The position numbers were made by a program, and so were the translations under genes. Shown piece by piece: positions 1 to 64,000 of a DNA stretch of 64,000 bases (position 1 is the stretch's first letter; each line of letters begins with the position of its first letter). Source of the stretch: Acidobacteria bacterium SCN 69-37 (GTDB taxonomy: Bacteria; Acidobacteriota; Vicinamibacteria; Vicinamibacterales; SCN-69-37); contig MEDJ01000024.1 of assembly GCA_001724025.1 (NCBI GenBank), positions 26,225-90,224 of the forward strand, read 5' to 3'. A model generated the notes under the pieces. That model worked only from the letters and a program-made list of their open reading frames with translations, was not told the origin of the DNA and did no database searches.

Positions 1-2
1 CG

Positions 3-598
3 CGTGTGCGCCTGGCGCACACGCGCGTCACGGCGCCCGAGGCCGGCACCATCCTCACGCGCGCCGTCGAGCCCGGGGACACGGTGCAGCCGGGTGCCAC
101 GCTGTTCGAGCTGGCCGCAGGTGACCACACCGAGCTCGTGATCGAGCCGGACGAACGCAACCTGGCGTGGATCCGCGAAGGCCAGGTCGCGCGGGCGTCG
201 GCCGACGCCTTTCCCGATCGCCAGTTCGACGCACGCGTGGACTTCGTCGCCCCGGCCGTCGACGCCAGGCGCGGCAGCATCGAGGTGCGGCTCGTCGTGC
301 CGGATCCGCCCCCGGGCCTGCGGCCGGACATGACCGTGTCCGTGGAACTCGCCGTGGCCACGGAGCACGACGTGGTGGTCGTCCCGAGCGAGGCGCTGCG
401 CGACGTGACGTCCGGCACGCCATTCGTCTGGGTCGTCGAGGGTGCGCGCGTCGCACGCCGCCCCGTCATGCTCGGCCTGCGCGGCGACGGTCACAGCGAA
501 ATCGTGTCGGGCCTCGACGCCGGCGCCGAGGTCGTCCTCGCTACCGATCGGCCGATCTCCGATGGCCAGCGCGTGCGGACACGCCCCGAGGTGCGGTG

Positions 599-599
<1 letters not shown>
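3..599 (+). CDS. HlyD/MacA-type periplasmic adaptor subunit, 5' partial
   Basis: This is the C-terminal two-thirds of a membrane-fusion protein linking an inner-membrane ABC exporter to the periplasm. The reading frame is open to the window edge, so the true start lies upstream. The visible part begins in the lipoyl/barrel-sandwich region (VTAPEAGTILTRAVEPGDTV), then shows the beta-barrel (GLRPDMTVSVELAV) and the membrane-proximal domain ending in SDGQRV. The stop codon overlaps the start of the permease (TGATG), so the two are translationally coupled. Permease and ATPase follow at once, giving a complete MacAB/LolCDE-like exporter. The substrate cannot be read from sequence. Confidence 0.85.
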
Positions 600-1808
<1,209 letters not shown>

Positions 1809-1819
<11 letters not shown>

Positions 1820-2510
1820 CGCCCCGCTCCTGCGGGTGGAGCGGCTGACGCGCGACTACGGCCGGCCGGGCCAGCCGGTGACACGCGCGCTGGCGGAGGT
1901 CGACTTCGTGTTGGCGCGCGGCGAGTTGACGGCCCTCGTCGGGCCGTCGGGCTCGGGCAAGAGCACGCTGCTCAACCTGGTGGGCCTGCTCGATCGCCCC
2001 ACGTCCGGCCGCGTGCTCCTCGACGGCTGCGACACGACGACGCTCGACGAGCGGGCGCTGACGCAGTTGCGCGGCCGCACGCTCGGGTTCATCTTCCAGT
2101 TCCACCATCTGCTGCCGGCGTTCACCGCGCTCGAGAACGTCCTGCTGCCGGCGTGGGCCGACGAGGGACGGCCCTCGTCCGAGGCGCGGGTGCACGCCGC
2201 GGCCATGCTGGAGGCCGTGGGCCTGGGCGATCGGCTGCACTCGCGCGCGACCGAACTCTCGGGCGGACAGCAGCAGCGGGTGGCCATTGCGCGCGCGCTG
2301 GCGCGCCGGCCACCGCTCGTGCTCGCCGACGAACCCACGGGCAACCTGGACACCGCGTCGTCGGATGGCGTGTTCGAGCTGATGCGGCGGTTCAACAGCG
2401 AGCAGCACACGACGTTCCTCGTCGTGACGCACGATGCCCGCATCGCCGACCGCTGCGATCGGATCATCGAGATCGTCGACGGCCGCATCCGCGTGGATCG
2501 CCGGCGCTGA
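1809..2510 (+). CDS. ABC transporter ATP-binding protein (LolD/MacB type)
   Basis: A 233-residue ATPase that powers the permease encoded just upstream. It shows Walker A (GPSGSGKST, near residue 44), the signature LSGGQQQRV, Walker B with LADEPTGNLD, and the switch histidine in VVTHD. The GTG start overlaps the permease stop. Gene order adaptor-permease-ATPase with overlapping ends indicates one operon. LolD and MacB-type ATPases cannot be separated by these motifs alone, so no symbol is given. Confidence 0.93.
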
Positions 2511-2567
2511 CGCGCGCGGCAGGTGGGTGTCGGAGCCCCGGGGGTGCCGATCCGAGGCCCCTGCGGA

Positions 2568-4643
2568 TCAGCGATCGCCGATCAGCGCGAGTGCGGCCTC
2601 GACCATCCGGTCGGCTGTCAGACCGTGGCGCACGTAGAGTTCCTCGGCCGTGTACGCCGACTGCCCGAACCCACCGGCGATGCCGAGCGTCGTGACACGG
2701 TGCGCGATGCCCGCGCGTGACAGCGCGTGCGACACCTGCGCGCCCATGCCGCCGACGATCTGGTGATCCTCGATCGTGACCAGCCGGCCCGACGCGGCGC
2801 GTACGGCCGCGCCAATCGTCTCGACGTCCACGTGGTTGACGAACGGATTATTGATGACCGTGGCCTTCACGCCGCGATCCGCCAGCAGCGCGCCCGCGCG
2901 TATCGCCTTGTCGAGCAGCGGCCCGCAGCCGACGAGCACGACGTCGCTCCCCTCGGCGAGCACCTGCGCACGTCCCCACGGGTACGAGGCGCCCGGCTGC
3001 CAGCTGACCGGATAGTTCTCGCGGCCGACGAAGAACAGGTAGGACTCCCCGTGCTCGCCGGCCAGTCGCGCCTTCGCCTGCCGGTGCACGGCTTCGTGCA
3101 TCAGCGCCTCGGCTTCGTCGGCACAGCTCGGGGCGATGACCGTGGTGTGCGGAATCGCGCTCGTGGCCGCGAAGTAGGTCGTGGCCTGGTGTGACGCCCC
3201 GTCGGCCGCGTCCTGGAAGCCGACGTGCGAGAACAGGGCGATCACCGGCGCCTGCGACAGCGCCGCCATCGTCAGCGGCAGGTTGCCCTTGGTGACGCCG
3301 AACTGACCGAACGTGTCGACGATGGAAATGAAGCCTGCCTTCGAGAAGCCGGCGCCGACGCTGATCATGTTGGCCTCGGCGATGCCGACCTCGATGGCGC
3401 GATCGGGGAACGTCTTCTGGAACGGGCTGATCCCGGTCGAGCCCTGGACGTCGGACGAGATCGAGAAGACAGGCAGGCCGTCCTGCGCCGCGCGGATCGC
3501 GGCCCGCGCGAGCCCGGCCTGGATCTTGTCCTTCTTCACGGCCGGTGCGGCCGGTGGCGGGGCCGCGGCGGCCCTGGCTTTCTTCGCGGCCTCCGTGGCC
3601 ACCCAGTCGTCGTGCAGGGCCTGCGCCCAGCGCGCGAACTCCTCAGGTACCTGTCCGCCCCAGATCTCATCGACGAACGCGACGATCTTCTCGCCGTTGG
3701 TGAGCGGGAACCCGTGTCCGCCGGCCGCGTTCTCCATCGTGGCCTTCACGCCGTAGCCCTTGATGGTGGTGATCCAGAGGCACACGGGCTTCTGCGGATC
3801 CGCCTTCGCGGCCGCGAGTCCGTCCTCGAGCGCGTGATAGACCGCCTGGAGATCGTGGCCGTTCGACACGCGGATGACGTTCCAGCCGAGGACGGCGAGC
3901 GACTCGAACGTTGGGTGCATCGAGAAGGCGTCCTTCGTGATGCGGCCCGAGAGCTTCGTGTCGTTGTCGGAGACGAGCAGCACGAACGGATTGACGCGCT
4001 CGCGCGCGGCGAGCCCGGGAATGGCCGCGAACGCCTCCTTGGCCTCGCCTTCCATCGACGCGCCGTCGCTGACCACGCACACGGTGACGCGATCGCGGCC
4101 GGCCGTGCGATCGGCGATGGCCAGCCCCTGCGCCTGCGGCAGCGCGGAACTGAGCGGACCGTTGCTCAGCAGGACGCCCTCGGGATTGAGATGCGACTCG
4201 CCGTGCCCGGTGAGCTTGCTCGCGATGCTGCGGAAGCCCTTCAGATCCTCGAACGTCAGGTGGTCGAAGCCGAGGTTCGCGCGCAGCGCGTAGATGCCGT
4301 TCTCGGCGTGTCCCGCGTCGTTCACGAAGTTGAACGCCTCGTGCCACGGGCGGCCTGTCGTCGCGAACATGATCGCGTGCAGCGCGGCGAGCATCTCGGC
4401 GTAGGCCGCCGGCCCCCCCCAGTGACACGCGGCGCCGCCGTTGACGGCGTGGAGATCCATCAGCGCGACGAGCGCGCGCGTCGCGCGCGGATCGCCGACG
4501 ATAACCTCCTGCCCGGCACGGTTGCGGATGGTCACCGCGTACTTCGGCGTGCCTGTGGGCGTCGGGGCCAGCCGGCTCGACACGGCCAGCGGCGAAAGCG
4601 GCGGAGCATCAATCTTCTGCGCGACGGAGGTATCTGCACCCAT
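2568..4643 (-). CDS. tkt: Transketolase
   Basis: A 691-residue thiamine-diphosphate enzyme of the pentose phosphate/Calvin-type rearrangements, moving two-carbon ketol units between sugar phosphates. The N-terminal TPP-binding domain has the diphosphate/metal motif as SDGASMEGE (residues 192-200) followed by SDNDTKLSG. The pyrimidine-binding domain starts near residue 380 (AIRAAQDGLPVFSISSDVQG) and contains VGIAEANMI. A C-terminal transketolase domain (VVLVGCGPLLDKAI) follows. A proline/alanine-rich linker (about residues 355-370) joins the halves. It is convergent with the ABC operon and divergent from the next gene. Confidence 0.93.
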   Translation of the reverse strand: MGADTSVAQKIDAPPLSPLAVSSRLAPTPTGTPKYAVTIRNRAGQEVIVGDPRATRALVALMDLHAVNGGAACHWGGPAAYAEMLAALHAIMFATTGRPWHEAFNFVNDAGHAENGIYALRANLGFDHLTFEDLKGFRSIASKLTGHGESHLNPEGVLLSNGPLSSALPQAQGLAIADRTAGRDRVTVCVVSDGASMEGEAKEAFAAIPGLAARERVNPFVLLVSDNDTKLSGRITKDAFSMHPTFESLAVLGWNVIRVSNGHDLQAVYHALEDGLAAAKADPQKPVCLWITTIKGYGVKATMENAAGGHGFPLTNGEKIVAFVDEIWGGQVPEEFARWAQALHDDWVATEAAKKARAAAAPPPAAPAVKKDKIQAGLARAAIRAAQDGLPVFSISSDVQGSTGISPFQKTFPDRAIEVGIAEANMISVGAGFSKAGFISIVDTFGQFGVTKGNLPLTMAALSQAPVIALFSHVGFQDAADGASHQATTYFAATSAIPHTTVIAPSCADEAEALMHEAVHRQAKARLAGEHGESYLFFVGRENYPVSWQPGASYPWGRAQVLAEGSDVVLVGCGPLLDKAIRAGALLADRGVKATVINNPFVNHVDVETIGAAVRAASGRLVTIEDHQIVGGMGAQVSHALSRAGIAHRVTTLGIAGGFGQSAYTAEELYVRHGLTADRMVEAALALIGDR

Positions 4644-4748
4644 GATCCGGCCATGTTATACCGTTCGCGCAGGCCGTGGGCCGACCCGCCGACCGGGCCG
4701 GCCGCGCGGTCGCGCGTGCCGTCAGCCGGTCGTCTATCATTCTGAACG

Positions 4749-5228
4749 GTGGCCCGTCAGCGCTTTGGTGATCGCGGTGAGTGGTATGTGGTCGCGCAGT
4801 TCATCCTGATGATTGCGCTGGTCGTGGTGCCGCCGCGGGTGAACGGCTGGCCCGCGCCCCTGCCGTCCCATCCGCTCCTCGACGCCCTGGCCGTCGTCCT
4901 CATCGTCGCCGGCATCGTCCTGCTGTTCGTCGGGGGCCGGCACCTTGGACGGAACCTGACGCCGCTGCCCACGCCGAAGTCGTCGAACGCGCTCGTGCAC
5001 CACGGGGTCTATCGCCTGGTCAGGCACCCGATCTACGGCGGGCTGATGCTGATGGCCGTCGGCTGGGGCCTGCGCCGCGGCGGTGGGCTGACAATCGTCT
5101 GCGCGGTGCTGCTCGTCTGGGTACTTGCCGCAAAATCACGGCGTGAGGAGATCTGGCTCACGCTCCGCCATCCCGAGTACGCGGCCTACCGCCGGCACAC
5201 GAAGCGATTCCTGCCGCTCATCTGGTAG
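4749..5228 (+). CDS. Isoprenylcysteine carboxyl methyltransferase-like membrane protein
   Basis: A 159-residue integral membrane protein with about four helices. The C-terminal half carries the family signature GVYRLVRHPIYGGLMLMAVG, followed by EEIWLTLRHPEYAAYRRHTKRFLP. In ICMT/PEMT-like enzymes this signature lies in the S-adenosylmethionine pocket. Bacterial members have varied and mostly unknown substrates, so the methyltransferase role is inferred. The start used is GTG with no obvious Shine-Dalgarno sequence. The gene is divergent from transketolase across 105 bases. Confidence 0.8.
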   Translation: MARQRFGDRGEWYVVAQFILMIALVVVPPRVNGWPAPLPSHPLLDALAVVLIVAGIVLLFVGGRHLGRNLTPLPTPKSSNALVHHGVYRLVRHPIYGGLMLMAVGWGLRRGGGLTIVCAVLLVWVLAAKSRREEIWLTLRHPEYAAYRRHTKRFLPLIW

Positions 5229-5260
5229 GCGGCGGGCGGCGCGGCCGCGCGGCGACCTGC

Positions 5261-5323
5261 CGGAGCCCTGAGGCTTCAGCCTCAGGGTGTCCTCCCCTGG
5301 GCCTGAAAGCCCCGGGGCTCCGA
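5261..5323. repeat. REP-like palindromic unit 1
   Basis: Two hairpins lie head to head. The first has stem CCCTGAGGC with loop TTCA and its complement GCCTCAGGG. The second is an imperfect copy around a CTGAAAG loop. GGAGC/GCTCC tags lie at the outer ends. The same architecture recurs at six other intergenic sites in this window with different but self-complementary stems. It occupies the 163-base gap after the methyltransferase-like gene; no coding potential seen. Confidence 0.85.
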
Positions 5324-5391
5324 AGATCCGGTCGTCGGAAGCCGGTCATCGATCGTAGCCGCCGGTCCGTCCCATTCCCTACAATTTCCCC

Positions 5392-6336
5392 ATGAGTCAG
5401 CCTGACATTCTCACCCTCGGCCGTCTGCACCCCGATCTCACAGCCACGCTCGCGACGCGCTACACCGTGCACCCGCTGTGGCAGGCCGACGATCCGGCGG
5501 CGTTGCTGGCAGCCGTCGGGCCGCGCATCCGCGCCGTCGCCACGACCGGCCACATTCCGTGCCCGCCCGAATTGCTCGAGGCCCTGCCGAACCTGCGGCT
5601 CGTGGCGAGCTTCGGGGTGGGCTACGACGCGATTGACGTCCCCGCCCTCACCGCGCGCGGTATCACGCTCACGAACACACCGGATGTGCTGAACGATGCG
5701 GTGGCGGAGCTGACGATCGGGATGATGATTGCGCTCGCCCGCGAAATGCCGCTCGCTGACCGCCACGTGCGCGAGGGCCGCTGGCCGGCAGGCAACTATC
5801 GCCTCACGTCGCAGCTGACCGGCGCGCGCGTCGGCATCCTCGGCCTCGGCCGCATCGGCCGCCGCGTGGCCGAGCTCTGCGCGGCGTTCCGGATGGACGT
5901 CGCCTATCACGGCCGGCACGCGCAGCCCGATCAGCCCTATCGCTACTACGCCGATCTCGTCGAGATGGCCGGCGCCGTCGACTGGCTGGTGGTGATCGCG
6001 CCATCGACACCGGCCACGGTCGGAATGGTCGATCGCCGTGTGCTCGAGGCGCTCGGCCCCACGGGCCGGGTGGTCAACGTGGCCCGCGGCAATCTCATCG
6101 ATGAACCGGCGCTCGTCGAGCTGTTGACGTCCGGCGGCCTCGGCGGCGCCGCGCTCGACGTGTTCGTCGACGAACCGCACGTACCGGCGGCCCTCTTCGA
6201 CCTGCCGAACGTGATCCTGCAGCCGCACCAGGGCAGCGCCACCCACATCACGCGACGCGCGATGGCCGATCTCGTGGCCCGGAACCTCGAGGCGTTCTTC
6301 GCCGGCCAACCACTCGTCACGCCTGTCCCGGCGTAA
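5392..6336 (+). CDS. D-isomer-specific 2-hydroxyacid dehydrogenase
   Basis: A 314-residue NAD(P)-dependent dehydrogenase of the glyoxylate/hydroxypyruvate reductase type. The Rossmann fingerprint GILGLGRIGRRVA lies at about residues 144-156. The catalytic Arg is in NVARGNLIDEPAL (near 230), the Glu in VFVDEPHVP, and the His in LQPHQGSATH (near 281). The substrate site GVGYDAIDV is typical. It reduces a 2-keto acid such as glyoxylate or hydroxypyruvate; the exact substrate cannot be told. It stands alone between two palindromic repeats. Confidence 0.9.
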   Translation: MSQPDILTLGRLHPDLTATLATRYTVHPLWQADDPAALLAAVGPRIRAVATTGHIPCPPELLEALPNLRLVASFGVGYDAIDVPALTARGITLTNTPDVLNDAVAELTIGMMIALAREMPLADRHVREGRWPAGNYRLTSQLTGARVGILGLGRIGRRVAELCAAFRMDVAYHGRHAQPDQPYRYYADLVEMAGAVDWLVVIAPSTPATVGMVDRRVLEALGPTGRVVNVARGNLIDEPALVELLTSGGLGGAALDVFVDEPHVPAALFDLPNVILQPHQGSATHITRRAMADLVARNLEAFFAGQPLVTPVPA

Positions 6337-6367
6337 CGTCGGCCGTCCCGTGCCTCGTCCCATGCGT

Positions 6368-6400
6368 CCGGAGCCCCGAGGCTTCAGCCTCGGGGAGAGA
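6368..6400. repeat. REP-like palindromic unit 2
   Basis: A single hairpin with stem CCCCGAGGC, loop TTCA and complement GCCTCGGGG, preceded by the GGAGC tag. It lies directly beside the truncated end of the ADOP stub at 6408-6512, so it may mark the breakpoint of that truncation. Confidence 0.85.
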
Positions 6401-6407
6401 CGGTCTC

Positions 6408-6512
6408 TCAGACCGGTGTCTGCCTGCGATGCGTGTCGAGTGCTTCCCACAGTTCGGCATCGAAGCGCCGGTAATTCAGCCGCGCACGGAGACGACGGAA
6501 GAAGGCGGTCAT
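6408..6512 (-). pseudogene. ADOP permease N-terminal stub
   Basis: A 34-codon remnant starting MTAFFRRLRARLNYRRFDAE. This matches the opening of the two full ADOP permeases upstream (FFRRLRARLKYRRFNAEL and LFRRLRARFRYRHFNAEL). It stops 34 codons in, just before palindromic unit 2, so the remaining roughly 840 residues of a third paralogue are missing. It begins only 5 bases after the stop of the 6518-9148 gene, as expected for a tandem operon of ADOP genes whose last member was deleted. Confidence 0.75.
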
Positions 6513-6517
6513 GGGCG

Positions 6518-9148
6518 TTATTCCTCCCTCAGCAGCACCGCGGGATCGACTCGTGCGGCGGCACGAGCGGGTCCCCACGACGCCACGACAGCCGTCGCGG
6601 CGATGGCGCCAAGCACGGTCGCCCAACTGAGAGGATCCGCAGACGTCACCCCGTACTGCAGCGACGTAATCGCGCGGGCAGTCGCGGCAGCCAGGATCGA
6701 TCCGATCGCGAGGCCGCTCGCGGCCACGACGAGGCCGTCTCGCAGCACCGTGCGATGAATCTGGCCGGGTGAGGCGCCGAGGGCGAGACGGATGCCGAAC
6801 TCCCGCCGGCGACGACTCACGGCATACGACAGCACGCTGAGCAGGCCTCCGGCTGCCGCCGCAATGGCGATGGCGGCAAAGGTGACAGCCAACGCCGCGG
6901 ATGCGCGTGGCCGCACGATCTCCCGGGCGTATCGTTCCGCCGTGATCGTCGCCCGTTGCACGCGGACGGCGGAATGCGTCGATGCCAGGCGATGACGGAT
7001 GGCCGCCGTGTCGCACGTCGGCTCGCACCGCAGGCTGACCATGGGCGTGCCGGCCGGCGTGTAGGGATGGTAGATTTCGGGACCGTCGAAGCCGGAGTTG
7101 CTGTCAATCGAGGGATAGCGAAGTTCGCGAGCGACGCCAATGACACGGTACGTCGCTTGCGGACCAGGCTGCATCGTCGACTTCTGGACTTGCGCGGCGT
7201 TGCGGAATGTGCGGCCGACAGGGTCGACGTCCTGCCACAACGCTCGCGCGAAATGCTCGCCAACGACAACGTCCCTGAAACCGTCCGATGTATTGAAACT
7301 GCGTCCCTTGAGGATGGGAATCCGGTACACCGGGAAGAACTCCGAACTGACAACGTAGTGATTCAAGTGCATGGACGCGGCTACAGCCCCGGGCTCATCC
7401 GCTATCCACGTACCGTCGTCCTGAAACCCGCCCTCCGGCGGAATCCCGTACGACCAGGCCAGGCGCTGTACGCCCGGAAGATGTCGCAGGTCGTCTTCAA
7501 TCGATCGAGCCAGCGCGGCACGGATGGTCGTCTCGTCGTCGGGGTCACTTTCTATCGTCGGCAGTACCAACCACGCCGTCGTCACACCAACGGTGTCGAG
7601 TCCCTTGTCGGCGTTCGCCAGGTTCACGAACGACCGCATCAGCAGCGCCGCACCCACGAACAGCGTGCACGCAAGCGCCACTTCCGTGACGAGGAGCGTC
7701 CGCGTGAGCACACGCGCGCCGCGGGGTTCAGTGCCGCTGCGACCGGACACACGAAGCGACTCGCCGGCGTCCGCACGCGTGCTGAGCCACGCGGGCAGCA
7801 GCCCGGCGGCCATCGTGGCGATGAGGCCGGCGGCCGAAGATGCGAGGAGTCCCCGGCCGTCGATGTTCAGCGGGTTCAGCGTCTGCTGCAGGATCGGTTC
7901 GGGCAGAAACGCACGAGCGATGGAGACGAGCGCCCAGGCCACGCCGATACCGCCAGCAACGCTCAGCGTTCCCAGTGCGACACTCTCGATGAGTGCCTGA
8001 CGCAACAGCCGCGCACGCGAGGCACCGAGCGCCGCGCGCATGCTGAACTCGCGGCGGCGCGTCGTCAATCGCGCAAGGAGCAGGCTGCTCACGTTGGCGC
8101 ACAACACGAGAAACACGAGCGCCACGCCGCCGGCCAGCAATGGCACGGCGCGGGTCGAATAGTCGTCCGACAGCCCGGCCACCGGCGACGCCAGCGCCAG
8201 CGCGTTCACCTGCCGCGCCCGGGCGTCGACGGCGCGCGCCGCGTCCGTGGCGATCCGCAGGGCGTCATCGCGCGGAATGCCGGACGCGAAGCGGACGTAC
8301 GGTCGCGCCGACTCTCCAGCCTGATTCAGATCGGCCGGACGCCACAGAACGGTGGTCGCTTCCGGAAACCTGAAGTCCGCGGCGAGCACGCCGACAACCG
8401 TCAGCCGCTCGCCGTCGACCGTGATCGACGCGCCCACGAGAGCCGGATCCGCGCCGTACAACGTGCGCCAGATGGCTTCCGAGATGAGCACGCGATCGGC
8501 TTGCCCCGCCTGTCCCTCGGCCTCGTGAAACAGGCGCCCGTGCAGCGGCCGGACATTGCCAAGCATGTCGAACACGCCGGGCGTGACCGCAGCCATCCTG
8601 CGCTCGACGACGGTGTCACCCGCCTCGAGCAGGCCCGACCATGGCCGCGCGGACTCGACGACCTCGAAGGCGCCGCTCTCACGCCATGCTTTCGCGATTG
8701 CCGCAGGGACGACGCTGTCGCGAACGCCGCGCTCGTTGCCCGTCAGCACGAGCGCGAGTTGATCCGGCTCGCGGAATGGCGCGGGCCTGAAGACGAGCGC
8801 ATCGACGACGGTAAACATGGCGGTCGTGATGCCGATGCCGAGCGCCAGCATCGCCGCGGCCGTCACCGTGAAGCCACGGTGCATGGCCAATGTCTGCACC
8901 GCATGCCGCACGTCCTGCCACACACTCTCGAGCCACGGCGCGAGCCAGACACCACGCGCCGATTCACGCGCCAGCGTCACATTGCCGATCTGCCGTGCAG
9001 CCTGACGCTGCACGTCGTCTGGCGCTCCGCCCGATACGCGCAGCTCGTCCTCCGCCATCGCGCGGTGCACATCGAGCTCGTCCTTCAACTCGGCGTTGAA
9101 GCGGCGGTACTTCAGTCGGGCGCGGAGGCGGCGGAAGAAGCCGGGCAT
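6518..9148 (-). CDS. ADOP-family (acidobacterial duplicated orphan permease) FtsX-type permease
   Basis: An 876-residue permease. It starts with the cytosolic prefix motif FFRRLRARLKYRRFNAELKDELD, shown here over its first residues only. A first membrane helix (TAAAMLALGIGITTAMFTVV) and a MacB-like periplasmic domain follow, then an FtsX three-helix bundle (near residues 350-440). A second periplasmic domain and a second FtsX bundle end in RAAARVDPAVLLREE. This duplicated layout is the ADOP hallmark; no ATPase is encoded nearby. The start at 9148 is preferred over an ATG nine codons upstream because GAGGTGA precedes it. The upstream gene ends 7 bases away. Confidence 0.88.
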   Translation of the reverse strand: MPGFFRRLRARLKYRRFNAELKDELDVHRAMAEDELRVSGGAPDDVQRQAARQIGNVTLARESARGVWLAPWLESVWQDVRHAVQTLAMHRGFTVTAAAMLALGIGITTAMFTVVDALVFRPAPFREPDQLALVLTGNERGVRDSVVPAAIAKAWRESGAFEVVESARPWSGLLEAGDTVVERRMAAVTPGVFDMLGNVRPLHGRLFHEAEGQAGQADRVLISEAIWRTLYGADPALVGASITVDGERLTVVGVLAADFRFPEATTVLWRPADLNQAGESARPYVRFASGIPRDDALRIATDAARAVDARARQVNALALASPVAGLSDDYSTRAVPLLAGGVALVFLVLCANVSSLLLARLTTRRREFSMRAALGASRARLLRQALIESVALGTLSVAGGIGVAWALVSIARAFLPEPILQQTLNPLNIDGRGLLASSAAGLIATMAAGLLPAWLSTRADAGESLRVSGRSGTEPRGARVLTRTLLVTEVALACTLFVGAALLMRSFVNLANADKGLDTVGVTTAWLVLPTIESDPDDETTIRAALARSIEDDLRHLPGVQRLAWSYGIPPEGGFQDDGTWIADEPGAVAASMHLNHYVVSSEFFPVYRIPILKGRSFNTSDGFRDVVVGEHFARALWQDVDPVGRTFRNAAQVQKSTMQPGPQATYRVIGVARELRYPSIDSNSGFDGPEIYHPYTPAGTPMVSLRCEPTCDTAAIRHRLASTHSAVRVQRATITAERYAREIVRPRASAALAVTFAAIAIAAAAGGLLSVLSYAVSRRRREFGIRLALGASPGQIHRTVLRDGLVVAASGLAIGSILAAATARAITSLQYGVTSADPLSWATVLGAIAATAVVASWGPARAAARVDPAVLLREE

Positions 9149-9155
9149 CGTCACC

Positions 9156-11726
9156 TCACTCGTGTCGAAGCGCAATCGCCGGATCGATGCGAAGAGCGCG
9201 ACGCAGCGGCAGAATCATCGCCGTCCAGGCCGTGAAGACGACCACAGCAACCACGCCGAGGTAGGTCAGCGGATCCGATGATCCGAGCCCGTACAGGTAG
9301 CTCCGCAACGCGGGACCGGCGGCGAAGGCCAGCACAAGGCCGCTCAATACGCCGGCGACGATTGGCGTGCTCGAGCGGCGCAGCAGCAGGGTGCGAACGC
9401 CGCCGCGGCTCGAACCGAGTGCCAGACGAATGCCGATCTCGCGTGTACGCTCGGTCACCGCAAACGAGAACACGCCGGCAATGCCGACGGCCGCAATGGC
9501 CAGGGCCAGCACGCCAAGACCCGCGGCAACCCCCGCACCCGCTGTCGCGGCTTCGAGCGAATCGCCCACGTTGTCGCCGACGGCCTGCACGGTGGTCGTG
9601 GCAGCGGGATCGACGCCAGCCACGACCGCGCGCAGTTCATCGGGCGCAACCTCTCCGTCGTTGAACAGCAGGTAGGTCGCCTGCGAGGCTGGCTGAAAGA
9701 TCACCGGTCCGACGGGGCCGAGACCGTTGAGGTGCGCATCGGCCACGACACCGACGACCTGGCGCCCGATGGTGCCGTTCGGCCCGCCGAGATGGCCGCC
9801 CACTGCATCGCCGTCCGGCCACAACATGCGCGCGAGTGTGTCGTTGAGCACCACCTCGTCCGACGCGGTGTCGCTGAACGTGCGCCCCGACCGAAGGGGG
9901 ATGCCCAGCACATCGAAGTACGTGGACGACACAGGCTGGAATCGCGTCTGGCGGCTGGCGTCGTCGGATTCGCCCGACCGCCGCATGTCGGTGTGAAAGC
10001 TGGTGTCACCGAGCGGCATGACCGCGGCAATGGCGACCGGCCGGCTCCCGATGGCCGAGGCAACGTCGTGCAGGAACACACGCCCGCCGTCCGATCCCTG
10101 CGGCGGGCGATCGACGCGCATGGCCATCAGCGTGTCGAGCCTGAATCCCACGTCCTGAGACGCGGCCTGCGCCAGACCTCGACCGAGCAGTATTGCCGCG
10201 ATCAGCAACACGACACTGGCCGCCACCTGGACGGCCAGGAACGTCGACCGCATCCGGAGGCCCGGTCGATCCGATGTCCGCCCGGCCACGAGATGGCGCG
10301 TGCCGCGCAGCGCCGGCGGCAGGCTCGTGACGAGACACGTGATGGCGGTCAGTGCCGCCGCGAACAGGAGCATGCGGGTATCGATCGAGAAGTCGAGCGC
10401 GCGGGCGACCGACGCGTCGATGCGCGTCATCACGACGCGGGCGACGAGCGACGAGACGACAAGACACAGCGACGTTGCCGCAACCGACAACACGAGACCT
10501 TCCGTCAGCAACTGCCGGACGACGCGCCGGCGCGCCGCGCCCAGGGCGAGCCGGACCGTCACTTCACGGCGCCGGGCCATGGCGCGCGCGAGCTGCAGGT
10601 TGCCGACGTTCGCGCACGTCAGGAGCAACACGATCGCGACGCCGGTGAAGAGCAGCGCGAACACCGGCAGGATCCTGCCGGCTTCGGGGGCGTAGGCCAT
10701 CTCGGTGCCGGTGACGCGCATCCCGAGCGCGTTGTCTTCATCGCCGTCCCTGAACTGTCGATCGAGCGTCGACAGCTCCGCTTCAGCCTGCGCCCGGCTC
10801 GAACCCGGCCGGAGCCGGCCTACGAGATCGACGCAGCAGTGCCCGGCGTTGGTCATGAACTCGCGCGCGAACGCGTCGTCGGGAAAGAGCGCCGGCATCG
10901 ACGAGAGTGGCAGCCAGACATCCTGGGATCCAGCGAATGGCGACTCTTTCATCCCCGGTCCCGCCACGCCGATCACGGTGACGGGCACCTTGTTGAAACC
11001 GATCGTGCGGCCGACGACATCCGGATCGGACGCAAAGAACGACGTCCACAGCGCGTGACCGATCACGATGACCGACGCCTGTCCAGGTCGATCGTCACCG
11101 GGCTGAATGCCGCGTCCGAGGACAACCGGCACGCGGAGGACGTCGAAGTAGTTGCCGCTGACCAGACGTCCGCCCGCCGATCGCGACGCGTCGCCCGCCA
11201 TCAACGGTCCACCAACAGACCTGGTACCGGCCATCTCGACCGATTCCGCACGCTGCAGGAACGCGAGCTCCGGTGCCGACACACCGACCAGCATCTCGCC
11301 CGACGACCGGGACATGCGGTGATAGGCGAGCACCACCTCGTGCGCGTCCGGCACCGGCCACGGTTGCAGCAACAGCGCGTTGGTCAGCGAGAACAACGTC
11401 GTGTTGACGCCGACGCCGAGCGTCAGCGTCAGTAGCGCGGTCGCTGCGAATCCGGGACTGTGCCTGAGACTTCGCACGCCATACCGCACGTCCTGCCACA
11501 CGCTCTCGAGCCAGGGCGCGAGCCAGATGCCACGTGCCGACTCGCGCGCCAGCGTCATGTTGCCGAGCTGACGCGCGGCCCCGCGTCGTGCGTCGTCTGG
11601 CGTCTCACCCGACGCCCGGAGTTCGTCCTCCACCATCGCGCGATGCACGTCGAGCTCGTTCTTCAATTCGGCGTTGAAGTGACGGTAGCGGAAACGCGCG
11701 CGGAGGCGGCGGAAAAGGCCGGTCAT
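9156..11726 (-). CDS. ADOP-family FtsX-type permease
   Basis: An 856-residue paralogue of the next gene, with the same plan. It has the prefix motif LFRRLRARFRYRHFNAEL, a first helix (ALLTLTLGVGVNTTLFSLTN), a MacB-like periplasmic domain and an FtsX bundle at about 370-460. A second periplasmic domain and a terminal bundle ending LRIDPAIALRHE follow. It begins 3 bases after the padR stop, so padR and the permeases form one operon. ADOP/PadR pairs are abundant in Acidobacteriota; their substrates are unknown. Confidence 0.88.
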   Translation of the reverse strand: MTGLFRRLRARFRYRHFNAELKNELDVHRAMVEDELRASGETPDDARRGAARQLGNMTLARESARGIWLAPWLESVWQDVRYGVRSLRHSPGFAATALLTLTLGVGVNTTLFSLTNALLLQPWPVPDAHEVVLAYHRMSRSSGEMLVGVSAPELAFLQRAESVEMAGTRSVGGPLMAGDASRSAGGRLVSGNYFDVLRVPVVLGRGIQPGDDRPGQASVIVIGHALWTSFFASDPDVVGRTIGFNKVPVTVIGVAGPGMKESPFAGSQDVWLPLSSMPALFPDDAFAREFMTNAGHCCVDLVGRLRPGSSRAQAEAELSTLDRQFRDGDEDNALGMRVTGTEMAYAPEAGRILPVFALLFTGVAIVLLLTCANVGNLQLARAMARRREVTVRLALGAARRRVVRQLLTEGLVLSVAATSLCLVVSSLVARVVMTRIDASVARALDFSIDTRMLLFAAALTAITCLVTSLPPALRGTRHLVAGRTSDRPGLRMRSTFLAVQVAASVVLLIAAILLGRGLAQAASQDVGFRLDTLMAMRVDRPPQGSDGGRVFLHDVASAIGSRPVAIAAVMPLGDTSFHTDMRRSGESDDASRQTRFQPVSSTYFDVLGIPLRSGRTFSDTASDEVVLNDTLARMLWPDGDAVGGHLGGPNGTIGRQVVGVVADAHLNGLGPVGPVIFQPASQATYLLFNDGEVAPDELRAVVAGVDPAATTTVQAVGDNVGDSLEAATAGAGVAAGLGVLALAIAAVGIAGVFSFAVTERTREIGIRLALGSSRGGVRTLLLRRSSTPIVAGVLSGLVLAFAAGPALRSYLYGLGSSDPLTYLGVVAVVVFTAWTAMILPLRRALRIDPAIALRHE

Positions 11727-11729
11727 GGC

Positions 11730-12065
11730 TTACGCGGTCTCCAGCACGCGTTGGATGGCGGCAATGAGCACGTTGAACTCGTCACGTTCGGCGGCCAGGT
11801 ACTTCCTCCCGGCCTTCGTCAGCGTGTAGTACCGCGCACGGCGGTTGTTCTCTGACGGCCCCCACTCGGCATCGACGTAGCCGTTGAGCAGGAGACGCTG
11901 CAGCGCCGGGTAGAGCGAGCTTTCCCCCACCTGAAGGACGTCGTGCGACAGCAGCTTCAGCCGCTGCGCAATGCCGTAGCCGTGCATGGGCTCGCGCGTG
12001 AGGATGCGAAGCACCAGCAGATCGAGCGTTCCGGGCAGCAGATCCGGCGGAACCGAACGAGCCAT
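11730..12065 (-). CDS. PadR-family transcriptional regulator
   Basis: A 111-residue winged-helix repressor. The PadR signature is visible: LLVLRILTREPMHGYGIAQR, then ESSLYPALQRLLLNGYVDAEW and the wing RRARYYTLTKAGRKYL, followed by a short dimerisation helix. The start is the ATG of MARSVPP with GGGAG upstream; an in-frame GTG two codons earlier is possible. It heads the ADOP operon and probably autoregulates through the 17-bp palindromes just upstream. Confidence 0.9.
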   Translation of the reverse strand: MARSVPPDLLPGTLDLLVLRILTREPMHGYGIAQRLKLLSHDVLQVGESSLYPALQRLLLNGYVDAEWGPSENNRRARYYTLTKAGRKYLAAERDEFNVLIAAIQRVLETA

Positions 12066-12075
12066 GATCACTCTC

Positions 12076-12144
12076 CCATCGTCTGCCGATGGCAGCGTGT
12101 GCGCGTATCACGCGGCGAAGTCAACTCCTATCGTCTCTCGATGG
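12076..12144. promoter_or_regulatory. Paired 17-bp palindromes upstream of padR-ADOP operon
   Basis: Two copies of a CyATCG-N5-CGATGG palindrome lie at 12076-12092 (CCATCG, CGATGG) and 12128-12144 (CTATCG, CGATGG), 52 bases apart. They lie 5' of the PadR start, where an autoregulatory PadR operator is expected. Assignment to PadR is inference from position and symmetry. Confidence 0.5.
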
Positions 12145-12267
12145 AAGCGATCACGGGTACGACAGGTACGACGGACGACAGGAGCCTGCATTCGCATCAG
12201 CCGATCACTCGGATCTCTCGCCGCCGTGCAACCCGCAGCCCTGCCGCCGCGCCGCCGCGCCGCCCCG

Positions 12268-12483
12268 TCAATACCCCAGGCCTGGCGGCCCGAGGGCTTC
12301 GGCGTCGAGGCGATACAGGCCCACGGCCTCGCCGCGCTCGATCTGCTCGTCGACGGTCAGCCGGCCATACACGCGGATCGCGTGGTGCGTGACGATCGTC
12401 CGCCGGCCGCGTGTCGCGGCACGGCGCCATTCATCGACCTCTGTCGACCACTCATTGATTCGGTCGTCGCATCGACAGCGGAT
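12268..12483 (-). pseudogene. Possible degraded gene tail, unknown family
   Basis: An antisense reading frame whose last 45 codons (AIRVYGRLTVDEQIERGEAV, then GLYRLDAEAL, GPPGLGY) have an ordinary protein-like composition and strong G/C at third positions. Its upstream part loses both. It may be the C-terminal piece of a decayed gene. I do not recognise the family. The alternative is a chance open frame in GC-rich DNA. Confidence 0.25.
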
Positions 12484-12503
12484 ACGGGGACACGACCCGC
12501 GCC

Positions 12504-12662
12504 ATGGTTGGGCGCGTCGCACGCAGGGCGCGCATGGACATCGTGCGCGACGGACGCTTCCACTGGGCGGCCGCCATCGTCATCGCGCTCATGGGCGTCT
12601 CGCTCGCGTCTGGATGGCAGCAGTATCGAATGCTGGCGGCTGAACATGACGCCGCGCAGCAG
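12504..12662 (+). pseudogene. N-terminal stub of an ABC-2 (DUF3526-like) permease
   Basis: This frame encodes MDIVRDGRFHWAAAIVIALM followed by GVSLASGWQQYRMLAAEHDA. It aligns with the first 55 residues of the ABC-2 permease at 46968 (WRDGRVRVVTALVW, AAGWQQATRVAAEHAEAQ). After AEHDAAQQ the match ends and the frame runs into the 3' end of the SCO1 gene on the other strand. It is the amino-terminal membrane helix of a lost permease gene. No other part of that gene is visible nearby. Confidence 0.6.
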
Positions 12663-12664
12663 CT

Positions 12665-13213
12665 TTACAGCAGCCGCTTCACCTTCGCCACCATCTGGTC
12701 GACGGTATCGCTGTAGCGCAGCAACTCGCGCACCCGGCCGTTGGCGTCGAGGCCGAACACGGATGTCGTGTGGGCGACGAGGTACCCCGCCGCCGAGTCG
12801 ACCGCCTCGGCCTCGTGAAAGACGCCATATTGTTTGGCCACGAGATCAATCTGGTCCTCGGTGCCGGTCAGTCCGACGGCATCGAGGTCGAACATCGCCA
12901 GGTGGGCCTTCATCACGTCGGGTATGTCCCGCTTCGGATCGACGCTGACGTAGACGACTCTCACGCGTGCGGCATCGGTACCGAGCCGCTGCATGACGGC
13001 CGTCAGCTTCGACAACGTCGTCGGGCAGGCGTCCGGGCAGAACGTGTAGCCGAAGAACACGAGCGCCACCGACCCGCGCAGCGACGTCGACGAGAACGAC
13101 TGGCCGTGCTGATCGGTCAGCGTGAAGTCACCGCCGATCGGCAGTTCGCCCGGCAGCGTATCGGAACAGGCGACGCTGGCCGCCAGCACGAGGACGATGA
13201 GCAGCCGCGTCAC
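12665..13213 (-). CDS. SCO1/SenC-family copper chaperone
   Basis: A 182-residue thioredoxin-fold lipoprotein that delivers copper to the CuA site of cytochrome c oxidase or acts as a thiol reductase there. The copper ligands are present: C59 and C63 in FCPDACPTT and H148 in VAHTT. A lipobox-like segment (LVLAASVACS, Cys16) ends the signal peptide. The GTG start overlaps the stop of the PCuAC gene. It is the last gene of a four-gene copper/cytochrome operon read on the minus strand. Confidence 0.92.
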   Translation of the reverse strand: MTRLLIVLVLAASVACSDTLPGELPIGGDFTLTDQHGQSFSSTSLRGSVALVFFGYTFCPDACPTTLSKLTAVMQRLGTDAARVRVVYVSVDPKRDIPDVMKAHLAMFDLDAVGLTGTEDQIDLVAKQYGVFHEAEAVDSAAGYLVAHTTSVFGLDANGRVRELLRYSDTVDQMVAKVKRLL

Positions 13214-13677
13214 TTGTGTGCCTCCGCGTTCCCGATGGCGGTTTCGATCTCGACGATCCGTCCGTCGGCGAAGGTCAGCGTGAGGGGAATCCTGACGCCT
13301 GGCTTCAAGCCATCCGGCAGGCCGAACACCATCAGGTGCAGACCGCCGGGCTTCAGCGTCGTCCGGCCCCGCGCGGGAACCGCAATCGCCTTGACGGGCC
13401 GCATCCGCATGACCTCGCCCTCCATGATCATCTCGTGCAGTTCGATCGTGCGCGCGCGCGGGCTCGACGCCGCAACGAGTTCGACGGCGGCATTCCCGTC
13501 GTTGACGATCGTCAGATAGCCTCCGGTCACCTCGGCCGACGGCGCAGGCGTCCGGATCCAGGCGTCCTCGACCCGGATGTCGGACACCTGCAACGCCATC
13601 TCGGCCGCCTCCGGCACCGTGCCCGCCAGGAGTACGACCGACGCGATCCCCACCACACGCCACACGCTTCGCTTCAT
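13210..13677 (-). CDS. PCu(A)C periplasmic copper chaperone
   Basis: A 155-residue secreted copper-binding protein with a signal peptide (SVVLLAGTVPEAAE). The family Cu(I) motif H-X10-M-X21-H-X-M is complete: H81, M92, H114 and M116 (GGLHLMVF). Proteins of this family hand Cu(I) to the CuA centre together with SCO1, which is encoded next. Start and stop codons overlap both neighbours by 3-4 bases, so the set is translationally coupled. Confidence 0.93.
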   Translation of the reverse strand: MKRSVWRVVGIASVVLLAGTVPEAAEMALQVSDIRVEDAWIRTPAPSAEVTGGYLTIVNDGNAAVELVAASSPRARTIELHEMIMEGEVMRMRPVKAIAVPARGRTTLKPGGLHLMVFGLPDGLKPGVRIPLTLTFADGRIVEIETAIGNAEAHK

Positions 13678-14069
13678 TGCTGCTCCTTTGTCGCGACGTC
13701 GTCATCTGACGACGCGCGCGAGAGAATCCAGACGGCCAGATGACGACGCGTGGGCGCGTCGAGATGGCCGAACGCCGGCATGACCGCTACACCGCTGGCA
13801 ATGACCGCAGCGACCGTCTCGACGGTCCGTCCCGCGGCAAACGATGCGTCGGTGAAGTCCGGCGGACGAGGTCGCAGCGATCCGGCCGTGGGGCCATCAC
13901 CGCGACCGTCACGTCCGTGACAAACCGCGCATCCGTTTGCCCGATACGCGGCCTGACCCGCCGCGATCTGCTCGGCACTCGGTGGCGCCTGCGACGCCGC
14001 GTCCGGCGAACCGCAAGCGGCTGCACCCGCCATCGTGATCGCGATGGCGGCCCACGGCATGCCCCTCAA
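13674..14069 (-). CDS. Small c-type cytochrome lipoprotein
   Basis: A 131-residue class I cytochrome c. A lipobox ends at Cys19 (AGAAACG). The haem motif CAVCH lies at residues 47-51 and a candidate Met ligand in AVMPAFGHL near residue 98. It probably carries electrons at the outer face of the cytoplasmic membrane. Its ATG overlaps the stop of the CcmH-like gene, and its stop overlaps the start of the PCuAC gene, placing it inside the oxidase-assembly operon. Confidence 0.9.
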   Translation of the reverse strand: MRGMPWAAIAITMAGAAACGSPDAASQAPPSAEQIAAGQAAYRANGCAVCHGRDGRGDGPTAGSLRPRPPDFTDASFAAGRTVETVAAVIASGVAVMPAFGHLDAPTRRHLAVWILSRASSDDDVATKEQQ

Positions 14070-14545
14070 TCGAGTTCCTCCAGCTCGTCCTCGAGTCGTG
14101 CGAGCAGGTGCGGGACCACAGGTCCGCTGTCGCCCCCGGCACTCTGATCCTGCACGCCGCCGCGTGTGGCCAGGCTTACTGCAATAGCCAGAACCGCAGC
14201 CGTCACGAACGGGATCGTCCAGACGACGATGCCGAGGCCAGTCGCGGGGGGCGTCCCGTCAATCTGCGCGCCGAACCGTTTGATGAGATCGGCAAAGATC
14301 GCCGCGCGCGACTCGCCACGGTCGAACCGCGCGCGGATTTCGCCTCGCAACTCGAATGCAGCAGGCGATGGACACGCCGCGAGTGTGAGGCCTGGACAGA
14401 ACGGGCTCATCACGTTGTGCGTGAGCGCCAGCGAGGCTTGCGCAGGCGATACGACCTCCGCTTCCCCGCGACCGGCCATCCGCCAGACGGCGATCGCGAC
14501 GAGCAGGGCGATGCCGAGGGCGACGAGGGGTGTCAGTCTTCGCAT
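14066..14545 (-). CDS. CcmH/CycL-like cytochrome c biogenesis protein
   Basis: A 159-residue protein with an N-terminal helix (LVALGIALLVAIAVW), a cysteine-bearing domain and a C-terminal helix ([20 protein letters not shown]). The classical CcmH LRCxxCQN motif is replaced by NVMSPFCPGLTLAACP, a spaced-cysteine variant. The rest (RGEIRARFDRGESRAAIFAD, KRFG) matches CcmH. It would present apocytochrome thiols for haem ligation. The start at 14545 is chosen over an upstream ATG because a signal-anchor begins there. First gene of the operon. Confidence 0.75.
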   Translation of the reverse strand: MRRLTPLVALGIALLVAIAVWRMAGRGEAEVVSPAQASLALTHNVMSPFCPGLTLAACPSPAAFELRGEIRARFDRGESRAAIFADLIKRFGAQIDGTPPATGLGIVVWTIPFVTAAVLAIAVSLATRGGVQDQSAGGDSGPVVPHLLARLEDELEELD

Positions 14546-14634
14546 GATGGTCGGCGCGGGGAAGCGGCGCGACAGGGCCGGCGTGCGACGGCCTCTGTCG
14601 TGGTCAAGTGTGTGCGAGTCCGCCGCGAAGCGGA

Positions 14635-14653
14635 ATACGGCAAATTGTCGCAG
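14635..14653. promoter_or_regulatory. Candidate operator, copper/cytochrome operon
   Basis: An imperfect 19-bp palindrome ATACGGCAA-A-TTGTCGCAG, 6 of 9 arm pairs matching, about 90 bases upstream of the ccmH-like start. Its right arm is identical to the perfect palindrome at 17114-17132. The shared motif suggests one regulator for the operon and the TonB receptor/PepSY divergent region. Confidence 0.5.
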
Positions 14654-14683
14654 CGGCGGCACGCGCGCCGTCGCGCACCCGCG

Positions 14684-17029
14684 TCAATACGACACACGGA
14701 CGCCGACGTACGCCGCGCGGGGTGAGCCCGGATACAGCACGCGCGCGCCCGCATCAGCGACGTTGAGGACGCTCAGCGTGGCCACGTAGGCACGGTCGAG
14801 CAGGTTCCGCACTTCGCCGAACAGCTCCCAGCGCGCGTTGGCGAATCCCGCACGCAGACCCACGAGGCCGTAGCCGTCGACGACGTACGCACTGGCGAAG
14901 TCGGCAAACCGCGCGCCGATGAGATCGAATGTCGGACCGGCGTAGAGGCCGCCCGCGTGGCGATACATCACTTCGCCACGTGCCGCGTATCGCGGCGCAG
15001 CCGGCAGACGGTTCCCGCCATAAACGGGATCGCCATCGAAGTGAAACTGGTTGACCGTCAGGCTCACCAGCGGATCGATGCGGTGCCGATCACCGACGGC
15101 CACGCTGACGCTGCCGAGCGCTTCGAGACCGGCATGGACGGTCCTGTCGATGTTCGTCGTCAGGCTGTTGCCCGGCGCATCGGGATCGTCGATCGACAGG
15201 ATCTCGTCGCTGATACGCGCGTAGTACGCGGCGACGTCCCATGACCAGCGGGTCCCGGCCGCCTGGCTCGCCTCCGATCGCACCCCGATCTCTCCGACGG
15301 TGCCGGACATCGGCTCGAGCGTCGCGCCGTCACCGATGACGTTGTCCTCCATCTGGAACGTCGTCGGCGCTTCGTACAGGCGACTGACGTTGCCGTAGAC
15401 CTCGACCGCCGGTGACAGCGAGGCGATCACCCCGGCACGCGGACTGAACGCCGCGTAGCGCCGGCGCGGATGGTCGAGGAGACCCGAATGCGCATCGGTC
15501 GTCCGCACGTCCCGCGCCGCGCTCGTATACTGCGCACCGAACACGACCGTCCAGCGATCCGCTGTTCGCCATCGATCCATGACGTACGCATCGGTGGTGT
15601 CGGCCCGGTTGTCGACGTACTGGCTGATCCCGTTCTTCCGGCCGCCGTCGTTGAGGTAGTTGCCACCCTCCACCGAGCCGCGACCGTAGGTCACGCCCAT
15701 GACCAGATCGTGCGCGCCGGCCTTGTGGCCGTAGCGCACCACACCGCCAAGATCGCGATGGTCGGTATCGATCAGCAGACTGAACACCTCCACGGGCGAC
15801 ATCGGTCCGGGTCCGTCGAAGTCGACCATGACCTTGTCGACGATGGGGTGATAGAGCGACTGCGCCTCGTACGAAAGGCCGAGCATCAGCGATCGGCCCG
15901 GCGCAGGCGCCCAGGTCGTCCGTGCCGCCACGCGCGCGACGGTGAGATCTTTTCCGTAGTCGCCACCCAGGGCCTGCTCGCTCGCCTGGTTCGGATCGAC
16001 CGCCATTTCGTCGTGTGTCAGCGCGCCCGGCAGGTGCTGACGATTGTTGACGTACGTCCCGAACACGCGCACGTCGATCGTGTCGGACGCGTGCCACCCG
16101 CCGTTCGCGTACAGGCCCCAGCGCCGCTGCCGGCTGTGGTCGCGATAGCCGTCGAATCGACGGCCCTCGACAGTCAGCAGCCCATCGAGCACGCCGCGCA
16201 CCGCGCCCATGGTGGCGCGGCCGTTGAACGGACCGTCGCTGCCGCTGTTGATGACCAGCGACACGGGCGCACTGGTGCGCGCGGTCGGTGAGACGAAGTC
16301 GATGGCCCCGCCGAGGGCGCTCGCACCATAGGTGAGTGCATTGGCGCCACGCGCCACCACGGCGTAGCGGACGCTCAGGGGATCGACGACGCGGTTGTGA
16401 TTGTTGCCGTCGGCCGAGGTGACGGGCAGTCCATCCTGGAACATCTTGATCCCGTTCCGGTCGTAGTCGATCGCGTCCAGGTTCGATCCGCGGCTCGAGA
16501 AGAAGAACTCGTCGCCGCCGGCACTGCTCTCAGCCCACACGCCGGGCACGTAGCGCAGCGCGTCGGCCATGCCGTTGACGGAACGGCGAAAGAGCTCGTC
16601 GCCCTCCAGGACCGTGACGCCCCCAGGTGTCAGGGCACGCTGCGCGTCGAGTTCCGCACGCTCACGAGCACCAGTGACGACGACACGCTCGGTCAGCCTC
16701 GAGACACCGAGTTGAATGTCGACCGCGACCGCATCCAGCGCGACACTGATGCGCCGCTCAGCCGGTTCGAAGCCGAACGCCGACACGCGGACGGTGTAAT
16801 CGCCCGCCGACAACCGCTCGAAGCGATAGCGGCCCTCGCCGTCCGTGACGGTCGAACGTCCCGCGCCCGCCGAATCCCGCAGGTCGACAGCGGCGCCCGC
16901 CACGACCGCGCCGGCCGGATCCCACACCAGGCCGCCGACAGCGGCGGCTTGCCGGGCGGCCGCCGGTCCCGCACTGCCCGCGATGCATACCCATGCCGCG
17001 ATGACCACACCCTGCCAGAACGATCGCAT
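14684..17029 (-). CDS. TonB-dependent outer-membrane receptor (FecA/OprC-like) with carboxypeptidase-type N-domain
   Basis: A 781-residue receptor. A signal peptide (WQGVVIAAWVCIAGSAGPAA) is followed by a carboxypeptidase regulatory-like domain (residues 30-110). The plug domain (ANALTYGASALGGAIDFVSP) and a 22-strand-type barrel ending in aromatic VRVSY complete it. The plug segment DAIDYDRNGIKMFQDGLPVT resembles FecA-like receptors. Position next to copper chaperones and shared palindromes suggest copper or another metal chelate as ligand; this is inference. The start at 17029 has GAGGTGAG just upstream; the longer frame reads through the promoter. Confidence 0.85.
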   Translation of the reverse strand: MRSFWQGVVIAAWVCIAGSAGPAAARQAAAVGGLVWDPAGAVVAGAAVDLRDSAGAGRSTVTDGEGRYRFERLSAGDYTVRVSAFGFEPAERRISVALDAVAVDIQLGVSRLTERVVVTGARERAELDAQRALTPGGVTVLEGDELFRRSVNGMADALRYVPGVWAESSAGGDEFFFSSRGSNLDAIDYDRNGIKMFQDGLPVTSADGNNHNRVVDPLSVRYAVVARGANALTYGASALGGAIDFVSPTARTSAPVSLVINSGSDGPFNGRATMGAVRGVLDGLLTVEGRRFDGYRDHSRQRRWGLYANGGWHASDTIDVRVFGTYVNNRQHLPGALTHDEMAVDPNQASEQALGGDYGKDLTVARVAARTTWAPAPGRSLMLGLSYEAQSLYHPIVDKVMVDFDGPGPMSPVEVFSLLIDTDHRDLGGVVRYGHKAGAHDLVMGVTYGRGSVEGGNYLNDGGRKNGISQYVDNRADTTDAYVMDRWRTADRWTVVFGAQYTSAARDVRTTDAHSGLLDHPRRRYAAFSPRAGVIASLSPAVEVYGNVSRLYEAPTTFQMEDNVIGDGATLEPMSGTVGEIGVRSEASQAAGTRWSWDVAAYYARISDEILSIDDPDAPGNSLTTNIDRTVHAGLEALGSVSVAVGDRHRIDPLVSLTVNQFHFDGDPVYGGNRLPAAPRYAARGEVMYRHAGGLYAGPTFDLIGARFADFASAYVVDGYGLVGLRAGFANARWELFGEVRNLLDRAYVATLSVLNVADAGARVLYPGSPRAAYVGVRVSY

Positions 17030-17055
17030 CCTCACCTCGCCTTCCGTGGCGGGAT

Positions 17056-17132
17056 TGTATGAGTGACCCATACATCTATCCGTGCGGCATTTGGTCGCAG
17101 CAGGCTCGCCGGCCTGCGACAACTTGTCGCAG
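17056..17132. promoter_or_regulatory. Divergent control region with three 19-bp palindromes
   Basis: A perfect palindrome CTGCGACAACTTGTCGCAG lies at 17114-17132. A degenerate copy GTGCGGCAT-T-TGGTCGCAG lies at 17082-17100, 32 bases away (about three helical turns). A separate palindrome TGTATG-N7-CATACA lies at 17056-17074. The GACA-N3-TGTC-like core resembles operators of the BlaI/MecI/CopY family. The region separates the TonB receptor (minus) from the PepSY gene (plus). Confidence 0.55.
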
Positions 17133-17186
17133 CGGCCGTTCCCGCCGAGCGGGCACAATGGCCGGCAACCGCAACGCTTCGCACAG

Positions 17187-18626
17187 ATGTCGCCCATGAC
17201 CGTGTCGCCCGCTCCTGCTTCTGCTCCTGCCTCGACGAAAGCCGTCTACGCGCGTGTCTGGCGCTGGCACTTCTACGCGGGAATCTACGTCGCCCCGTTC
17301 CTGATCGTGCTGGCGCTGACGGGCCTCGTCATGCTCTGCGCCGGACCGATCGACGATCGTCTCTACGCCGATCGCCTGTTCGTCCCGGCCCCGGGACCGG
17401 CCACCGTGTCACTGGACGCGCAGATCGCGGCAGTCGCGGCGCGGTTCCCCGACCGCACCGTCACGCAAGTGCGTCCGGGCTTCGATCCGTCACGGTCCAC
17501 GCAGATCCTCACGACCGAGGGGGATGACGTCGTGGCCGTGTATGTCGATCCGACGTCGGGCCTGGTGCTCGGCGAGATCGCCGACGCGCGTCGTCCGACC
17601 ATGCTCGCCAGGCGCCTGCACGGAACCCTGTTCGCCGGGCAGGTCGGCGACTGGCTGATCGAGATTGCCGCAGGCCTCGGTGTCGTCCTGATCGTCAGCG
17701 GCCTCTACCTGTGGTGGCCGCGGCAGACCGGATGGGGACGGGCGTTCGCGATCCGCCGGCGCCCCAGGCGCGTCTGCGTCCGCGACGCTCACAAGCTGGT
17801 TGGACTCCTCGCTGCGCCGGCTCTGCTCGTCTATCTGCTCACCGGACTGGCGTGGACCGACGTGTGGGGCGGCCGGTTCACCCAGGCGTGGAGCACGCTT
17901 CCCGGCACGCCCGCGTCGGCCGATCAGATCGACGAGGGCCCGACGCACGGCCGGATCCTCAACCGCCCGGGCCGCCTGGAGGCGCCGTGGGGCCTCGAAC
18001 AGACGCCGATGCCGCTCTCCGTCGTGGCGCGCCAGCATGGCGGCCACGAGGGCCACGCCGATCACGGCATGGCGGCCTCACCGGCGATTACCGCCGACCA
18101 GGCGGTGGCTGCCGCACGCGCGCAGGGCATCCGCGATCGCTTCGTCGTCCGGCCCCCTGCGGGTCCGCGTGGCGTCTGGACGGTGAGTGCGACGGGGATG
18201 ACCGGCGTGATTGCCGATCCGCGAGACGAGATCACCGTCCACGTCGATCAGTACACCGGCGATATCCGCGGCGTCGTGACCTGGAACGACTACAGCCTGC
18301 CCGCCAGGGGCATGGCCTTCGGGGTCCCGCTGCATCAGGGATCGTTCGGCACCTGGAACCTGATGGTCGCCGGATCGATCTGCGTGGCGATTCTCGGGCT
18401 GTCGGTCACCGGCGTCCTCGCGTGGTGGTGGCGGCGTCCGTCCGGGGCGCGTCGGCTCGTGGCGCCGCCGCTGCCCGCCGGCGCAGGCGCACCGCGCGTG
18501 GCGATCGTCACGGCCGTAGTCGTGGGCCTGCTCTTTCCGCTGGTCGGACTGACCTTCGTCGTCGTCGGCCTCGTCGACGCGTTCGTGCTCCGGCGGATTC
18601 CGGCGCTTCGAGCCGCCTTCGACTAG
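17187..18626 (+). CDS. PepSY-associated transmembrane protein
   Basis: A 479-residue inner-membrane protein of the PepSY_TM family. Helix 1 (FYAGIYVAPFLIVLALTGLV) and later helices near residues 155-180, 205-230, 385-410 and 440-465 frame two periplasmic PepSY segments. Conserved histidines occur in WRWHFYAG, LARRLHGTLF and VRDAHKLVG, as in members thought to bind haem and reduce ferric siderophores. Such proteins often accompany TonB receptors. The start chosen is MSPMTVSPAP; the upstream extension is promoter DNA. It is followed by a receptor gene in the same direction. Confidence 0.83.
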   Translation: MSPMTVSPAPASAPASTKAVYARVWRWHFYAGIYVAPFLIVLALTGLVMLCAGPIDDRLYADRLFVPAPGPATVSLDAQIAAVAARFPDRTVTQVRPGFDPSRSTQILTTEGDDVVAVYVDPTSGLVLGEIADARRPTMLARRLHGTLFAGQVGDWLIEIAAGLGVVLIVSGLYLWWPRQTGWGRAFAIRRRPRRVCVRDAHKLVGLLAAPALLVYLLTGLAWTDVWGGRFTQAWSTLPGTPASADQIDEGPTHGRILNRPGRLEAPWGLEQTPMPLSVVARQHGGHEGHADHGMAASPAITADQAVAAARAQGIRDRFVVRPPAGPRGVWTVSATGMTGVIADPRDEITVHVDQYTGDIRGVVTWNDYSLPARGMAFGVPLHQGSFGTWNLMVAGSICVAILGLSVTGVLAWWWRRPSGARRLVAPPLPAGAGAPRVAIVTAVVVGLLFPLVGLTFVVVGLVDAFVLRRIPALRAAFD

Positions 18627-18856
18627 TGTCCTGACCGATCCCGGGCCGGGATCGCACGAGTCGCTTCCCATCCATCAACGGAAATCGACCAGTCGCCAGA
18701 CCGCAGCGGCCACCGATCGGATCGACGACGACGTCACGCACGGCGATCGCGGGACTCTGCGTCCTGCCCGCCACGACGACGGCTCAGACGCCCGCAGGTA
18801 CCACAACCTCGCCGCCGGCGCCGGACGCGCCGGCCGACGAGACCGCCCCGCTGCAG

Positions 18857-21016
18857 TTGCGCGAGGACGTCGAGGTGACGGCCGCGCGGAGTGCCGTGTC
18901 ATCCGACCAATCACCCGCTTCGTCATCGGTCGTCACGCGGACGGACATCGAACGGCGCGGCACGCGCGTGCTCGACCAGGTGATCGCGACGAGCCCGGGC
19001 GTCAGTGCCTATCGCACGCGCGGCATGCAGGACAACGAAACAGGGATCGGCCTGCGCGGCTTCAGCGGACGCGGTACGGGCCAGTCGCGCGTCCTCGTGC
19101 TGTTCGACGGTCAGCCGATGAACAACGGCTACACGGGCGCCGTCGACTGGTCGAGCGTCCCCGTCAGCGAGGTCGATCGCGTCGAGGTCGTACGCGGGCC
19201 GTTCTCCGCGCTCTACGGCGGCAACGCCATGGGCGGCGTCGTCAACGTCATCACGCGGCCCGTGGATCGGCGATCGGCCGAGGTGTTCGGCCAGTACGGG
19301 TCGCAGGGCACCGGCACGTTCGTCGGCCGCTACGCCGATCGCCTCGGCCGGACCGGCTTCTCGGTCGGCTACGAGTACAGCGGGACCGACGGCTACGAGA
19401 CGCAGGAAGTGCTGCGTCCCGCCACGGCGGGCTCGCCGACAGGCGGCACGCCCGTCACCGGCGTCACGCGCTTTGCGACCTCGACCGGGGGCATCAACTA
19501 CGGCGTCGGGTTCCGCGGCGACAACTGGTACCGACGGCATGCCGTACGCGCGCGCGTCGAGCAGACATTTGCCGATCGCACGGTGGGTTCGTTCCAGTAC
19601 ATCCGCCAGACGTCGACGCAGGGGTTTGCGCCGTACCGGAGCACGCTGCGGTCCGCCGACGGGCAGACGATCGACAACGGCGCCGTGGTCTTCCAGGATC
19701 CGGAGGCCGGCGATGCGTGGATGCGGCTGACCGTCACGCCGACGAACTACCTGGGTCTGCCCGGCGGCCGCGACGCGAACATGTTCCAGGCACAACTGCT
19801 GCACACGACGGCCGGCGATGGCCTGCTGCGCGTGCAGGCCGGGGCCTTCGACACGCCACGCGACTGGTATGCGAGCCCGGGCGCGAGCGCCACGCTCTCC
19901 GGCGGCGCGGGCAGCCAGACGATTCAGGACAACCGCTCGCTGTACGGCAACGTGCAGTGGTCGGCGGTGCGCCGTCGCCACGCGATCACGCTCGGCACCG
20001 ACACGCGCCGCGACACCGGGCGCATCGAGGCCTGGACCACCGACGACTACCTGGGGGGCGATCCATTCCTCAGCCGCAGTACCTCGGCCGCCGGTGCGAC
20101 GTTCACGCAGGGCCTCTACGTGCAGGATCAGTTCGCCGCCGGCGACGCGCTGCAGATCACGGCCGGCGCACGCTACGACTACTGGCGCGCGTTCGATGGC
20201 GAGACACAGACGGTCGCCGACACGCCGCCCGCGCCGTTCGACAGCCGATCGACGTCGGCGGTCACCGGCAAGATCGCCGCGGTCTACAGGGCCGCGGACG
20301 ATACGATTCTCCGCGCGAGCGTCGGCACGTCGTTCCGTCCACCATCGGTCTTCGAGCTGTACCGCGACACGCGACTGTCGACGAGCCTGCTGCTCGGCAA
20401 TCCGGACGTCGATCCCGAGCGGCTCACGAGCTGGGAGGCCGCGGTCCGCCAGCGCATGGGCCGTGCCGTCACCCTCGATGCGACGTACTACGACAGCCGC
20501 GTGCGCGACCTGATCTACAGGGCCACGGACCTCGACTACGACCCGACGGGCGCCACGCGGCGCCTGCTGAACGCCGGCGAAGGCCGGTTGCGCGGGCTGG
20601 AACTGGGCGTGGCGTGGCGTCCGGCCACGTGGCTCACGATTGCGCCGTCCTACACGTTCAGCGATGCGGTGATCACACGCAACGACGCGGTGCCCACCAC
20701 CGTCGGCATGCGCCTGCCGTTCGTTCCGCGCCACACGGCAAGCGCCACGGCGGCCGGGACCTGGCGCGCCCTGACGCTGAGCGGGTCGCTCCGCTACCAG
20801 TCGGACGTGTATTCCACCGACACGAACACCGACATCGTCGATGGCGTGCCGGGCAGCTACAACGCATTCACCGAGCTCGATGCGTCGGCCGGCTGGCGCC
20901 TGACCGATCGCGTCTCGCTGCAGTTGTCTGTCGAGAATCTGCTCGACGAGCAGTACTACATGTTCTACAGGAATCCCGGACGGCTCGTCCTGGCCGGCGT
21001 GCGGCTGCGCTACTGA
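18857..21016 (+). CDS. TonB-dependent receptor, haem/siderophore type (start uncertain)
   Basis: At least 719 residues: plug domain (TRTDIERRGTRVLDQVIATS, then FSALYGGNAMGGVVNVITRP) and barrel ending RLVLAGVRLRY. The frame is open upstream to 18635 and encodes a signal-peptide-like stretch TAIAGLCVLPATTTAQ at about 18740-18787. There is no ATG, GTG or TTG in frame before TTG 18857, which lies past that signal. Either an unusual start or a small frameshift exists near 18640-18740. The next gene overlaps its stop by one base. It is probably the receptor of the ExbB-DUF2149-CobN operon. Confidence 0.85.
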   Translation: MREDVEVTAARSAVSSDQSPASSSVVTRTDIERRGTRVLDQVIATSPGVSAYRTRGMQDNETGIGLRGFSGRGTGQSRVLVLFDGQPMNNGYTGAVDWSSVPVSEVDRVEVVRGPFSALYGGNAMGGVVNVITRPVDRRSAEVFGQYGSQGTGTFVGRYADRLGRTGFSVGYEYSGTDGYETQEVLRPATAGSPTGGTPVTGVTRFATSTGGINYGVGFRGDNWYRRHAVRARVEQTFADRTVGSFQYIRQTSTQGFAPYRSTLRSADGQTIDNGAVVFQDPEAGDAWMRLTVTPTNYLGLPGGRDANMFQAQLLHTTAGDGLLRVQAGAFDTPRDWYASPGASATLSGGAGSQTIQDNRSLYGNVQWSAVRRRHAITLGTDTRRDTGRIEAWTTDDYLGGDPFLSRSTSAAGATFTQGLYVQDQFAAGDALQITAGARYDYWRAFDGETQTVADTPPAPFDSRSTSAVTGKIAAVYRAADDTILRASVGTSFRPPSVFELYRDTRLSTSLLLGNPDVDPERLTSWEAAVRQRMGRAVTLDATYYDSRVRDLIYRATDLDYDPTGATRRLLNAGEGRLRGLELGVAWRPATWLTIAPSYTFSDAVITRNDAVPTTVGMRLPFVPRHTASATAAGTWRALTLSGSLRYQSDVYSTDTNTDIVDGVPGSYNAFTELDASAGWRLTDRVSLQLSVENLLDEQYYMFYRNPGRLVLAGVRLRY

Positions 21017-21573
21017 TGAGCGCCGCCGATCATCTCCGCGACGTCCTGCACCTGGTCTCGGGTGCGCTCGTCTGGCCGGTGCTCGCCGGCCTGCTGCTGC
21101 TCGCCGCCCTGATCCTCGTGGCCCTCGGGTCGGTCCTGCGGCAGGCGTGGGATCGTGCCCGCGGGCGACTGACCGATCTCGATCGCGACAGGGCCGAGGT
21201 CGACGCCGCCGCCTCGGAGCCGGCCGGCGATCGCGACATCGCCATCGAGGCCGCGCTGCAGGCGGCCGAACGGCGCCGCTGGCGCGAGGTCACGCGCGTG
21301 CGGCTCGCCGTCCGCCTGGGGCCTGCGCTGGGATTGATGGGCACGCTGATCCCGATGGCCCACGCACTGCAGGGCCTGGCCGACGGCAACCTGCCCGCAC
21401 TCGCGAGCCACATGGTCACGGCCTTCGCCGCCACGGTCGTGGGCCTGGCCATCAGCGTAATCGCGTTCGTCCTCGCGGCCGTCAGGGACGGCTGGGTGCG
21501 ACGCGATCTCGAGGTCCTCACCTTCCACGCCGAACGGGTGGCACGACGGGCCGCCGGGGAGATGCATCCATGA
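21016..21573 (+). CDS. MotA/TolQ/ExbB proton-channel family protein
   Basis: A 185-residue three-helix membrane protein. Helix 1 (WPVLAGLLLLAALILVALGS) lies near residues 19-39. The TolQ/ExbB core (RLAVRLGPALGLMGTLIPMA) and final helix (MVTAFAATVVGLAISVIAFV) follow. The G-L-x-G-T-L-x-P motif is the channel signature. It should convert proton motive force into work for the attached system. ATG overlaps the receptor stop, and its stop overlaps the DUF2149 start. In Bacteroidota hmu haem loci a similar channel protein accompanies HmuS. Confidence 0.9.
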   Translation: MSAADHLRDVLHLVSGALVWPVLAGLLLLAALILVALGSVLRQAWDRARGRLTDLDRDRAEVDAAASEPAGDRDIAIEAALQAAERRRWREVTRVRLAVRLGPALGLMGTLIPMAHALQGLADGNLPALASHMVTAFAATVVGLAISVIAFVLAAVRDGWVRRDLEVLTFHAERVARRAAGEMHP

Positions 21574-21947
21574 CGAGGTCCGGCCCTCTCCGGTTCGCCG
21601 CGCGTCGCCGATCGCACGACGCCGCAGGCGGCGATCACGACGACGACCCGATTGCCGGGATCGCGAATCTCTTCGACGTGAGCGTGGCGTTCATCGTGGC
21701 GCTGCTGATTGCGCTGTTCAGCCTGTTTTCCGCGGGATCGATGCTCGATCCCGCGTCGCACGTCACGCTCGTCACGCAGATCGACGACGGGACGATGGAG
21801 ATCATCACGAAGAAGGGCCCCGAGATCACCGTGCAGCGCGTGACCGACACGTCGCTCAGCGGCGAGGGCGTCCGCCTCGGCACGGCCTACCGGCTCTCGA
21901 CGGGCCAGGTCGTGTACGTGCCCGAGGGCGAGGAGCCACCGCAATGA
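21570..21947 (+). CDS. DUF2149 family membrane protein
   Basis: A 125-residue protein with one helix near residues 35-55 (FDVSVAFIVALLIALFSLFS) preceded by DPIAGIANLFD, the DUF2149 hallmark. A conserved extracytoplasmic tail (EIITKKGPEITVQRVTDTSL, then RLGTAYRLSTGQVVYVP) follows. DUF2149 genes recur beside MotA/ExbB channels and CobN-like genes in bacteria and methanogens. It is plausibly the ExbD-like partner of the channel. Start and stop overlap both neighbours by four bases. Confidence 0.85.
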   Translation: MTRSGPLRFAARRRSHDAAGGDHDDDPIAGIANLFDVSVAFIVALLIALFSLFSAGSMLDPASHVTLVTQIDDGTMEIITKKGPEITVQRVTDTSLSGEGVRLGTAYRLSTGQVVYVPEGEEPPQ

Positions 21948-24900
21948 CGTGCGCGGCTCGATGGATCGCTGTCGTGGTGGCGATCACCCTGGCGGCATCG
22001 ATGACGAGGGCGTGGGCGCAGGCGCCCCCGGTCCGCATCGCGGTGATCTACGGCGGAGGCGAGACCACCGGACCGATCGAAGTGCGGCGCGCGGCGCCGG
22101 CCGGTGTCGATCTGACGGTGTTCGCGCCGGGAACCGGTGGCGAGACACTCGAAGCGGAGACGCCACTCGACGCATTCGACCTGATCTTCGTCGACGGGTC
22201 GGCGCCCGCGGCCCGGGCGCAGGCGTCACGCATCGCGGCGATGGCCGATCGCGTGCCCGTCGTGGTCGTGCTGCCGTCCGAGGCGGGCCTCACCGGAACG
22301 GTCGACCTGCGTGCGCACCCGTGGATCGAGGCCTACTGGGCCCAGCCGTCGCAGGACAACTACGCCGGACTGCTGCGCTACCTGACCGACCGCGTGCTGG
22401 GACGCGGCGATGGCAGCGAGCCGCCGGCGCCCGTGATCTATCCCGCGTGGGGGTTCTATCACCCGGCGGCACCGGCGCTGGCCGGATCGCTCGACGCCTA
22501 TCTCTCCTGGTACCGCGGCCGGCGTGATGGCCACGCGTACGACCCCAACGCGCTCACCGTCGGCATCTCGGTGCACATGGTGCCGTACCTGCAGCACAAC
22601 GTCGCCCACATCGCTGCGCTGGTCGAGGCCATCGAAGCGCGCGGCCAGAACGCGATCGTGCTGGCCGCACCGAGCAGCCCGCCGATCAGCGCCGCCTTTG
22701 CACCGAACGGGCTCCCCGTCATCGACGTGCTGCTGTTCACCGGGGAACGCCTGCACCAGCGGGATCGCGAGGCCGGCCTCGCCGGGGCGCGCGCGCTCGG
22801 CGTACCGATCCTGAGCACGCTGAACCAGCACGGCGTCGACGCGTCGGGGTTCGCGGACCTGGCGCACGGCCTCCAGCCGGCGCTGATGCCGATCGTCCTC
22901 AACGCGGAACGCGACGGCCTGTTCGAGCCAATCGTCGTCTCGGCCCGCGGTCCGGCGCGCGACGGCCGGACGTTCATCGAGTCGCTGCCGGCGCAGGTGG
23001 CGTGGCGCGTGGATCGCGCGCTGGCGTGGGCGCGCCTGCACAGGGCCGCCAATCGCGAGAAACGCGTGGTCTTCACGTTCTGGAGCGAGGGAGGCGGACG
23101 CGCGAACGCGGGCGGCGATCCCGACGACTTCCTCGACGTGCCGGCCAGCCTGCTGCGCGTCCTCGAGGCCATGCGCGCCCGCGGCTACGACGTGGGCGCC
23201 GATCCGCTCCCGGACCGCGACACGCTGGTCCGGCGCATGGCCGACGACGCGTCGAACGTCGGCAACTGGGCGCCGGCCGAACTGGCGCGACGGGTCGAAG
23301 CGGGACAGGTCGCGCTCGTGCCCGAAGCGCAGTATCTCGCGTGGTTCGAGCGGCTGCCCGGGGCCCAGCGCGACGAGATCGTCGAGATGTGGGGCCCGCC
23401 GCCCGGTGACGTCATGGTCCACACGGACGCACACGGCCAGCGGTTCCTCGTCATTCCCCGTCTCGTCTTCGGCCACGTCATCGTGGCCGCGCACCCGGAC
23501 TGGGGACTCCAGCAGAACACGCGGGCGCTGATGGCGGCCGGCGCGCTGCCACCGCATCATCAGTACGTCGCCTTCTTCCTCTGGCTGCAGCGCGAGTGGC
23601 GCGCCGATGCGTGGGTGAGTTTCTTCTCCAACATCGTGCTCCAGCCCGGCAAGGGCGGCGGCCCCGACGCGGACGACTATGTGGCCCTGCTGCTGGGCAG
23701 CCTGCCGCACATCCATCCGGAGCGCCTTGGCAGCAACGGCGGCGTGGCGAACAAGCGCAAGGGCATGGCGCTCACGCCCGGCTGGTACAACATCGTGGTG
23801 CCGGCCGACGCGAGCGGCTCGCTGACCGATCTGCGCGGGCAGATCGCGCGCGACGCCACGCTCGACGACGGTCCGCTGCGCGAGGAAGCCGCCGCACGCC
23901 TGCGCCAGACGGTCGTGTCGACGGGTGTCGATCGCGCGCTCGATCTCGACGTCGACACCGCGCCCATCGATCTCGTCGTCAACCGCGCGATCGCGCATCT
24001 CGACGATCTGGAGCGCGCCCACATGCCGCTCGGGACCAAGGTACTGGGCGAGGCGCCGCAGGGCGAGGTGCTGGCCGACATGGTCGCCAGCATGATCGGC
24101 ACGGACCTGACGCGCGCGCTGGCCGCCCTCGACGTGGACGATCCGCCAGCCGCTGCCCGCCGGCTCGTGCGCGCGGTGCTCGTCGACGGGCTGACGCCGG
24201 AGCGCGCGCTCGCCGCAGAGCCCGGGCGATCGACGCCCGAGGCGCGCGAGGCGCTGGCCCACGCGTCCGACTACGCCGGGCGGCTGCGCGGCGCGCCCCG
24301 CGAGATCGACGCCCTACTCGAGGCCCTGGAGGGCCGCTGGATCGAACCGGGGCCGATGGAGAGTCCGCTGCAGCGTCCGGATGCCGTGCCGCCCGGGCGT
24401 GTGCTGTACGCGCTCGATGCCGCCGCCTATCCCACGCCCGAGGCCGAAGCGCTCGGCGCACGACAGGCGGATGCGCTCGTCGCGGCGCACAGGGCACGAC
24501 ACGACGGCGCGTGGCCCACGCGCATGGCGTTCGTGCTCTTCTCGGGCGAAGCCGCTCGATCGCACGGCACGACTGAAGCGCAGATCCTCCATCTGCTCGG
24601 TACGCGCGTGGTACGCAGCGATCGCGGCGACGTCACGGGGGTCGAACTCATTCCGCGCGAGACGCTCGGCCGCCCGCGTGTCGACGTCCTCGCGACGACC
24701 AGCGGCACGTACCGCGACAACTACGGCGCGCTCGTCGATCTCATCGCCGAGGCGACGCGACTCGCGGCCGCCAGTCCCGAAGCCGACAACCCGATCTCGG
24801 CCGCCACGCGCGAGACCGCCGAGGCGCTCGTGGCCTCGGGTGAGACCACGACGCGCGCCGGGCAACTGGCCACGGCCCGGGTATTCGCGCCGGCGCCGGG

Positions 24901-25957
24901 CGCCTATTCCCCGGGCATCCAGTTCCTCGCGCGATCGGGCGATGCGCGCGGCGACGACACGCGCATGGCGGATCTGTTCACGAGCCGGATGAGTCACGCC
25001 TACGGCGGCGATCTCGCCGGCACGGCAGCCCGGTCCGTCTTCGAGCAGCAGCTGGCCGGCGTCGACGCCGCCACCCTGCCGCGCAGCAGCGAGGTCAACG
25101 GCATGCTCGATCAGCCGATGTCGGCCGGGTTCCTCGGCGGTCTCAATCTCGCGGCGCGGGCCATCACCGGCGATGACATCGACCTGTACGTGAGTCGGCT
25201 GCGCGAGGGCGACAACAGCACGATTCAGTCGGCCGCGAGCGCCATCCAGACGGAGCTCCGGTCGCGCTATCTCAACCCACGCTGGATCAGCGAAATGCAG
25301 GCGCACGGCTACGACGGCGCGCGCAACCTGATGTTCATGACCCATCATCTCGATCTGTGGTCCAGCACCGCGTCGAGAACCGTCTCGAGCGCGGACTGGG
25401 CCGACGTGAAGGCCGTGTACGTCGACGACAGACACGGACTCGGCCTCGACACGTTCTTCGACACCTACAATCCGCACGCGCAGCAGCTGCTGCTGGCCGA
25501 TCTGCTCGGCGCCGCGTCGCGCGGTTCCTGGAACGCCAGCGCGGCTGACGTGGCGCAGGTGGCCGCGCGGCTGGCCAGGAGCGCGAGCGACCACGGCGCC
25601 GCGTGCGAAGCCGCGCTCTGCCGCAACGAGGCGCTGACCACCCAGGTCGAGGCCGCGCTGGCCGACGTGCCCGGCGGCGCGGCCCTGGCTGCGGCGTACC
25701 GGTCGTCAATCGATCGCGCTCGCGTCGCGGCCCCCGCCGCCGCGACACCGGCCCCCACGGCCGCCGTCGCGTCCGGCTCGGCGCCGGTCCCCTCCCCAGC
25801 CGCGCCGCCGGTCATCACGGGCCGCGCGCTCGAAACGACGACGCACACGACGGGCGATGACAGGGCCGACAGCACGACGGGCCCGGGCGTACTGTGGGGC
25901 GTGGCAGGCGCGGCATTCGCCCTGCTGGCGTTCGGCTGGATCAGGCGGGCGGTTTAG
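21944..25957 (+). CDS. Secreted, membrane-anchored CobN-like chelatase (HmuS-like)
   Basis: A 1337-residue member of the CobN/BchH large-subunit family. Unlike cytosolic cobaltochelatase it has a signal peptide (RWIAVVVAITLAASMTRAWA) and a C-terminal helix (LWGVAGAAFALLAFGWIRRA) after an Ala/Pro-rich linker, so the catalytic body should face the periplasm. Family blocks include IFVDGS, NQHGVD, FWSEGGGRANAG, WGPPPGD, DWGLQQ, LPHIHPERLGSNGG, FARSG-like FLARSGDARGDDTRMADLFT and YNPHAQQLLLADLLGAASRG. No CobS/CobT ATPase partners are nearby. The gene set matches Bacteroidota haem uptake, where HmuS is reported to remove iron from haem. Confidence 0.85.
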   Translation: MTCAARWIAVVVAITLAASMTRAWAQAPPVRIAVIYGGGETTGPIEVRRAAPAGVDLTVFAPGTGGETLEAETPLDAFDLIFVDGSAPAARAQASRIAAMADRVPVVVVLPSEAGLTGTVDLRAHPWIEAYWAQPSQDNYAGLLRYLTDRVLGRGDGSEPPAPVIYPAWGFYHPAAPALAGSLDAYLSWYRGRRDGHAYDPNALTVGISVHMVPYLQHNVAHIAALVEAIEARGQNAIVLAAPSSPPISAAFAPNGLPVIDVLLFTGERLHQRDREAGLAGARALGVPILSTLNQHGVDASGFADLAHGLQPALMPIVLNAERDGLFEPIVVSARGPARDGRTFIESLPAQVAWRVDRALAWARLHRAANREKRVVFTFWSEGGGRANAGGDPDDFLDVPASLLRVLEAMRARGYDVGADPLPDRDTLVRRMADDASNVGNWAPAELARRVEAGQVALVPEAQYLAWFERLPGAQRDEIVEMWGPPPGDVMVHTDAHGQRFLVIPRLVFGHVIVAAHPDWGLQQNTRALMAAGALPPHHQYVAFFLWLQREWRADAWVSFFSNIVLQPGKGGGPDADDYVALLLGSLPHIHPERLGSNGGVANKRKGMALTPGWYNIVVPADASGSLTDLRGQIARDATLDDGPLREEAAARLRQTVVSTGVDRALDLDVDTAPIDLVVNRAIAHLDDLERAHMPLGTKVLGEAPQGEVLADMVASMIGTDLTRALAALDVDDPPAAARRLVRAVLVDGLTPERALAAEPGRSTPEAREALAHASDYAGRLRGAPREIDALLEALEGRWIEPGPMESPLQRPDAVPPGRVLYALDAAAYPTPEAEALGARQADALVAAHRARHDGAWPTRMAFVLFSGEAARSHGTTEAQILHLLGTRVVRSDRGDVTGVELIPRETLGRPRVDVLATTSGTYRDNYGALVDLIAEATRLAAASPEADNPISAATRETAEALVASGETTTRAGQLATARVFAPAPGAYSPGIQFLARSGDARGDDTRMADLFTSRMSHAYGGDLAGTAARSVFEQQLAGVDAATLPRSSEVNGMLDQPMSAGFLGGLNLAARAITGDDIDLYVSRLREGDNSTIQSAASAIQTELRSRYLNPRWISEMQAHGYDGARNLMFMTHHLDLWSSTASRTVSSADWADVKAVYVDDRHGLGLDTFFDTYNPHAQQLLLADLLGAASRGSWNASAADVAQVAARLARSASDHGAACEAALCRNEALTTQVEAALADVPGGAALAAAYRSSIDRARVAAPAAATPAPTAAVASGSAPVPSPAAPPVITGRALETTTHTTGDDRADSTTGPGVLWGVAGAAFALLAFGWIRRAV

Positions 25958-25998
25958 CTCGGCGGCACGGCGGCCGGCAGCGGGCAGCGGGCGGCGGG

Positions 25999-26898
25999 TT
26001 ACGGACGACTGCCGGGGGCGCCCTGGCGGGCCAGCTCGATGAAGGCGCGCAGGTAATCGGTGTCCAGGTCCGTGTCGCGCGCGCCGAGGAAGATTTGTTT
26101 GGCAATCCCGTGCGGACCGAGCCGCACGGGGACGACGTCCATCCTGTCGGCGTACTCCCGCGCCAGCCAGCGCGGCAGCGCCGCCACGCCGCGGCCGCTG
26201 GCCACCATCTGCAGCATGATGTCGGTCGTCTCAATCGTCTTGTGCTGCTTCGGCGTCACGCCGGCCGGCAGCAGGAACTGGCTGTAGATGTCGAGCCGAT
26301 CGGTGGACACGGGATAGGTGATGAGCACTTCCTGCGTCAGTTGCCGGGGCTTGACGTACCGCGCGCCGGCCAGCGGGTGCCGGCGCGGCACCACGAGCAC
26401 CTGCTCGTAGTCGAAGACCGGCTCGAAGTGGAGCCCGGGCTTGAACAACGGATCCGGGGTCACCAGCAGATCGATCTCGTAACCGAAGAGCGCGCCGATC
26501 CCGCCGAACTGGAACTTCTGCTTCACGTCCACGTCCACGTCCGGCCAGGCGGCCAGGTACGGCGCCACCACCTTCAGCAGCCACCGGTAACAGGGATGGC
26601 ATTCCATGCCGATGCGCAGCGTGCCGCGCTGACCCTGTGCGAACTGGCGCAACCGCTCTTCGGCCAGGTCGAGCTGCGGCAGCACGCGGTTGGCCACGGC
26701 CAGCAGGTACTCCCCGGCCTGGGTGAGGCGCAGGCTCCGGCCCTCCCGGAGCCAGATGTCGATGCCGAGCTGCTGCTCCAGCTTCTTCATGCCGTGGCTC
26801 AGCGCCGACTGCGTGACGTGCAGGACGTCGGCGGCTGCCGTCAGCGAGCCCTGCCTGTCGACTTCCCGGATGACGGCCAGGTGGATGCGCTCGATCAT
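25999..26898 (-). CDS. metR: LysR-family regulator, MetR-like
   Basis: A 299-residue LysR-type activator. The winged helix-turn-helix is at residues 1-60 (GSLTAAADVLHVTQSALSHG), and the effector domain follows. The sequence IGMECHPCYRWLLKVVAPYL is typical of MetR, which binds homocysteine and activates metE and metF. The B12-independent methionine synthase metE is encoded 0.9 kb away on the other strand with a MetR-like palindrome in front. The short upstream gap (90 bases) is shared with queH. The identification is strong by motif plus context. Confidence 0.88.
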   Translation of the reverse strand: MIERIHLAVIREVDRQGSLTAAADVLHVTQSALSHGMKKLEQQLGIDIWLREGRSLRLTQAGEYLLAVANRVLPQLDLAEERLRQFAQGQRGTLRIGMECHPCYRWLLKVVAPYLAAWPDVDVDVKQKFQFGGIGALFGYEIDLLVTPDPLFKPGLHFEPVFDYEQVLVVPRRHPLAGARYVKPRQLTQEVLITYPVSTDRLDIYSQFLLPAGVTPKQHKTIETTDIMLQMVASGRGVAALPRWLAREYADRMDVVPVRLGPHGIAKQIFLGARDTDLDTDYLRAFIELARQGAPGSRP

Positions 26899-26988
26899 GT
26901 CCGCTGACGATAGCGCATCGATGGACGCACCAGTCATCCGGGCACACGCCCGCGTGACGCCGGGCCGGTTCAGCGATAAGGTGAGAGG

Positions 26989-27663
26989 ATGGCCTCGACG
27001 CCCCCGTCCCGCCAGAAACTGACCCTGCCCGCCGGCGGCCGCAGGCTCCTGCTGCATTCCTGCTGCGCACCCTGTTCGGGCGAGGTGATGGAGGCGATCA
27101 TCGCCTCGGACATCGAGTTCGCGATCTTCTTCTACAACCCGAACATCCACCCGCGCGCCGAGTACGACCTGCGGAAGGCGTCGAACATCGCGTTCGCGGC
27201 CAAGCACGGCATCCCCTTCATCGATGCCGACTACGACGTCGCCGCGTGGTACGCCCGCGCCCGCGGCCTGGAACACGAGCCCGAGCGGGGGATCCGCTGC
27301 AGCATGTGCTTCGACATGCGTTTCGAGCGCACGGCCCTGCACGCGCACGAGCATGGCTTCGACGTCATCTCCAGCTCGCTCGGCATCTCGCGCCTGAAGC
27401 GCATGGACCAGGTCAACGCCAGCGGCGTGCGGGCGGCCAGCCACTATCCGGGCCTGACCTACTGGACCTGGAACTGGCGGAAGCAGGGCGGCGCAGACCG
27501 GATGGTGGACATCAGCAAGCGCGAGGGGTTCTACATGCAGGAGTACTGCGGGTGCGCCTACTCCCTGCGCGATACCAACGCCGACCGCGAAGCCAAGGGC
27601 CGCCCCCGGATCGTCATCGGCCACCCCCATCGCCCCGACGCTCCGCCGTCGTCCTCGTCGTGA
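26989..27663 (+). CDS. queH: Epoxyqueuosine reductase QueH
   Basis: A 224-residue iron-sulfur enzyme (former DUF208) that reduces epoxyqueuosine to queuosine in tRNA, an alternative to QueG. The cysteine signatures are complete: [11 protein letters not shown] near residues 18-28, [16 protein letters not shown] near 100 and [13 protein letters not shown] near 186. The GNWRK-like segment [13 protein letters not shown] is family-typical. An AAGGTGAGAGG ribosome-binding site precedes ATG 26989. The C-terminus is a low-complexity Ser run. It lies between metR and metE, with no evident functional link. Confidence 0.93.
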
Positions 27664-27693
27664 TCCGGGCCTGTCGCGCCGCTCCTCGTCAAA

Positions 27694-27706
27694 TGAGCGT
27701 GGCTCA
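27694..27706. promoter_or_regulatory. MetR-like operator upstream of metE
   Basis: The 13-bp palindrome TGAGCGTGGCTCA matches the MetR consensus form TGAA-N5-TTCA at the outer three positions of each arm, with perfect dyad symmetry in the arms. It sits 80 bases before the metE start. No cobalamin or SAM riboswitch is visible in the 123-base leader. Confidence 0.5.
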
Positions 27707-27786
27707 TGCATCCGTGAGACAAGACCATTTTACTTCATCGTTTCGTCTCTCTACGATCGGAGGGTCGGCCTTCACGAGAGCGAGAC

Positions 27787-30072
27787 ATGCCCATCATCCA
27801 CAACCTTGGTTTTCCCCGCATCGGTGCCCGGCGCGAGTTGAAGTTCGCGCTCGAGTCCTACTGGAAGGACGCCTCCACGCGTGAGGCGTTGACGACGATC
27901 GGTGCGGACCTGCGCCGGCGTCACTGGAGCGCCCAGGCCGCCCTCGATCTGGTGCCGGTCGGCGATTTCTCCTTCTACGATCAGGTGCTCGACATGAGCG
28001 TCACGCTCGGCAACCTGCCCGAGCGCGTGCACGGCTTCGCGGGAGACGGGCTCGACAACTACTTCCGCGTGGCGCGCGGCCGGTCGGCCAAATCCTCCGA
28101 GGCAGACGGGGGCGGCGTGGCCGCCGGTGAGATGACGAAGTGGTTCGACACCAACTACCACTACATCGTCCCGGAGTTCAGCGAGGCGACGACGTTCACG
28201 CTCGATCCGTCGCGCCTGCGGGATCAGGTCGCCGAGGCGAAGGCCCAGGGTGTCAAGGCCAAGCCGGTGATCATCGGCCCGCTGACCTATCTGGCGCTCG
28301 GCAAGGCCAGGGACGATTCCGACAAGCTCGCACTGCTGCCGCGGCTGCTGCCTGTCTACGCCGCGCTGCTCGACGCACTGGCGGCCGCGGGTGTCGAGTG
28401 GGTCCAGATCGACGAACCAATCCTCGTCACCGAGCTGACGCCAGCGTGGCGGGACGCGTTCAGCACGGCGTATCGTCACCTCCAGGGCAGCCGCGTCAAG
28501 GTACTGCTGGCCACGTACTTCGGTCAGTTGCTGGAGAACCTGTCGCTGGCGGCCAGCCTGCCGGTGGCGGGCCTGCACCTCGATGCGATCAACGGCCGCG
28601 ACGACGTGGCGCCGCTGCTGGAGATCCTGCCGGCCGACCGCGTGGTGTCGCTCGGGATCATCAACGGGCGCAACATCTGGAAGACCGATCTGACGGCCGT
28701 GCTCGACTGGCTGGAGCCGCTGGCCGCGCGCCTGGGCGATCGCCTGTGGATCGCGCCATCCTGTTCCCTGCTGCACGTGCCCGTGGATCTCGACAGCGAG
28801 CAGGCGCTGGACGCCGAGATCCGGTCATGGCTCGCCTTCGCCCTTCAGAAGCTCGACGAACTGACAGTTCTCGCGACGGCCCTGCGCGATGGCCGCGAGG
28901 CCGTGCAGGACGCGCTGGCCGCTAACCACGCGGCGCTGTCGGCCCGCCGTACGTCGTCGCGCGTGACCAACCCGGCGGTTCAGGCCGCCATCCGCGCGAT
29001 CACCACCGACATGGGCCGTCGCCGGAGCGCCTATGCGCAACGGGCGGCGACGCAGGCCGCGCGCCTGCAACTGCCGCGGTACCCGACCACCACCATCGGA
29101 TCGTTCCCGCAGACGACGGACATCCGCGTGGCGCGCAGCGAGTTCAAGGCCGGCCGCCTCGACGAGGCCGCCTACACGTCTGCGATGCAGGCCGCCATCG
29201 CGCATGCGGTGCGCGAGCAGGAGGCGCTCGGACTCGACGTCCTCGTCCACGGCGAGGCCGAACGCAACGACATGGTCGAGTACTTCGGCGAACAGCTCGA
29301 CGGCTACGCGTTCAGCCAGTTCGGCTGGGTCCAGTCCTACGGATCGCGCTGCGTGAAGCCGCCGATCCTGTTCGGCGACATCAGCCGTCCGCACCCGATG
29401 ACGGTGGACTGGATCACCTACGCGCAGTCGCTGACGACGAAGCCGATGAAGGGCATGCTCACCGGGCCGGTCACCATCCTGAGCTGGTCGTTCGTCCGCG
29501 ACGACCAGCCGCGGTCGGCCACGTGTCGACAGCTCGCGCTCGCGATTCGCCAGGAGGTGATCGATCTCGAGCAGGCCGGCATCCGCGTGATTCAGATCGA
29601 CGAGGCGGCGCTCCGCGAGGGCCTGCCCCTGCGCCGATCGCAGTGGCAGGCGTATCTGGACTGGGCCGTCGAGTGCTTCCGCATCACGGCCAACGGCGTG
29701 CGCGACGAGACGCAGATCCACACGCACATGTGCTATTCGGAGTTCAACGACATCATCGCGTCGATCGCGGAGATGGACGCCGACGTCATCACGATCGAGA
29801 CCTCCCGATCGGACATGGAACTGCTCGACGCCTTCGACAGTTTCAGGTATCCCAACGAGATCGGGCCAGGGGTGTACGACATCCACTCGCCCAACATCCC
29901 CACCGAAGCGCACATCGTCCAGCTGATGCGGAAGGCGGCCGAGCGCATCCCGGCCGAGCGGCTGTGGGTGAACCCGGACTGCGGGCTGAAGACCCGCCAG
30001 TGGGCCGAGGTGATTCCGGCGCTGACCCACATGGTGGCCGCCGCGAAGGCGCTGCGCGGCGATGCGGCCTGA
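27787..30072 (+). CDS. metE: Cobalamin-independent methionine synthase
   Basis: A 761-residue 5-methyltetrahydropteroyltriglutamate-homocysteine methyltransferase. The N-terminal barrel starts [20 protein letters not shown] and contains [13 protein letters not shown]. The catalytic C-terminal barrel contains TTIGSFPQT, the zinc-binding HTHMCYSEF, then [14 protein letters not shown] and the second Cys in NPDCGLKTR. Length is normal for MetE. It makes methionine without B12, which fits the cobalamin-responsive theme of this window. A 59-base gap separates it from folB. Confidence 0.96.
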
Positions 30073-30130
30073 TGACTGACTCACCGGTGTCGTCCGACGC
30101 TGCTCGCAATCGGCCGGGCCTGTCCGGGGA

Positions 30131-30508
30131 ATGCGCGTGAGACCCGGAACGATTCACATCAGCCGGCTGGTGATCGAGACCACGCTCGGCGCAACGGCCG
30201 CCGAGCGGGCCGCGCCGCAACAGGTCGAGATCGCCATCACGATGGATGTCGATCTCGCGCCGGCCGCGACCACCGATCGGCTCGCTGACACGATTGACTA
30301 CACGACCGTCAGGGATCGCGTACTGGCGGTCGTCGCGGGCGCCTCCCACCACCTGCTGGAGTCCCTGGCCGTCGTCGTGCTGAATGCGGTGATCGACGAC
30401 GCGCGTGTCCTCGGCGCGCGGGTGTGCGTCACGAAGCCACGGGCGATGCGTCTGGCCGATGCCGTGTCGGTATCGGTGTCGTGGCAGCGGACGCCGACAG
30501 CCCCCTGA
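30131..30508 (+). CDS. folB: Dihydroneopterin aldolase
   Basis: A 125-residue enzyme of folate synthesis, cleaving dihydroneopterin to hydroxymethyl-dihydropterin and glycolaldehyde. It has family blocks IHISRLVIETTLGATAAERA, TIDYTTVRDRV and HHLLESLAVVV with the catalytic Glu, and VTKPRA near the end. Usual family length is about 120. It likely shares the metE transcript, linking folate and methionine metabolism. A strong stem-loop follows. Confidence 0.88.
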   Translation: MRVRPGTIHISRLVIETTLGATAAERAAPQQVEIAITMDVDLAPAATTDRLADTIDYTTVRDRVLAVVAGASHHLLESLAVVVLNAVIDDARVLGARVCVTKPRAMRLADAVSVSVSWQRTPTAP

Positions 30509-30535
30509 CCGCGCGCGACAGGCGACGCCAGCAAC

Positions 30536-30567
30536 TCAGGAGCCTGCGTTTTCCAGCAGGCTCCTGA
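30536..30567. terminator. Convergent stem-loop between folB and nrdG remnant
   Basis: A perfect 12-bp stem, TCAGGAGCCTGC with GCAGGCTCCTGA, encloses an 8-base loop (GTTTTCCA). It sits between convergent genes. No clear T-run follows on either strand, so it may be a bidirectional or Rho-assisted terminator. Confidence 0.6.
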
Positions 30568-30571
30568 CCGA

Positions 30572-31620
30572 CTAGCCCCGCGCGGCCGATGCGATCAGGG
30601 CCGGCGTGCGGCACCCGTTCGCGCGGAACGGCTGGATACGGTGATCGTTCACGCCGAGCGTCGTCAGTTCCGCGGTCAGGCGCGCGATGGCCTCCTGATC
30701 CAGCAACGCGGGGTGCACGGTCGTCCGCAGATCGCGAGCCACGCCGCTGGCGAGCAGATGGGCGAGGCTCGCGCGCGCTTTCGCGCCGTCATCTCGAACA
30801 GCCGATCGGCGTTCTCGCTGTCCCACGGAAAGTCAGGCGTGATGTTGTAGGTCGGGATCGGGAACGTGAAGACACGTCCCTTCGCGTCGCCGGCCGTCAT
30901 CACGTCGATGTACGCGCGATTGATCTGGTCCATCTCGGCCTGGAGGTCACCGTACGTGAACTCCATCGACTCGCCACCGATGACCGGCACCTGATCGCGC
31001 AGATCCTCCGGACAGACTCAGTCGAACGTGAGATTGGTGAACGGCGTCTGCGTGCCCCAGCGCGAGGGCACGTTGAGGTTGTAGATGAGCTCCTGGATCG
31101 CCTGGCGCACCTCGCGATCGCCCAGCCGATCCTTGCGGACGAACGGCGCCATGTAGGTGTCGAACGAGCTGAACGCCTGCGCGCCCGCCCACTCGTTCTG
31201 CATCGTGCCGAGGAAGTTCACGATCTGGCCCACCGCACTCGACAGGTGCTTCGGCGGACCGGCTTCGACCTTGCCCGGCACACCGTTGAGTCCCTCGGTC
31301 AGCAGCGTGCGCAGCGACCACCCCGCACAATAGCCGGCCAGCATGTCGAGATCGTGGATGTGGAGATCCCCCTCGCTGAGCGCGAGGCCAATGGCCGGCG
31401 GATAGACGTGCGACAGCCAGTAGTTGGCCACGACCTCGCCCGACAGGTTGAGGATCAGGCCGCCGAGCGAATACCCCTGGTTGGCGTTGGCGTTGATCCG
31501 CCAGTCGCGACGTTCGAGGTATTCGTCGATGGACGCCCGCACGTCGACCGTGACACCGGGGAGGGACGCCGCCGGTGATTCGGCGGCGGGGACGGAACCG
31601 GGAGAAGGACACGCTGACAT
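30572..31620 (-). pseudogene. Decayed anaerobic ribonucleotide reductase, nrdD-nrdG fusion scar
   Basis: The 5' part (31018-31620) encodes NrdD: DWRINANANQGYSLGGLIL, HDLDMLAGYCAGWSLRTLL, GQIVNFLGTMQNEWAGAQAF. An in-frame TGA at 31018-31020 replaces the Trp expected in TNLTFD-W-VCPEDLRDQV. Reading resumes in the same frame (PVIGGESMEFTYGDLQAEMD to ADRLFEMTA) and breaks near 30777. Another frame then gives the C-terminus of the NrdG activase (ARDLRTTVHPALLDQEA, NDHRIQPFRANGC). So the NrdD catalytic centre, glycyl-radical tail and the NrdG radical-SAM core are deleted. It cannot make a working class III enzyme. Confidence 0.85.
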
Positions 31621-31744
31621 CGGCACCCCGCGCTGGCAACAGCAGGGGCCGGACAGACAGACGCAGAGACGGACCGGCATCCGGACGACGGACACGAGCC
31701 GTGCTGCGCGCTACCGGGGCACCCCGCCCGAAAACGTTCGTGCA

Positions 31745-31897
31745 GTCACGGCAGGTCTCCTGGCTCGCGGGTCTTCGCGGTTCCGTCCGGTCTTCCCGGG
31801 GCCTGTCGGTCCCAGTGACTTGATGTGGACGAACGCTCGCCGCTCACAGTTGCGGGGGCAGCGCCGGTTTGGCTGTGTGCGCACCGGCTTCCCTCTT
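31745..31897 (-). promoter_or_regulatory. Cobalamin riboswitch upstream of nrdD remnant
   Basis: Read on the minus strand, the leader has the receptor core CCGGTGCGCAC, then CCCCGCAACTGTGAGCGG, and the B12 box AGCCAGGAGACCTGCC at 31750-31765. These are the conserved blocks of the adenosylcobalamin aptamer in the right order. It lies directly downstream of the two NrdR boxes. The intact aptamer now precedes a dead gene. Confidence 0.93.
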
Positions 31898-31898
31898 A

Positions 31899-31945
31899 GC
31901 CCTTGATATTGTGTATCAGAGGACCGTGACTACTACATTTAGTGC
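31899..31945. promoter_or_regulatory. Tandem NrdR boxes, nrdD promoter
   Basis: Two degenerate 16-bp NrdR boxes (consensus acaCwAtATaTwGtgt) lie at 31899-31914 (CTTGATATTGTGT, core ATATTGTGT) and 31930-31945 (CTACATTTAGTGC). Their starts are 31 bases apart, the spacing usual for NrdR operators. The same pair and spacing occur upstream of nrdA. The remaining DNA to 32090 shows no gene. Confidence 0.72.
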
Positions 31946-32090
31946 CACGTAGACTTCTCGTGTCAAGCCATGGTGCCAGGCAGGGGTGTCCGGCGACGTC
32001 ACGTGACGGCGAGCGCCAGGCCGATCGTGACGAGCCGCGGGCCGCCCATCGGGAGAGTCAGCCCCCTGCCGCCGTGTCCGTCGCCCGCGA

Positions 32091-34154
32091 TCAGTAGTCG
32101 TATCGCAGGCCGAGATAGACGTTGCGGCCCTGTCCCGGATAGGTCCAGTACATCTCGTTGGCCCCATCGAACAGGTTGTTGACGTCGAGCCGCACGCTCA
32201 ATTTGTTGTGCCCGGCCGCGAGCGCGACGATCGCCTTGTCGAGGCTCAGGTTGACCACCGTCCCCGTGGGCCGGTGGATGTACGGGGCCGAGAACACCGT
32301 GACGTAGTCGACAACGCTCCAGTCCTGCGTCAGCAGATCTCCGTAGTAGGCGGCGTTGAGCCGGGCCGAGAACTTCAGGCGCGGATCCGTGTACTTGATG
32401 CCGTAACTGACCATCCATTCGGGCGTGTTCGGCAGCGTGTCGTCGGGTTGCCCCTCGAAGAGGATGAACTGCGACGCATCGCGATTCTTCCGCGTCTGCA
32501 GCCAGGTGAAGGTGGCGTAGGGCGCAACGCTGATCGATCGGCCCAGGGCCCGCGCCACGTCCGCGCTCAGCGTGCCCTCGAGCCCCGCGAGCGTCGAGGC
32601 CTTCAGGTTCTGGTACTGGTAGCAGCCGAAGCCGCCCGAGCAGTCGCCCGACGCGGAGAGGCCCGTGATCTTGTTGTTCCAATCAGCGTGGAACCAGGTC
32701 AGGCCAACATTGACGAAGCTCGCGTCGACGTCCGCCCCGAACTCGAACGTCTTGCTGTTCTCGGGCTGGAGATCGAGATTGGCCAGGTAGTACACCGCGC
32801 CGTCACCGGCCACCTGCTGCGGTGACGGCACCTTGAAGCCCTCGGCGTAGTTGGCGCGCAGCTTGAGCCACGCCTGCGGCAGGAACGCCGCGCCGACCGA
32901 GCCGCCCAGGTGCGTATCCTTCGCGCTCGCGATGACCGGGCTTTCGTTCGCATACGCGTCGAAGCGGAGGCCGGCAGACAGCACCAACTGATCGGCCAGC
33001 AGGCGCAGGCGCCCGGTGCCGTACAGGCCGGTATCCGTCATCGACCACTCCGACGGATCGGAGGCGTACGTGTAATTGTCGACCCCGAACGAGGCCGAAA
33101 AGCGCTCGTGCGCGTACCCGCCCTGCGCGTTGAAGAACCGCGTGTCGAGGTTGTTCGCGTAGGGCCGCTGATCATAGTTGCCGAAGGCGTAGCTCGCCGC
33201 CCAGTCCCAGGTCTGGTCCGACGACCGGCCCGTGTAGCCGATGGCGGTGTTATCGGTGCTCGTCCGGTAGTCCGTGTACGGCGTGTCTGGCGTGTTCGCG
33301 CTGGCCGGCCGGATGCCGCTGCTCGACAGCCGGGACGCGATATCGCCACGCGTATACGTGAGGCTGGCGCGGTGGTCCGGATCGAATGAATAGCCGGCAT
33401 CGACGCTGACGTTCGTGTTGTGGTCGATGCTCGTGTGGTACCAGCGCTCGCCGCCCGACGCCGTCAAATCGTTGCGCCCGTAGTTCGACACGCCCAGCGC
33501 CACGTCCAGTCCCCGGGTCGACCCGCTGACGGCGAGTTGCTGCCGCGCCAGACCGTCGCCGCCGCCGCCGACCTCGAACGACACGTCCGGCACCGCCGTT
33601 CCGCGCTTCGTGATGATGTTGATGACGCCGCCCATCGCCGACGATCCGTACTGCACGGCCGACGGTCCGCGGATGATCTCGACGCGCTCGACGTTCGTCA
33701 GCCCGAGGAGCGTGACGTTGGCATTGCCCGTTCGTCGCCCGTTCACCAGGATCAGCACGGTGTTCGTGTGCTCGGGCGGACCCGAGAGCTGGCCGAAGCC
33801 GCGAATCTGCACGCCGGCCAGGTCGCCGGACGGGGCCGAGTTGAATCCCTGCTCGACGAGCAGATCGATCACGGTCTTCGCCGTCGAGAGCGCGATGTCC
33901 GCCTGATCGATGACGGTGACGTTGCTGGTGATTTCGCGCGTCGGTGTCTGCTCGCGTGTGGCGGTGACAACGACGGTATCGAAGATTCTCGGCGGGCTGT
34001 CCGGATCCGCATTCCCCTGGCCTCCCTGCGGAGCCTGCGGCCCCGCGGCCTGAAGGGGTGCGACGCCGTACGCGACGAGCACGAAGATGACGGATACCAG
34101 TGCGAGTGCCGCACTGACGGAGAGATCCCTCGAACGGGAACGGGTACGAGCCAC
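32091..34154 (-). CDS. btuB: BtuB-like TonB-dependent vitamin B12 receptor
   Basis: A 687-residue receptor. After a signal-anchor (SVSAALALVSVIFVLVAYGV) comes the TonB box region (DTVVVTATREQ). The plug follows (IRGFGQLSGPPEHTNTVLIL, IIRGPSAVQYGSSAMGGVIN), then a barrel ending VYLGLRYDY. The cobalamin riboswitch immediately upstream argues for B12 or another corrinoid as ligand. Start GTG 34154 is preferred: GGAGG lies 8 bases upstream and the signal peptide begins there; the longer frame overlaps the riboswitch. The symbol is assigned by regulation, not by barrel residues. Confidence 0.85.
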   Translation of the reverse strand: MARTRSRSRDLSVSAALALVSVIFVLVAYGVAPLQAAGPQAPQGGQGNADPDSPPRIFDTVVVTATREQTPTREITSNVTVIDQADIALSTAKTVIDLLVEQGFNSAPSGDLAGVQIRGFGQLSGPPEHTNTVLILVNGRRTGNANVTLLGLTNVERVEIIRGPSAVQYGSSAMGGVINIITKRGTAVPDVSFEVGGGGDGLARQQLAVSGSTRGLDVALGVSNYGRNDLTASGGERWYHTSIDHNTNVSVDAGYSFDPDHRASLTYTRGDIASRLSSSGIRPASANTPDTPYTDYRTSTDNTAIGYTGRSSDQTWDWAASYAFGNYDQRPYANNLDTRFFNAQGGYAHERFSASFGVDNYTYASDPSEWSMTDTGLYGTGRLRLLADQLVLSAGLRFDAYANESPVIASAKDTHLGGSVGAAFLPQAWLKLRANYAEGFKVPSPQQVAGDGAVYYLANLDLQPENSKTFEFGADVDASFVNVGLTWFHADWNNKITGLSASGDCSGGFGCYQYQNLKASTLAGLEGTLSADVARALGRSISVAPYATFTWLQTRKNRDASQFILFEGQPDDTLPNTPEWMVSYGIKYTDPRLKFSARLNAAYYGDLLTQDWSVVDYVTVFSAPYIHRPTGTVVNLSLDKAIVALAAGHNKLSVRLDVNNLFDGANEMYWTYPGQGRNVYLGLRYDY

Positions 34155-34277
34155 GAGCCAGGCCTCCGCGGGCAGCGGCAGACATCCGCGAGGCTCAGGC
34201 TGCGCTGGGTGACGGCTCGACGCCGGGCAGGCCAGGACAGGCTTTCCGATCCCCGCAGAAAGACGACCGCGAAAAAC

Positions 34278-34448
34278 TCTGGGTAGGTCTCCTGGCTTGG
34301 AAGGAGGTGCACACGTCGTGTGCACCAGCGGCTCCACCTTCCCCGACCGCACGGTCGAGTGGTGACATCGAAGCCGCATGCCCTCGCTCACAGTGGCGGG
34401 ACCGCGCCGGACTCACACCGGTCTTCCCTGTTATGCCCTGACGGGCAC
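34278..34448 (-). promoter_or_regulatory. Cobalamin riboswitch upstream of btuB-like gene
   Basis: On the minus strand the leader shows GGGAAGACCGGTGTGAGTCC, then GTCCCGCCACTGTGAGCG and the B12 box AGCCAGGAGACCTACC at 34282-34297. All aptamer blocks are present. Expected outcome is repression of B12 receptor synthesis when adenosylcobalamin is plentiful. The remaining 34155-34490 DNA shows no gene. Confidence 0.94.
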
Positions 34449-34490
34449 CCAAAGAGGAGCGGTCATCCTACCACGGCGACGACGGGCGGC

Positions 34491-35492
34491 TCACGGGCGC
34501 TTGGCCATCCAGCGCCGCCGCTTGAACGCGACGCGATCGAGCCACGAGATGGGCCAGCGCGGCTGCGGGCTGAGCGCACGCGCCGCGGCATTGGTGGCGC
34601 GAACCCCGTCGATCAGGAGCGGTGTCGGCCGCTTGTAGGTCCCGAACACCATGTCGGCGAGCGGAATGCCGAAGAAGCCGGCCACGTTCAGGTTGCAGCG
34701 GTAGTTGGCGTGATGGGCCAGGTGGAATCCGTAAAGCCAGTTCCACAGGCGGCCGGTCAGGCGACGCGCGAGACGCGGCTGCCAGTACGTGTCGTACGGC
34801 TGGTGGTGCATCGCGTGCATCGTCTCGTACAGGAAGTGGGCAATGGCGATGGCCGCGTACCCGCTGATCAGGATCGGCACCCACGGGAACGAGAACGCGA
34901 TGGACGCGAAGAACGGCGTGAAGAACGCAAAGAACGGGATCAGGGCCCACGACGGAAACGTCGATTGATCGTCGTGCTCGTGATCGGTGATCGGATACGC
35001 GCTCCGGACGATGCCGTGCTGGTCGAAACGGATCGAGGTCAGCTTGTGATGGGTGAGGTGGCTCGTGCACAGGCTGCGGAGGAACCGCACGGTCTCGAGG
35101 TGCAGCAGGTACCGATGGAAGAGGTATTCGCCGAAGCACATCACGAGGCTGCAGACGAGGCCCGTGACGACCATGGCGCCGACGCCGGCCGCCACGTGCT
35201 GATCCCACGTCGGCCTGAACGCGTAGCGGACGAAGAGCAGCACGACTGCCAGTTGGACCGCAACGAAGAGGCCGAAGTAGAGCGGCGCCCACCGGGTGGC
35301 GGTGCGGTTCTCGTACGCAAGGAAGTTGAGCGATCGGAAGTTGGACGGCGGATGCGCCGGCTGCGGTGGCTCCGGCGACGCCGAGGCCTGCTCCGGAACG
35401 TCAGCCGCGGCGTGAGTTGTCCGCTGGTCGAGCGAATCGTGGGCCTGGAACGCGCTGAGCTGGGGACCGAGGCCGTCGTGATCTCGAGACAT
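34491..35492 (-). CDS. Fatty acid hydroxylase/sterol desaturase superfamily membrane protein
   Basis: A 333-residue di-iron membrane oxygenase. The histidine clusters are HRYLLHLE near residue 135, HLTHH near 152, HAMHH near 230 and HLAHH near 269. Helices lie at about 70-95, 100-120, 180-205 and 210-225. Such enzymes hydroxylate or desaturate lipid acyl chains or carotenoid/sterol-like substrates; which one is not evident. The start taken is MSRDHDG; an in-frame start 28 codons upstream exists but gives an unlikely Cys/Arg-rich leader. It is monocistronic. Confidence 0.85.
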   Translation of the reverse strand: MSRDHDGLGPQLSAFQAHDSLDQRTTHAAADVPEQASASPEPPQPAHPPSNFRSLNFLAYENRTATRWAPLYFGLFVAVQLAVVLLFVRYAFRPTWDQHVAAGVGAMVVTGLVCSLVMCFGEYLFHRYLLHLETVRFLRSLCTSHLTHHKLTSIRFDQHGIVRSAYPITDHEHDDQSTFPSWALIPFFAFFTPFFASIAFSFPWVPILISGYAAIAIAHFLYETMHAMHHQPYDTYWQPRLARRLTGRLWNWLYGFHLAHHANYRCNLNVAGFFGIPLADMVFGTYKRPTPLLIDGVRATNAAARALSPQPRWPISWLDRVAFKRRRWMAKRP

Positions 35493-35768
35493 GTACGGGT
35501 TCCGTTCGGGGTAATCGATCCAGAAGCCGCCAGGTTCTGACCGGCGACAGCAGACACACCAAGGCCGTCGAGCCACCCGCGGCCCGCAGCATCAGGTTCG
35601 GATGCCACCGTGGTCATCACTATCTGCGCCGGGCCCGACAGTGTCAAGCACGACGCGTCGCGAGCGCAGTGACCACCGGCTCGCGGTGCCCGACTGCTGG
35701 CCGTCCCCGTGCGACTGCCGGTTGAAAAGCTGTGCTTCCGGATCCGGGCGCGGATCGACGCTGCAGGG

Positions 35769-36598
35769 ATGACTGCTACCGACACGCGTCTGCCCGTGAC
35801 CGTACTCTCCGGCTTCCTCGGCGCCGGCAAGACCACGCTGCTCAATCACGTCCTGCGCAACCGCGACGGCCTCCGCGTGGCCGTCATCGTCAACGACATG
35901 AGCGACGTGAACATCGACGCGGCGCTCGTCGCCCGCGGCGACGCCGCGCTCAACCGCGTCGACGAACGGCTCGTCGAGATGTCGAACGGCTGCATCTGCT
36001 GCACGTTGCGCGAGGATCTGCTCGTCGAAGTCGCGAGGCTCGCGCGTGAGGGGCGCTTCGACTACCTGTTGATCGAGTCGACGGGCATCTCCGAGCCGCT
36101 GCCCGTGGCCGAGAGGAGTACGGCATCGCGAGCTTCGTCTACCGCGCGCGTCGACCGTTCCACCCCGAACGGCTGGCCGGGTTCCTCGAGGACGACTGGC
36201 ACGGCGTGCTGCGCTCGAAAGGCTTCTTCTGGCTGGCGAGCCGGCCCGAGATCGTCGGTGAATGGTCGCAGGCCGGTGGGGCGTGCAGTCATGAGCCGAT
36301 TGGCGTGTGGTGGGCCGATCTCGATCGCGCCGACTGGCCGGACGATCCGGACACCCGCGCGGAGATCGAGAAGACGTGGGATGCGGCCACGGGCGATCGC
36401 CGCCAGGAGATCGTCTTCATCGGCCAGCGCATGGATCGGCCCGCACTCTCGGCCGCGCTCGACGCCTGCCTGCTCACCGACGCGGAAATGGCCCTGGGCC
36501 CGACGCTCTGGATCCGCTTTCCCGATCCGCTGCCGGCCTGGGACGTGGTCGATGTCGAGACCGACGACGCCAGACACGGGCCGATCGTCGTCCTGTGA
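35769..36598 (+). pseudogene. CobW/ZigA-type GTPase metallochaperone with internal deletion
   Basis: The 5' half reads [20 protein letters not shown] (P-loop), [10 protein letters not shown], the metal motif [15 protein letters not shown] and [14 protein letters not shown]. At about 36111-36118 the frame jumps. The matching C-terminal half then continues in another frame: [58 protein letters not shown], and ends [10 protein letters not shown]. Roughly 130-150 residues that normally join these parts are missing, and the fusion is out of frame. The start used has GCAGGG upstream. The gene is probably dead. Confidence 0.85.
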
Positions 36599-36701
36599 TG
36601 CGACGACGGCCGCGATCGAACCGTCGTGTCTACGGCCGAGGATGGGTGGCCGAGCGCGGGGTGCCTTGTACGGCGGGATCGAGCAACCACAGCGACATCA
36701 G

Positions 36702-37433
36702 CTACTCCCAGCTCCCGTACAGCGGATTCGGCAGCACGAAGAAACGCGCGCCGAAGTCCGCGTACGCCGCGGCGCCCTGCTGACGGATCGCCTGCGACAG
36801 CCCCGGGAAGTCCTGGATGTTGTCGCCGACCCAGGCCAGGACCTCGAGCGGACCCGACGCTCCGGGCCACGTCCCCGCGGCCACGGCCTCGAACCGCGGA
36901 TTCTTGTCCGAGGGCCCGTCGTCGGGCTGGCACAACACGACGTCGTAGGCGAGCGCACGACGGTCGAGCACCGCCCGGGTATCGTCACACGCGGTCTCGA
37001 GGCGGTTCGTCACGATCGCAATCCGGCCGCCGAGTGCACGCACCCGATCGAGAAACGCCTGCGCGCCGGGCAGCGGCACCGCGTCACGCTGCTGCACCCA
37101 CGCGCGCCAGCTTGCCGGCGTATGGGCCTGTCCGGTCCGCACGAGATCCCGCTGATAGGCCAGGTTCGAGATGACCGTCTCGTCCGCATCCAGAATCACG
37201 GCCCAGGTTCCAGCAGCCCGGCCACGCGCGGCCGTTTCCACCGCCCGGGTGGCCTGGCCATAGGTCTGCCGCACGAGCGCCTGATACTCCGCCGCGCGAT
37301 CGACCCAGGCGATGGCGGTCGAGACGTCGAGCGTCGAGGCCACGGGCGTGGCCGGACGCACGGGCGCGGAGGCGCACGCCGCGGCGGTGGCAAGGACGGC
37401 AGTGACGAGAACGGATCGTCCGACGAGTCTCAT
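36702..37433 (-). CDS. HAD-superfamily acid phosphatase (class B/e(P4) type), lipoprotein
   Basis: A 243-residue exported phosphatase. A lipobox ends at Cys in TAAACAS (near residue 19). Motif I is [13 protein letters not shown] (near residue 80), motif II AIVTNR, and the distal acidic residues [14 protein letters not shown]. The family dephosphorylates 5'-nucleotides or related monophosphates outside the cytoplasm. The ATG at 37433 begins the signal peptide; the longer frame upstream overlaps the next gene antisense. It is followed at 13 bases by the downstream-oriented hypothetical gene on the same strand. Confidence 0.85.
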
Positions 37434-37446
37434 GACGCGCACGATA

Positions 37447-38094
37447 CTACGACGCGCTGACAGTCCGCACCGCGTCCAGAATCGCGCGCTCGAGCCGATC
37501 GCCGATGCTGTCCCAGACTGCGGCCAGTCCGCCGCCCGACACGATGACGCCTTTGAATTGTTCGACGCACTGCCGACGCCACGCCGCACCGGCGTGCTCG
37601 AGGACCCAGGCTTCGTATGACGCAATCCATCGGAACATCGTCAACGCCGACCACCACGCGGGCGTGATCTTCGCGGCGTCGTGCGGTGGCAGGTCGGCCG
37701 GCGACCAGACCGATCGCAGCGCGGTCGCATCGAGGATCAGACGAGGCTCCGGCTCGTACCGGAACATCAGCACCGGCAGCCCGCGAGCCGGCACGACGGC
37801 CAGGCCGAATCCCCACAACGCCGCCCAGGCTCCCTCACCGAGGTCGACGTGATACGCCGTGGATCGCCGGCGATCGCCGCCGGGCGGACGGACCCGCGCC
37901 GCGCCGTGGCGCATCAGCAGATTGCCGCGCGGACGCCGCACGTCGCAGCCCCAACACCAGCACTGCTGGTTCATCACGTCGCGCAACTCGCGCCGCAGCC
38001 CTGCGGGCACGACGAACGCGCGCCGCACGGGATCGATTTCCGCAGGTCCGCGTGCGGGCCTGGCAGCGTCCAACCGCTGGGACGTCACAGACAT
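37447..38094 (-). CDS. Conserved-looking hypothetical protein
   Basis: A 215-residue soluble protein I do not recognise. A cluster [12 protein letters not shown] near residue 45 is followed by [20 protein letters not shown]. The body is tryptophan-rich ([40 protein letters not shown]). Third-position G/C bias is strong, supporting coding. It lies 17 bases from the upstream small protein gene and 13 bases before the phosphatase gene, so the three may be cotranscribed. A metal-binding role for the Cys/Trp cluster is only a guess. Confidence 0.65.
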
Positions 38095-38111
38095 GATCAA
38101 TCCCGACGGGC

Positions 38112-38588
38112 CTATACGATCGTCCGCCGGAAGCCGCGTGCAGCCAGCAGCAGGCACACGCCGGCCGGCACGACGAGCCCCGCCAGCGACGCGAACGTTG
38201 CGGGCAGGCGCGACCCGCGCGCATAGATCGCTTCGGCCGCGAGCGGCAGCACCAGGCGCACAGCGCGCGCATCGCCCACGGCCAGCGTCAGCGCGATGGG
38301 TTGCGTCGTGCCGAAGCCGGGGGCGGTCGCTGTCGCCGTGTACGCGGCCGGCGGCAGTTGCGCCAGCATGGCGACGCCGTCGTTGCCCGCGACGGCGTCG
38401 CGCGACTGGGCGGTGCCGGCGTTGGTCAGCACCACGACCGCGCCAGCAACGGCGCGGTTCTGCAAATCGACGACCGTGGCCTGAACCGTTGCAGAGGACG
38501 CCTGCGCGAATGACGATGCGGGCTGGGCCATCGCCACGAGCGCGACGATCACGAGACACGAGAGGAGCGGACGAACAAGACGCAACAT
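38112..38588 (-). CDS. Exported carboxypeptidase-regulatory-like (CnaB-fold) protein
   Basis: A 158-residue protein. It has a signal peptide (LLSCLVIVALVAMAQPASSF) and a single transthyretin-like/carboxypeptidase regulatory domain (VQATVVDLQNRAVAGAVVVL, then LPPAAYTATATAPGFGTTQP). A C-terminal helix (FASLAGLVVPAGVCLLLAAR) ends in basic residues. The layout is signal, extracellular beta-sandwich, membrane anchor. Function unknown. It resembles the N-domain of the nearby Oar-like receptor without the barrel. Confidence 0.7.
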   Translation of the reverse strand: MLRLVRPLLSCLVIVALVAMAQPASSFAQASSATVQATVVDLQNRAVAGAVVVLTNAGTAQSRDAVAGNDGVAMLAQLPPAAYTATATAPGFGTTQPIALTLAVGDARAVRLVLPLAAEAIYARGSRLPATFASLAGLVVPAGVCLLLAARGFRRTIV

Positions 38589-38840
38589 CGGGAGACTCCG
38601 GATCGGAAAAACGTCCCACCGTAGTTCGGGCCGCACAGAGCGACGAGCGCTCTCCAATCGATGGGCTGTGACGGCCGATCGGTGGACCGCTATCGGTCGC
38701 GAGCGGGCATCACTGACGCGCGCACTCGGGCGCCGGCCGACGCGCAGACGATCGACAACGCGCGGATGCACCTTGCAATCCGGACGTCGCCGGTGGCAGA
38801 CTCCGCGCAACGGACATCTCGCTCTGTCACGGACCTGCTC

Positions 38841-39626
38841 ATGCGCCCGACGATCTGGTCATGTCTCGTGATTCTGGCTGTCGTTCGACCGGCCGTTGCT
38901 GCCGCGCAGACGCCGGCGGACGTGGCGCCCGCTGCCGAATCGCTCGTGCGGACGTCGTCGAGCCATGACCGCACCGGGTGGATCCGCGCGCTGTTCGGCG
39001 AGGTGGGGCGCGACCTGGCGCGGCTGCCGTCGAACGACACGCTGGCCACGCTCGGCCTGGCCAGCGCGATCGCCGTCGCTGTTCACCCGGCCGACAGGCC
39101 GCTGACGGAGGGCGCGGCGGGATCGCGCGCACTCGGCCGGGTCTTCACGGTCGGCGAGGTGGCCGGTGGCGGCTGGGCCCACACGGCCGGGGCGGTGGCC
39201 GTGTTCGCGGCGGGCACGGCGACAGATCACGGACGCGTGCGGGACGTGGGCATCGATCTCGTGCGCGCGCAGATTCTGACGGCCATCCTCACGCAGGGCA
39301 TCAAGCTGCCGGTGAATCGTACGCGGCCCGACCGCACGCGTTTCTCGTTCCCGTCAGGACACTCGTCCGGATCGTTCGCCACGGCGACGGTGCTGGCGCG
39401 CCACTTTGGCTGGAAGGCCGGACTGCCGGCCTATGGATTCGCCGCGTACGTGGGCGCGTCGCGCCTGCAGGAGAACCGGCACTTCGCGAGTGACGTCATC
39501 TTCGGCGCCGCCATCGGCATCGTCACCGGCCGCACCGTGACGATCGGCCACGGCGATCACCGGTTCGTCCTCGCGCCTGCCGTTGTGCCTGGCGGCGTCG
39601 GGGTGACGGTCGCGCTGGCGAGATAG
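38841..39626 (+). CDS. PAP2-family phosphatase, secreted/membrane
   Basis: A 261-residue phosphatidate phosphatase-like protein with a signal peptide (SCLVILAVVRPAVAAAQ). The three catalytic signatures are complete: KLPVNRTRPD, FPSGHSSGSFA and SRLQENRHFASDV. It should dephosphorylate lipid phosphates or undecaprenyl pyrophosphate on the outer face. The start used is MRPTIW; the ORF extends 60 codons upstream through divergent promoter DNA. A heptamer repeat and an inverted-repeat element follow the stop. Confidence 0.88.
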   Translation: MRPTIWSCLVILAVVRPAVAAAQTPADVAPAAESLVRTSSSHDRTGWIRALFGEVGRDLARLPSNDTLATLGLASAIAVAVHPADRPLTEGAAGSRALGRVFTVGEVAGGGWAHTAGAVAVFAAGTATDHGRVRDVGIDLVRAQILTAILTQGIKLPVNRTRPDRTRFSFPSGHSSGSFATATVLARHFGWKAGLPAYGFAAYVGASRLQENRHFASDVIFGAAIGIVTGRTVTIGHGDHRFVLAPAVVPGGVGVTVALAR

Positions 39627-39674
39627 ACGAAACAGCCGCTCACTGTCGCGCATCCGACTGACTCAGAAGTGAGA

Positions 39675-39716
39675 ACTTCTCACTTCCCACTTCTCGGTTC
39701 CCACTTCTCACTTATC
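39675..39716. repeat. Heptamer tandem repeat (ACTTCyC)n, locus 1
   Basis: Six consecutive 7-base units: ACTTCTC, ACTTCCC, ACTTCTC, GGTTCCC, ACTTCTC, ACTTATC. More diverged units follow to about 39747. The same heptamer family occurs at 44108-44149. It lies in the gap between convergent genes (39627-39837). Confidence 0.85.
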
Positions 39717-39747
39717 CGAACGTCGAACTTCTGACTTCAAACTTCTA

Positions 39748-39839
39748 AGAGCGCGTTTCAAGACTCCGTCCTTCGCACCCTGGCGCCCCGCAGGGGCTGA
39801 AGCCCCTGCGCTCCATGGGAGAGTCTTGAAACGCACTCT
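39748..39839. repeat. REP hairpin nested in a 19-bp inverted repeat
   Basis: Outer arms AGAGCGCGTTTCAAGACTC (39748-39766) and GAGTCTTGAAACGCACTCT (39821-39839) match at 18 of 19 pairs. Inside lies the REP core GCAGGGGC-TGAA-GCCCCTGC. The right arm supplies the first bases of the stop codon of the 39838-40728 gene. A relative with similar outer arms lies at 54759-54893. It resembles a MITE or REPIN; no transposase is nearby. Confidence 0.8.
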
Positions 39840-40728
39840 AACTTCCACCCCGCGCTTTCCACACATTCGACGGCCGCACCTCTCCTGTGCCGTTGTCGAA
39901 CCACTCGCGGACGAGATCGAGGACGCCCTCGGCCGAGTCGCCGCGGATGTGGCGCGTACGGCGGGCCTGGTAGTCGGTGAAGACCGGCTCCGCGCGCTCG
40001 CGCAGCTGCCGGTCCTCGTCGACTGTCACGTGACCTTTGGGCACGGCATAGACGAAGTAATTGGTCCCCCGGATCGTCGGCAACGAGATGAAGTCGCGCT
40101 CGACGAATGCCCCGGTCTCCGCCTGCGTGTCGGCAGCCTCGACGAAGAAGTCGACAGCGTGATCGGGATAGCCGAACAGCAGGCCATACCCTCGGAAGCG
40201 CGCCGACGTCCGGTCGTACTCCACGGCCATCATCACTTCCATGGGATCGGACGAGGACGAGAGACCGTACCGGCCGAAGAAGGCCGCGCGTTCGTCGAGA
40301 ACACGGCGAAGAGCCGCGTGATTGACGACCATGGCCTCCAGCGGACGCGTGCCGTCGTACACGGCCGCGAAGTGATGTAGGTGCGCGGAGATTTCGCCGC
40401 CGCACGTCCAGACGCGAAGGATCTGGCGCAGCTCCTCCGCGTCGGCAAGATCCGGATCGTCGACACGCACGCGCGCCGATGCCACGCCGCTGCTCATGGG
40501 CTTGATGTCGGTCGCGATCGAGTAGAGCGCCTCGCCATCGAGCGCGCGCAAGAGCATGGTCTCCGCGCGGGCCCGCAGTGCCGGTGCAAGCGTCTCGAAG
40601 GGAAAGCACGCGGCTGCGTCGGCACGCGCCGCGACCTGCGCGGCTGGTACAGGCGTGGTGGTCGACAGCAGCGCGCCGGCAAGGACGCCGGCGGCTGCCA
40701 GGACGCGGGTGAATCGCTGCAAGCGCAT
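39838..40728 (-). CDS. Exported hypothetical protein
   Basis: A 296-residue secreted protein with a signal peptide (AAAGVLAGALLSTTTPVPAA). No family recognised. The body is well behaved: SIATDIKPMSSGVASARVRV, VWTCGGEISAHLHHFAAVYD, DFFVEAADTQAETGAFVERD, TNYFVYAVPKGHVTVDEDRQ. Conserved-looking His pairs (HLHH) and a lone Cys in WTCGG are visible. The TAG stop lies in the right arm of the inverted-repeat element, so the C-terminus (SNVWKARGGS) may have been altered by its insertion. It is followed by the Oar-like receptor gene end upstream. Confidence 0.7.
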   Translation of the reverse strand: MRLQRFTRVLAAAGVLAGALLSTTTPVPAAQVAARADAAACFPFETLAPALRARAETMLLRALDGEALYSIATDIKPMSSGVASARVRVDDPDLADAEELRQILRVWTCGGEISAHLHHFAAVYDGTRPLEAMVVNHAALRRVLDERAAFFGRYGLSSSSDPMEVMMAVEYDRTSARFRGYGLLFGYPDHAVDFFVEAADTQAETGAFVERDFISLPTIRGTNYFVYAVPKGHVTVDEDRQLRERAEPVFTDYQARRTRHIRGDSAEGVLDLVREWFDNGTGEVRPSNVWKARGGS

Positions 40729-40746
40729 CGGACTCGTCCCTCCGCC

Positions 40747-43700
40747 TCAGAACCCGAGCCGCAGTGACACCTGCAGCGACCGCGCGCGGCCGACCTGATA
40801 GAGCTGGTTCAGGCCCGATCCGCTGCTCGTCCCGCCAAGCTGACTGACAGCCGTCGACGTCGAACGTCCGAACGTCGACGACGTCGGATTGAAGCTGCCG
40901 CCCGGGTCCGCAAAGTTCGTCGTGTTGAGCACGTTGAACGCGTCGATGCGCAGCGTCAGATCCACCGGTCCGGTCAGATCCACGCGTCGCCGCAGCGACA
41001 GGTCGAGTTGCCGCAACGGAAAGCCGCGAATGCTGTTGCGCGCGAGCGTGCCCTGTCGTCCCACCGTCGGTACGGCGAACGCATCGGGATTCAGCCGTCG
41101 TCCACCCGGCGCCGAATCATCGTCAATCCAGAACGGTTGGCCGGCCACGACGTCCACGCGCCGGCTGCTCGCAATGTTCAACGGATCGACGGTGGTCGTG
41201 ATCACCGTGATCGGCATGCCCGATCGGTACCGTCCGATCAGGTCGAGTCCCCATCCTCCAAGCAATGTCCGGCCCACACCGGCCGCGGGCGAGGGCAGGT
41301 TCCACGTCACCGATCCCACCACGGCGTGGCGCACGTCGAAGTCACTCGGTCCCCAGTCGGCCTCCTGATCGATCAAGAATCCAGGTACGCCACCCGACGG
41401 CAGACTCGACACGGTCTCGTCCGAGATGTCGTCCATCGATCGGCCGAGCGTGTAGCTGACGAGCGCCTGCACGCCCCTGTGCAGCCGTCGCTGATACTGC
41501 ACCTGCAGGGCGTGGTAGCTTGCGCTCGATTCGTTGCGGACGAGGCTGACCGTCGCCGTGTTCGCGAACAGCGCGGGGTTCAACTCGACGACCGCGGGCG
41601 TGCCGAGCGCCGCGTTCGCGGCCTGGTTCCTGAGGATTTCCGTCTTCAGCAGCCGGCGGCCCGCGCTGCCGATGTATCCGACGGTCACCGCGTCGCGCGC
41701 GCCGATCGCCATCTCCATGCTCGCGTTCCAGTGGTGCGTGTACGGCAGCGCCAGATCGCGGGCCGCCACGTTGAATGACGACGTGAACGGCGGCGCCTCG
41801 TTGAACGGCGCGGGCGTGAGCACCGCGTCGGACAGCGGCAACGTGCCGGGTGTCGGGACACTTCGCGTGGAGTTGTAGGGGAAGCTCGTGTACCCGCGCA
41901 GCGCCGGTCCCGATCCGAGGTCGTAGTAGACGCCCCATCCGCCGCGCAGCACCACGTCGCGCCTCTCGGACAGCAGATAGGCCACGCCCACGCGCGGCGC
42001 CACGTTGCCCCGCGTGGTCTCGTAGAACCGCGTGCCTTGCGACGCCAGCGTCATCGTCAGCGGATCGTCGAGGCCATCGAACGTGTACGGCAGCAGCGGA
42101 TCGCCCGACGGCGGCGGATTCAGCTCGTACCGCGCGCCATAGGTGAGCGTGAGCCGGGGCGTGGCGCGCCACACGTCCTGCAGGAACAGCGACACGTTCT
42201 GCACGCGGAAGCGCGTTTCCGGCGCGAACGCCTGCATGCTGACGTTCACCGGTATGCCGGTGGCGAGCGCCTCCTCGACGCTGCGGAAGACATACGCGAA
42301 GCTGTAGGGACTGAAATCCGATCCCGGGTGCAGCCGCCGCCAGTCGAACCCGGCCTTCAATTCGTGCGCGCCCGCAACGACCGTGGTCGTGTGCACCAGG
42401 TTCCACTGCGCCTGCGAATTGCCGAGGCTCTTGCCGATCGTGAAATTCGCCGCCGACCGGCCGGGCTGAAACGGCATGGCCTGCGTCAGCTGCAGGTTCA
42501 CGCGCGACGACGCGCGGCTGGCAAACAAGGGGTAGAGCACGTCGAGATCGGGAATGATGGCGCCGTCGATCGGCAGGACGTTGAACTCGAACAGTCCGCG
42601 CGATCGGCTGTAGTTCAGCCGCGTGTCGTGCGCGACGCGCGGTCCCGGTGTCCATGTCGATCCCACGGTCGTCGTGGTCGTCGTCAGTTCGAACGCATTC
42701 TGGCCATTGGCAAAGGACCGCTGACTGTTGCTCGATGGCGCGTGGTTCGCGCGGCCGAACAGGCGCCAGGCCGTGCCGCCACGGTGGTCGAGCCGCAGGC
42801 TGGTCGCGTCGAACCTCGACGGCGACGACACGGCCAGACGGTATCGATCCATCAGCACGGGATCGCCGGGCTCGGCCGGGGCGTTGGGCAGCGGGAACGC
42901 GTTGAAGAGATCGCGGACGATACCCGTGGCCTGCTGACGCGCCGCGACGCTGGGCACCACGGCATACGTCACGTCCTGCGGCTGCGTGAGCCGCAGCCCT
43001 TCGTACGAAAGGAAGAAGAACGACCGGCCGCGCCCGTCGTACCCGGGCGTCCTGATCGGCCCGCCGATCACGCCGCCGAACTGCTGCTGGCGCAGCTTCA
43101 GCTTCTCGATCCCGTCGCGCCTGTTGAACCAGTCGTTCTCGTCGAGCGCGTCGTGCCTGACATAGTCGAACAGCGCCCCGCTCAGCCTGTTGGTGCCCGA
43201 TCGCGTGACGAGTGATACCTGCCCGCCCGGCGTGCGGCCGAACTCCGGCGCGTAGCTCGAGGTCTGCACCTTGAACTCCTCGAGCGCGTCGACCGACACG
43301 AGCGCATTCGTGCCGCCCGACACCGTCAGCGCGGGCAGCGACCCGGCCGCCTGCTGTGCGAACTGCGCGTTGACGCTCGTCCCGACGTTCGCGCCGACAC
43401 CGTCCACCGTGAAGTAGTTCGCGTTCGTGCGCTGGCCAGCCACGGAGAACTGCCCCGTCGACGTGATCGACGGCCGCGCCAGCGTGACGCCTGGCGTGAT
43501 CTCGAGCAGCGTCTGGAAGCTGCGGCCATTGAGCGGCAGGTTCTCGACGAATTGCCGATCCACGACCGTCCCCACGGCAGGCGACAGCCGATCGACCAGC
43601 GTCGCCGTGCCTTCCACCGTGACCGCCTCGGCCACGCCCGCGGGCCTGACAACCACGTCCACGATCGATCGCGTCTCGACGTTGACGATCACCCTCTCGC

Positions 43701-43992
43701 GAACGGGGGCGCGGAAGCCCGCCATCGTCGTCGACACGCGATAGGCGCCGGGCGGCAGGCTGACGATCGCGTAGTAGCCGGACGTGGTGGTGACCGCGCG
43801 GGACGCGACGCCTGTCGCGTCGTGCTCGGCCGTCATCGTGGCGCCGGGTACAGGAGCGCCGGTCGGGTCGGTCACACGACCGGCAATCACGCCGGTCCCC
43901 TGGCCCGCGGCCGTCGCCGGCGTGCAGAGGACCAGAGCGGTCAGGATGGTCGTGAGGGTGTGGATGAACGTCTTCGATCGTCTCGTGGTCAC
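40747..43992 (-). CDS. Oar-like TonB-dependent receptor with carboxypeptidase-regulatory domain
   Basis: A 1081-residue outer-membrane protein of the acidobacterial Oar/TonB type. Signal peptide TTILTALVLCTPATAAGQ is followed by a carboxypeptidase regulatory-like domain (GRVTDPTGAPVPGATMTAEH). The plug follows (NLPLNGRSFQTLLEITPGVT, EEFKVQTSSYAPEFGRTPGG) and the barrel ends LQVSLRLGF. The start GTG 43992 has GGAGG upstream. A LytTR-type direct repeat lies upstream, and the ABC-2 exporter is the next locus, so they are probably co-controlled. Ligand unknown. Confidence 0.88.
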   Translation of the reverse strand: MTTRRSKTFIHTLTTILTALVLCTPATAAGQGTGVIAGRVTDPTGAPVPGATMTAEHDATGVASRAVTTTSGYYAIVSLPPGAYRVSTTMAGFRAPVRERVIVNVETRSIVDVVVRPAGVAEAVTVEGTATLVDRLSPAVGTVVDRQFVENLPLNGRSFQTLLEITPGVTLARPSITSTGQFSVAGQRTNANYFTVDGVGANVGTSVNAQFAQQAAGSLPALTVSGGTNALVSVDALEEFKVQTSSYAPEFGRTPGGQVSLVTRSGTNRLSGALFDYVRHDALDENDWFNRRDGIEKLKLRQQQFGGVIGGPIRTPGYDGRGRSFFFLSYEGLRLTQPQDVTYAVVPSVAARQQATGIVRDLFNAFPLPNAPAEPGDPVLMDRYRLAVSSPSRFDATSLRLDHRGGTAWRLFGRANHAPSSNSQRSFANGQNAFELTTTTTTVGSTWTPGPRVAHDTRLNYSRSRGLFEFNVLPIDGAIIPDLDVLYPLFASRASSRVNLQLTQAMPFQPGRSAANFTIGKSLGNSQAQWNLVHTTTVVAGAHELKAGFDWRRLHPGSDFSPYSFAYVFRSVEEALATGIPVNVSMQAFAPETRFRVQNVSLFLQDVWRATPRLTLTYGARYELNPPPSGDPLLPYTFDGLDDPLTMTLASQGTRFYETTRGNVAPRVGVAYLLSERRDVVLRGGWGVYYDLGSGPALRGYTSFPYNSTRSVPTPGTLPLSDAVLTPAPFNEAPPFTSSFNVAARDLALPYTHHWNASMEMAIGARDAVTVGYIGSAGRRLLKTEILRNQAANAALGTPAVVELNPALFANTATVSLVRNESSASYHALQVQYQRRLHRGVQALVSYTLGRSMDDISDETVSSLPSGGVPGFLIDQEADWGPSDFDVRHAVVGSVTWNLPSPAAGVGRTLLGGWGLDLIGRYRSGMPITVITTTVDPLNIASSRRVDVVAGQPFWIDDDSAPGGRRLNPDAFAVPTVGRQGTLARNSIRGFPLRQLDLSLRRRVDLTGPVDLTLRIDAFNVLNTTNFADPGGSFNPTSSTFGRSTSTAVSQLGGTSSGSGLNQLYQVGRARSLQVSLRLGF

Positions 43993-44057
43993 TCTCGTCG
44001 TGCCTCCAGAAAGGAGGCATCGTCCGCGAGACCACGCGTACGATGGCGGAGTTTTCA

Positions 44058-44086
44058 ATGAATGGACGCGCGTCGCGGACGAACGG
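44058..44086. promoter_or_regulatory. Candidate LytTR operator, Oar-like receptor
   Basis: Direct repeats ATGAATGG (44058) and ACGAACGG (44079) are separated by 13 bases, giving a 21-base start-to-start distance. The same pattern occurs twice between the ABC-2 permease and the histidine kinase. It lies 66-94 bases upstream of the receptor start. Confidence 0.6.
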
Positions 44087-44107
44087 GCCACACGCCACCG
44101 CGCAGCA

Positions 44108-44149
44108 ACTTCTTACTTCCCACTTCTGGCTTCCGGCTTCCGCGCTTGT
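44108..44149. repeat. Heptamer tandem repeat, locus 2
   Basis: Six 7-base units in register: ACTTCTT, ACTTCCC, ACTTCTG, GCTTCCG, GCTTCCG, CGCTTGT, then CTTATCC. It belongs to the same family as 39675-39716. It abuts the TAA stop of the ABC ATPase gene. Confidence 0.8.
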
Positions 44150-44150
44150 C

Positions 44151-44855
44151 TTATCCGCGCATGTGATCGAGATAGATGCGCTCGAGCTCGGCGTGGCCGA
44201 CTTCGCCGGTCGCCATCTCGGCCACCAGGCGGCCATCCTTCATGATGCCGACGCGCGTGCCTGATTCCTTCGCGCGGAACAGATCGTGGGTGGCCATCAG
44301 CACCGCGACCCCCTGGCCGCTGAGCTTGCCGATCAGGTGCGAGAACTCGTTGGATGCGCGGGGATCGAGACCCGACGTCGGTTCGTCGAGCAGCAGTGCC
44401 TTGGCCTTCTTCGCGAGTGCAATCGCAATCCCGACCTTCTGCCGCATCCCCTTCGAGTACGTGCCGACGCGTCGCACGGCCGCCTCGCGCGCCAGACCGA
44501 CCTCGTCGAAGAACGCGAGCAGCTCCTCGCGGCTGTACCCATCCTGGCCGGCGAGCGCGTTGAAGCATTCGAGGTTCTCGAGCCCCGTCAGGTTCGGATA
44601 GAGCATCACCTGTTCGGGAATGTCGGCCACGTACTTCTTCGTCTCGAGCGGATGTGTCGTCACATCGAGACCGTTGATGGCCGCAGTCCCCGACGTCGGC
44701 TCGACGAAATCGAGGAACAGGTTGATCGTCGTCGTCTTGCCCGCGCCGTTGGCGCCGAGCAGGCAATAGACGTCGCCGGGCGCAATCGAGAGGTCGAGAT
44801 CGGTCAGGGCCTGATGGGAGCCGTAGCGCTTCGTGAGATGGGATGCCTGCAACAT
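44151..44855 (-). CDS. ABC-2 exporter ATP-binding protein
   Basis: A 234-residue ATPase. Walker A is GANGAGKTT (near residue 35), Q-loop region DIPEQVMLYPNLTGLENLEC, signature TYSKGMRQKVGIA, Walker B LLLDEPTSGLDPRASNEF and switch His in MATHD. GAGGTAA precedes the ATG. It sits 5 bases downstream of the permease B remnant and serves a Nat/DUF3526-type exporter. With both permeases scarred, the ATPase may be orphaned. Confidence 0.9.
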   Translation of the reverse strand: MLQASHLTKRYGSHQALTDLDLSIAPGDVYCLLGANGAGKTTTINLFLDFVEPTSGTAAINGLDVTTHPLETKKYVADIPEQVMLYPNLTGLENLECFNALAGQDGYSREELLAFFDEVGLAREAAVRRVGTYSKGMRQKVGIAIALAKKAKALLLDEPTSGLDPRASNEFSHLIGKLSGQGVAVLMATHDLFRAKESGTRVGIMKDGRLVAEMATGEVGHAELERIYLDHMRG

Positions 44856-44860
44856 GACGA

Positions 44861-45826
44861 TTACCTCGCGCACGAGTAGCGGCGCATGGAGTGGACGAAG
44901 ATGCCGCCGAGGACGCACGCGCCCGCGGCCAGGACGGCCAGTGCCGGACACGCGCGGCGCGCGACGTCGCCGGCCGACTCGTCGACGAACGTGAAGACCG
45001 GCACGGCAGCGATCGATTCGACTGGCTGCCGCGCCACGGCGAGGACGGTGAAGTGTTCGCGCCACGCGTCGTGGAATGCGGTCACCTGCGTCGTGAACGT
45101 CTCGTAGCGCACGGCGCCCGTGCCGGTCACGTCGTCGAGCACGCCGCGCAACAGCAGCGCCGGGGACAGGAATCGCAGGCGGGCGGCGAGGAGGCGCTGG
45201 TGCGTGGCCTGCGCGTCGAACGTCTCGGCGACCGGCCGAACCAGGCGCTGCACCTCGTCGGCCACGGCGGCCCGAATCGCGGCCGCGTCGGCCACGTGCT
45301 GCCCGCCGTCGGGGAGCAGGTCGGGGTGCGCCTCGAAGTACTGCGCGAGCAGCGTGCTGCCGCGCGCCGACGCCTCGTCGGACGCCTCGCGCATCACCTG
45401 CACCATCTGCACGCGCGACGGCATCGGGTAGAGCGCGCCGGTCACGACGTTCACCGCAGCCGGCACGATCACGACGAGCACCAGCCAGGCGCCGCCGGCG
45501 GCCAGCGCCGTGGTCGCGCCGCTCGCGCCTCGGGCGGCAATCGCCATCGCCACCGCAAACCAAAATGCACCGTAGAGCCCCGTCGCCAGCGTCCAGATCC
45601 CGACGCGTGACCACGTGTCCATGGCGAACGGCACGCCCGCGGCGACCACGCCGACGAGCGCCGCCAGGAGCGTCACCCCGACGACAACGGCGAACCGCAG
45701 GCCGATCCGGAGGGTGACGATCGACGACACCGTCGTGGGCTGTGCGCCGATCAGCGAGATCGTGCCGCGCTCGCGGTCGGCGGCCAGCACGTTGAACGAG
45801 ACCGCGAGGATGAACAGCGGTGATGT
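44861..45826 (-). pseudogene. ABC-2 permease B, N-terminally truncated
   Basis: This frame reads SPLFILAVSFNVLAADRERG, then TISLIGAQPTTVSSIVTLRI, several helices (VAAGVPFA, GIWTLATGLYGAFWFAVAMA, LAAGGAWLVLVVIVPAAVNV) and ends HSMRRYSCAR. The N-terminal cytosolic tail, first helix and large extracellular domain expected of a DUF3526-like permease are absent. The remaining part joins out of frame to permease A at about 45819-45826. An internal ATG at 45790 could start a shortened protein. Confidence 0.75.
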
Positions 45827-46968
45827 GCGAAATCCGTCCCGGCCAGTCCCATCGACAGCGCACGGACGGCCAGCGACGGCACGACGACCCCGGCCAGGCG
45901 CGTCACGGCGTTCTGCCGCTCGAACGTCTCGTGCAGTCGGCCGAAGTGCCGGTCATAGACGACGTTGGCGTGTTCCTCGCTCTCCTGGAGCGAGATGCCC
46001 GCAAATGCGAACGGCAGATCCGCGTCCGACGACACCCCGTGCGCCGCGTACGCCTCGCGTCGCCGTTGATCCAGCTGGCGATCGAGCGCCGTCCGATCGG
46101 CCAGGTCCTCGTCGATCGCCCGTTCGAACGCCACAGCCGAGGGGGTCGCGTACAGGCGCGCGGCCACCTCGGACGCCAGGCGCGGCGCCACGATCACCCA
46201 GCCCATCCAGATCGCGAGGAGCACGACGAGCGCCGTGCGCGTCGTGCGGGCCCACACCGAGACGACGAGCGCCAGCACCACCCACAACAGCGCCCACGCC
46301 AGGTATACGGCCATCAGGACGGCCGTTCGTCCCATGTCGTGGTCCCACACACGCGTCACGTGCGCCCACCGGATGGCCAGCCCGCCGGCGATGACCGCGG
46401 GCACGACCGCGACGGCCAGCACCGCGGACACGCCGGCGACCTTCCCCATCATCAGGCGCACGGGCGATACCCCCACGCTCAGCACCTGCCGCAGGGTTCC
46501 GGCTTCGCGCTCACCGGCCACGCTGCCGAAGGCCAGCATGATGACCACGAGCGGCAGCAGGGTCTGGAGGACGAACGCCCCCGTCAAGTCGCCGAACCGC
46601 TGGACGTCGGCGCGATCCGCTGCCGGCCGGAAGCGGAACTCGTTCTGCCTGTGCGCCTCGAGCCACGCCGCCACGCCGACGTACGGATCCACGCCCGGAT
46701 CGACGGCCGCCAGCGGCGACTGCGGCCGGAACGCGTAGATCCCGTAGTGCGCGGCCGAGTGGGGGTTCTTCGCCGGCTGGTTCACCCACTGCTCGCGGGT
46801 GGCGCGCTGCGCCTCCGCATGCTCGGCGGCTACACGCGTCGCCTGCTGCCATCCGGCCGCCATGGCGGCCGCGGCCAGCAGCCACACGAGTGCGGTCACG
46901 ACGCGCACGCGGCCGTCGCGCCAGGTCTCCCGCCATTCCTTCCGGGCGATCGTGCAGATCGTCGTCAT
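45751..46968 (-). CDS. ABC-2 permease A (DUF3526-like), C-terminally frameshifted
   Basis: A 405-residue product. Family sequence runs from MTTICTIARKEWRETWRDGR and helix 1 (VVTALVWLLAAAAMAAGW). It continues through the external domain, GSVAGEREAGTLRQVLSVGV and several helices, to RALSMGLAGTDFAHHR at about residue 382. After that the frame encodes CSSSRSRSTCW and Arg/Ser-rich text, which is permease B DNA read out of frame. The last helix of A and the start of B seem deleted. It is divergent from the sensor kinase, with two candidate LytTR sites between them. Confidence 0.75.
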   Translation of the reverse strand: MTTICTIARKEWRETWRDGRVRVVTALVWLLAAAAMAAGWQQATRVAAEHAEAQRATREQWVNQPAKNPHSAAHYGIYAFRPQSPLAAVDPGVDPYVGVAAWLEAHRQNEFRFRPAADRADVQRFGDLTGAFVLQTLLPLVVIMLAFGSVAGEREAGTLRQVLSVGVSPVRLMMGKVAGVSAVLAVAVVPAVIAGGLAIRWAHVTRVWDHDMGRTAVLMAVYLAWALLWVVLALVVSVWARTTRTALVVLLAIWMGWVIVAPRLASEVAARLYATPSAVAFERAIDEDLADRTALDRQLDQRRREAYAAHGVSSDADLPFAFAGISLQESEEHANVVYDRHFGRLHETFERQNAVTRLAGVVVPSLAVRALSMGLAGTDFAHHRCSSSRSRSTCWPPTASAARSR

Positions 46969-47028
46969 GGCCTGTCCTCCAGGCCCGAGACGCTATCCGG
47001 GAGACGCGCACGGCACACCTCGTTCCCA

Positions 47029-47118
47029 ACGAACGGTCGCCCCACGCCAACGAATGGGCGCCGGCCGATCGGCCTGCCGGCCCAATCGACCGCTCATTGG
47101 CCAGAACCGTCCATTCAT
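47029..47118. promoter_or_regulatory. Two candidate LytTR operators, divergent exporter/kinase promoter
   Basis: Site A: ACGAACGG at 47029 and ACGAATGG at 47050, 21 bases apart. Site B, on the other strand: CCGCTCAT at 47090 and CCATTCAT at 47111, again 21 bases apart (ATGAATGG and ATGAGCGG when read minus). The opposed orientation fits control of both divergent transcripts. LytTR regulators typically bind paired direct repeats near this spacing. Confidence 0.65.
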
Positions 47119-47170
47119 GTGACAGGACAGCGGGTGGCGGACCCGGGCGGGCCATACTGGACGCCACGCG

Positions 47171-49030
47171 ATGCCGACACAGGCCACGCCCGCGCTCCTG
47201 CACGTTGCCGGCTACGTCACCGGCGCCACGCTCTACGCGATGCTGCTCGTCCTGCTCGTGCGGGCGAAGGGCGACGACCGGCTCGCACGCGGCACAGCGC
47301 TCGCGGGCCTGGGCTGGAATGTGGGCGAACTGGCCGCGCAGGGTGCCCAGTTCGCCGGCGCACTCGCGCTGGCAGCCTGGGCCTCCGCGATCGCGTATGC
47401 GTCGCTCGGACTGCTCGCCGCCGTGGTCGTGCACTCGGTGTCGCGCGCGCGCGACGACAGCCCGACGATCCGGCAGCGGCTCGCGGCCTGTGCCGCGGGC
47501 ATGGCGTACGCCTCGGCGGGCCTGGCGGGCCTCCTGCACCTGCGCGCGGCCGCGCGGGGCGCCCCGCTCCCGTCGGCCCCTGCGCTCGACGCCATCACGA
47601 TCGGCCTGGCCATGGCCGCCGTCCCGCTCGTGATCGTCACCAGGCGCCAGGACCATGGCCGGCGCGCGCTGTGGATGAGCGCGCTCGCGGTCTTCGGCGT
47701 CTCGGCCCTGCACCTGGGCCGCTTCCACGGCGCCAACGAATCCTGGCTGGTCGAGCTCGTCGGGCACCACGCGTCGATCCCGCTGGCGTTCGCCATGCTC
47801 TATCGCGACTATCGCTTCGCGCTGGCGGACCTGTTCCTGAAGCGCGGGCTCACGCTGCTGGTGCTCGTGACCGTGGTGCTGGCCGGGTACGCGGCACTCG
47901 CGCCCGACGTCCAGCCGCAGAGCCCGGCGGCGATGGCGGTGCTCCTCGCCGCGTGGGTGGCCACGGCCTGGCTGTTCCCGACGCTGCGCAGACTCGTCGA
48001 TCGCTTCGTCGATCGCGTCGTGCTCGGGCGCGTCAACTATGCCGACCTGATCGATCGCGTGACGGGCGCGATCCAGGAAGCCGACACGATCGACGCCGCT
48101 GTCGATCGGACCTGCCGCCTGCTGGCCCCGGCCCTGAGCGCCACATCGGTGTGCGTGAGGCCCGGCGACGACGCCCCGCCGCCGGGCGCGCACGTCGTCA
48201 TCATCCCCACGGCCGACGCCCCGCACCTGCGGCTGGTCATCGGGCCGCTCACGGGCGGCCGCCGGCTGCTGTCCGACGATGTCGCGATGCTCGACGGCGC
48301 GGCGCGGCAGCTGGCGCGGCGGATCGACGCTTTCCGCATGACCGCCGAACGCTACGACCGCATGCTGCGCGAGCGGGAAATGGCGGCCCTGGCCACCGAA
48401 GCCGAACTGCGCGCCCTGCGCGCCCAGATCAACCCGCACTTCCTCTTCAATGCGCTGACGACCATCGGCTACCTGATCCAGGAGGCGCCGTCGCGCGCGA
48501 AGGACACGCTGCTGCAGCTCACGACGCTGCTGCGGGCCGTGCTGAAGTCGGACGGCGAGTTCACGTCGCTCGGTCGCGAGCGCGAGATCCTGGAGGCGTA
48601 TCTGCGCATCGAACACGCACGGTTCGAAGACCGGCTCACGACCACGGTGGACATTCCCGCACACCTGCACGCGACGCGACTGCCCGCGCTGATCGTCCAG
48701 CCGCTGGTCGAGAACGCCGTCAAGCACGGCGTGGCGCCGTCGCGTGCGGGTGGCCACGTCTCGGTGACGGCCCGCATGGCCTCGATCGACGGCGCGCCGG
48801 GCCTGACGATCGAGGTCACGAACACGGGTGCCCCGCTCGGTGCGGCGCGCTCGACCGGCGGCGTCGGTCTGGACAACGTGGCGCGCCTGCTCGCCCACGC
48901 GTACGCCGGCGCCGCAACATTCTCGCTGGCGCGCGCCGAGGATGGCCGGACCGTGGCCACGCTGACATTGCCCATCACTGGCGCCGGCAGCAGACTGGCT
49001 CGCCGAGCCCCGACAGGAAGCGACCAATGA
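47171..49030 (+). CDS. LytS-type sensor histidine kinase
   Basis: A 619-residue membrane kinase. Seven or so helices fill residues 1-265 (LHVAGYVTGATLYAMLLVLL to AVLLAAWVATAWLFPTLR). A degenerate GAF-like region follows, then the His_kinase domain with RAQINPHFLFNALTTIGYLI (phospho-His near residue 424). An HATPase with QPLVENAVKHGV and GGVGLDNVARLL ends it. Its stop overlaps the response regulator start. It is divergent from the ABC-2 exporter it probably controls. Confidence 0.92.
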   Translation: MPTQATPALLHVAGYVTGATLYAMLLVLLVRAKGDDRLARGTALAGLGWNVGELAAQGAQFAGALALAAWASAIAYASLGLLAAVVVHSVSRARDDSPTIRQRLAACAAGMAYASAGLAGLLHLRAAARGAPLPSAPALDAITIGLAMAAVPLVIVTRRQDHGRRALWMSALAVFGVSALHLGRFHGANESWLVELVGHHASIPLAFAMLYRDYRFALADLFLKRGLTLLVLVTVVLAGYAALAPDVQPQSPAAMAVLLAAWVATAWLFPTLRRLVDRFVDRVVLGRVNYADLIDRVTGAIQEADTIDAAVDRTCRLLAPALSATSVCVRPGDDAPPPGAHVVIIPTADAPHLRLVIGPLTGGRRLLSDDVAMLDGAARQLARRIDAFRMTAERYDRMLREREMAALATEAELRALRAQINPHFLFNALTTIGYLIQEAPSRAKDTLLQLTTLLRAVLKSDGEFTSLGREREILEAYLRIEHARFEDRLTTTVDIPAHLHATRLPALIVQPLVENAVKHGVAPSRAGGHVSVTARMASIDGAPGLTIEVTNTGAPLGAARSTGGVGLDNVARLLAHAYAGAATFSLARAEDGRTVATLTLPITGAGSRLARRAPTGSDQ

Positions 49031-49809
49031 CCCCCGCATCGCTGCGCATCGTCGTCGCCGACGATGAGGGCCCCGCGCGGCGCTTCCTGATCGATCTGCT
49101 CGGCCAGTGCGACGGCGTGACCGTCGTCGGGGAAGCCGGCAACGGGGACGATGCGCTGGCGCTCATCGGGAACGCACGGCCGGATCTCGCCCTGCTCGAT
49201 CTGCAGATGCCCGGCGCGACGGGCCTGGAAGTGGCGCGGCAGATCCCGCCGGAGACCATGCCGTCGATCGCGTTCGTCACGGCGTACGACGAGTACGCCA
49301 TCGACGCGTTCGAGCTCAACGCGATCGACTACCTGCTCAAGCCGGTGCAGATCGAGCGGCTGCGCACGACGATCGACCGCGCGCGGGCGCGACGGCGCAC
49401 GCCGGCCGCGGACCAGGTGGCGGCCCTGGCGCGGGTGGCGGCCGCTGTCGACGGCAGCCGCGCGAACCGGGTGTATCTCGATCGGCTGCCGATCAGACGT
49501 CAGGACGACACGGTGCTGGTGCCCGTGCGGCTCATCGCGTCGGTGAGCGCCGACGGCGAGCTGCTGCACGTCACGACCACCACAGGCGAGCGGCACACGC
49601 TGACGCACAGGCTGCACGCGCTCGAGTCGCGCCTCGATCCGCGGCGGTTCGTACGTCTCAGCCGCGGCACGCTGGTCAACATCGACCTGATCACGCGCGT
49701 CAGCCCCATGCCGGGCGGCACGGCGCTGGTCAAGCTGACCACCGGCCAGGAGCTTCCCGTCAGCCGCATCCAGTTCCGGCTGCTGCGCGAAACCCTGTTA
49801 CGGTTGTAG
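49027..49809 (+). CDS. LytTR-family response regulator
   Basis: A 260-residue regulator. The receiver has the acidic pair in VVADDEGPA, phospho-acceptor D58 in LALLDLQMPG and K105 in DYLLKPVQ. The C-terminal LytTR DNA-binding domain (about residues 150-258) contains SADGELLHVTTTTGERHTLT, FVRLSRGTLVNIDLITRVSP and the family-typical end. The ATG at 49027 overlaps the kinase stop. The 21-bp-spaced direct repeats nearby are its likely sites. Confidence 0.93.
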   Translation: MTPASLRIVVADDEGPARRFLIDLLGQCDGVTVVGEAGNGDDALALIGNARPDLALLDLQMPGATGLEVARQIPPETMPSIAFVTAYDEYAIDAFELNAIDYLLKPVQIERLRTTIDRARARRRTPAADQVAALARVAAAVDGSRANRVYLDRLPIRRQDDTVLVPVRLIASVSADGELLHVTTTTGERHTLTHRLHALESRLDPRRFVRLSRGTLVNIDLITRVSPMPGGTALVKLTTGQELPVSRIQFRLLRETLLRL

Positions 49810-49850
49810 GGCGGCAGCGGGCAGCGGGCAGCGGGCGGCGCGGGGGCGTT

Positions 49851-49955
49851 CGGAGCCCTGGGGCTTCAGCCCCAGGGAAATTTCCCCGAGGCTGAAGCCT
49901 CGGGGCTCCGACAGAAGCCTCGGGGCTCCGGCGAAAATCCTCGGGATTTCGGCCT
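49851..49955. repeat. REP-like palindromic cluster
   Basis: Hairpin CCCTGGGGC-TTCA-GCCCCAGGG is followed by its inverted partner CCCCGAGGC-TGAA-GCCTCGGGG. Partial GCCTCGGGGCTCCG copies follow to about 49955. GGAGC/GCTCC tags flank. It precedes the NrdR boxes. A GGCAGCGGGCAGCGGGC low-complexity run (49812-49840) lies on its left, resembling runs at 25977-25998 and 54224-54290. Confidence 0.85.
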
Positions 49956-49959
49956 CAAC

Positions 49960-50006
49960 CAACAACATATTGACTTCTGCCCCTGCGAAGGCGCTAGATA
50001 TTGGGG
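49960..50006. promoter_or_regulatory. Tandem NrdR boxes, nrdAB promoter
   Basis: Box 1 at 49960-49975 has core CAACATATTG; box 2 at 49991-50006 has core CTAGATATTGGGG. Both fit the CwAtATaTwG centre of the NrdR consensus, and their starts are 31 bases apart, identical to the pair before the nrdD remnant. They lie just upstream of the cobalamin aptamer. Confidence 0.75.
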
Positions 50007-50007
50007 T

Positions 50008-50200
50008 TCACGGTCCAGACCATCCAGGTCCGGCGAGAAGAGGGAATCCGGTGCGCCGCCCGCGGGCGGCAAGTCCGGAGCTGACTCCGCAACTGTAGGC
50101 GGCCAGTCCGTCCGCGCACCAGCGTCACTGGCGACCACGTCGCCGGGAAGACCAAGCGGCCAGGGCGTCGACCCGCAAGCCAGGAAACCTGCCGTGACAG
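50008..50200 (+). promoter_or_regulatory. Cobalamin riboswitch upstream of nrdAB
   Basis: The leader shows GGGAATCCGGTGCGCC, then GACTCCGCAACTGTAGGCGG and the B12 box AGCCAGGAAACCTGCC at 50178-50193. All conserved blocks are in order. It should lower expression of this B12-independent reductase when adenosylcobalamin is available, as known for nrdAB in Streptomyces. About 110 bases separate it from the nrdA start. Confidence 0.94.
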
Positions 50201-50312
50201 TACGTGCTCGTTCTCGGGCGGGGATCCCCGAGGGCGCCCACAGCCGCGTGGCCACGGCCACCGGTGCGCTGTGGCGTCCTCGCGATTCGCGCCCGCGGAC
50301 CGGAGGATGATC

Positions 50313-53144
50313 ATGCCCGTTGCCTCGTCCACGGTGGCCCCAGACGCCACCATCCCCTCGTCACCCGCCGGGTCCGCGCCGTCGGCCGACCTGCGCGTCA
50401 TCAAGCGCACGGGGACGATTACCGCGTGGGATCCCTCGAAGATCCGCGATGCGATCACGCGCGCGTTTCTGGCCGTCGAAGGCCCGCAGGCCGCCGGCTC
50501 GACGCGCATCCGCGATCTCGCCGATGCCCTGACGACGGCCGTCGCCGACGCGCTGACGCGCCGCGCCGATACCGGCCGCGCCCTGCACATCGAGGACATC
50601 CAGGACCAGGTCGAACTGGCCCTGATGCGCGCCGAACAGCAGAAGGTGGCGCGCGCCTACGTGCTCTATCGTGAGGAGCGCGCGCGGCTCCGGCGCCTGG
50701 CGGCCGAACCGCCGGCCGCCCCGGCCCTGTCCGTCACGCGCGACGACGGCACGCGGGTGCCGTTCGACGAAGGTGCGCTGCGCGATCGGATTGCGCGCGC
50801 GTGCGACGGGCTGCCCGGCGTGTCGGTCGACCGCATCCTGGCCGACACGAAGCGCGACCTCTACGACGGCATTCCCGAGCGTGAACTCGAGCTGGCGGCC
50901 ACGCTCACCGCGCGGACGCTCATCGACGTCGATCCCGATCACACCTACGTCGCGGCCCGGCTGCTGCTCGATGCGTTCACGCGCGAAGCCCTGGCCTTCG
51001 TGACGCCCGATCTGCCGGGCGACACCGACAGGCACGACGCGTACGTCCGCTACTTCCCCGCGTTCGTCAGGCGCGGCGTGGCGCTCGACCTGCTCGACCC
51101 GGCGCTCGAGACGTTCGATCTCGGCCGGCTCGCCTCCGCGCTGCGGCCCGAACGCGACCGGCTGTTCCAGCTGCTCGGGCTCCAGACGCTGTACGACCGC
51201 TACGTCCTGCACGCCGACGGCACGCGGTTCGAACTGCCGCAGGCGTTCTTCATGCGCGTGGCCATGGGCCTGGCGCTCGGCGAGGCCGATCGCGACGCGC
51301 GCGCCATCGAGTTCTACGACCTGCTCTCGTCGTTCGACTTCATGTGCTCGACGCCGACGCTGTTCAACGCCGGCACGCGGCGGCCGCAGTTGTCGTCGTG
51401 CTTCCTGACGACCGTGCCCGACGATCTCGACGGGATCTTCGGCGCGATCCGCGACAACGCGCTGCTGTCGAAGTACGCCGGCGGCCTGGGCAACGACTGG
51501 ACGCGCGTGCGCGGCCTGGGCGCGCGCATCCGCGGCACGAACGGCGAGTCGCAGGGCATCGTGCCGTTCCTGAAGGTGGCCAACGACACGGCGATTGCCG
51601 TCAACCAGGGCGGCAAGCGCGCCGGCGCGGTCTGCGCGTACCTCGAGCCGTGGCACATCGACGTCGAGGAGTTCCTCGATCTCCGCAAGAACACCGGCGA
51701 CGATCGGCGGCGCACGCACGACATGCACACGGCGCTCTGGGTCCCCGACCTGTTCATGCAGCGGGTGGAAGCCGACGCGTCGTGGACGCTCTTCTCGCCC
51801 AACGACTGCCCCGATCTGCACGAGTGCTACGGCGCCGATTTCACCCGGGCGTACGAAGCGGCGGAGGCCGCGGCGGCCGAGGGGCGCATCCGCCTGCACA
51901 AGCGCGTGCGCGCCGTCGATCTCTGGCGGCGCATGCTGACGATGCTCTTCGAGACCGGGCACCCGTGGATCACGTTCAAGGACGCGTGCAACGTGCGGTC
52001 GCCGCAGCAGCACGCGGGTGTGGTGCACTCGTCGAACCTCTGCACGGAGATCACGCTCAACACGTCGGATGACGAGGTGGCGGTCTGCAACCTCGGCTCG
52101 GTGAACCTGGCCGTGCACGTGACGGCCGACGGGCTCGACACGGCCAAGCTGCGGCGGACGGTGAAGACCGCGGTCCGCATGCTCGACAACGTCATCGACC
52201 TGAACTACTACACGATTCCGCAGGCGCGCCGCTCGAACCTCCAGCATCGTCCCGTCGGCCTGGGGCTGATGGGCTTCCAGGACGCGCTGCAGCGCATGCG
52301 CCTGCCGTACGCCTCCGAGGCGGCCATGCGGTTCGCCGACCAGAGCATGGAACAGATTGCGTATCACGCGATCGAGACGTCGGTGGATCTGGCGGCCGAG
52401 CGCGGCCCGTACGCCTCGTTCGCCGGGTCGCTCTGGAGCCAGGGCATCCTGCCGATCGACTCGATCGATCGGCTGGCCGAGGCGCGCGGCGAGGCCGTGG
52501 ACGTCGATCGATCGGCAACGCTGGACTGGGCGCCGCTGCGCGCGCGGGTCCGCGAGGTCGGCATGCGTCACTCGAACGTGATGGCGATTGCGCCGACGGC
52601 AACGATCTCGAACATCTGCGGCGTGAGCCAGTCGATCGAGCCGTCGTTCCAGAACCTGTTCGTGAAGGCCAACATGTCCGGCAACTTCACCGTCGTCAAC
52701 CCGTACCTGGTGGCCGACCTGAAGGCCGCGGGCCTGTGGGACGAGGTGATGGTCAACGACCTGAAGTACTTCGACGGCAGCCTGGCGCCCATCGACCGGA
52801 TCCCGGAGGCGCTGCGCACGCTGTACGCGACGGCCTTCGAGATCGCGCCCGAGTGGCTGATCGAGGCCGCGGCGCGCCGGCAGAAGTGGATCGACCAGGC
52901 GCAGTCGCTGAACCTGTACATCGAGTCGCCCGACGGGCCGAAGCTCGACGCGACCTACCGGCTGGCGTGGCGGAGCGGGCTGAAGACGACCTACTACCTG
53001 CGATCGCGCGCGGCCACGCACGTCGAACGCAGCACGCTCAAGGGACCCGACAAACGGTTGAATTCGGTCGCGATCGCGAGTGCGGCGCCGGTCGCCGCGC
53101 CGGCCTGCTCGCTCGACGATCCTGATTGCGAGGTGTGCCAGTGA
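50313..53144 (+). CDS. nrdA: Class I ribonucleoside-diphosphate reductase, large (alpha) subunit
   Basis: A 943-residue catalytic subunit. Two ATP-cone-like modules open it ([20 protein letters not shown], then [20 protein letters not shown]), giving allosteric activity control. Catalytic residues are visible: C363 (LSSCFL), the NLCTEI motif with C577, C592 ([12 protein letters not shown]), and the C-terminal redox pair C939/C942 (DCEVC). The start ATG 50313 is favoured because CGGAGG lies 6 bases upstream; ATG 50307 lies too close. The stop overlaps the nrdB start. Confidence 0.95.
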
Positions 53145-54223
53145 GTGCCCAGGAACGCAGCGACGTCGCCGTCGCCTCGACAGGTCTCGGTGCCATCGAC
53201 CGGGGAGCGGCTCGTCCGCGCCTCGACGACAAGGCGATGATCAACTGCCGCGCCGACGTGAACCAGCTCCTGCCGCTGAAGTACCGGTGGGCCTGGGAGC
53301 GGTATCTCTCGGCGTGCAACAACCACTGGATGCCGACCGAGGTCTCGATGCAGGCCGACATCGCGCTCTGGCGATCGCGCGACGGTCTCTCCGAGGACGA
53401 GCGGCGGATGGTGAAGCGCAACCTCGGCTTCTTCGCCGCCTCCGAGTCGCTGGTCGCCAACAACATCGTGCTGGCGATCTACAGGCACCTGACCAACCCG
53501 GAGTGCCGGCAGTACCTGCTGCGTCAGGCGTTCGAAGAGGCGATCCACACGCACACGTTCCAGTACATCTGCGAGAGCCTCGGCCTCGACGAGGGCGAAC
53601 TCTTCAACATGTACCGCGAGGTGCCGTCGATCACCGACAAGGCGTCGTGGGCGCTGAAGTACACGCAGCACCTTTCCGATCCGCACTTCGAGACCGGCAC
53701 GCCCGAGACCGACACGGCGTTCCTGCGCGATCTCGTCGCGTTCTACGTCGTGTTCGAGGGCATGTGGTTCTACACGGGGTTCGCGCAGATCCTGTCGCTC
53801 GGCCGGCGCAACAAGATGGTGGGCATTGCCGAGCAGTATCAGTACATCCTGCGTGACGAGTCGCTGCACCTGAACTTCGGCATCGACGTCATCAACCAGA
53901 TCCGCGCGGAGAACCCGCACCTGTGGACGACGGCACTGCAGGAGGAGGTGCGGCAGATGCTGCACGATGCATGCGATCTCGAGATCGCGTACGGCCGCGA
54001 CACCATGCCGCGCGGCCTGCTCGGCCTCAACGCGGATCTGTGCGCGCAGTACATGCACAACATCGCCAACCGTCGCTGTGCCCAGCTCGGTCTCGAGGCG
54101 GTGTTCCCCGACACGCCGAACCCGTTCGCGTGGATGGCCGAGGCGATGGACATCAAGAAGGAGAAGAACTTCTTCGAGACGCGCGTCACGGAGTACCAGA
54201 CGGGCTCGTCGTTGAAGTGGTAG
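53141..54223 (+). CDS. nrdB: Class Ic-type ribonucleotide reductase small (beta) subunit
   Basis: A 360-residue ferritin-like subunit. Metal ligands by position are E102, E133, H136, E206, E240 and H243. The residue four after H136, where the tyrosyl radical normally sits, is F140 ([10 protein letters not shown]). The spacing of every ligand equals that in Chlamydia trachomatis R2 (E89, E120, H123, F127, E193, E227, H230), the class Ic type with a Mn/Fe cofactor. The GTG start overlaps the nrdA stop. The C-terminus (SSLKW) should bind NrdA. Confidence 0.92.
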
Positions 54224-54301
54224 GGGCGGCTGGCGGGCCGCTCGGCTGCGGGCGGCTCGGCTGCGGGCGGCGGGCGACGGGCGGCGCGGCCGTTGAAGAA
54301 T

Positions 54302-54330
54302 CGGAGCCCTGGGGCTTCAGCCCCAGGGAC
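54302..54330. repeat. REP-like palindromic unit
   Basis: Single hairpin CCCTGGGGC-TTCA-GCCCCAGGG with a leading GGAGC tag, between nrdB and the PDZ gene. The bases before it (54224-54290) are a GGCTGCGGGCGGC low-complexity run. Confidence 0.85.
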
Positions 54331-54392
54331 GTCCTGGGCGCTGGCGGGGCGGCTGCCCGCCGCCCGCAGCCGTTCCGTGGCACACTGACGCC

Positions 54393-54761
54393 ATGCTGGA
54401 TTCGCTGCTGTTCGCAACCGCACTGGTGGTCGTTGCACCTCAGGCGTCGTGCCCGGACGACGCTCAGCCGCCCGTGACGATGGATGCGGGCCTGGTGCTC
54501 TGCGCGACGGGCGTGCCCCTGCCGCTCGATCCGGAAGGCGAGACAGGCGTCCGCATCGGTGCGATCGATCCGTCGCATCCGCTCGCGCGCCACGGCATGC
54601 GCGCGGGCGACGTGCTGTTCCGGATCGACAACGAACGCGTGCGGACCGGCGCCGAGGCGGCGCCACGCATCGAGAGTGCGCTCGGTCCGCGCGACGTCCT
54701 GATCAATTTCCGTCGCAACGGCCTGCCGCTGCTGATCCGGACAGGACAGCCGGCGGACTAG
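54393..54761 (+). CDS. Small exported PDZ-domain protein
   Basis: A 122-residue protein with a signal peptide (LLFATALVVVAPQAS). A single PDZ-like fold follows: GVRIGAIDPSHPLARHGMRA, GDVLFRIDNERV, and VLINFRRNGLPLLIR. Stand-alone PDZ proteins usually act as adaptors or protease accessories; no partner is adjacent. The TAG stop starts the outer arm of the inverted-repeat element that follows. Confidence 0.75.
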   Translation: MLDSLLFATALVVVAPQASCPDDAQPPVTMDAGLVLCATGVPLPLDPEGETGVRIGAIDPSHPLARHGMRAGDVLFRIDNERVRTGAEAAPRIESALGPRDVLINFRRNGLPLLIRTGQPAD

Positions 54762-54893
54762 AGCGGTCCTCGTTTCGGTGTAGACCTCGAGCGGCCGGCT
54801 TTGTCCGAATGGAGCGCACGGGCTTCAGCCCGTGCGGCCGCGCCAGGGGCTGAAGCCCCTGGCCTCCATCTACGAAGAAACGAAACTGCGCTA
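54759..54893. repeat. Double REP hairpin nested in imperfect inverted repeat
   Basis: Outer arms TAGAGCGGTCCTCGTTTC (54759) and GAAACGAAACTGCGCTA (54877-54893) are partly complementary and resemble the arms at 39748-39839. Inside are GCACGGGC-TTCA-GCCCGTGC and CCAGGGGC-TGAA-GCCCCTGG. The left arm provides the stop codon of the PDZ gene. Confidence 0.7.
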
Positions 54894-54955
54894 GCGCAGG
54901 GCGGACACAGGCGTCGGCCCCTGTGCCCGCCCTGACACGGCTGTCTCCCGTCGTC

Positions 54956-56092
54956 TTACGCCAGTGCGCGCCGGCAGAAGCTGACGCAGTTCGCCACTTC
55001 CTTCACCGCGTCCGATCCTTCGGGAATCGCGTACTCCAGTTCGATCGTGCCGGGGAACGTCCACCGGTTCGTCCGCATGAGCTGCAGGATCTCGCGCAGC
55101 GGCGTCTGGCCCGTGCCCCACGGCAGGTTGAGCGCACAGTTCTGTGGCAGCGTGCGGTCCTTCAGGTGCGCGCTCGCGATGCGGCCGTGGAACTTGTTGA
55201 GGAAATCCAGCGGCGTGCCGCCGCGGTTACCGCCGGCCACGAAATGCCCGAGATCGACGTTGGCCATGTTGCCCGGCGAGATCCGGAACGCCTCGTCGAA
55301 CGCCGTCATGCTGCCCTGCGCGTGCGTGTGGTACGCGACGTAGATCTTCTTGCGCGCGCCCCAGTCGCCAAGCCGCTTGAGCGTGGCGCCGGCCGTCGGT
55401 CCGCTGGGCAGTTCGATCGTGACGTGACTGGCCCCGAGCGCCTCGGCCACGGCAAACGTGTACTCGAGATCCGCGTCCGTCTCCTGGTGGATGTCCTTCA
55501 CGGCGTAGATGTTCACGCCGGCGTCGTTGTACATCTTCCGCAGGTCCTTGAAGATGTCCATCGACAGACCGAGCCGCCACTTGCGCTCGGCCTCGGCATT
55601 CGCGATCTGCTCGGGCGTTGGCGTGCCGCGGCCACCGGCCAGCGCGGCCGGCGTCAGCGGCTCGTTGCCCGTCACCGGATCGGTGCCCGGCTGTGCCGGC
55701 GCACACGCCTGACCATTCCAGCTGCCCGTCAGCGCGGCCGGATCGGCCCCGCGTCCCCGTCCGCCAGGGCCGCCGGGCCCGCCACCACGCGGCCCGCCGC
55801 GGCCGCCGCCCGCCGCCGCCGGCGGCTGGAAGCCCGTGCGCTTGCGCGCATAATCGTTGACCGGCCCGCCCATCAGCTCGATCGCGCTGATCCCCGAATC
55901 GACGCAGTACTTCAGCGTCGCTTCGGCACTCTGATCCGGCATGCTCCGGAAGCTGTAGGTAATCGCCCCCAGCGTCACCCCGTCGATGACCGAGTTCGGC
56001 CGCGCCTGGGCGAACAGCGGATTCTCGAACATCGCCACTGCCGGCACACTGGCCAGCGCCATCTTCCCGAATTCACGTCGCGTCAACGCCAT
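54956..56092 (-). CDS. Tat-exported sugar phosphate isomerase/epimerase-like TIM-barrel protein
   Basis: A 378-residue protein. A twin-arginine signal opens it (LTRREFGKMALASVPAVAMF). The xylose-isomerase-like TIM barrel has ISAIELMGG, a loop insert rich in Gly/Arg/Pro (about residues 90-125), VTIELPSGPTAGATLKRLGD, VDLGHFVAGGNRGG and GTIELEYAIPEGSD. Metal-binding Glu/His/Asp residues typical of the fold are present. Its partner is unclear, but such genes often lie beside dehydrogenase/cytochrome genes in Acidobacteriota and act on sugars. Confidence 0.82.
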   Translation of the reverse strand: MALTRREFGKMALASVPAVAMFENPLFAQARPNSVIDGVTLGAITYSFRSMPDQSAEATLKYCVDSGISAIELMGGPVNDYARKRTGFQPPAAAGGGRGGPRGGGPGGPGGRGRGADPAALTGSWNGQACAPAQPGTDPVTGNEPLTPAALAGGRGTPTPEQIANAEAERKWRLGLSMDIFKDLRKMYNDAGVNIYAVKDIHQETDADLEYTFAVAEALGASHVTIELPSGPTAGATLKRLGDWGARKKIYVAYHTHAQGSMTAFDEAFRISPGNMANVDLGHFVAGGNRGGTPLDFLNKFHGRIASAHLKDRTLPQNCALNLPWGTGQTPLREILQLMRTNRWTFPGTIELEYAIPEGSDAVKEVANCVSFCRRALA

Positions 56093-56241
56093 CTCACCAC
56101 CTCCTGGGGTGACAGGCCCTGCGACCAGCCACCGAAACTGCCGACTGTCCTACGACGAGACCCGCCCCGGCGTTGCCGGGACGGGTTCTCGGAAGTGCTT
56201 ACAGACTACCGGCCGCGGGCGGCCCGGCCGCAGACCGCCGG

Positions 56242-59106
56242 CTACGGCTGTGCGGCGAAGAGCCGCAACTGCTGGATCGACCACATCGGCGCGCCGACCG
56301 CCGGCGAGGCCGTCTGCGTGATGCGCACGAACTTCGCCGGCACGGGCCGGAACGTGATGACCGTTGCCGCCCCGCTGCCCGCTCCCTCGGCGGCCGTGGT
56401 CCACGCCGTGCCGTTCATCGAGACCTCCACGCGATAGCCGATCGGGAACCCGACGACAGGCGGTGGCCCCGCGGCCCCGCGCCCGCCACGACCGCCCGCC
56501 GCCGTGGACACGAACTGGATCTCCGTCAGCGGCGCGGCCTGCGGCAATTCCACCTGGAACCACATGCCCGGGGCCTGTGGCGCCTGGCTGCTCCACGTCG
56601 TCATCGACAGTCCCTGCGCTGCGGCAGCCCCATTATGACTGGCCGACACCCGCCATCCCCCGTCGTTGACGAGCAGCGCGGGCAGCGACGCCACGATCTC
56701 GGGCACGGTCCACATACTCGACCGGCTCGACGTCGCCTGGCGCACGCGGCGCACGTCGTCCACGCTGACGAACCCGCCGGTGTTGCCGAAGCTGTTGCGC
56801 ACGTACGAGGTCACGGCCGCCACCCACGCGTCGTCCTGCGCCAGGTTCGGGATCATGACGTCCTGATACGTCTCGCCGTCAATCGGGCCGGTCAACCCGT
56901 GCAGCACGGCCTTGACGACGTAGTCCCGATGCCCGTTGACGCGCGGGGATCCGGCCAGCCGCGGCGCCATCGTCGCCCCCGACGTCTCGCCCGACCGCGG
57001 CACGCCGAACCCGTCGTCGCCGTGACAGGCCGCGCACAGCTCGCCGTAGATCTGCTGGCCGCGCGTCAGGGCCGCCGTCTCCTCGGCCGACAGCACCGGG
57101 GCACCGCCACGCCCGGGCCCGCCGCGCCCGGCCGCCGGTGGATTGAAGATCGTCGTCGCCACGAGCTGCACGCCGGCCTCGCGCCGCGCAGCCGCCGTGG
57201 CCTTGATGGTCTCGGCCGCCTCGGGCACGCGCCACTGGTTCATCGTCAGCAGCGCCTGGATGACGACGTCGACGTCGGGATCCGAGGCGAGCCGCCGGTA
57301 GTCCGCGGCAAAGGAACGATCGCCCGCCTTGTAGAGCGTCTCGCTGGCGCGGATGGCCTGGATGCGCATGCGCGGCTCGGTCGCGGCCATCTCGCGCCGC
57401 ACCGTGGCGGCGTCGAGCGCGTCGAGCCCCTCGAGCGTCCACAGCGTGTGGAACTTCTCGAGCAGGTTCGACGAGGTGCGCAGCCGCTCCTGCAGCAGCG
57501 GCACGACCGAGGCGTCCTGTCGCAGGACGAGCAACTGCTGCGCGGTGTCGCGCCACCAGCCGTTGTCGTGGGCCAGGTGCGCCACGAGCTGCGCCGACGT
57601 TTCGTCGTGCATGCGCGGCATCGTCGGATCGCGCGGCAGGCCGTCGGATCTGTCGCGCGCCACGCCGTCGTACACGAGCCGCCAGATGCGGCCGTGCCGC
57701 ACGACCTTGTCGAGCCCGTACTGATCGATGCGCGCGCGCAGGTATGTCCCGGGGCCCGACCATGTCGCTTCCTGGATGATGCCGCGATACATGTCGGTGA
57801 TGTAGACCGTGCCGTCCGGCGCGGTGGTCATGTCGACGGGCCGGAAGTACGGATCGGTGGACTTGATGAACTCGTTGCCGTCGTACGCGTTGCGGATCGT
57901 CGTGATCCCCTCGCGATTCTCGGCCTTCACGCGACGCACGATGCGCGCCACCACCTCGCCGTAGAGATAGTCGCCGCGCAGGTCGGCCGGCATGCGGTGG
58001 CCGCGCACGATGTCGTTGCCCGCCCCGGCCGTCGTGCCGCGCAGCGATCCATCGGGCATGCGCGTGGCGCTGAGACCGCCCTGCATGTCGGCAATGCGGA
58101 TGGGCGCGCCCCACGGAATCGACAGATCCGGATCCATCGGCGCGATGCCGTTGACGGCCTGCGCGCCGCGACCGCCGCCGAAGTTGCCGTAGAGGATCGG
58201 GAACTGCCAGTAGCCCGGCAGGCCGCTCGCGCCGCCCTGGAACCAGATCTTGCCGTCGTCATCCTGCACGACGCCCCACTGCGCGCCGCCATTGCCCGTC
58301 GGCTCCTTGATGATGCCGTGCGGCGTCCAGCGCGCGCGGAACGCGTTGAACGTGCTGTACATCCAGTTGTCGAGCGCCCAGGTGAAGTGGCTTTCCTGGT
58401 GCTCGACGTTGCCGAGCCGGCCGTAGCCGGTGTCGAACAGCTCGCGGCGATCGGCCACGCCGTCACCGTTCGTGTCGGTGTACAGCCACACATCCTGCGC
58501 GTTCGATTCCTTGACGATGAGCCTGTCGGGACCGAAGGGCGTGGCGAACCGCGGGAAGATCAGGTGATCGACGAAGATCGTGTGCTGATCGTACACGCCG
58601 TCGCTATCGGTATCGACGTGCCGCGAGATCCGGCCGACCGGATCGAGCTGGCCCGACGCGTCGGCATCCTGCATGTAGCCTCGAATCTCGAGGACGAACA
58701 TGCGGCCGTTGCCATCGAAGTAGATCGCCGACGGTTCCTCGATGATCGGATCGGCCAGCACGAGTTCCATGCGGTAGCCGGGCTGGAGGATGAACTTCTG
58801 CGCTTCCTCTTCGGGCGTGAGCGGCAGCAGCGGATCCCGCTTGGCGAAGTCGTAGCCCTCGTACGCGGGATCGTCGAGTTGCGGCCCGCCGGCGAGGGTT
58901 TCGGGCCCGCCGCGCCCGCCCCGGCCCGGGCCGCCGGCGCGGGCCGGATTCGGGCCCGGCGGTCCGGCAGCCGGTCCCTGCTGGGGTGAGGGTGCCGGGG
59001 CCGCTGGCGGCGCAGGAGCCTGCGCCGCCAGGACGAAGCTCGTCGCGCCAGCGACGAGCGCGGCGACGAGTCCCCACTGCCGTGTCTTCGATGTCTGCGG
59101 TGTCAT
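56242..59106 (-). CDS. Membrane-bound dehydrogenase-domain protein with cytochrome c and discoidin domains
   Basis: A 954-residue exported protein. After a signal peptide (WGLVAALVAGATSFVLAAQA) and an Ala/Pro/Gly linker comes a beta-propeller dehydrogenase domain (about 95-450: LILQ, FVDHLIFPRFATPFGPDRLI, EHQESHFTWALDNWMYSTFN, VYITDMYRGIIQE). A HEAT-like helical region (450-650) follows, then cytochrome c CAACH in YGELCAACHGDDGFG and a C-terminal F5/8 type C (discoidin) domain (VSASHNGAAAAQG, KFVRITQ). It likely oxidises carbohydrates or alcohols at the cell surface. Start chosen by the signal peptide and an AAGGA site. Confidence 0.88.
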   Translation of the reverse strand: MTPQTSKTRQWGLVAALVAGATSFVLAAQAPAPPAAPAPSPQQGPAAGPPGPNPARAGGPGRGGRGGPETLAGGPQLDDPAYEGYDFAKRDPLLPLTPEEEAQKFILQPGYRMELVLADPIIEEPSAIYFDGNGRMFVLEIRGYMQDADASGQLDPVGRISRHVDTDSDGVYDQHTIFVDHLIFPRFATPFGPDRLIVKESNAQDVWLYTDTNGDGVADRRELFDTGYGRLGNVEHQESHFTWALDNWMYSTFNAFRARWTPHGIIKEPTGNGGAQWGVVQDDDGKIWFQGGASGLPGYWQFPILYGNFGGGRGAQAVNGIAPMDPDLSIPWGAPIRIADMQGGLSATRMPDGSLRGTTAGAGNDIVRGHRMPADLRGDYLYGEVVARIVRRVKAENREGITTIRNAYDGNEFIKSTDPYFRPVDMTTAPDGTVYITDMYRGIIQEATWSGPGTYLRARIDQYGLDKVVRHGRIWRLVYDGVARDRSDGLPRDPTMPRMHDETSAQLVAHLAHDNGWWRDTAQQLLVLRQDASVVPLLQERLRTSSNLLEKFHTLWTLEGLDALDAATVRREMAATEPRMRIQAIRASETLYKAGDRSFAADYRRLASDPDVDVVIQALLTMNQWRVPEAAETIKATAAARREAGVQLVATTIFNPPAAGRGGPGRGGAPVLSAEETAALTRGQQIYGELCAACHGDDGFGVPRSGETSGATMAPRLAGSPRVNGHRDYVVKAVLHGLTGPIDGETYQDVMIPNLAQDDAWVAAVTSYVRNSFGNTGGFVSVDDVRRVRQATSSRSSMWTVPEIVASLPALLVNDGGWRVSASHNGAAAAQGLSMTTWSSQAPQAPGMWFQVELPQAAPLTEIQFVSTAAGGRGGRGAAGPPPVVGFPIGYRVEVSMNGTAWTTAAEGAGSGAATVITFRPVPAKFVRITQTASPAVGAPMWSIQQLRLFAAQP

Positions 59107-59532
59107 GGTTGTCCTTCCCCTGTCGATGTCGCGCGTCAGGGCGGGCACAGCCCGCCCCTGCCCTGTCTCGCGGACGGGCGCCGCGCGGCCGCGACCGGCT
59201 GTCGATGACGTCAGGCATGCAGCGGAACCATGGCGACCAGCAGCATGGCGACAAGCCACGCCCACAAGCCCCCGGACACACGGCTCTGGAAGCCCACGCC
59301 CCACCAGACGAGTGCCGGCAGCAGACACCCGCGGGGAATGCCGCGCTGCCATTGGCTCGCTGAGCTCGAGTTTCAACAGAACGATGCGCCTGAAAGGCGC
59401 GGGCGTCTATGTCAGCGCCTGAATTTGCTCTGAAAAAGCCTGAAAGCGGTCGCGCCAGGCCGCCCGCGCCGCCGACCGGGTGTCGCCGACGATGCGCGTC
59501 GAGGAGGAGCAGGCGGCCGACGACTCCTGGCC
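59107..59532. other. Leader and spacer DNA without a recognised gene
   Basis: This stretch holds the upstream region of the 56242-59106 gene. Candidate open frames on both strands have Arg/Pro-rich products without recognisable motifs or a ribosome-binding site. No hairpin cluster or riboswitch block was found. Confidence 0.5.
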
Positions 59533-59840
59533 GGTGTCACGCCCTTGTCGAGGTGGTGACAGCGATCACTTTGCGCGGTGCCTCGGCCTTCCTGCTCCGC
59601 GACCACGACCTTCTGCGAGTGGTGCCAGCACCTTTCTCGACGCCGGTCACGAGTCATTCGAAGTGGTGCCAGCAGTCGCTGCGACCACTGTCACGGGGGA
59701 TTCGCACCACGGCCACGACCTCGTCGAGGTGGTGCCAGCACCTGTTCGAGGTGGTGCCACCACCCTTTTGATCCGGTGCCACCACTCTTTCGATCTGGTG
59801 CCACGACCTCGTCGATCCGGTGCCGAAAACCTGAACGCCG
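59533..59840. repeat. 22-bp periodic repeat array, class A
   Basis: Fourteen consecutive 22-base units start at 59533, 59555, 59577 and so on in exact register to 59819. The consensus begins GGTGCCAC-n-ACC and carries TCGA at offset 15. Strong copies start at 59533, 59621, 59731, 59753, 59775 and 59797; weaker ones at 59599, 59643 and 59709 keep the phase. Each unit contains near-dyad symmetry (GGTGGTG-C-CACCACC). A period of 22 is not a multiple of three, arguing against coding. Confidence 0.85.
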
Positions 59841-59887
59841 TATCGTGTTGAATTCGAGGCACTTACAGCTCGAAATTCCGGACCGAG

Positions 59888-60124
59888 AATTCCCGGTCGC
59901 TGTGGATCGACAAACCGGTGACACCCCGTCGCGATCCCGGTCGCCGTGGTTTCAATTCCCGGTCGCGGTGGTTTGCCGGTCAGCTGACGTGCCGCGCGAT
60001 CCCGGTCGCTGTGGATCGCATTCCCGGTCGCCGTGGTTTGTCACCAACGTGGCGCGCCGCGAATTCCCGGTCGCTGCGGATCGAGAGACCGGTCGCCGTG
60101 GATCGCGATCCCGGTCGCACCGGT
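59888..60124. repeat. 22-bp periodic repeat array, class B
   Basis: Eight clear copies of a 21-22-base unit with core TCCCGGTCGC followed by GTGGATCG or GTGGTTTG. The CCCGG element lies at 59892, 59936, 59958, 60001, 60023, 60066, 60088 and 60110, that is, steps of 22 or 43-44. Gaps of one unit hold diverged DNA (GCTGACGTGCCGCGC, ACCAACGTGGCGCGCCGC) giving a higher-order period of 64-65. It follows class A after two diverged units. An open frame crosses it, but its product is Arg-rich and unlike proteins. Confidence 0.85.
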
Positions 60125-60268
60125 ACCGCGCGGCGCTGACGCGGTTCGAAGAGGTGGTGGCAGTGGACCGAATGCGATCGAACCGCGCCCGCGATCGATC
60201 GAGTCGTGTACGCGACGACGCCCGGCGTCCGGCAAAACCGCGAGGTGACCTGCGACCGTGAGCGCCGT

Positions 60269-60324
60269 GGAGCCCCGGACCTTCAGGTCCGGGGAAGTTC
60301 CCCGGGTCTGAAGACCGGGGCCCC
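60269..60324. repeat. REP-like palindromic unit overlapping sialidase 3' end
   Basis: Hairpin CCCCGGACC-TTCA-GGTCCGGGG is followed by the inverted partner CCCCGGGTC-TGAA-GACCGGGG. The stop codon and last dozen codons of the sialidase gene (60283) lie inside this unit. Confidence 0.85.
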
Positions 60325-61440
60325 ATGCAGCCACCGGCTCGCAAGGCGCGCGAAAGTGATGCGCTCGTACGGGGTCCGGTCACCGCGTTCGTACAGCAGA
60401 CCGAGCGTGTCGTCGGAGATGGCGACCAGACTCGAGTACGCCGATGGCCCCTCGTGAACGATGCGCGAGACCTGCCAGCTCCTGCCGTCGTCGTCGCTCA
60501 CGCGCACCGTCATGCGGACGCGCGAGGCGGCTGCGGGATTGGAGAAGGCGAGCCGCGCACGTCCGCCCGCGATCGGCCATCGCACCAGGCTGGCCTGCGC
60601 CGGCGGTTCGATCAGGACGGCGTCGCCCTCCGCCCGGGACAGCGTCCGGCCGCCGTCGTCGCTGATGGCGACCTGCCTGACGTTCACGGGTTTCGGCGGA
60701 TGGTTGCGCATGTTCAACATGAGGCGGCCGTCCGACAGTTCCGCGATCTGGCTTTCGTTCGTCCCTGGATCGGCGATCCCGCCAATCGTCCAGGTCGATC
60801 CGCCGTCGTCACTGTAGATGACGTGCGACCGATGGATCCCGGTGTGCGCCTCCGCGTGATTGGCAGGAATCACCAGGCGCCCGGCCGTCGTCTGGATTCC
60901 CACACCGGGTCCCGTGGCATACCACGTCCAGTCGGACCGCTTCGTCGACGCGGTGACCTCCACGGGGGGTGACCAGGTGACGCCGTTGTCGTCGCTCCGC
61001 ATGAGCCAGACCGTGCGCGTGCCGCCGGCCTCCCCGGCAATGATGGCCGACTCGCGATCGACGCCACGGTTGTGCGTGGTGAAGAGCCAGATCGTTCCTG
61101 TCGAGGCATCGACGACCGGGCACGGATTGCCGAACGTGTTCGGCCCGTTGTCGCCGATGACGGTCAGCGCCGACCAGGTCAGGCCGCCGTCGGTGCTGCG
61201 CTTCATCACGAGATCGATGTCGCCCGAGTCGCTCGCGTTGGCCTGCCGGCCTTCCGCGAACGCGAGCAGCGTCCCGTCTGGCGCGGCGACGATCGATGGG
61301 ATGCGATACGTGTGGTAGCCGCCCTCTCCAGCGACGTACACGTCGACCTGGACCGGTTCCGACACCGCCAGCGATGGCGTCTGGGCGTACGCGACCAGCG
61401 TGCTCAGCGCCACCACGATGATGGCTGACAGGCTCCTCAT
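60283..61440 (-). CDS. Exported exo-alpha-sialidase (BNR/Asp-box)
   Basis: A 385-residue glycoside hydrolase. A signal peptide (SAIIVVALSTLVAYAQ) precedes the sialidase arginine-motif region YHTYRIPSIV near residue 45. Asp-boxes appear as STDGGLTW, SDDNGVTW, SDDGGSTW and SDDGGRTL. Further catalytic candidates are the Glu in AFAEGR and Asp in GDIDLV. It would release terminal sialic acids from glycans. The last residues (PVFRPGELPRT) are encoded by a palindromic repeat, so the native C-terminus was probably replaced. It is translationally coupled to the Kelch gene by an ATGA overlap. Confidence 0.9.
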   Translation of the reverse strand: MRSLSAIIVVALSTLVAYAQTPSLAVSEPVQVDVYVAGEGGYHTYRIPSIVAAPDGTLLAFAEGRQANASDSGDIDLVMKRSTDGGLTWSALTVIGDNGPNTFGNPCPVVDASTGTIWLFTTHNRGVDRESAIIAGEAGGTRTVWLMRSDDNGVTWSPPVEVTASTKRSDWTWYATGPGVGIQTTAGRLVIPANHAEAHTGIHRSHVIYSDDGGSTWTIGGIADPGTNESQIAELSDGRLMLNMRNHPPKPVNVRQVAISDDGGRTLSRAEGDAVLIEPPAQASLVRWPIAGGRARLAFSNPAAASRVRMTVRVSDDDGRSWQVSRIVHEGPSAYSSLVAISDDTLGLLYERGDRTPYERITFARLASRWLHGAPVFRPGELPRT

Positions 61441-62585
61441 GATCCCTCCGTGGGTGCGGGGCTGGTCTGTGCCGGCCGGCGTCGATGTGCCGAGGCCGAT
61501 CGATGGCCGGGCCGATCCTCGCCGCCGACGATGGCGATGGCGTCACCGAGCGGAACGGCGGCGGTCGTGACCAGGCCCTCGGGCATCGAACCCACCGACG
61601 TCCAGTTGTCGGCCGCAACGTCATAGGCAAGGACGTCGCGGCTGAAGCCCGGGTGCGAGTCCTCGAGTTCCGTCACGCGGTCGGCCAGCGTGCCATCGTC
61701 ACCGCCGAACACGATGATGTGCGTCTGGCCGGAGGCCGCAGCAGGGGCCGCGGTCACGGCTCGCGGCACGTCGGCGATACGCCGCCACGATCCGCGCGTG
61801 ATGGCGTCGGCCGCGGCGGCCGGGATCGTCGCCTCGGCCTCGGGCGTCCACGCGTACGCGTCCGTCAGGTAGTGCCGGACGATCCCGCTGTTGGCGCCCG
61901 GCGACAGGGACGCGCCGCTCGCGACGAACAACTGGCCTGCCTGCGCCACGACCACGGGCAGGATGCGTCCGGGACCGGGGAACGGCGGCAGCGCCTGCCA
62001 TCCGGCATCGGGCGTCTGGAGATCGAGGGCCATGACGAGGTTCGATGCCTGCGCGGATGCCGGCGCGTCGTGACCGCCCGCGACGTAGAGCGTCTGGCCG
62101 ACGACGGCGGCGCCGGCCATCGCGAGGGGGGCCGGCAGCGGCGGCAGTGCCGTGCGGCGCAGCGTGCCGTCCACCCATTCGAGCGCGAACGCGTCGGCCA
62201 CGTGGCGCGTCTCGTCCGAGCCTCCGGCCAGCAGGATGCGATTCGAGGCGGAGGCCGTGGCTGCGTACGCGAGCCGATGCGGCAGCGTGGACGTCAGGCG
62301 CCATGCCGAGGCACCAGGCTCGAGGACGTACACCGAGTCGTACCAGACCTTCGAGCCGCCGTCGAAAAGCGACACGGGAAAGTCCGTTCCTCCGGCAACG
62401 AGCAGCGCGCCGTGGCTCAGGCCGGTGGTGTGGCCGCTGAGCGGGCGCGGGAGGTGCGGGAGCGCGTCCCATACGATCGTCGCCCCCGGCATCTGTGACG
62501 CGATCGCGTCCGCAGCCGGCGGATCGCCGGCCGAACAACCGTTCGCCAGCAGCAGCACCAGGAGGAGTGCGGATCTCACACGCAT
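61437..62585 (-). CDS. Kelch-repeat lipoprotein, N-acetylneuraminate epimerase (NanM)-like
   Basis: A 382-residue lipoprotein with lipobox LLLANGCSAG. Six Kelch-type blades are visible: HGALLVAGGTDFP, NRILLAGGSDE, QTLYVAGGHDAP, QLFVASGASL, HIIVFGGDDGTL and AIAIVGGEDRPG. The blade spacing and partnership with a sialidase match NanM-type mutarotases that convert alpha- to beta-sialic acid. It overlaps the sialidase start by four bases. The tail after residue 360 is basic and low-complexity. Confidence 0.85.
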   Translation of the reverse strand: MRVRSALLLVLLLANGCSAGDPPAADAIASQMPGATIVWDALPHLPRPLSGHTTGLSHGALLVAGGTDFPVSLFDGGSKVWYDSVYVLEPGASAWRLTSTLPHRLAYAATASASNRILLAGGSDETRHVADAFALEWVDGTLRRTALPPLPAPLAMAGAAVVGQTLYVAGGHDAPASAQASNLVMALDLQTPDAGWQALPPFPGPGRILPVVVAQAGQLFVASGASLSPGANSGIVRHYLTDAYAWTPEAEATIPAAAADAITRGSWRRIADVPRAVTAAPAAASGQTHIIVFGGDDGTLADRVTELEDSHPGFSRDVLAYDVAADNWTSVGSMPEGLVTTAAVPLGDAIAIVGGEDRPGHRSASAHRRRPAQTSPAPTEGS

Positions 62586-62902
62586 CCAGTGGCAATGGTC
62601 AGCGCCCGGCAGACCTCGCGCCGCTTCGCCGGGCCGAGCGCTCCGACGTACTGGACGAGGCGCGAGCGTTCGACCGTCTGCACGTGATCGAGGCTGATGG
62701 CCGATGGCCCCTTCATGCCTTCGTCGATCCCCACGACGACCTGACTCGGCGCGTCACGGATCGTGGACGTCACCGGCGCGACCATGACCGTATGGAGCAG
62801 CGGAATGGCCTCCTGCCGCGACAGCACGAGCACGGGACGGCGTTTGTCCGGCGCCTTGAAGCGGTAGAGCCAGATCTCGCCATGGTTTACTCGGGCGGCC
62901 AT
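62576..62902 (-). CDS. MazF/PemK-type mRNA interferase toxin
   Basis: A 108-residue toxin of the CcdB/PemK fold. The hallmarks are VNHGEIWLYRF, KRRPVLVLSRQEAI, VMVAPVTSTIRD, the Ser/Asp pair region PSAISLDHVQTVERSRLVQY, and length. It should cleave mRNA at short sites. It overlaps the antitoxin gene end by 16 bases and the Kelch gene start by 10, so it is embedded in the sialidase transcript direction. Confidence 0.9.
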   Translation of the reverse strand: MAARVNHGEIWLYRFKAPDKRRPVLVLSRQEAIPLLHTVMVAPVTSTIRDAPSQVVVGIDEGMKGPSAISLDHVQTVERSRLVQYVGALGPAKRREVCRALTIATGCV

Positions 62903-63120
62903 ACGCCCTCACCTGCCCAACCGTCCAGATCCGGATCGGATTCAACGGCCCCGCCATAGGCCCGGCGATACGCCTCGGCGATCCGACGGCGTTCTGCGCT
63001 CGCCAGATAGGCTTCCGCAGCGCGGCGGATCACGGCCGAGCGGCCATCCCGGCGCACGTCGGCGTCCGCATCCAGTCGCTGGAGCAGGTCGTCGTCGACG
63101 GTGATCTGTATCGATTTCAT
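62887..63120 (-). CDS. Ribbon-helix-helix antitoxin
   Basis: A 77-residue antitoxin. The ribbon MKSIQITVDDDLLQRLDADA is followed by RRDGRSAVIRRAAEAYLA, the RHH DNA-binding fold, then an acidic toxin-binding tail DPDLDGWAGEGVWPPE. The ATG at 63120 gives the usual family start; an ATG six codons earlier is possible. Palindromes overlapping the start suggest autorepression. Confidence 0.88.
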   Translation of the reverse strand: MKSIQITVDDDLLQRLDADADVRRDGRSAVIRRAAEAYLASAERRRIAEAYRRAYGGAVESDPDLDGWAGEGVWPPE

Positions 63121-63149
63121 GATGGAATTGTACATCATGAATAATGATG
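63118..63149. promoter_or_regulatory. Toxin-antitoxin operator palindromes
   Basis: CATGATG (63118-63124) pairs with CATCATG (63133-63139), and CATCAT (63133-63138) pairs with ATGATG (63144-63149). These nested inverted repeats surround the antitoxin start, where RHH antitoxins bind their own promoter. The AT-rich ATGAATAATGATG stands out in GC-rich DNA. Confidence 0.55.
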
Positions 63150-63181
63150 GTTAGTGCGTGGGCGCACCGACGGACGCGACC

Positions 63182-64000
63182 CTACCGCGCCAGGCTCCGG
63201 ATGTAGTTCACGACGTGCCAGATGTCCAGGTCCGCGATCCGCCCGTCGTATCCCGCCATCATCGTTGGTGGCACGCCGCGCTTGATGACCGAGAAGATCG
63301 CGCCGTCGGTCGCACCGTGATCCCACTGCGCGTCCGTGAGGTCGGACGGCTGTCTGCCGCCCGACTCTTCGATGATGGAAATCGTCGTGCCCGCGCGCAC
63401 CGCCCCTTCCCCTTGCGGACCATGACAGACAGCGCAGTTGAGGTCGTAGATCGATTTGCCGCTGGCGATCGATGCCGGCGTCGACGGCACCGGGTTCGTC
63501 CCGGGCGCCGACGTTGGCGTCGTGGCGGCGGCCGTTGAGGGATCGTCCGCATCACTGGATGGCATCACACTCGCGGCGACGTCTACTTCGCGCGCGCCAA
63601 CGACCTTCCGAATCATGCCGTCGCTCTTCGTCAGCAGGTAGATCTCACCTGCGTCGTCGACGGCGAAGCGCACATCGACGCGTCCGCGTCCCGAAACGGC
63701 GCCGATGCCGGGCAGGGTGTCGCCTTGTCCTCCTCGCGCACGATACGCCGCCTCCACGAGGGGCCGAAGGTCCGTCGTCACCTCGTGAAGCGGCGCGAGC
63801 GTGTCCGGACGGCCGTTGTCAGCAGCCCGGATGTCGGCGATGTCGGCGTACCAGATGCGGCCGGTGGTGATGTCGCCGAAAATCAGCTTGTTGCTGAGCG
63901 CCGGAAGATCGCGACCGGCGTAGACGAATCCGTTGGCGATGCCGTCGCCGCCGGTAGCGCGGTCGTGCGAATACTGCGCCACGGGATAGGTCGGCGCGAT
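63182..64000 (-). CDS. Glucose/sorbosone dehydrogenase-type protein fused to cytochrome c, 5' partial
   Basis: The C-terminal 272 residues of an exported dehydrogenase, open to the window edge. The propeller end has GIANGFVYAGRDLPALSNKL, IFGDITTGRIWY and DDAGEIYLLTKSDGMIRKVV. An Ala/Pro/Thr linker leads to a cytochrome c domain with CAVCH in YDLNCAVCHGPQGEGAVR and Met in PTMMAGYDGRI. The fused haem would accept electrons from a PQQ-type sugar oxidation. The family is likely the PQQ-dependent sugar dehydrogenases, but the cofactor region is outside the window. Confidence 0.85.
   Translation of the reverse strand: MAPTYPVAQYSHDRATGGDGIANGFVYAGRDLPALSNKLIFGDITTGRIWYADIADIRAADNGRPDTLAPLHEVTTDLRPLVEAAYRARGGQGDTLPGIGAVSGRGRVDVRFAVDDAGEIYLLTKSDGMIRKVVGAREVDVAASVMPSSDADDPSTAAATTPTSAPGTNPVPSTPASIASGKSIYDLNCAVCHGPQGEGAVRAGTTISIIEESGGRQPSDLTDAQWDHGATDGAIFSVIKRGVPPTMMAGYDGRIADLDIWHVVNYIRSLAR

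Follow-up and report, generated by a model that had tools for sequence, protein, structure and literature searches.

Plasmid iteron arrays, such as the 22-bp iterons of R6K, are tandem repeats bound by a dedicated DNA-binding protein. Insertion sequences of the IS21 family carry multiple terminal repeats that serve as IstA sites; these are degenerate, arranged in tandem 21-24 bp apart and inverted between the two ends (PMC10122671, PMC11208146). In IS5376, the repeats are 23 bp apart; a single IstA protomer contacts each repeat with its two helix-turn-helix domains, at two conserved blocks about one turn apart (PMC10122671). BrickBuilt of Porphyromonas gingivalis is a minisatellite-bearing MITE with 23-nt units and 19 intergenic copies, built as one direct array with a leader and a tail and with IS5-like terminal inverted repeats (PMC4596501). 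REP/REPIN elements with their RAYT transposase are also dispersed intergenic palindromic repeats. Here we analyzed a locus, E1, for which the initial annotation knew of no described element. That statement was too strong in view of the degenerate tandem repeats of IS21 ends (PMC10122671) and the published 23-nt minisatellite MITE (PMC4596501), and E1 is a real repeat element, a variant of two kinds, minisatellite-bearing MITEs and transposon-end repeats. Our literature search returned no earlier description of an E1-type repeat element.

E1 is located in a 64-kb window (the whole stretch of DNA that was analyzed), where a segment of about 590 bases, 59533-60124, had been described as having an almost strict 22-base pitch. 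Autocorrelation of this segment confirmed the pitch, because the lag-22 identity was 0.484, the highest of all lags up to 139 and far above chance (mean of lags 2-139, 0.269; sd 0.039), and no other spot within the window approached this value. The segment proved to lie inside a longer homologous element, whose ends we set where identity with a second copy on contig C21 starts and stops (Table 1). The exact register proposed for the 14 units of class A was also confirmed with a unit profile, in which 13 of the 14 units scored more than 9 bits, every one at phase 0. The class B units, for which steps of 22 and 43-44 and a 64-65 period had been noted, were found at steps of 22, 22, 22, 17 + 26 (= 43), 22, 43, 22, and 22, and the TRF period in this region was 65. 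The core between the two regions contains a weak imperfect palindrome, GAATTCGAG..CTCGAAATTC, whose stability was no higher than that of shuffles.

Table 1. Coordinates of E1 and its parts in the window, and locations of the other arrays that reached the threshold at period 22
Feature	Position	Strand	Basis or score
Complete E1, 647 bp (left array and core, followed by the inverted right array and a terminal inverted unit)	window, 59529..60175	.	homology with the C21 copy; flanks unrelated
Left arm, class A, with 14 units at an exact 22-bp phase; unit 1 only partly within E1	window, 59524..59831	+	
Core between the arms, no clear unit	window, 59832..59892	.	
Right arm, class B units, read as inverted-orientation members of the same family; steps 22, 43, 65	window, 59893..60118	+	
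Terminal unit, inverted A unit also scoring as B unit	window, 60152..60175	-	21.1 bits as A (minus), 8.3 as B (plus)
Array E2	C21		
Array E3	C19:194 kb		
Array E4	C9:120 kb		
Array E5	C24:186 kb		
Array E6	C9:220 kb		
Array E7	C1:339.5 kb		
Array E9	C1:51.8 kb		

Judged from the units that bridge them, the two repeat classes of the initial annotation are a single family in opposite orientation, so that E1 consists of 14 units, a centre of about 60 bp, and then about 9-10 inverted units. The terminal unit, which was outside the training set, still scored 21 bits as an inverted A unit and was also recognized as a B unit (8.3 bits in E1 and 13.6 bits in the C21 copy). These two readings imply one register, which ranks first among the 44 possible A-versus-B registers, and an odd unit at 59915 agrees with it. 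When the bridge units were included in a permutation test, the inverted arrangement of the E1 arms had P = 0.003 and was clearly better than the direct orientation. The assignment to one family rests on the bridge units, because the comparison of A with B alone, leaving them out, was not significant (P = 0.13). The outer ends of E1 are one unit in opposite orientation.

The near-full second copy, E2, at L065:5860-6440 on C21 was 82% identical to E1 overall and 98% identical over the right 185 bp. The flanks of the two copies are unrelated; E1 is situated between genes for a DUF7133/cytochrome c protein and a BNR protein, and E2 between DUF6454 and OPT transporter genes. The search for a conserved neighboring protein gene, suggested in the initial annotation, found none. 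No transposase gene was present inside or adjoining either copy, no replication or partition gene adjoined them, and neither a 5-bp target duplication nor TG..CA termini were seen at their boundaries. In an empty-site comparison with the same-genus genome, the gene order differed there. In addition to E2, a left-arm remnant of 99 bp with 74% identity and five units still in phase was found on C9, and a right-end remnant on C3. Between E1 and E2, the left arm changes in length by one 22-bp step and the right arm by steps of about 21 and 65 bp, with about one single base of difference in addition. Because these 22-, ~21-, and 65-bp steps shift any reading frame between copies, a coding repeat protein was rejected and the initial view that coding is unlikely was supported. 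E1 shares the general MITE features of small size, no coding capacity, and several intergenic copies; the general MITE feature of a target duplication was not seen at E1 or E2. Differences were uneven across the left-arm units, with 13 of the 29 counted changes between E1 and E2 concentrated in two units, and this pattern suggests conversion between units. Directly to the right of the C21 copy (L065:6511-6675) is an element of about 165 bp with long inverted ends (TAGTGTCCTGACTCAGAGATTCGC... and its complement), which looks like a classical MITE.

To describe such arrays beyond E1, 2.1 Mb of the genome (about half) was folded at all periods of 16 to 41 that are not multiples of three, with a score of at least 0.5 as the array threshold, and the genome outside this portion was searched by BLAST, models, and patterns only. 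Eight loci reached the threshold at period 22 and belong to several sequence subfamilies (Table 1). Periods 23-41 gave at most three weak matches each, and periods 16, 17, 19, and 20 gave further matches, some of which were apparently low-complexity or shorter repeats on inspection. A pattern search of the same genome, which yielded 20 matches versus 0 for the reversed pattern, revealed two more arrays at C17:44.8 kb and C8:82 kb. Eight arrays in about half of the genome would extrapolate to a total of some fifteen or more. The better-resolved arrays have two inverted arms around a core of 60-100 bp; E6 and E7 were resolved as a single arm only. In the arm orientation test, none of 400 permutations was as good as the inverted arms of E9, E3 gave P = 0.06, and E4 was ambiguous. 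According to a simple ORF scan, the arrays sit in intergenic gaps between unrelated genes. E4 and E5 share 91% identity over 578 bp and differ in length by one 22-bp unit and one single base, and E3 is about 80% identical over the core. A core motif common to all arrays was sought, and similarity was significant only between close copies and weakly between E1 and E5 (P = 0.013 among 28 pairs). An IS5-type transposase gene starts at the expected core position of E7 at a contig end (C1:339690-340000; L177:19690-20000), and E7 may be interrupted by this gene. Beside the left arm of E3, a TPP riboswitch was detected by Rfam (L212:13747-13866; 48 bits, just below the gathering score).

Length changes between copies were mostly whole-unit steps. 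Together with the patchy homogenization of units and the remnants, such unit-sized indels would be left by a neutral minisatellite: slippage would have multiplied a 22-bp seed, which was then inverted a single time and duplicated through recombination, and the array would now be decaying without a bound protein. We consider this history rather unlikely, since a single period recurs in several unrelated-looking subfamilies when the other non-triplet periods from 23 to 41 gave so few matches, and since the two-arm layout recurs as well.

We compared the arrays with IS21-family ends, to which a motif search seeded with GTGATCG, taken from arrays of this genome, had led. A sequence stitched from units of the pattern search matched six Bradyrhizobium plasmids, and in three of three loci opened the match was 126-147 bp upstream of an annotated istA. 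All 13 IS21 elements checked had degenerate tandem repeats upstream of istA, with spacings of 23 bp in ten elements, 21 bp in two, and 24 bp in one; each element has about three to five such units, and at many right ends the same is seen in inverse orientation. These repeats were clearly above shuffles in 12 of the 13 elements and only just so in one (L332). Scored against the IS21 repeat consensuses, ten of ten arms were above shuffled units, each of them weakly (P 0.025-0.30) and with arms of the same subfamily being non-independent, and the opposite strand never scored better. GATC is enriched in all ten arms, and GATC and TTCC/TTTC blocks are present in many IS21 ends as in the arrays. On the other hand, the arrays have about 8-15 recognizable units per arm at a pitch of 22 bp rather than mostly 23, and the arms are separated by a short core. 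Furthermore, tblastn of the 2.1 Mb found no istA or istB adjoining any array and detected only one IstA-like fragment and an istB end located where a contig begins. In every arm, the strand matching the IS21 repeats is directed from the core outward or the two strands tie, with small differences; the core side would thus correspond to the transposon terminus, which is opposite to a simple IS21 MITE. Because of this inside-out polarity and because there is no adjoining istA and no IS21 termini or target duplication, we do not claim membership of the IS21 family; by analogy, E1 would work like an array of transposase-end sites. At C20:37130-39300 (L217:17130-19300), the first repeats of a CRISPR array (repeat GGTGCATCCCCGCGAGCGCGGGGGAATC) directly adjoin an IS21-like transposase fragment.

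The reading we prefer, with about even confidence, is that E1 is a dispersed non-coding MITE-like repeat composed of back-to-back degenerate 22-bp arrays of putative transposase-type binding sites with a short core. Each unit would most likely be bound by a DDE transposase of the IS21/Mu/Tn7 type, and the pitch of about 22 bp would arise because the paired helix-turn-helix domains of each protomer read two blocks separated by about one turn. We infer a binding protein, earlier mobilization of the element in trans by a transposase, and subsequent expansion and contraction of the arrays through unequal recombination between units. Of the architectural binding array proposed initially, an array of protein sites remains the best reading and its non-coding nature is retained; the two classes and the placement of the sites on one face of the helix were not upheld. 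B-DNA has 10.5 bp per turn, so 22 bp is not exactly two turns, and each step rotates the next site by about 34 degrees, with the result that the sites leave one face. Plasmid iterons are likewise tandem repeats near 22 bp, and the arrays differ from them in having no adjacent replication gene and several chromosomal copies. The arrays resemble BrickBuilt in their short units without spacers, the lack of a transposase, many intergenic copies, and restriction to a species, and differ in their two inverted degenerate arms and in that no IS5-like ends were seen (PMC4596501). BrickBuilt shows that the spread of short-unit arrays in such a way is possible (PMC4596501).

The strict phase kept in diverged units, the same layout across several subfamilies, and the intergenic positions would also be expected if the units were operators for a host DNA-binding protein of the nucleoid, segregation, or replication type, whose binding to paired outward arms would build a symmetric nucleoprotein complex. 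The tendency of E1/E2 substitutions to fall outside conserved columns (Spearman -0.47, P = 0.03) is also consistent with this alternative. We regard it as possible but unlikely, because the neighboring genes are unrelated, the arrays of one genome differ widely in sequence, and the same-genus genome and other relatives contained no array detectable by BLAST, models, or pattern, searches that would miss diverged units. Indeed, BLAST and models overlooked other array subfamilies even within the same genome; direct folding of relatives covered 0.38 Mb. The profile search with the two unit models, proposed in the initial annotation, gave a best E of about 3e-5 among 298 relatives, and the inspected matches were chance-like and without a 22-bp pitch. 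Similarly, BLAST of array E5 against 396 relatives found no array at the matches inspected, and phage, plasmid, and viral collections queried with the E1 sequence or core gave no match. A pattern search of the phylum identified candidate 22-bp arrays in other genomes, including G037, G158, G135, G033, G148, and G339. Candidate near-exact 22-bp tandem arrays were noted in other genomes of the phylum (G091:C73:13757-13851, G393:C131, G315:C9:332343, and G240:C127:60272; e.g. GTGATCGAGGTTGCACCGACTC). A Planctomycete match, GAATTGGTGCCAGGCAC, was rejected as a different element; several GAATTGGTGCCAGGCAC palindromes (GGTGCC/GGCAC), which are another kind of short repeat, occur in a Planctomycetaceae MAG (L091:80-340).

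With at least ten arrays in one genome, what appeared to be an isolated oddity becomes a recurring family with a testable reason for its 22-bp pitch. Should the units be transposase sites, the question is what long arrays without a transposase do to transposition of the IS21/Mu/Tn7 type in the host, whether as substrate, decoy, or immunity. It is quite improbable that the arrays form a genome-wide class of symmetric 22-bp site arrays, with an outward-facing arm on either side of a core, that the host maintains as decoys for transposases or as sites of target immunity, or that they are a new kind of chromosomal binding array with many sequence variants per genome. Such arrays escape standard gene annotation, and sequence search connects close copies only; a simple fold-at-22 scan detects them.

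The initial annotation also raised a small-RNA array, in which the core would be a divergent promoter and each arm would be transcribed into repeat RNAs. The inverted arms do share one sense outward, and RNA folding showed excess stability (z -4.4 for E1, and -3.0 and -5.2). However, this excess is what inverted repeats would give, the dyads have no one constant centre, no Rfam family matched over the array, no promoter-like site was found, and terminator-like sites were few (two versus 0.5 in shuffles; sd 0.9). We therefore consider this idea very unlikely. Two sub-threshold Rfam matches, mir-665 and CRISPR-DR29, were rejected, as both fall on a separate hairpin at 60261-60331 outside the array and are explained by it. 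This strong double hairpin (GGAGCCCCGGACCTTCAGGTCCGGGG...), just to the right of E1, resembles the REP palindromes around the RAYT gene and is thus probably a REPIN. The genome encodes one REP-associated tyrosine transposase (Y1_Tnp) at C1:290286 (L142:1189-2133), with several flanking REPs of two related types (CCCTGGGGCTTCAGCCCCAGGG and CCCCGAGGCTGAAGCCTCGGGG). Mobilization of the arrays by this RAYT was rejected because its flanking REPs (CCCTGGGGCTTCAGCCCCAGGG and similar) are different and unrelated. A REP half similar to those around the RAYT gene is located at 49895-49945 of the window. Short tandem repeats with 7-bp units (ACTTCTC/ACTTCCC; AGTAAGA) were also observed at 39675-39748 and 44108-44147 of the window and, on the same contig, at L149:14291-14380.
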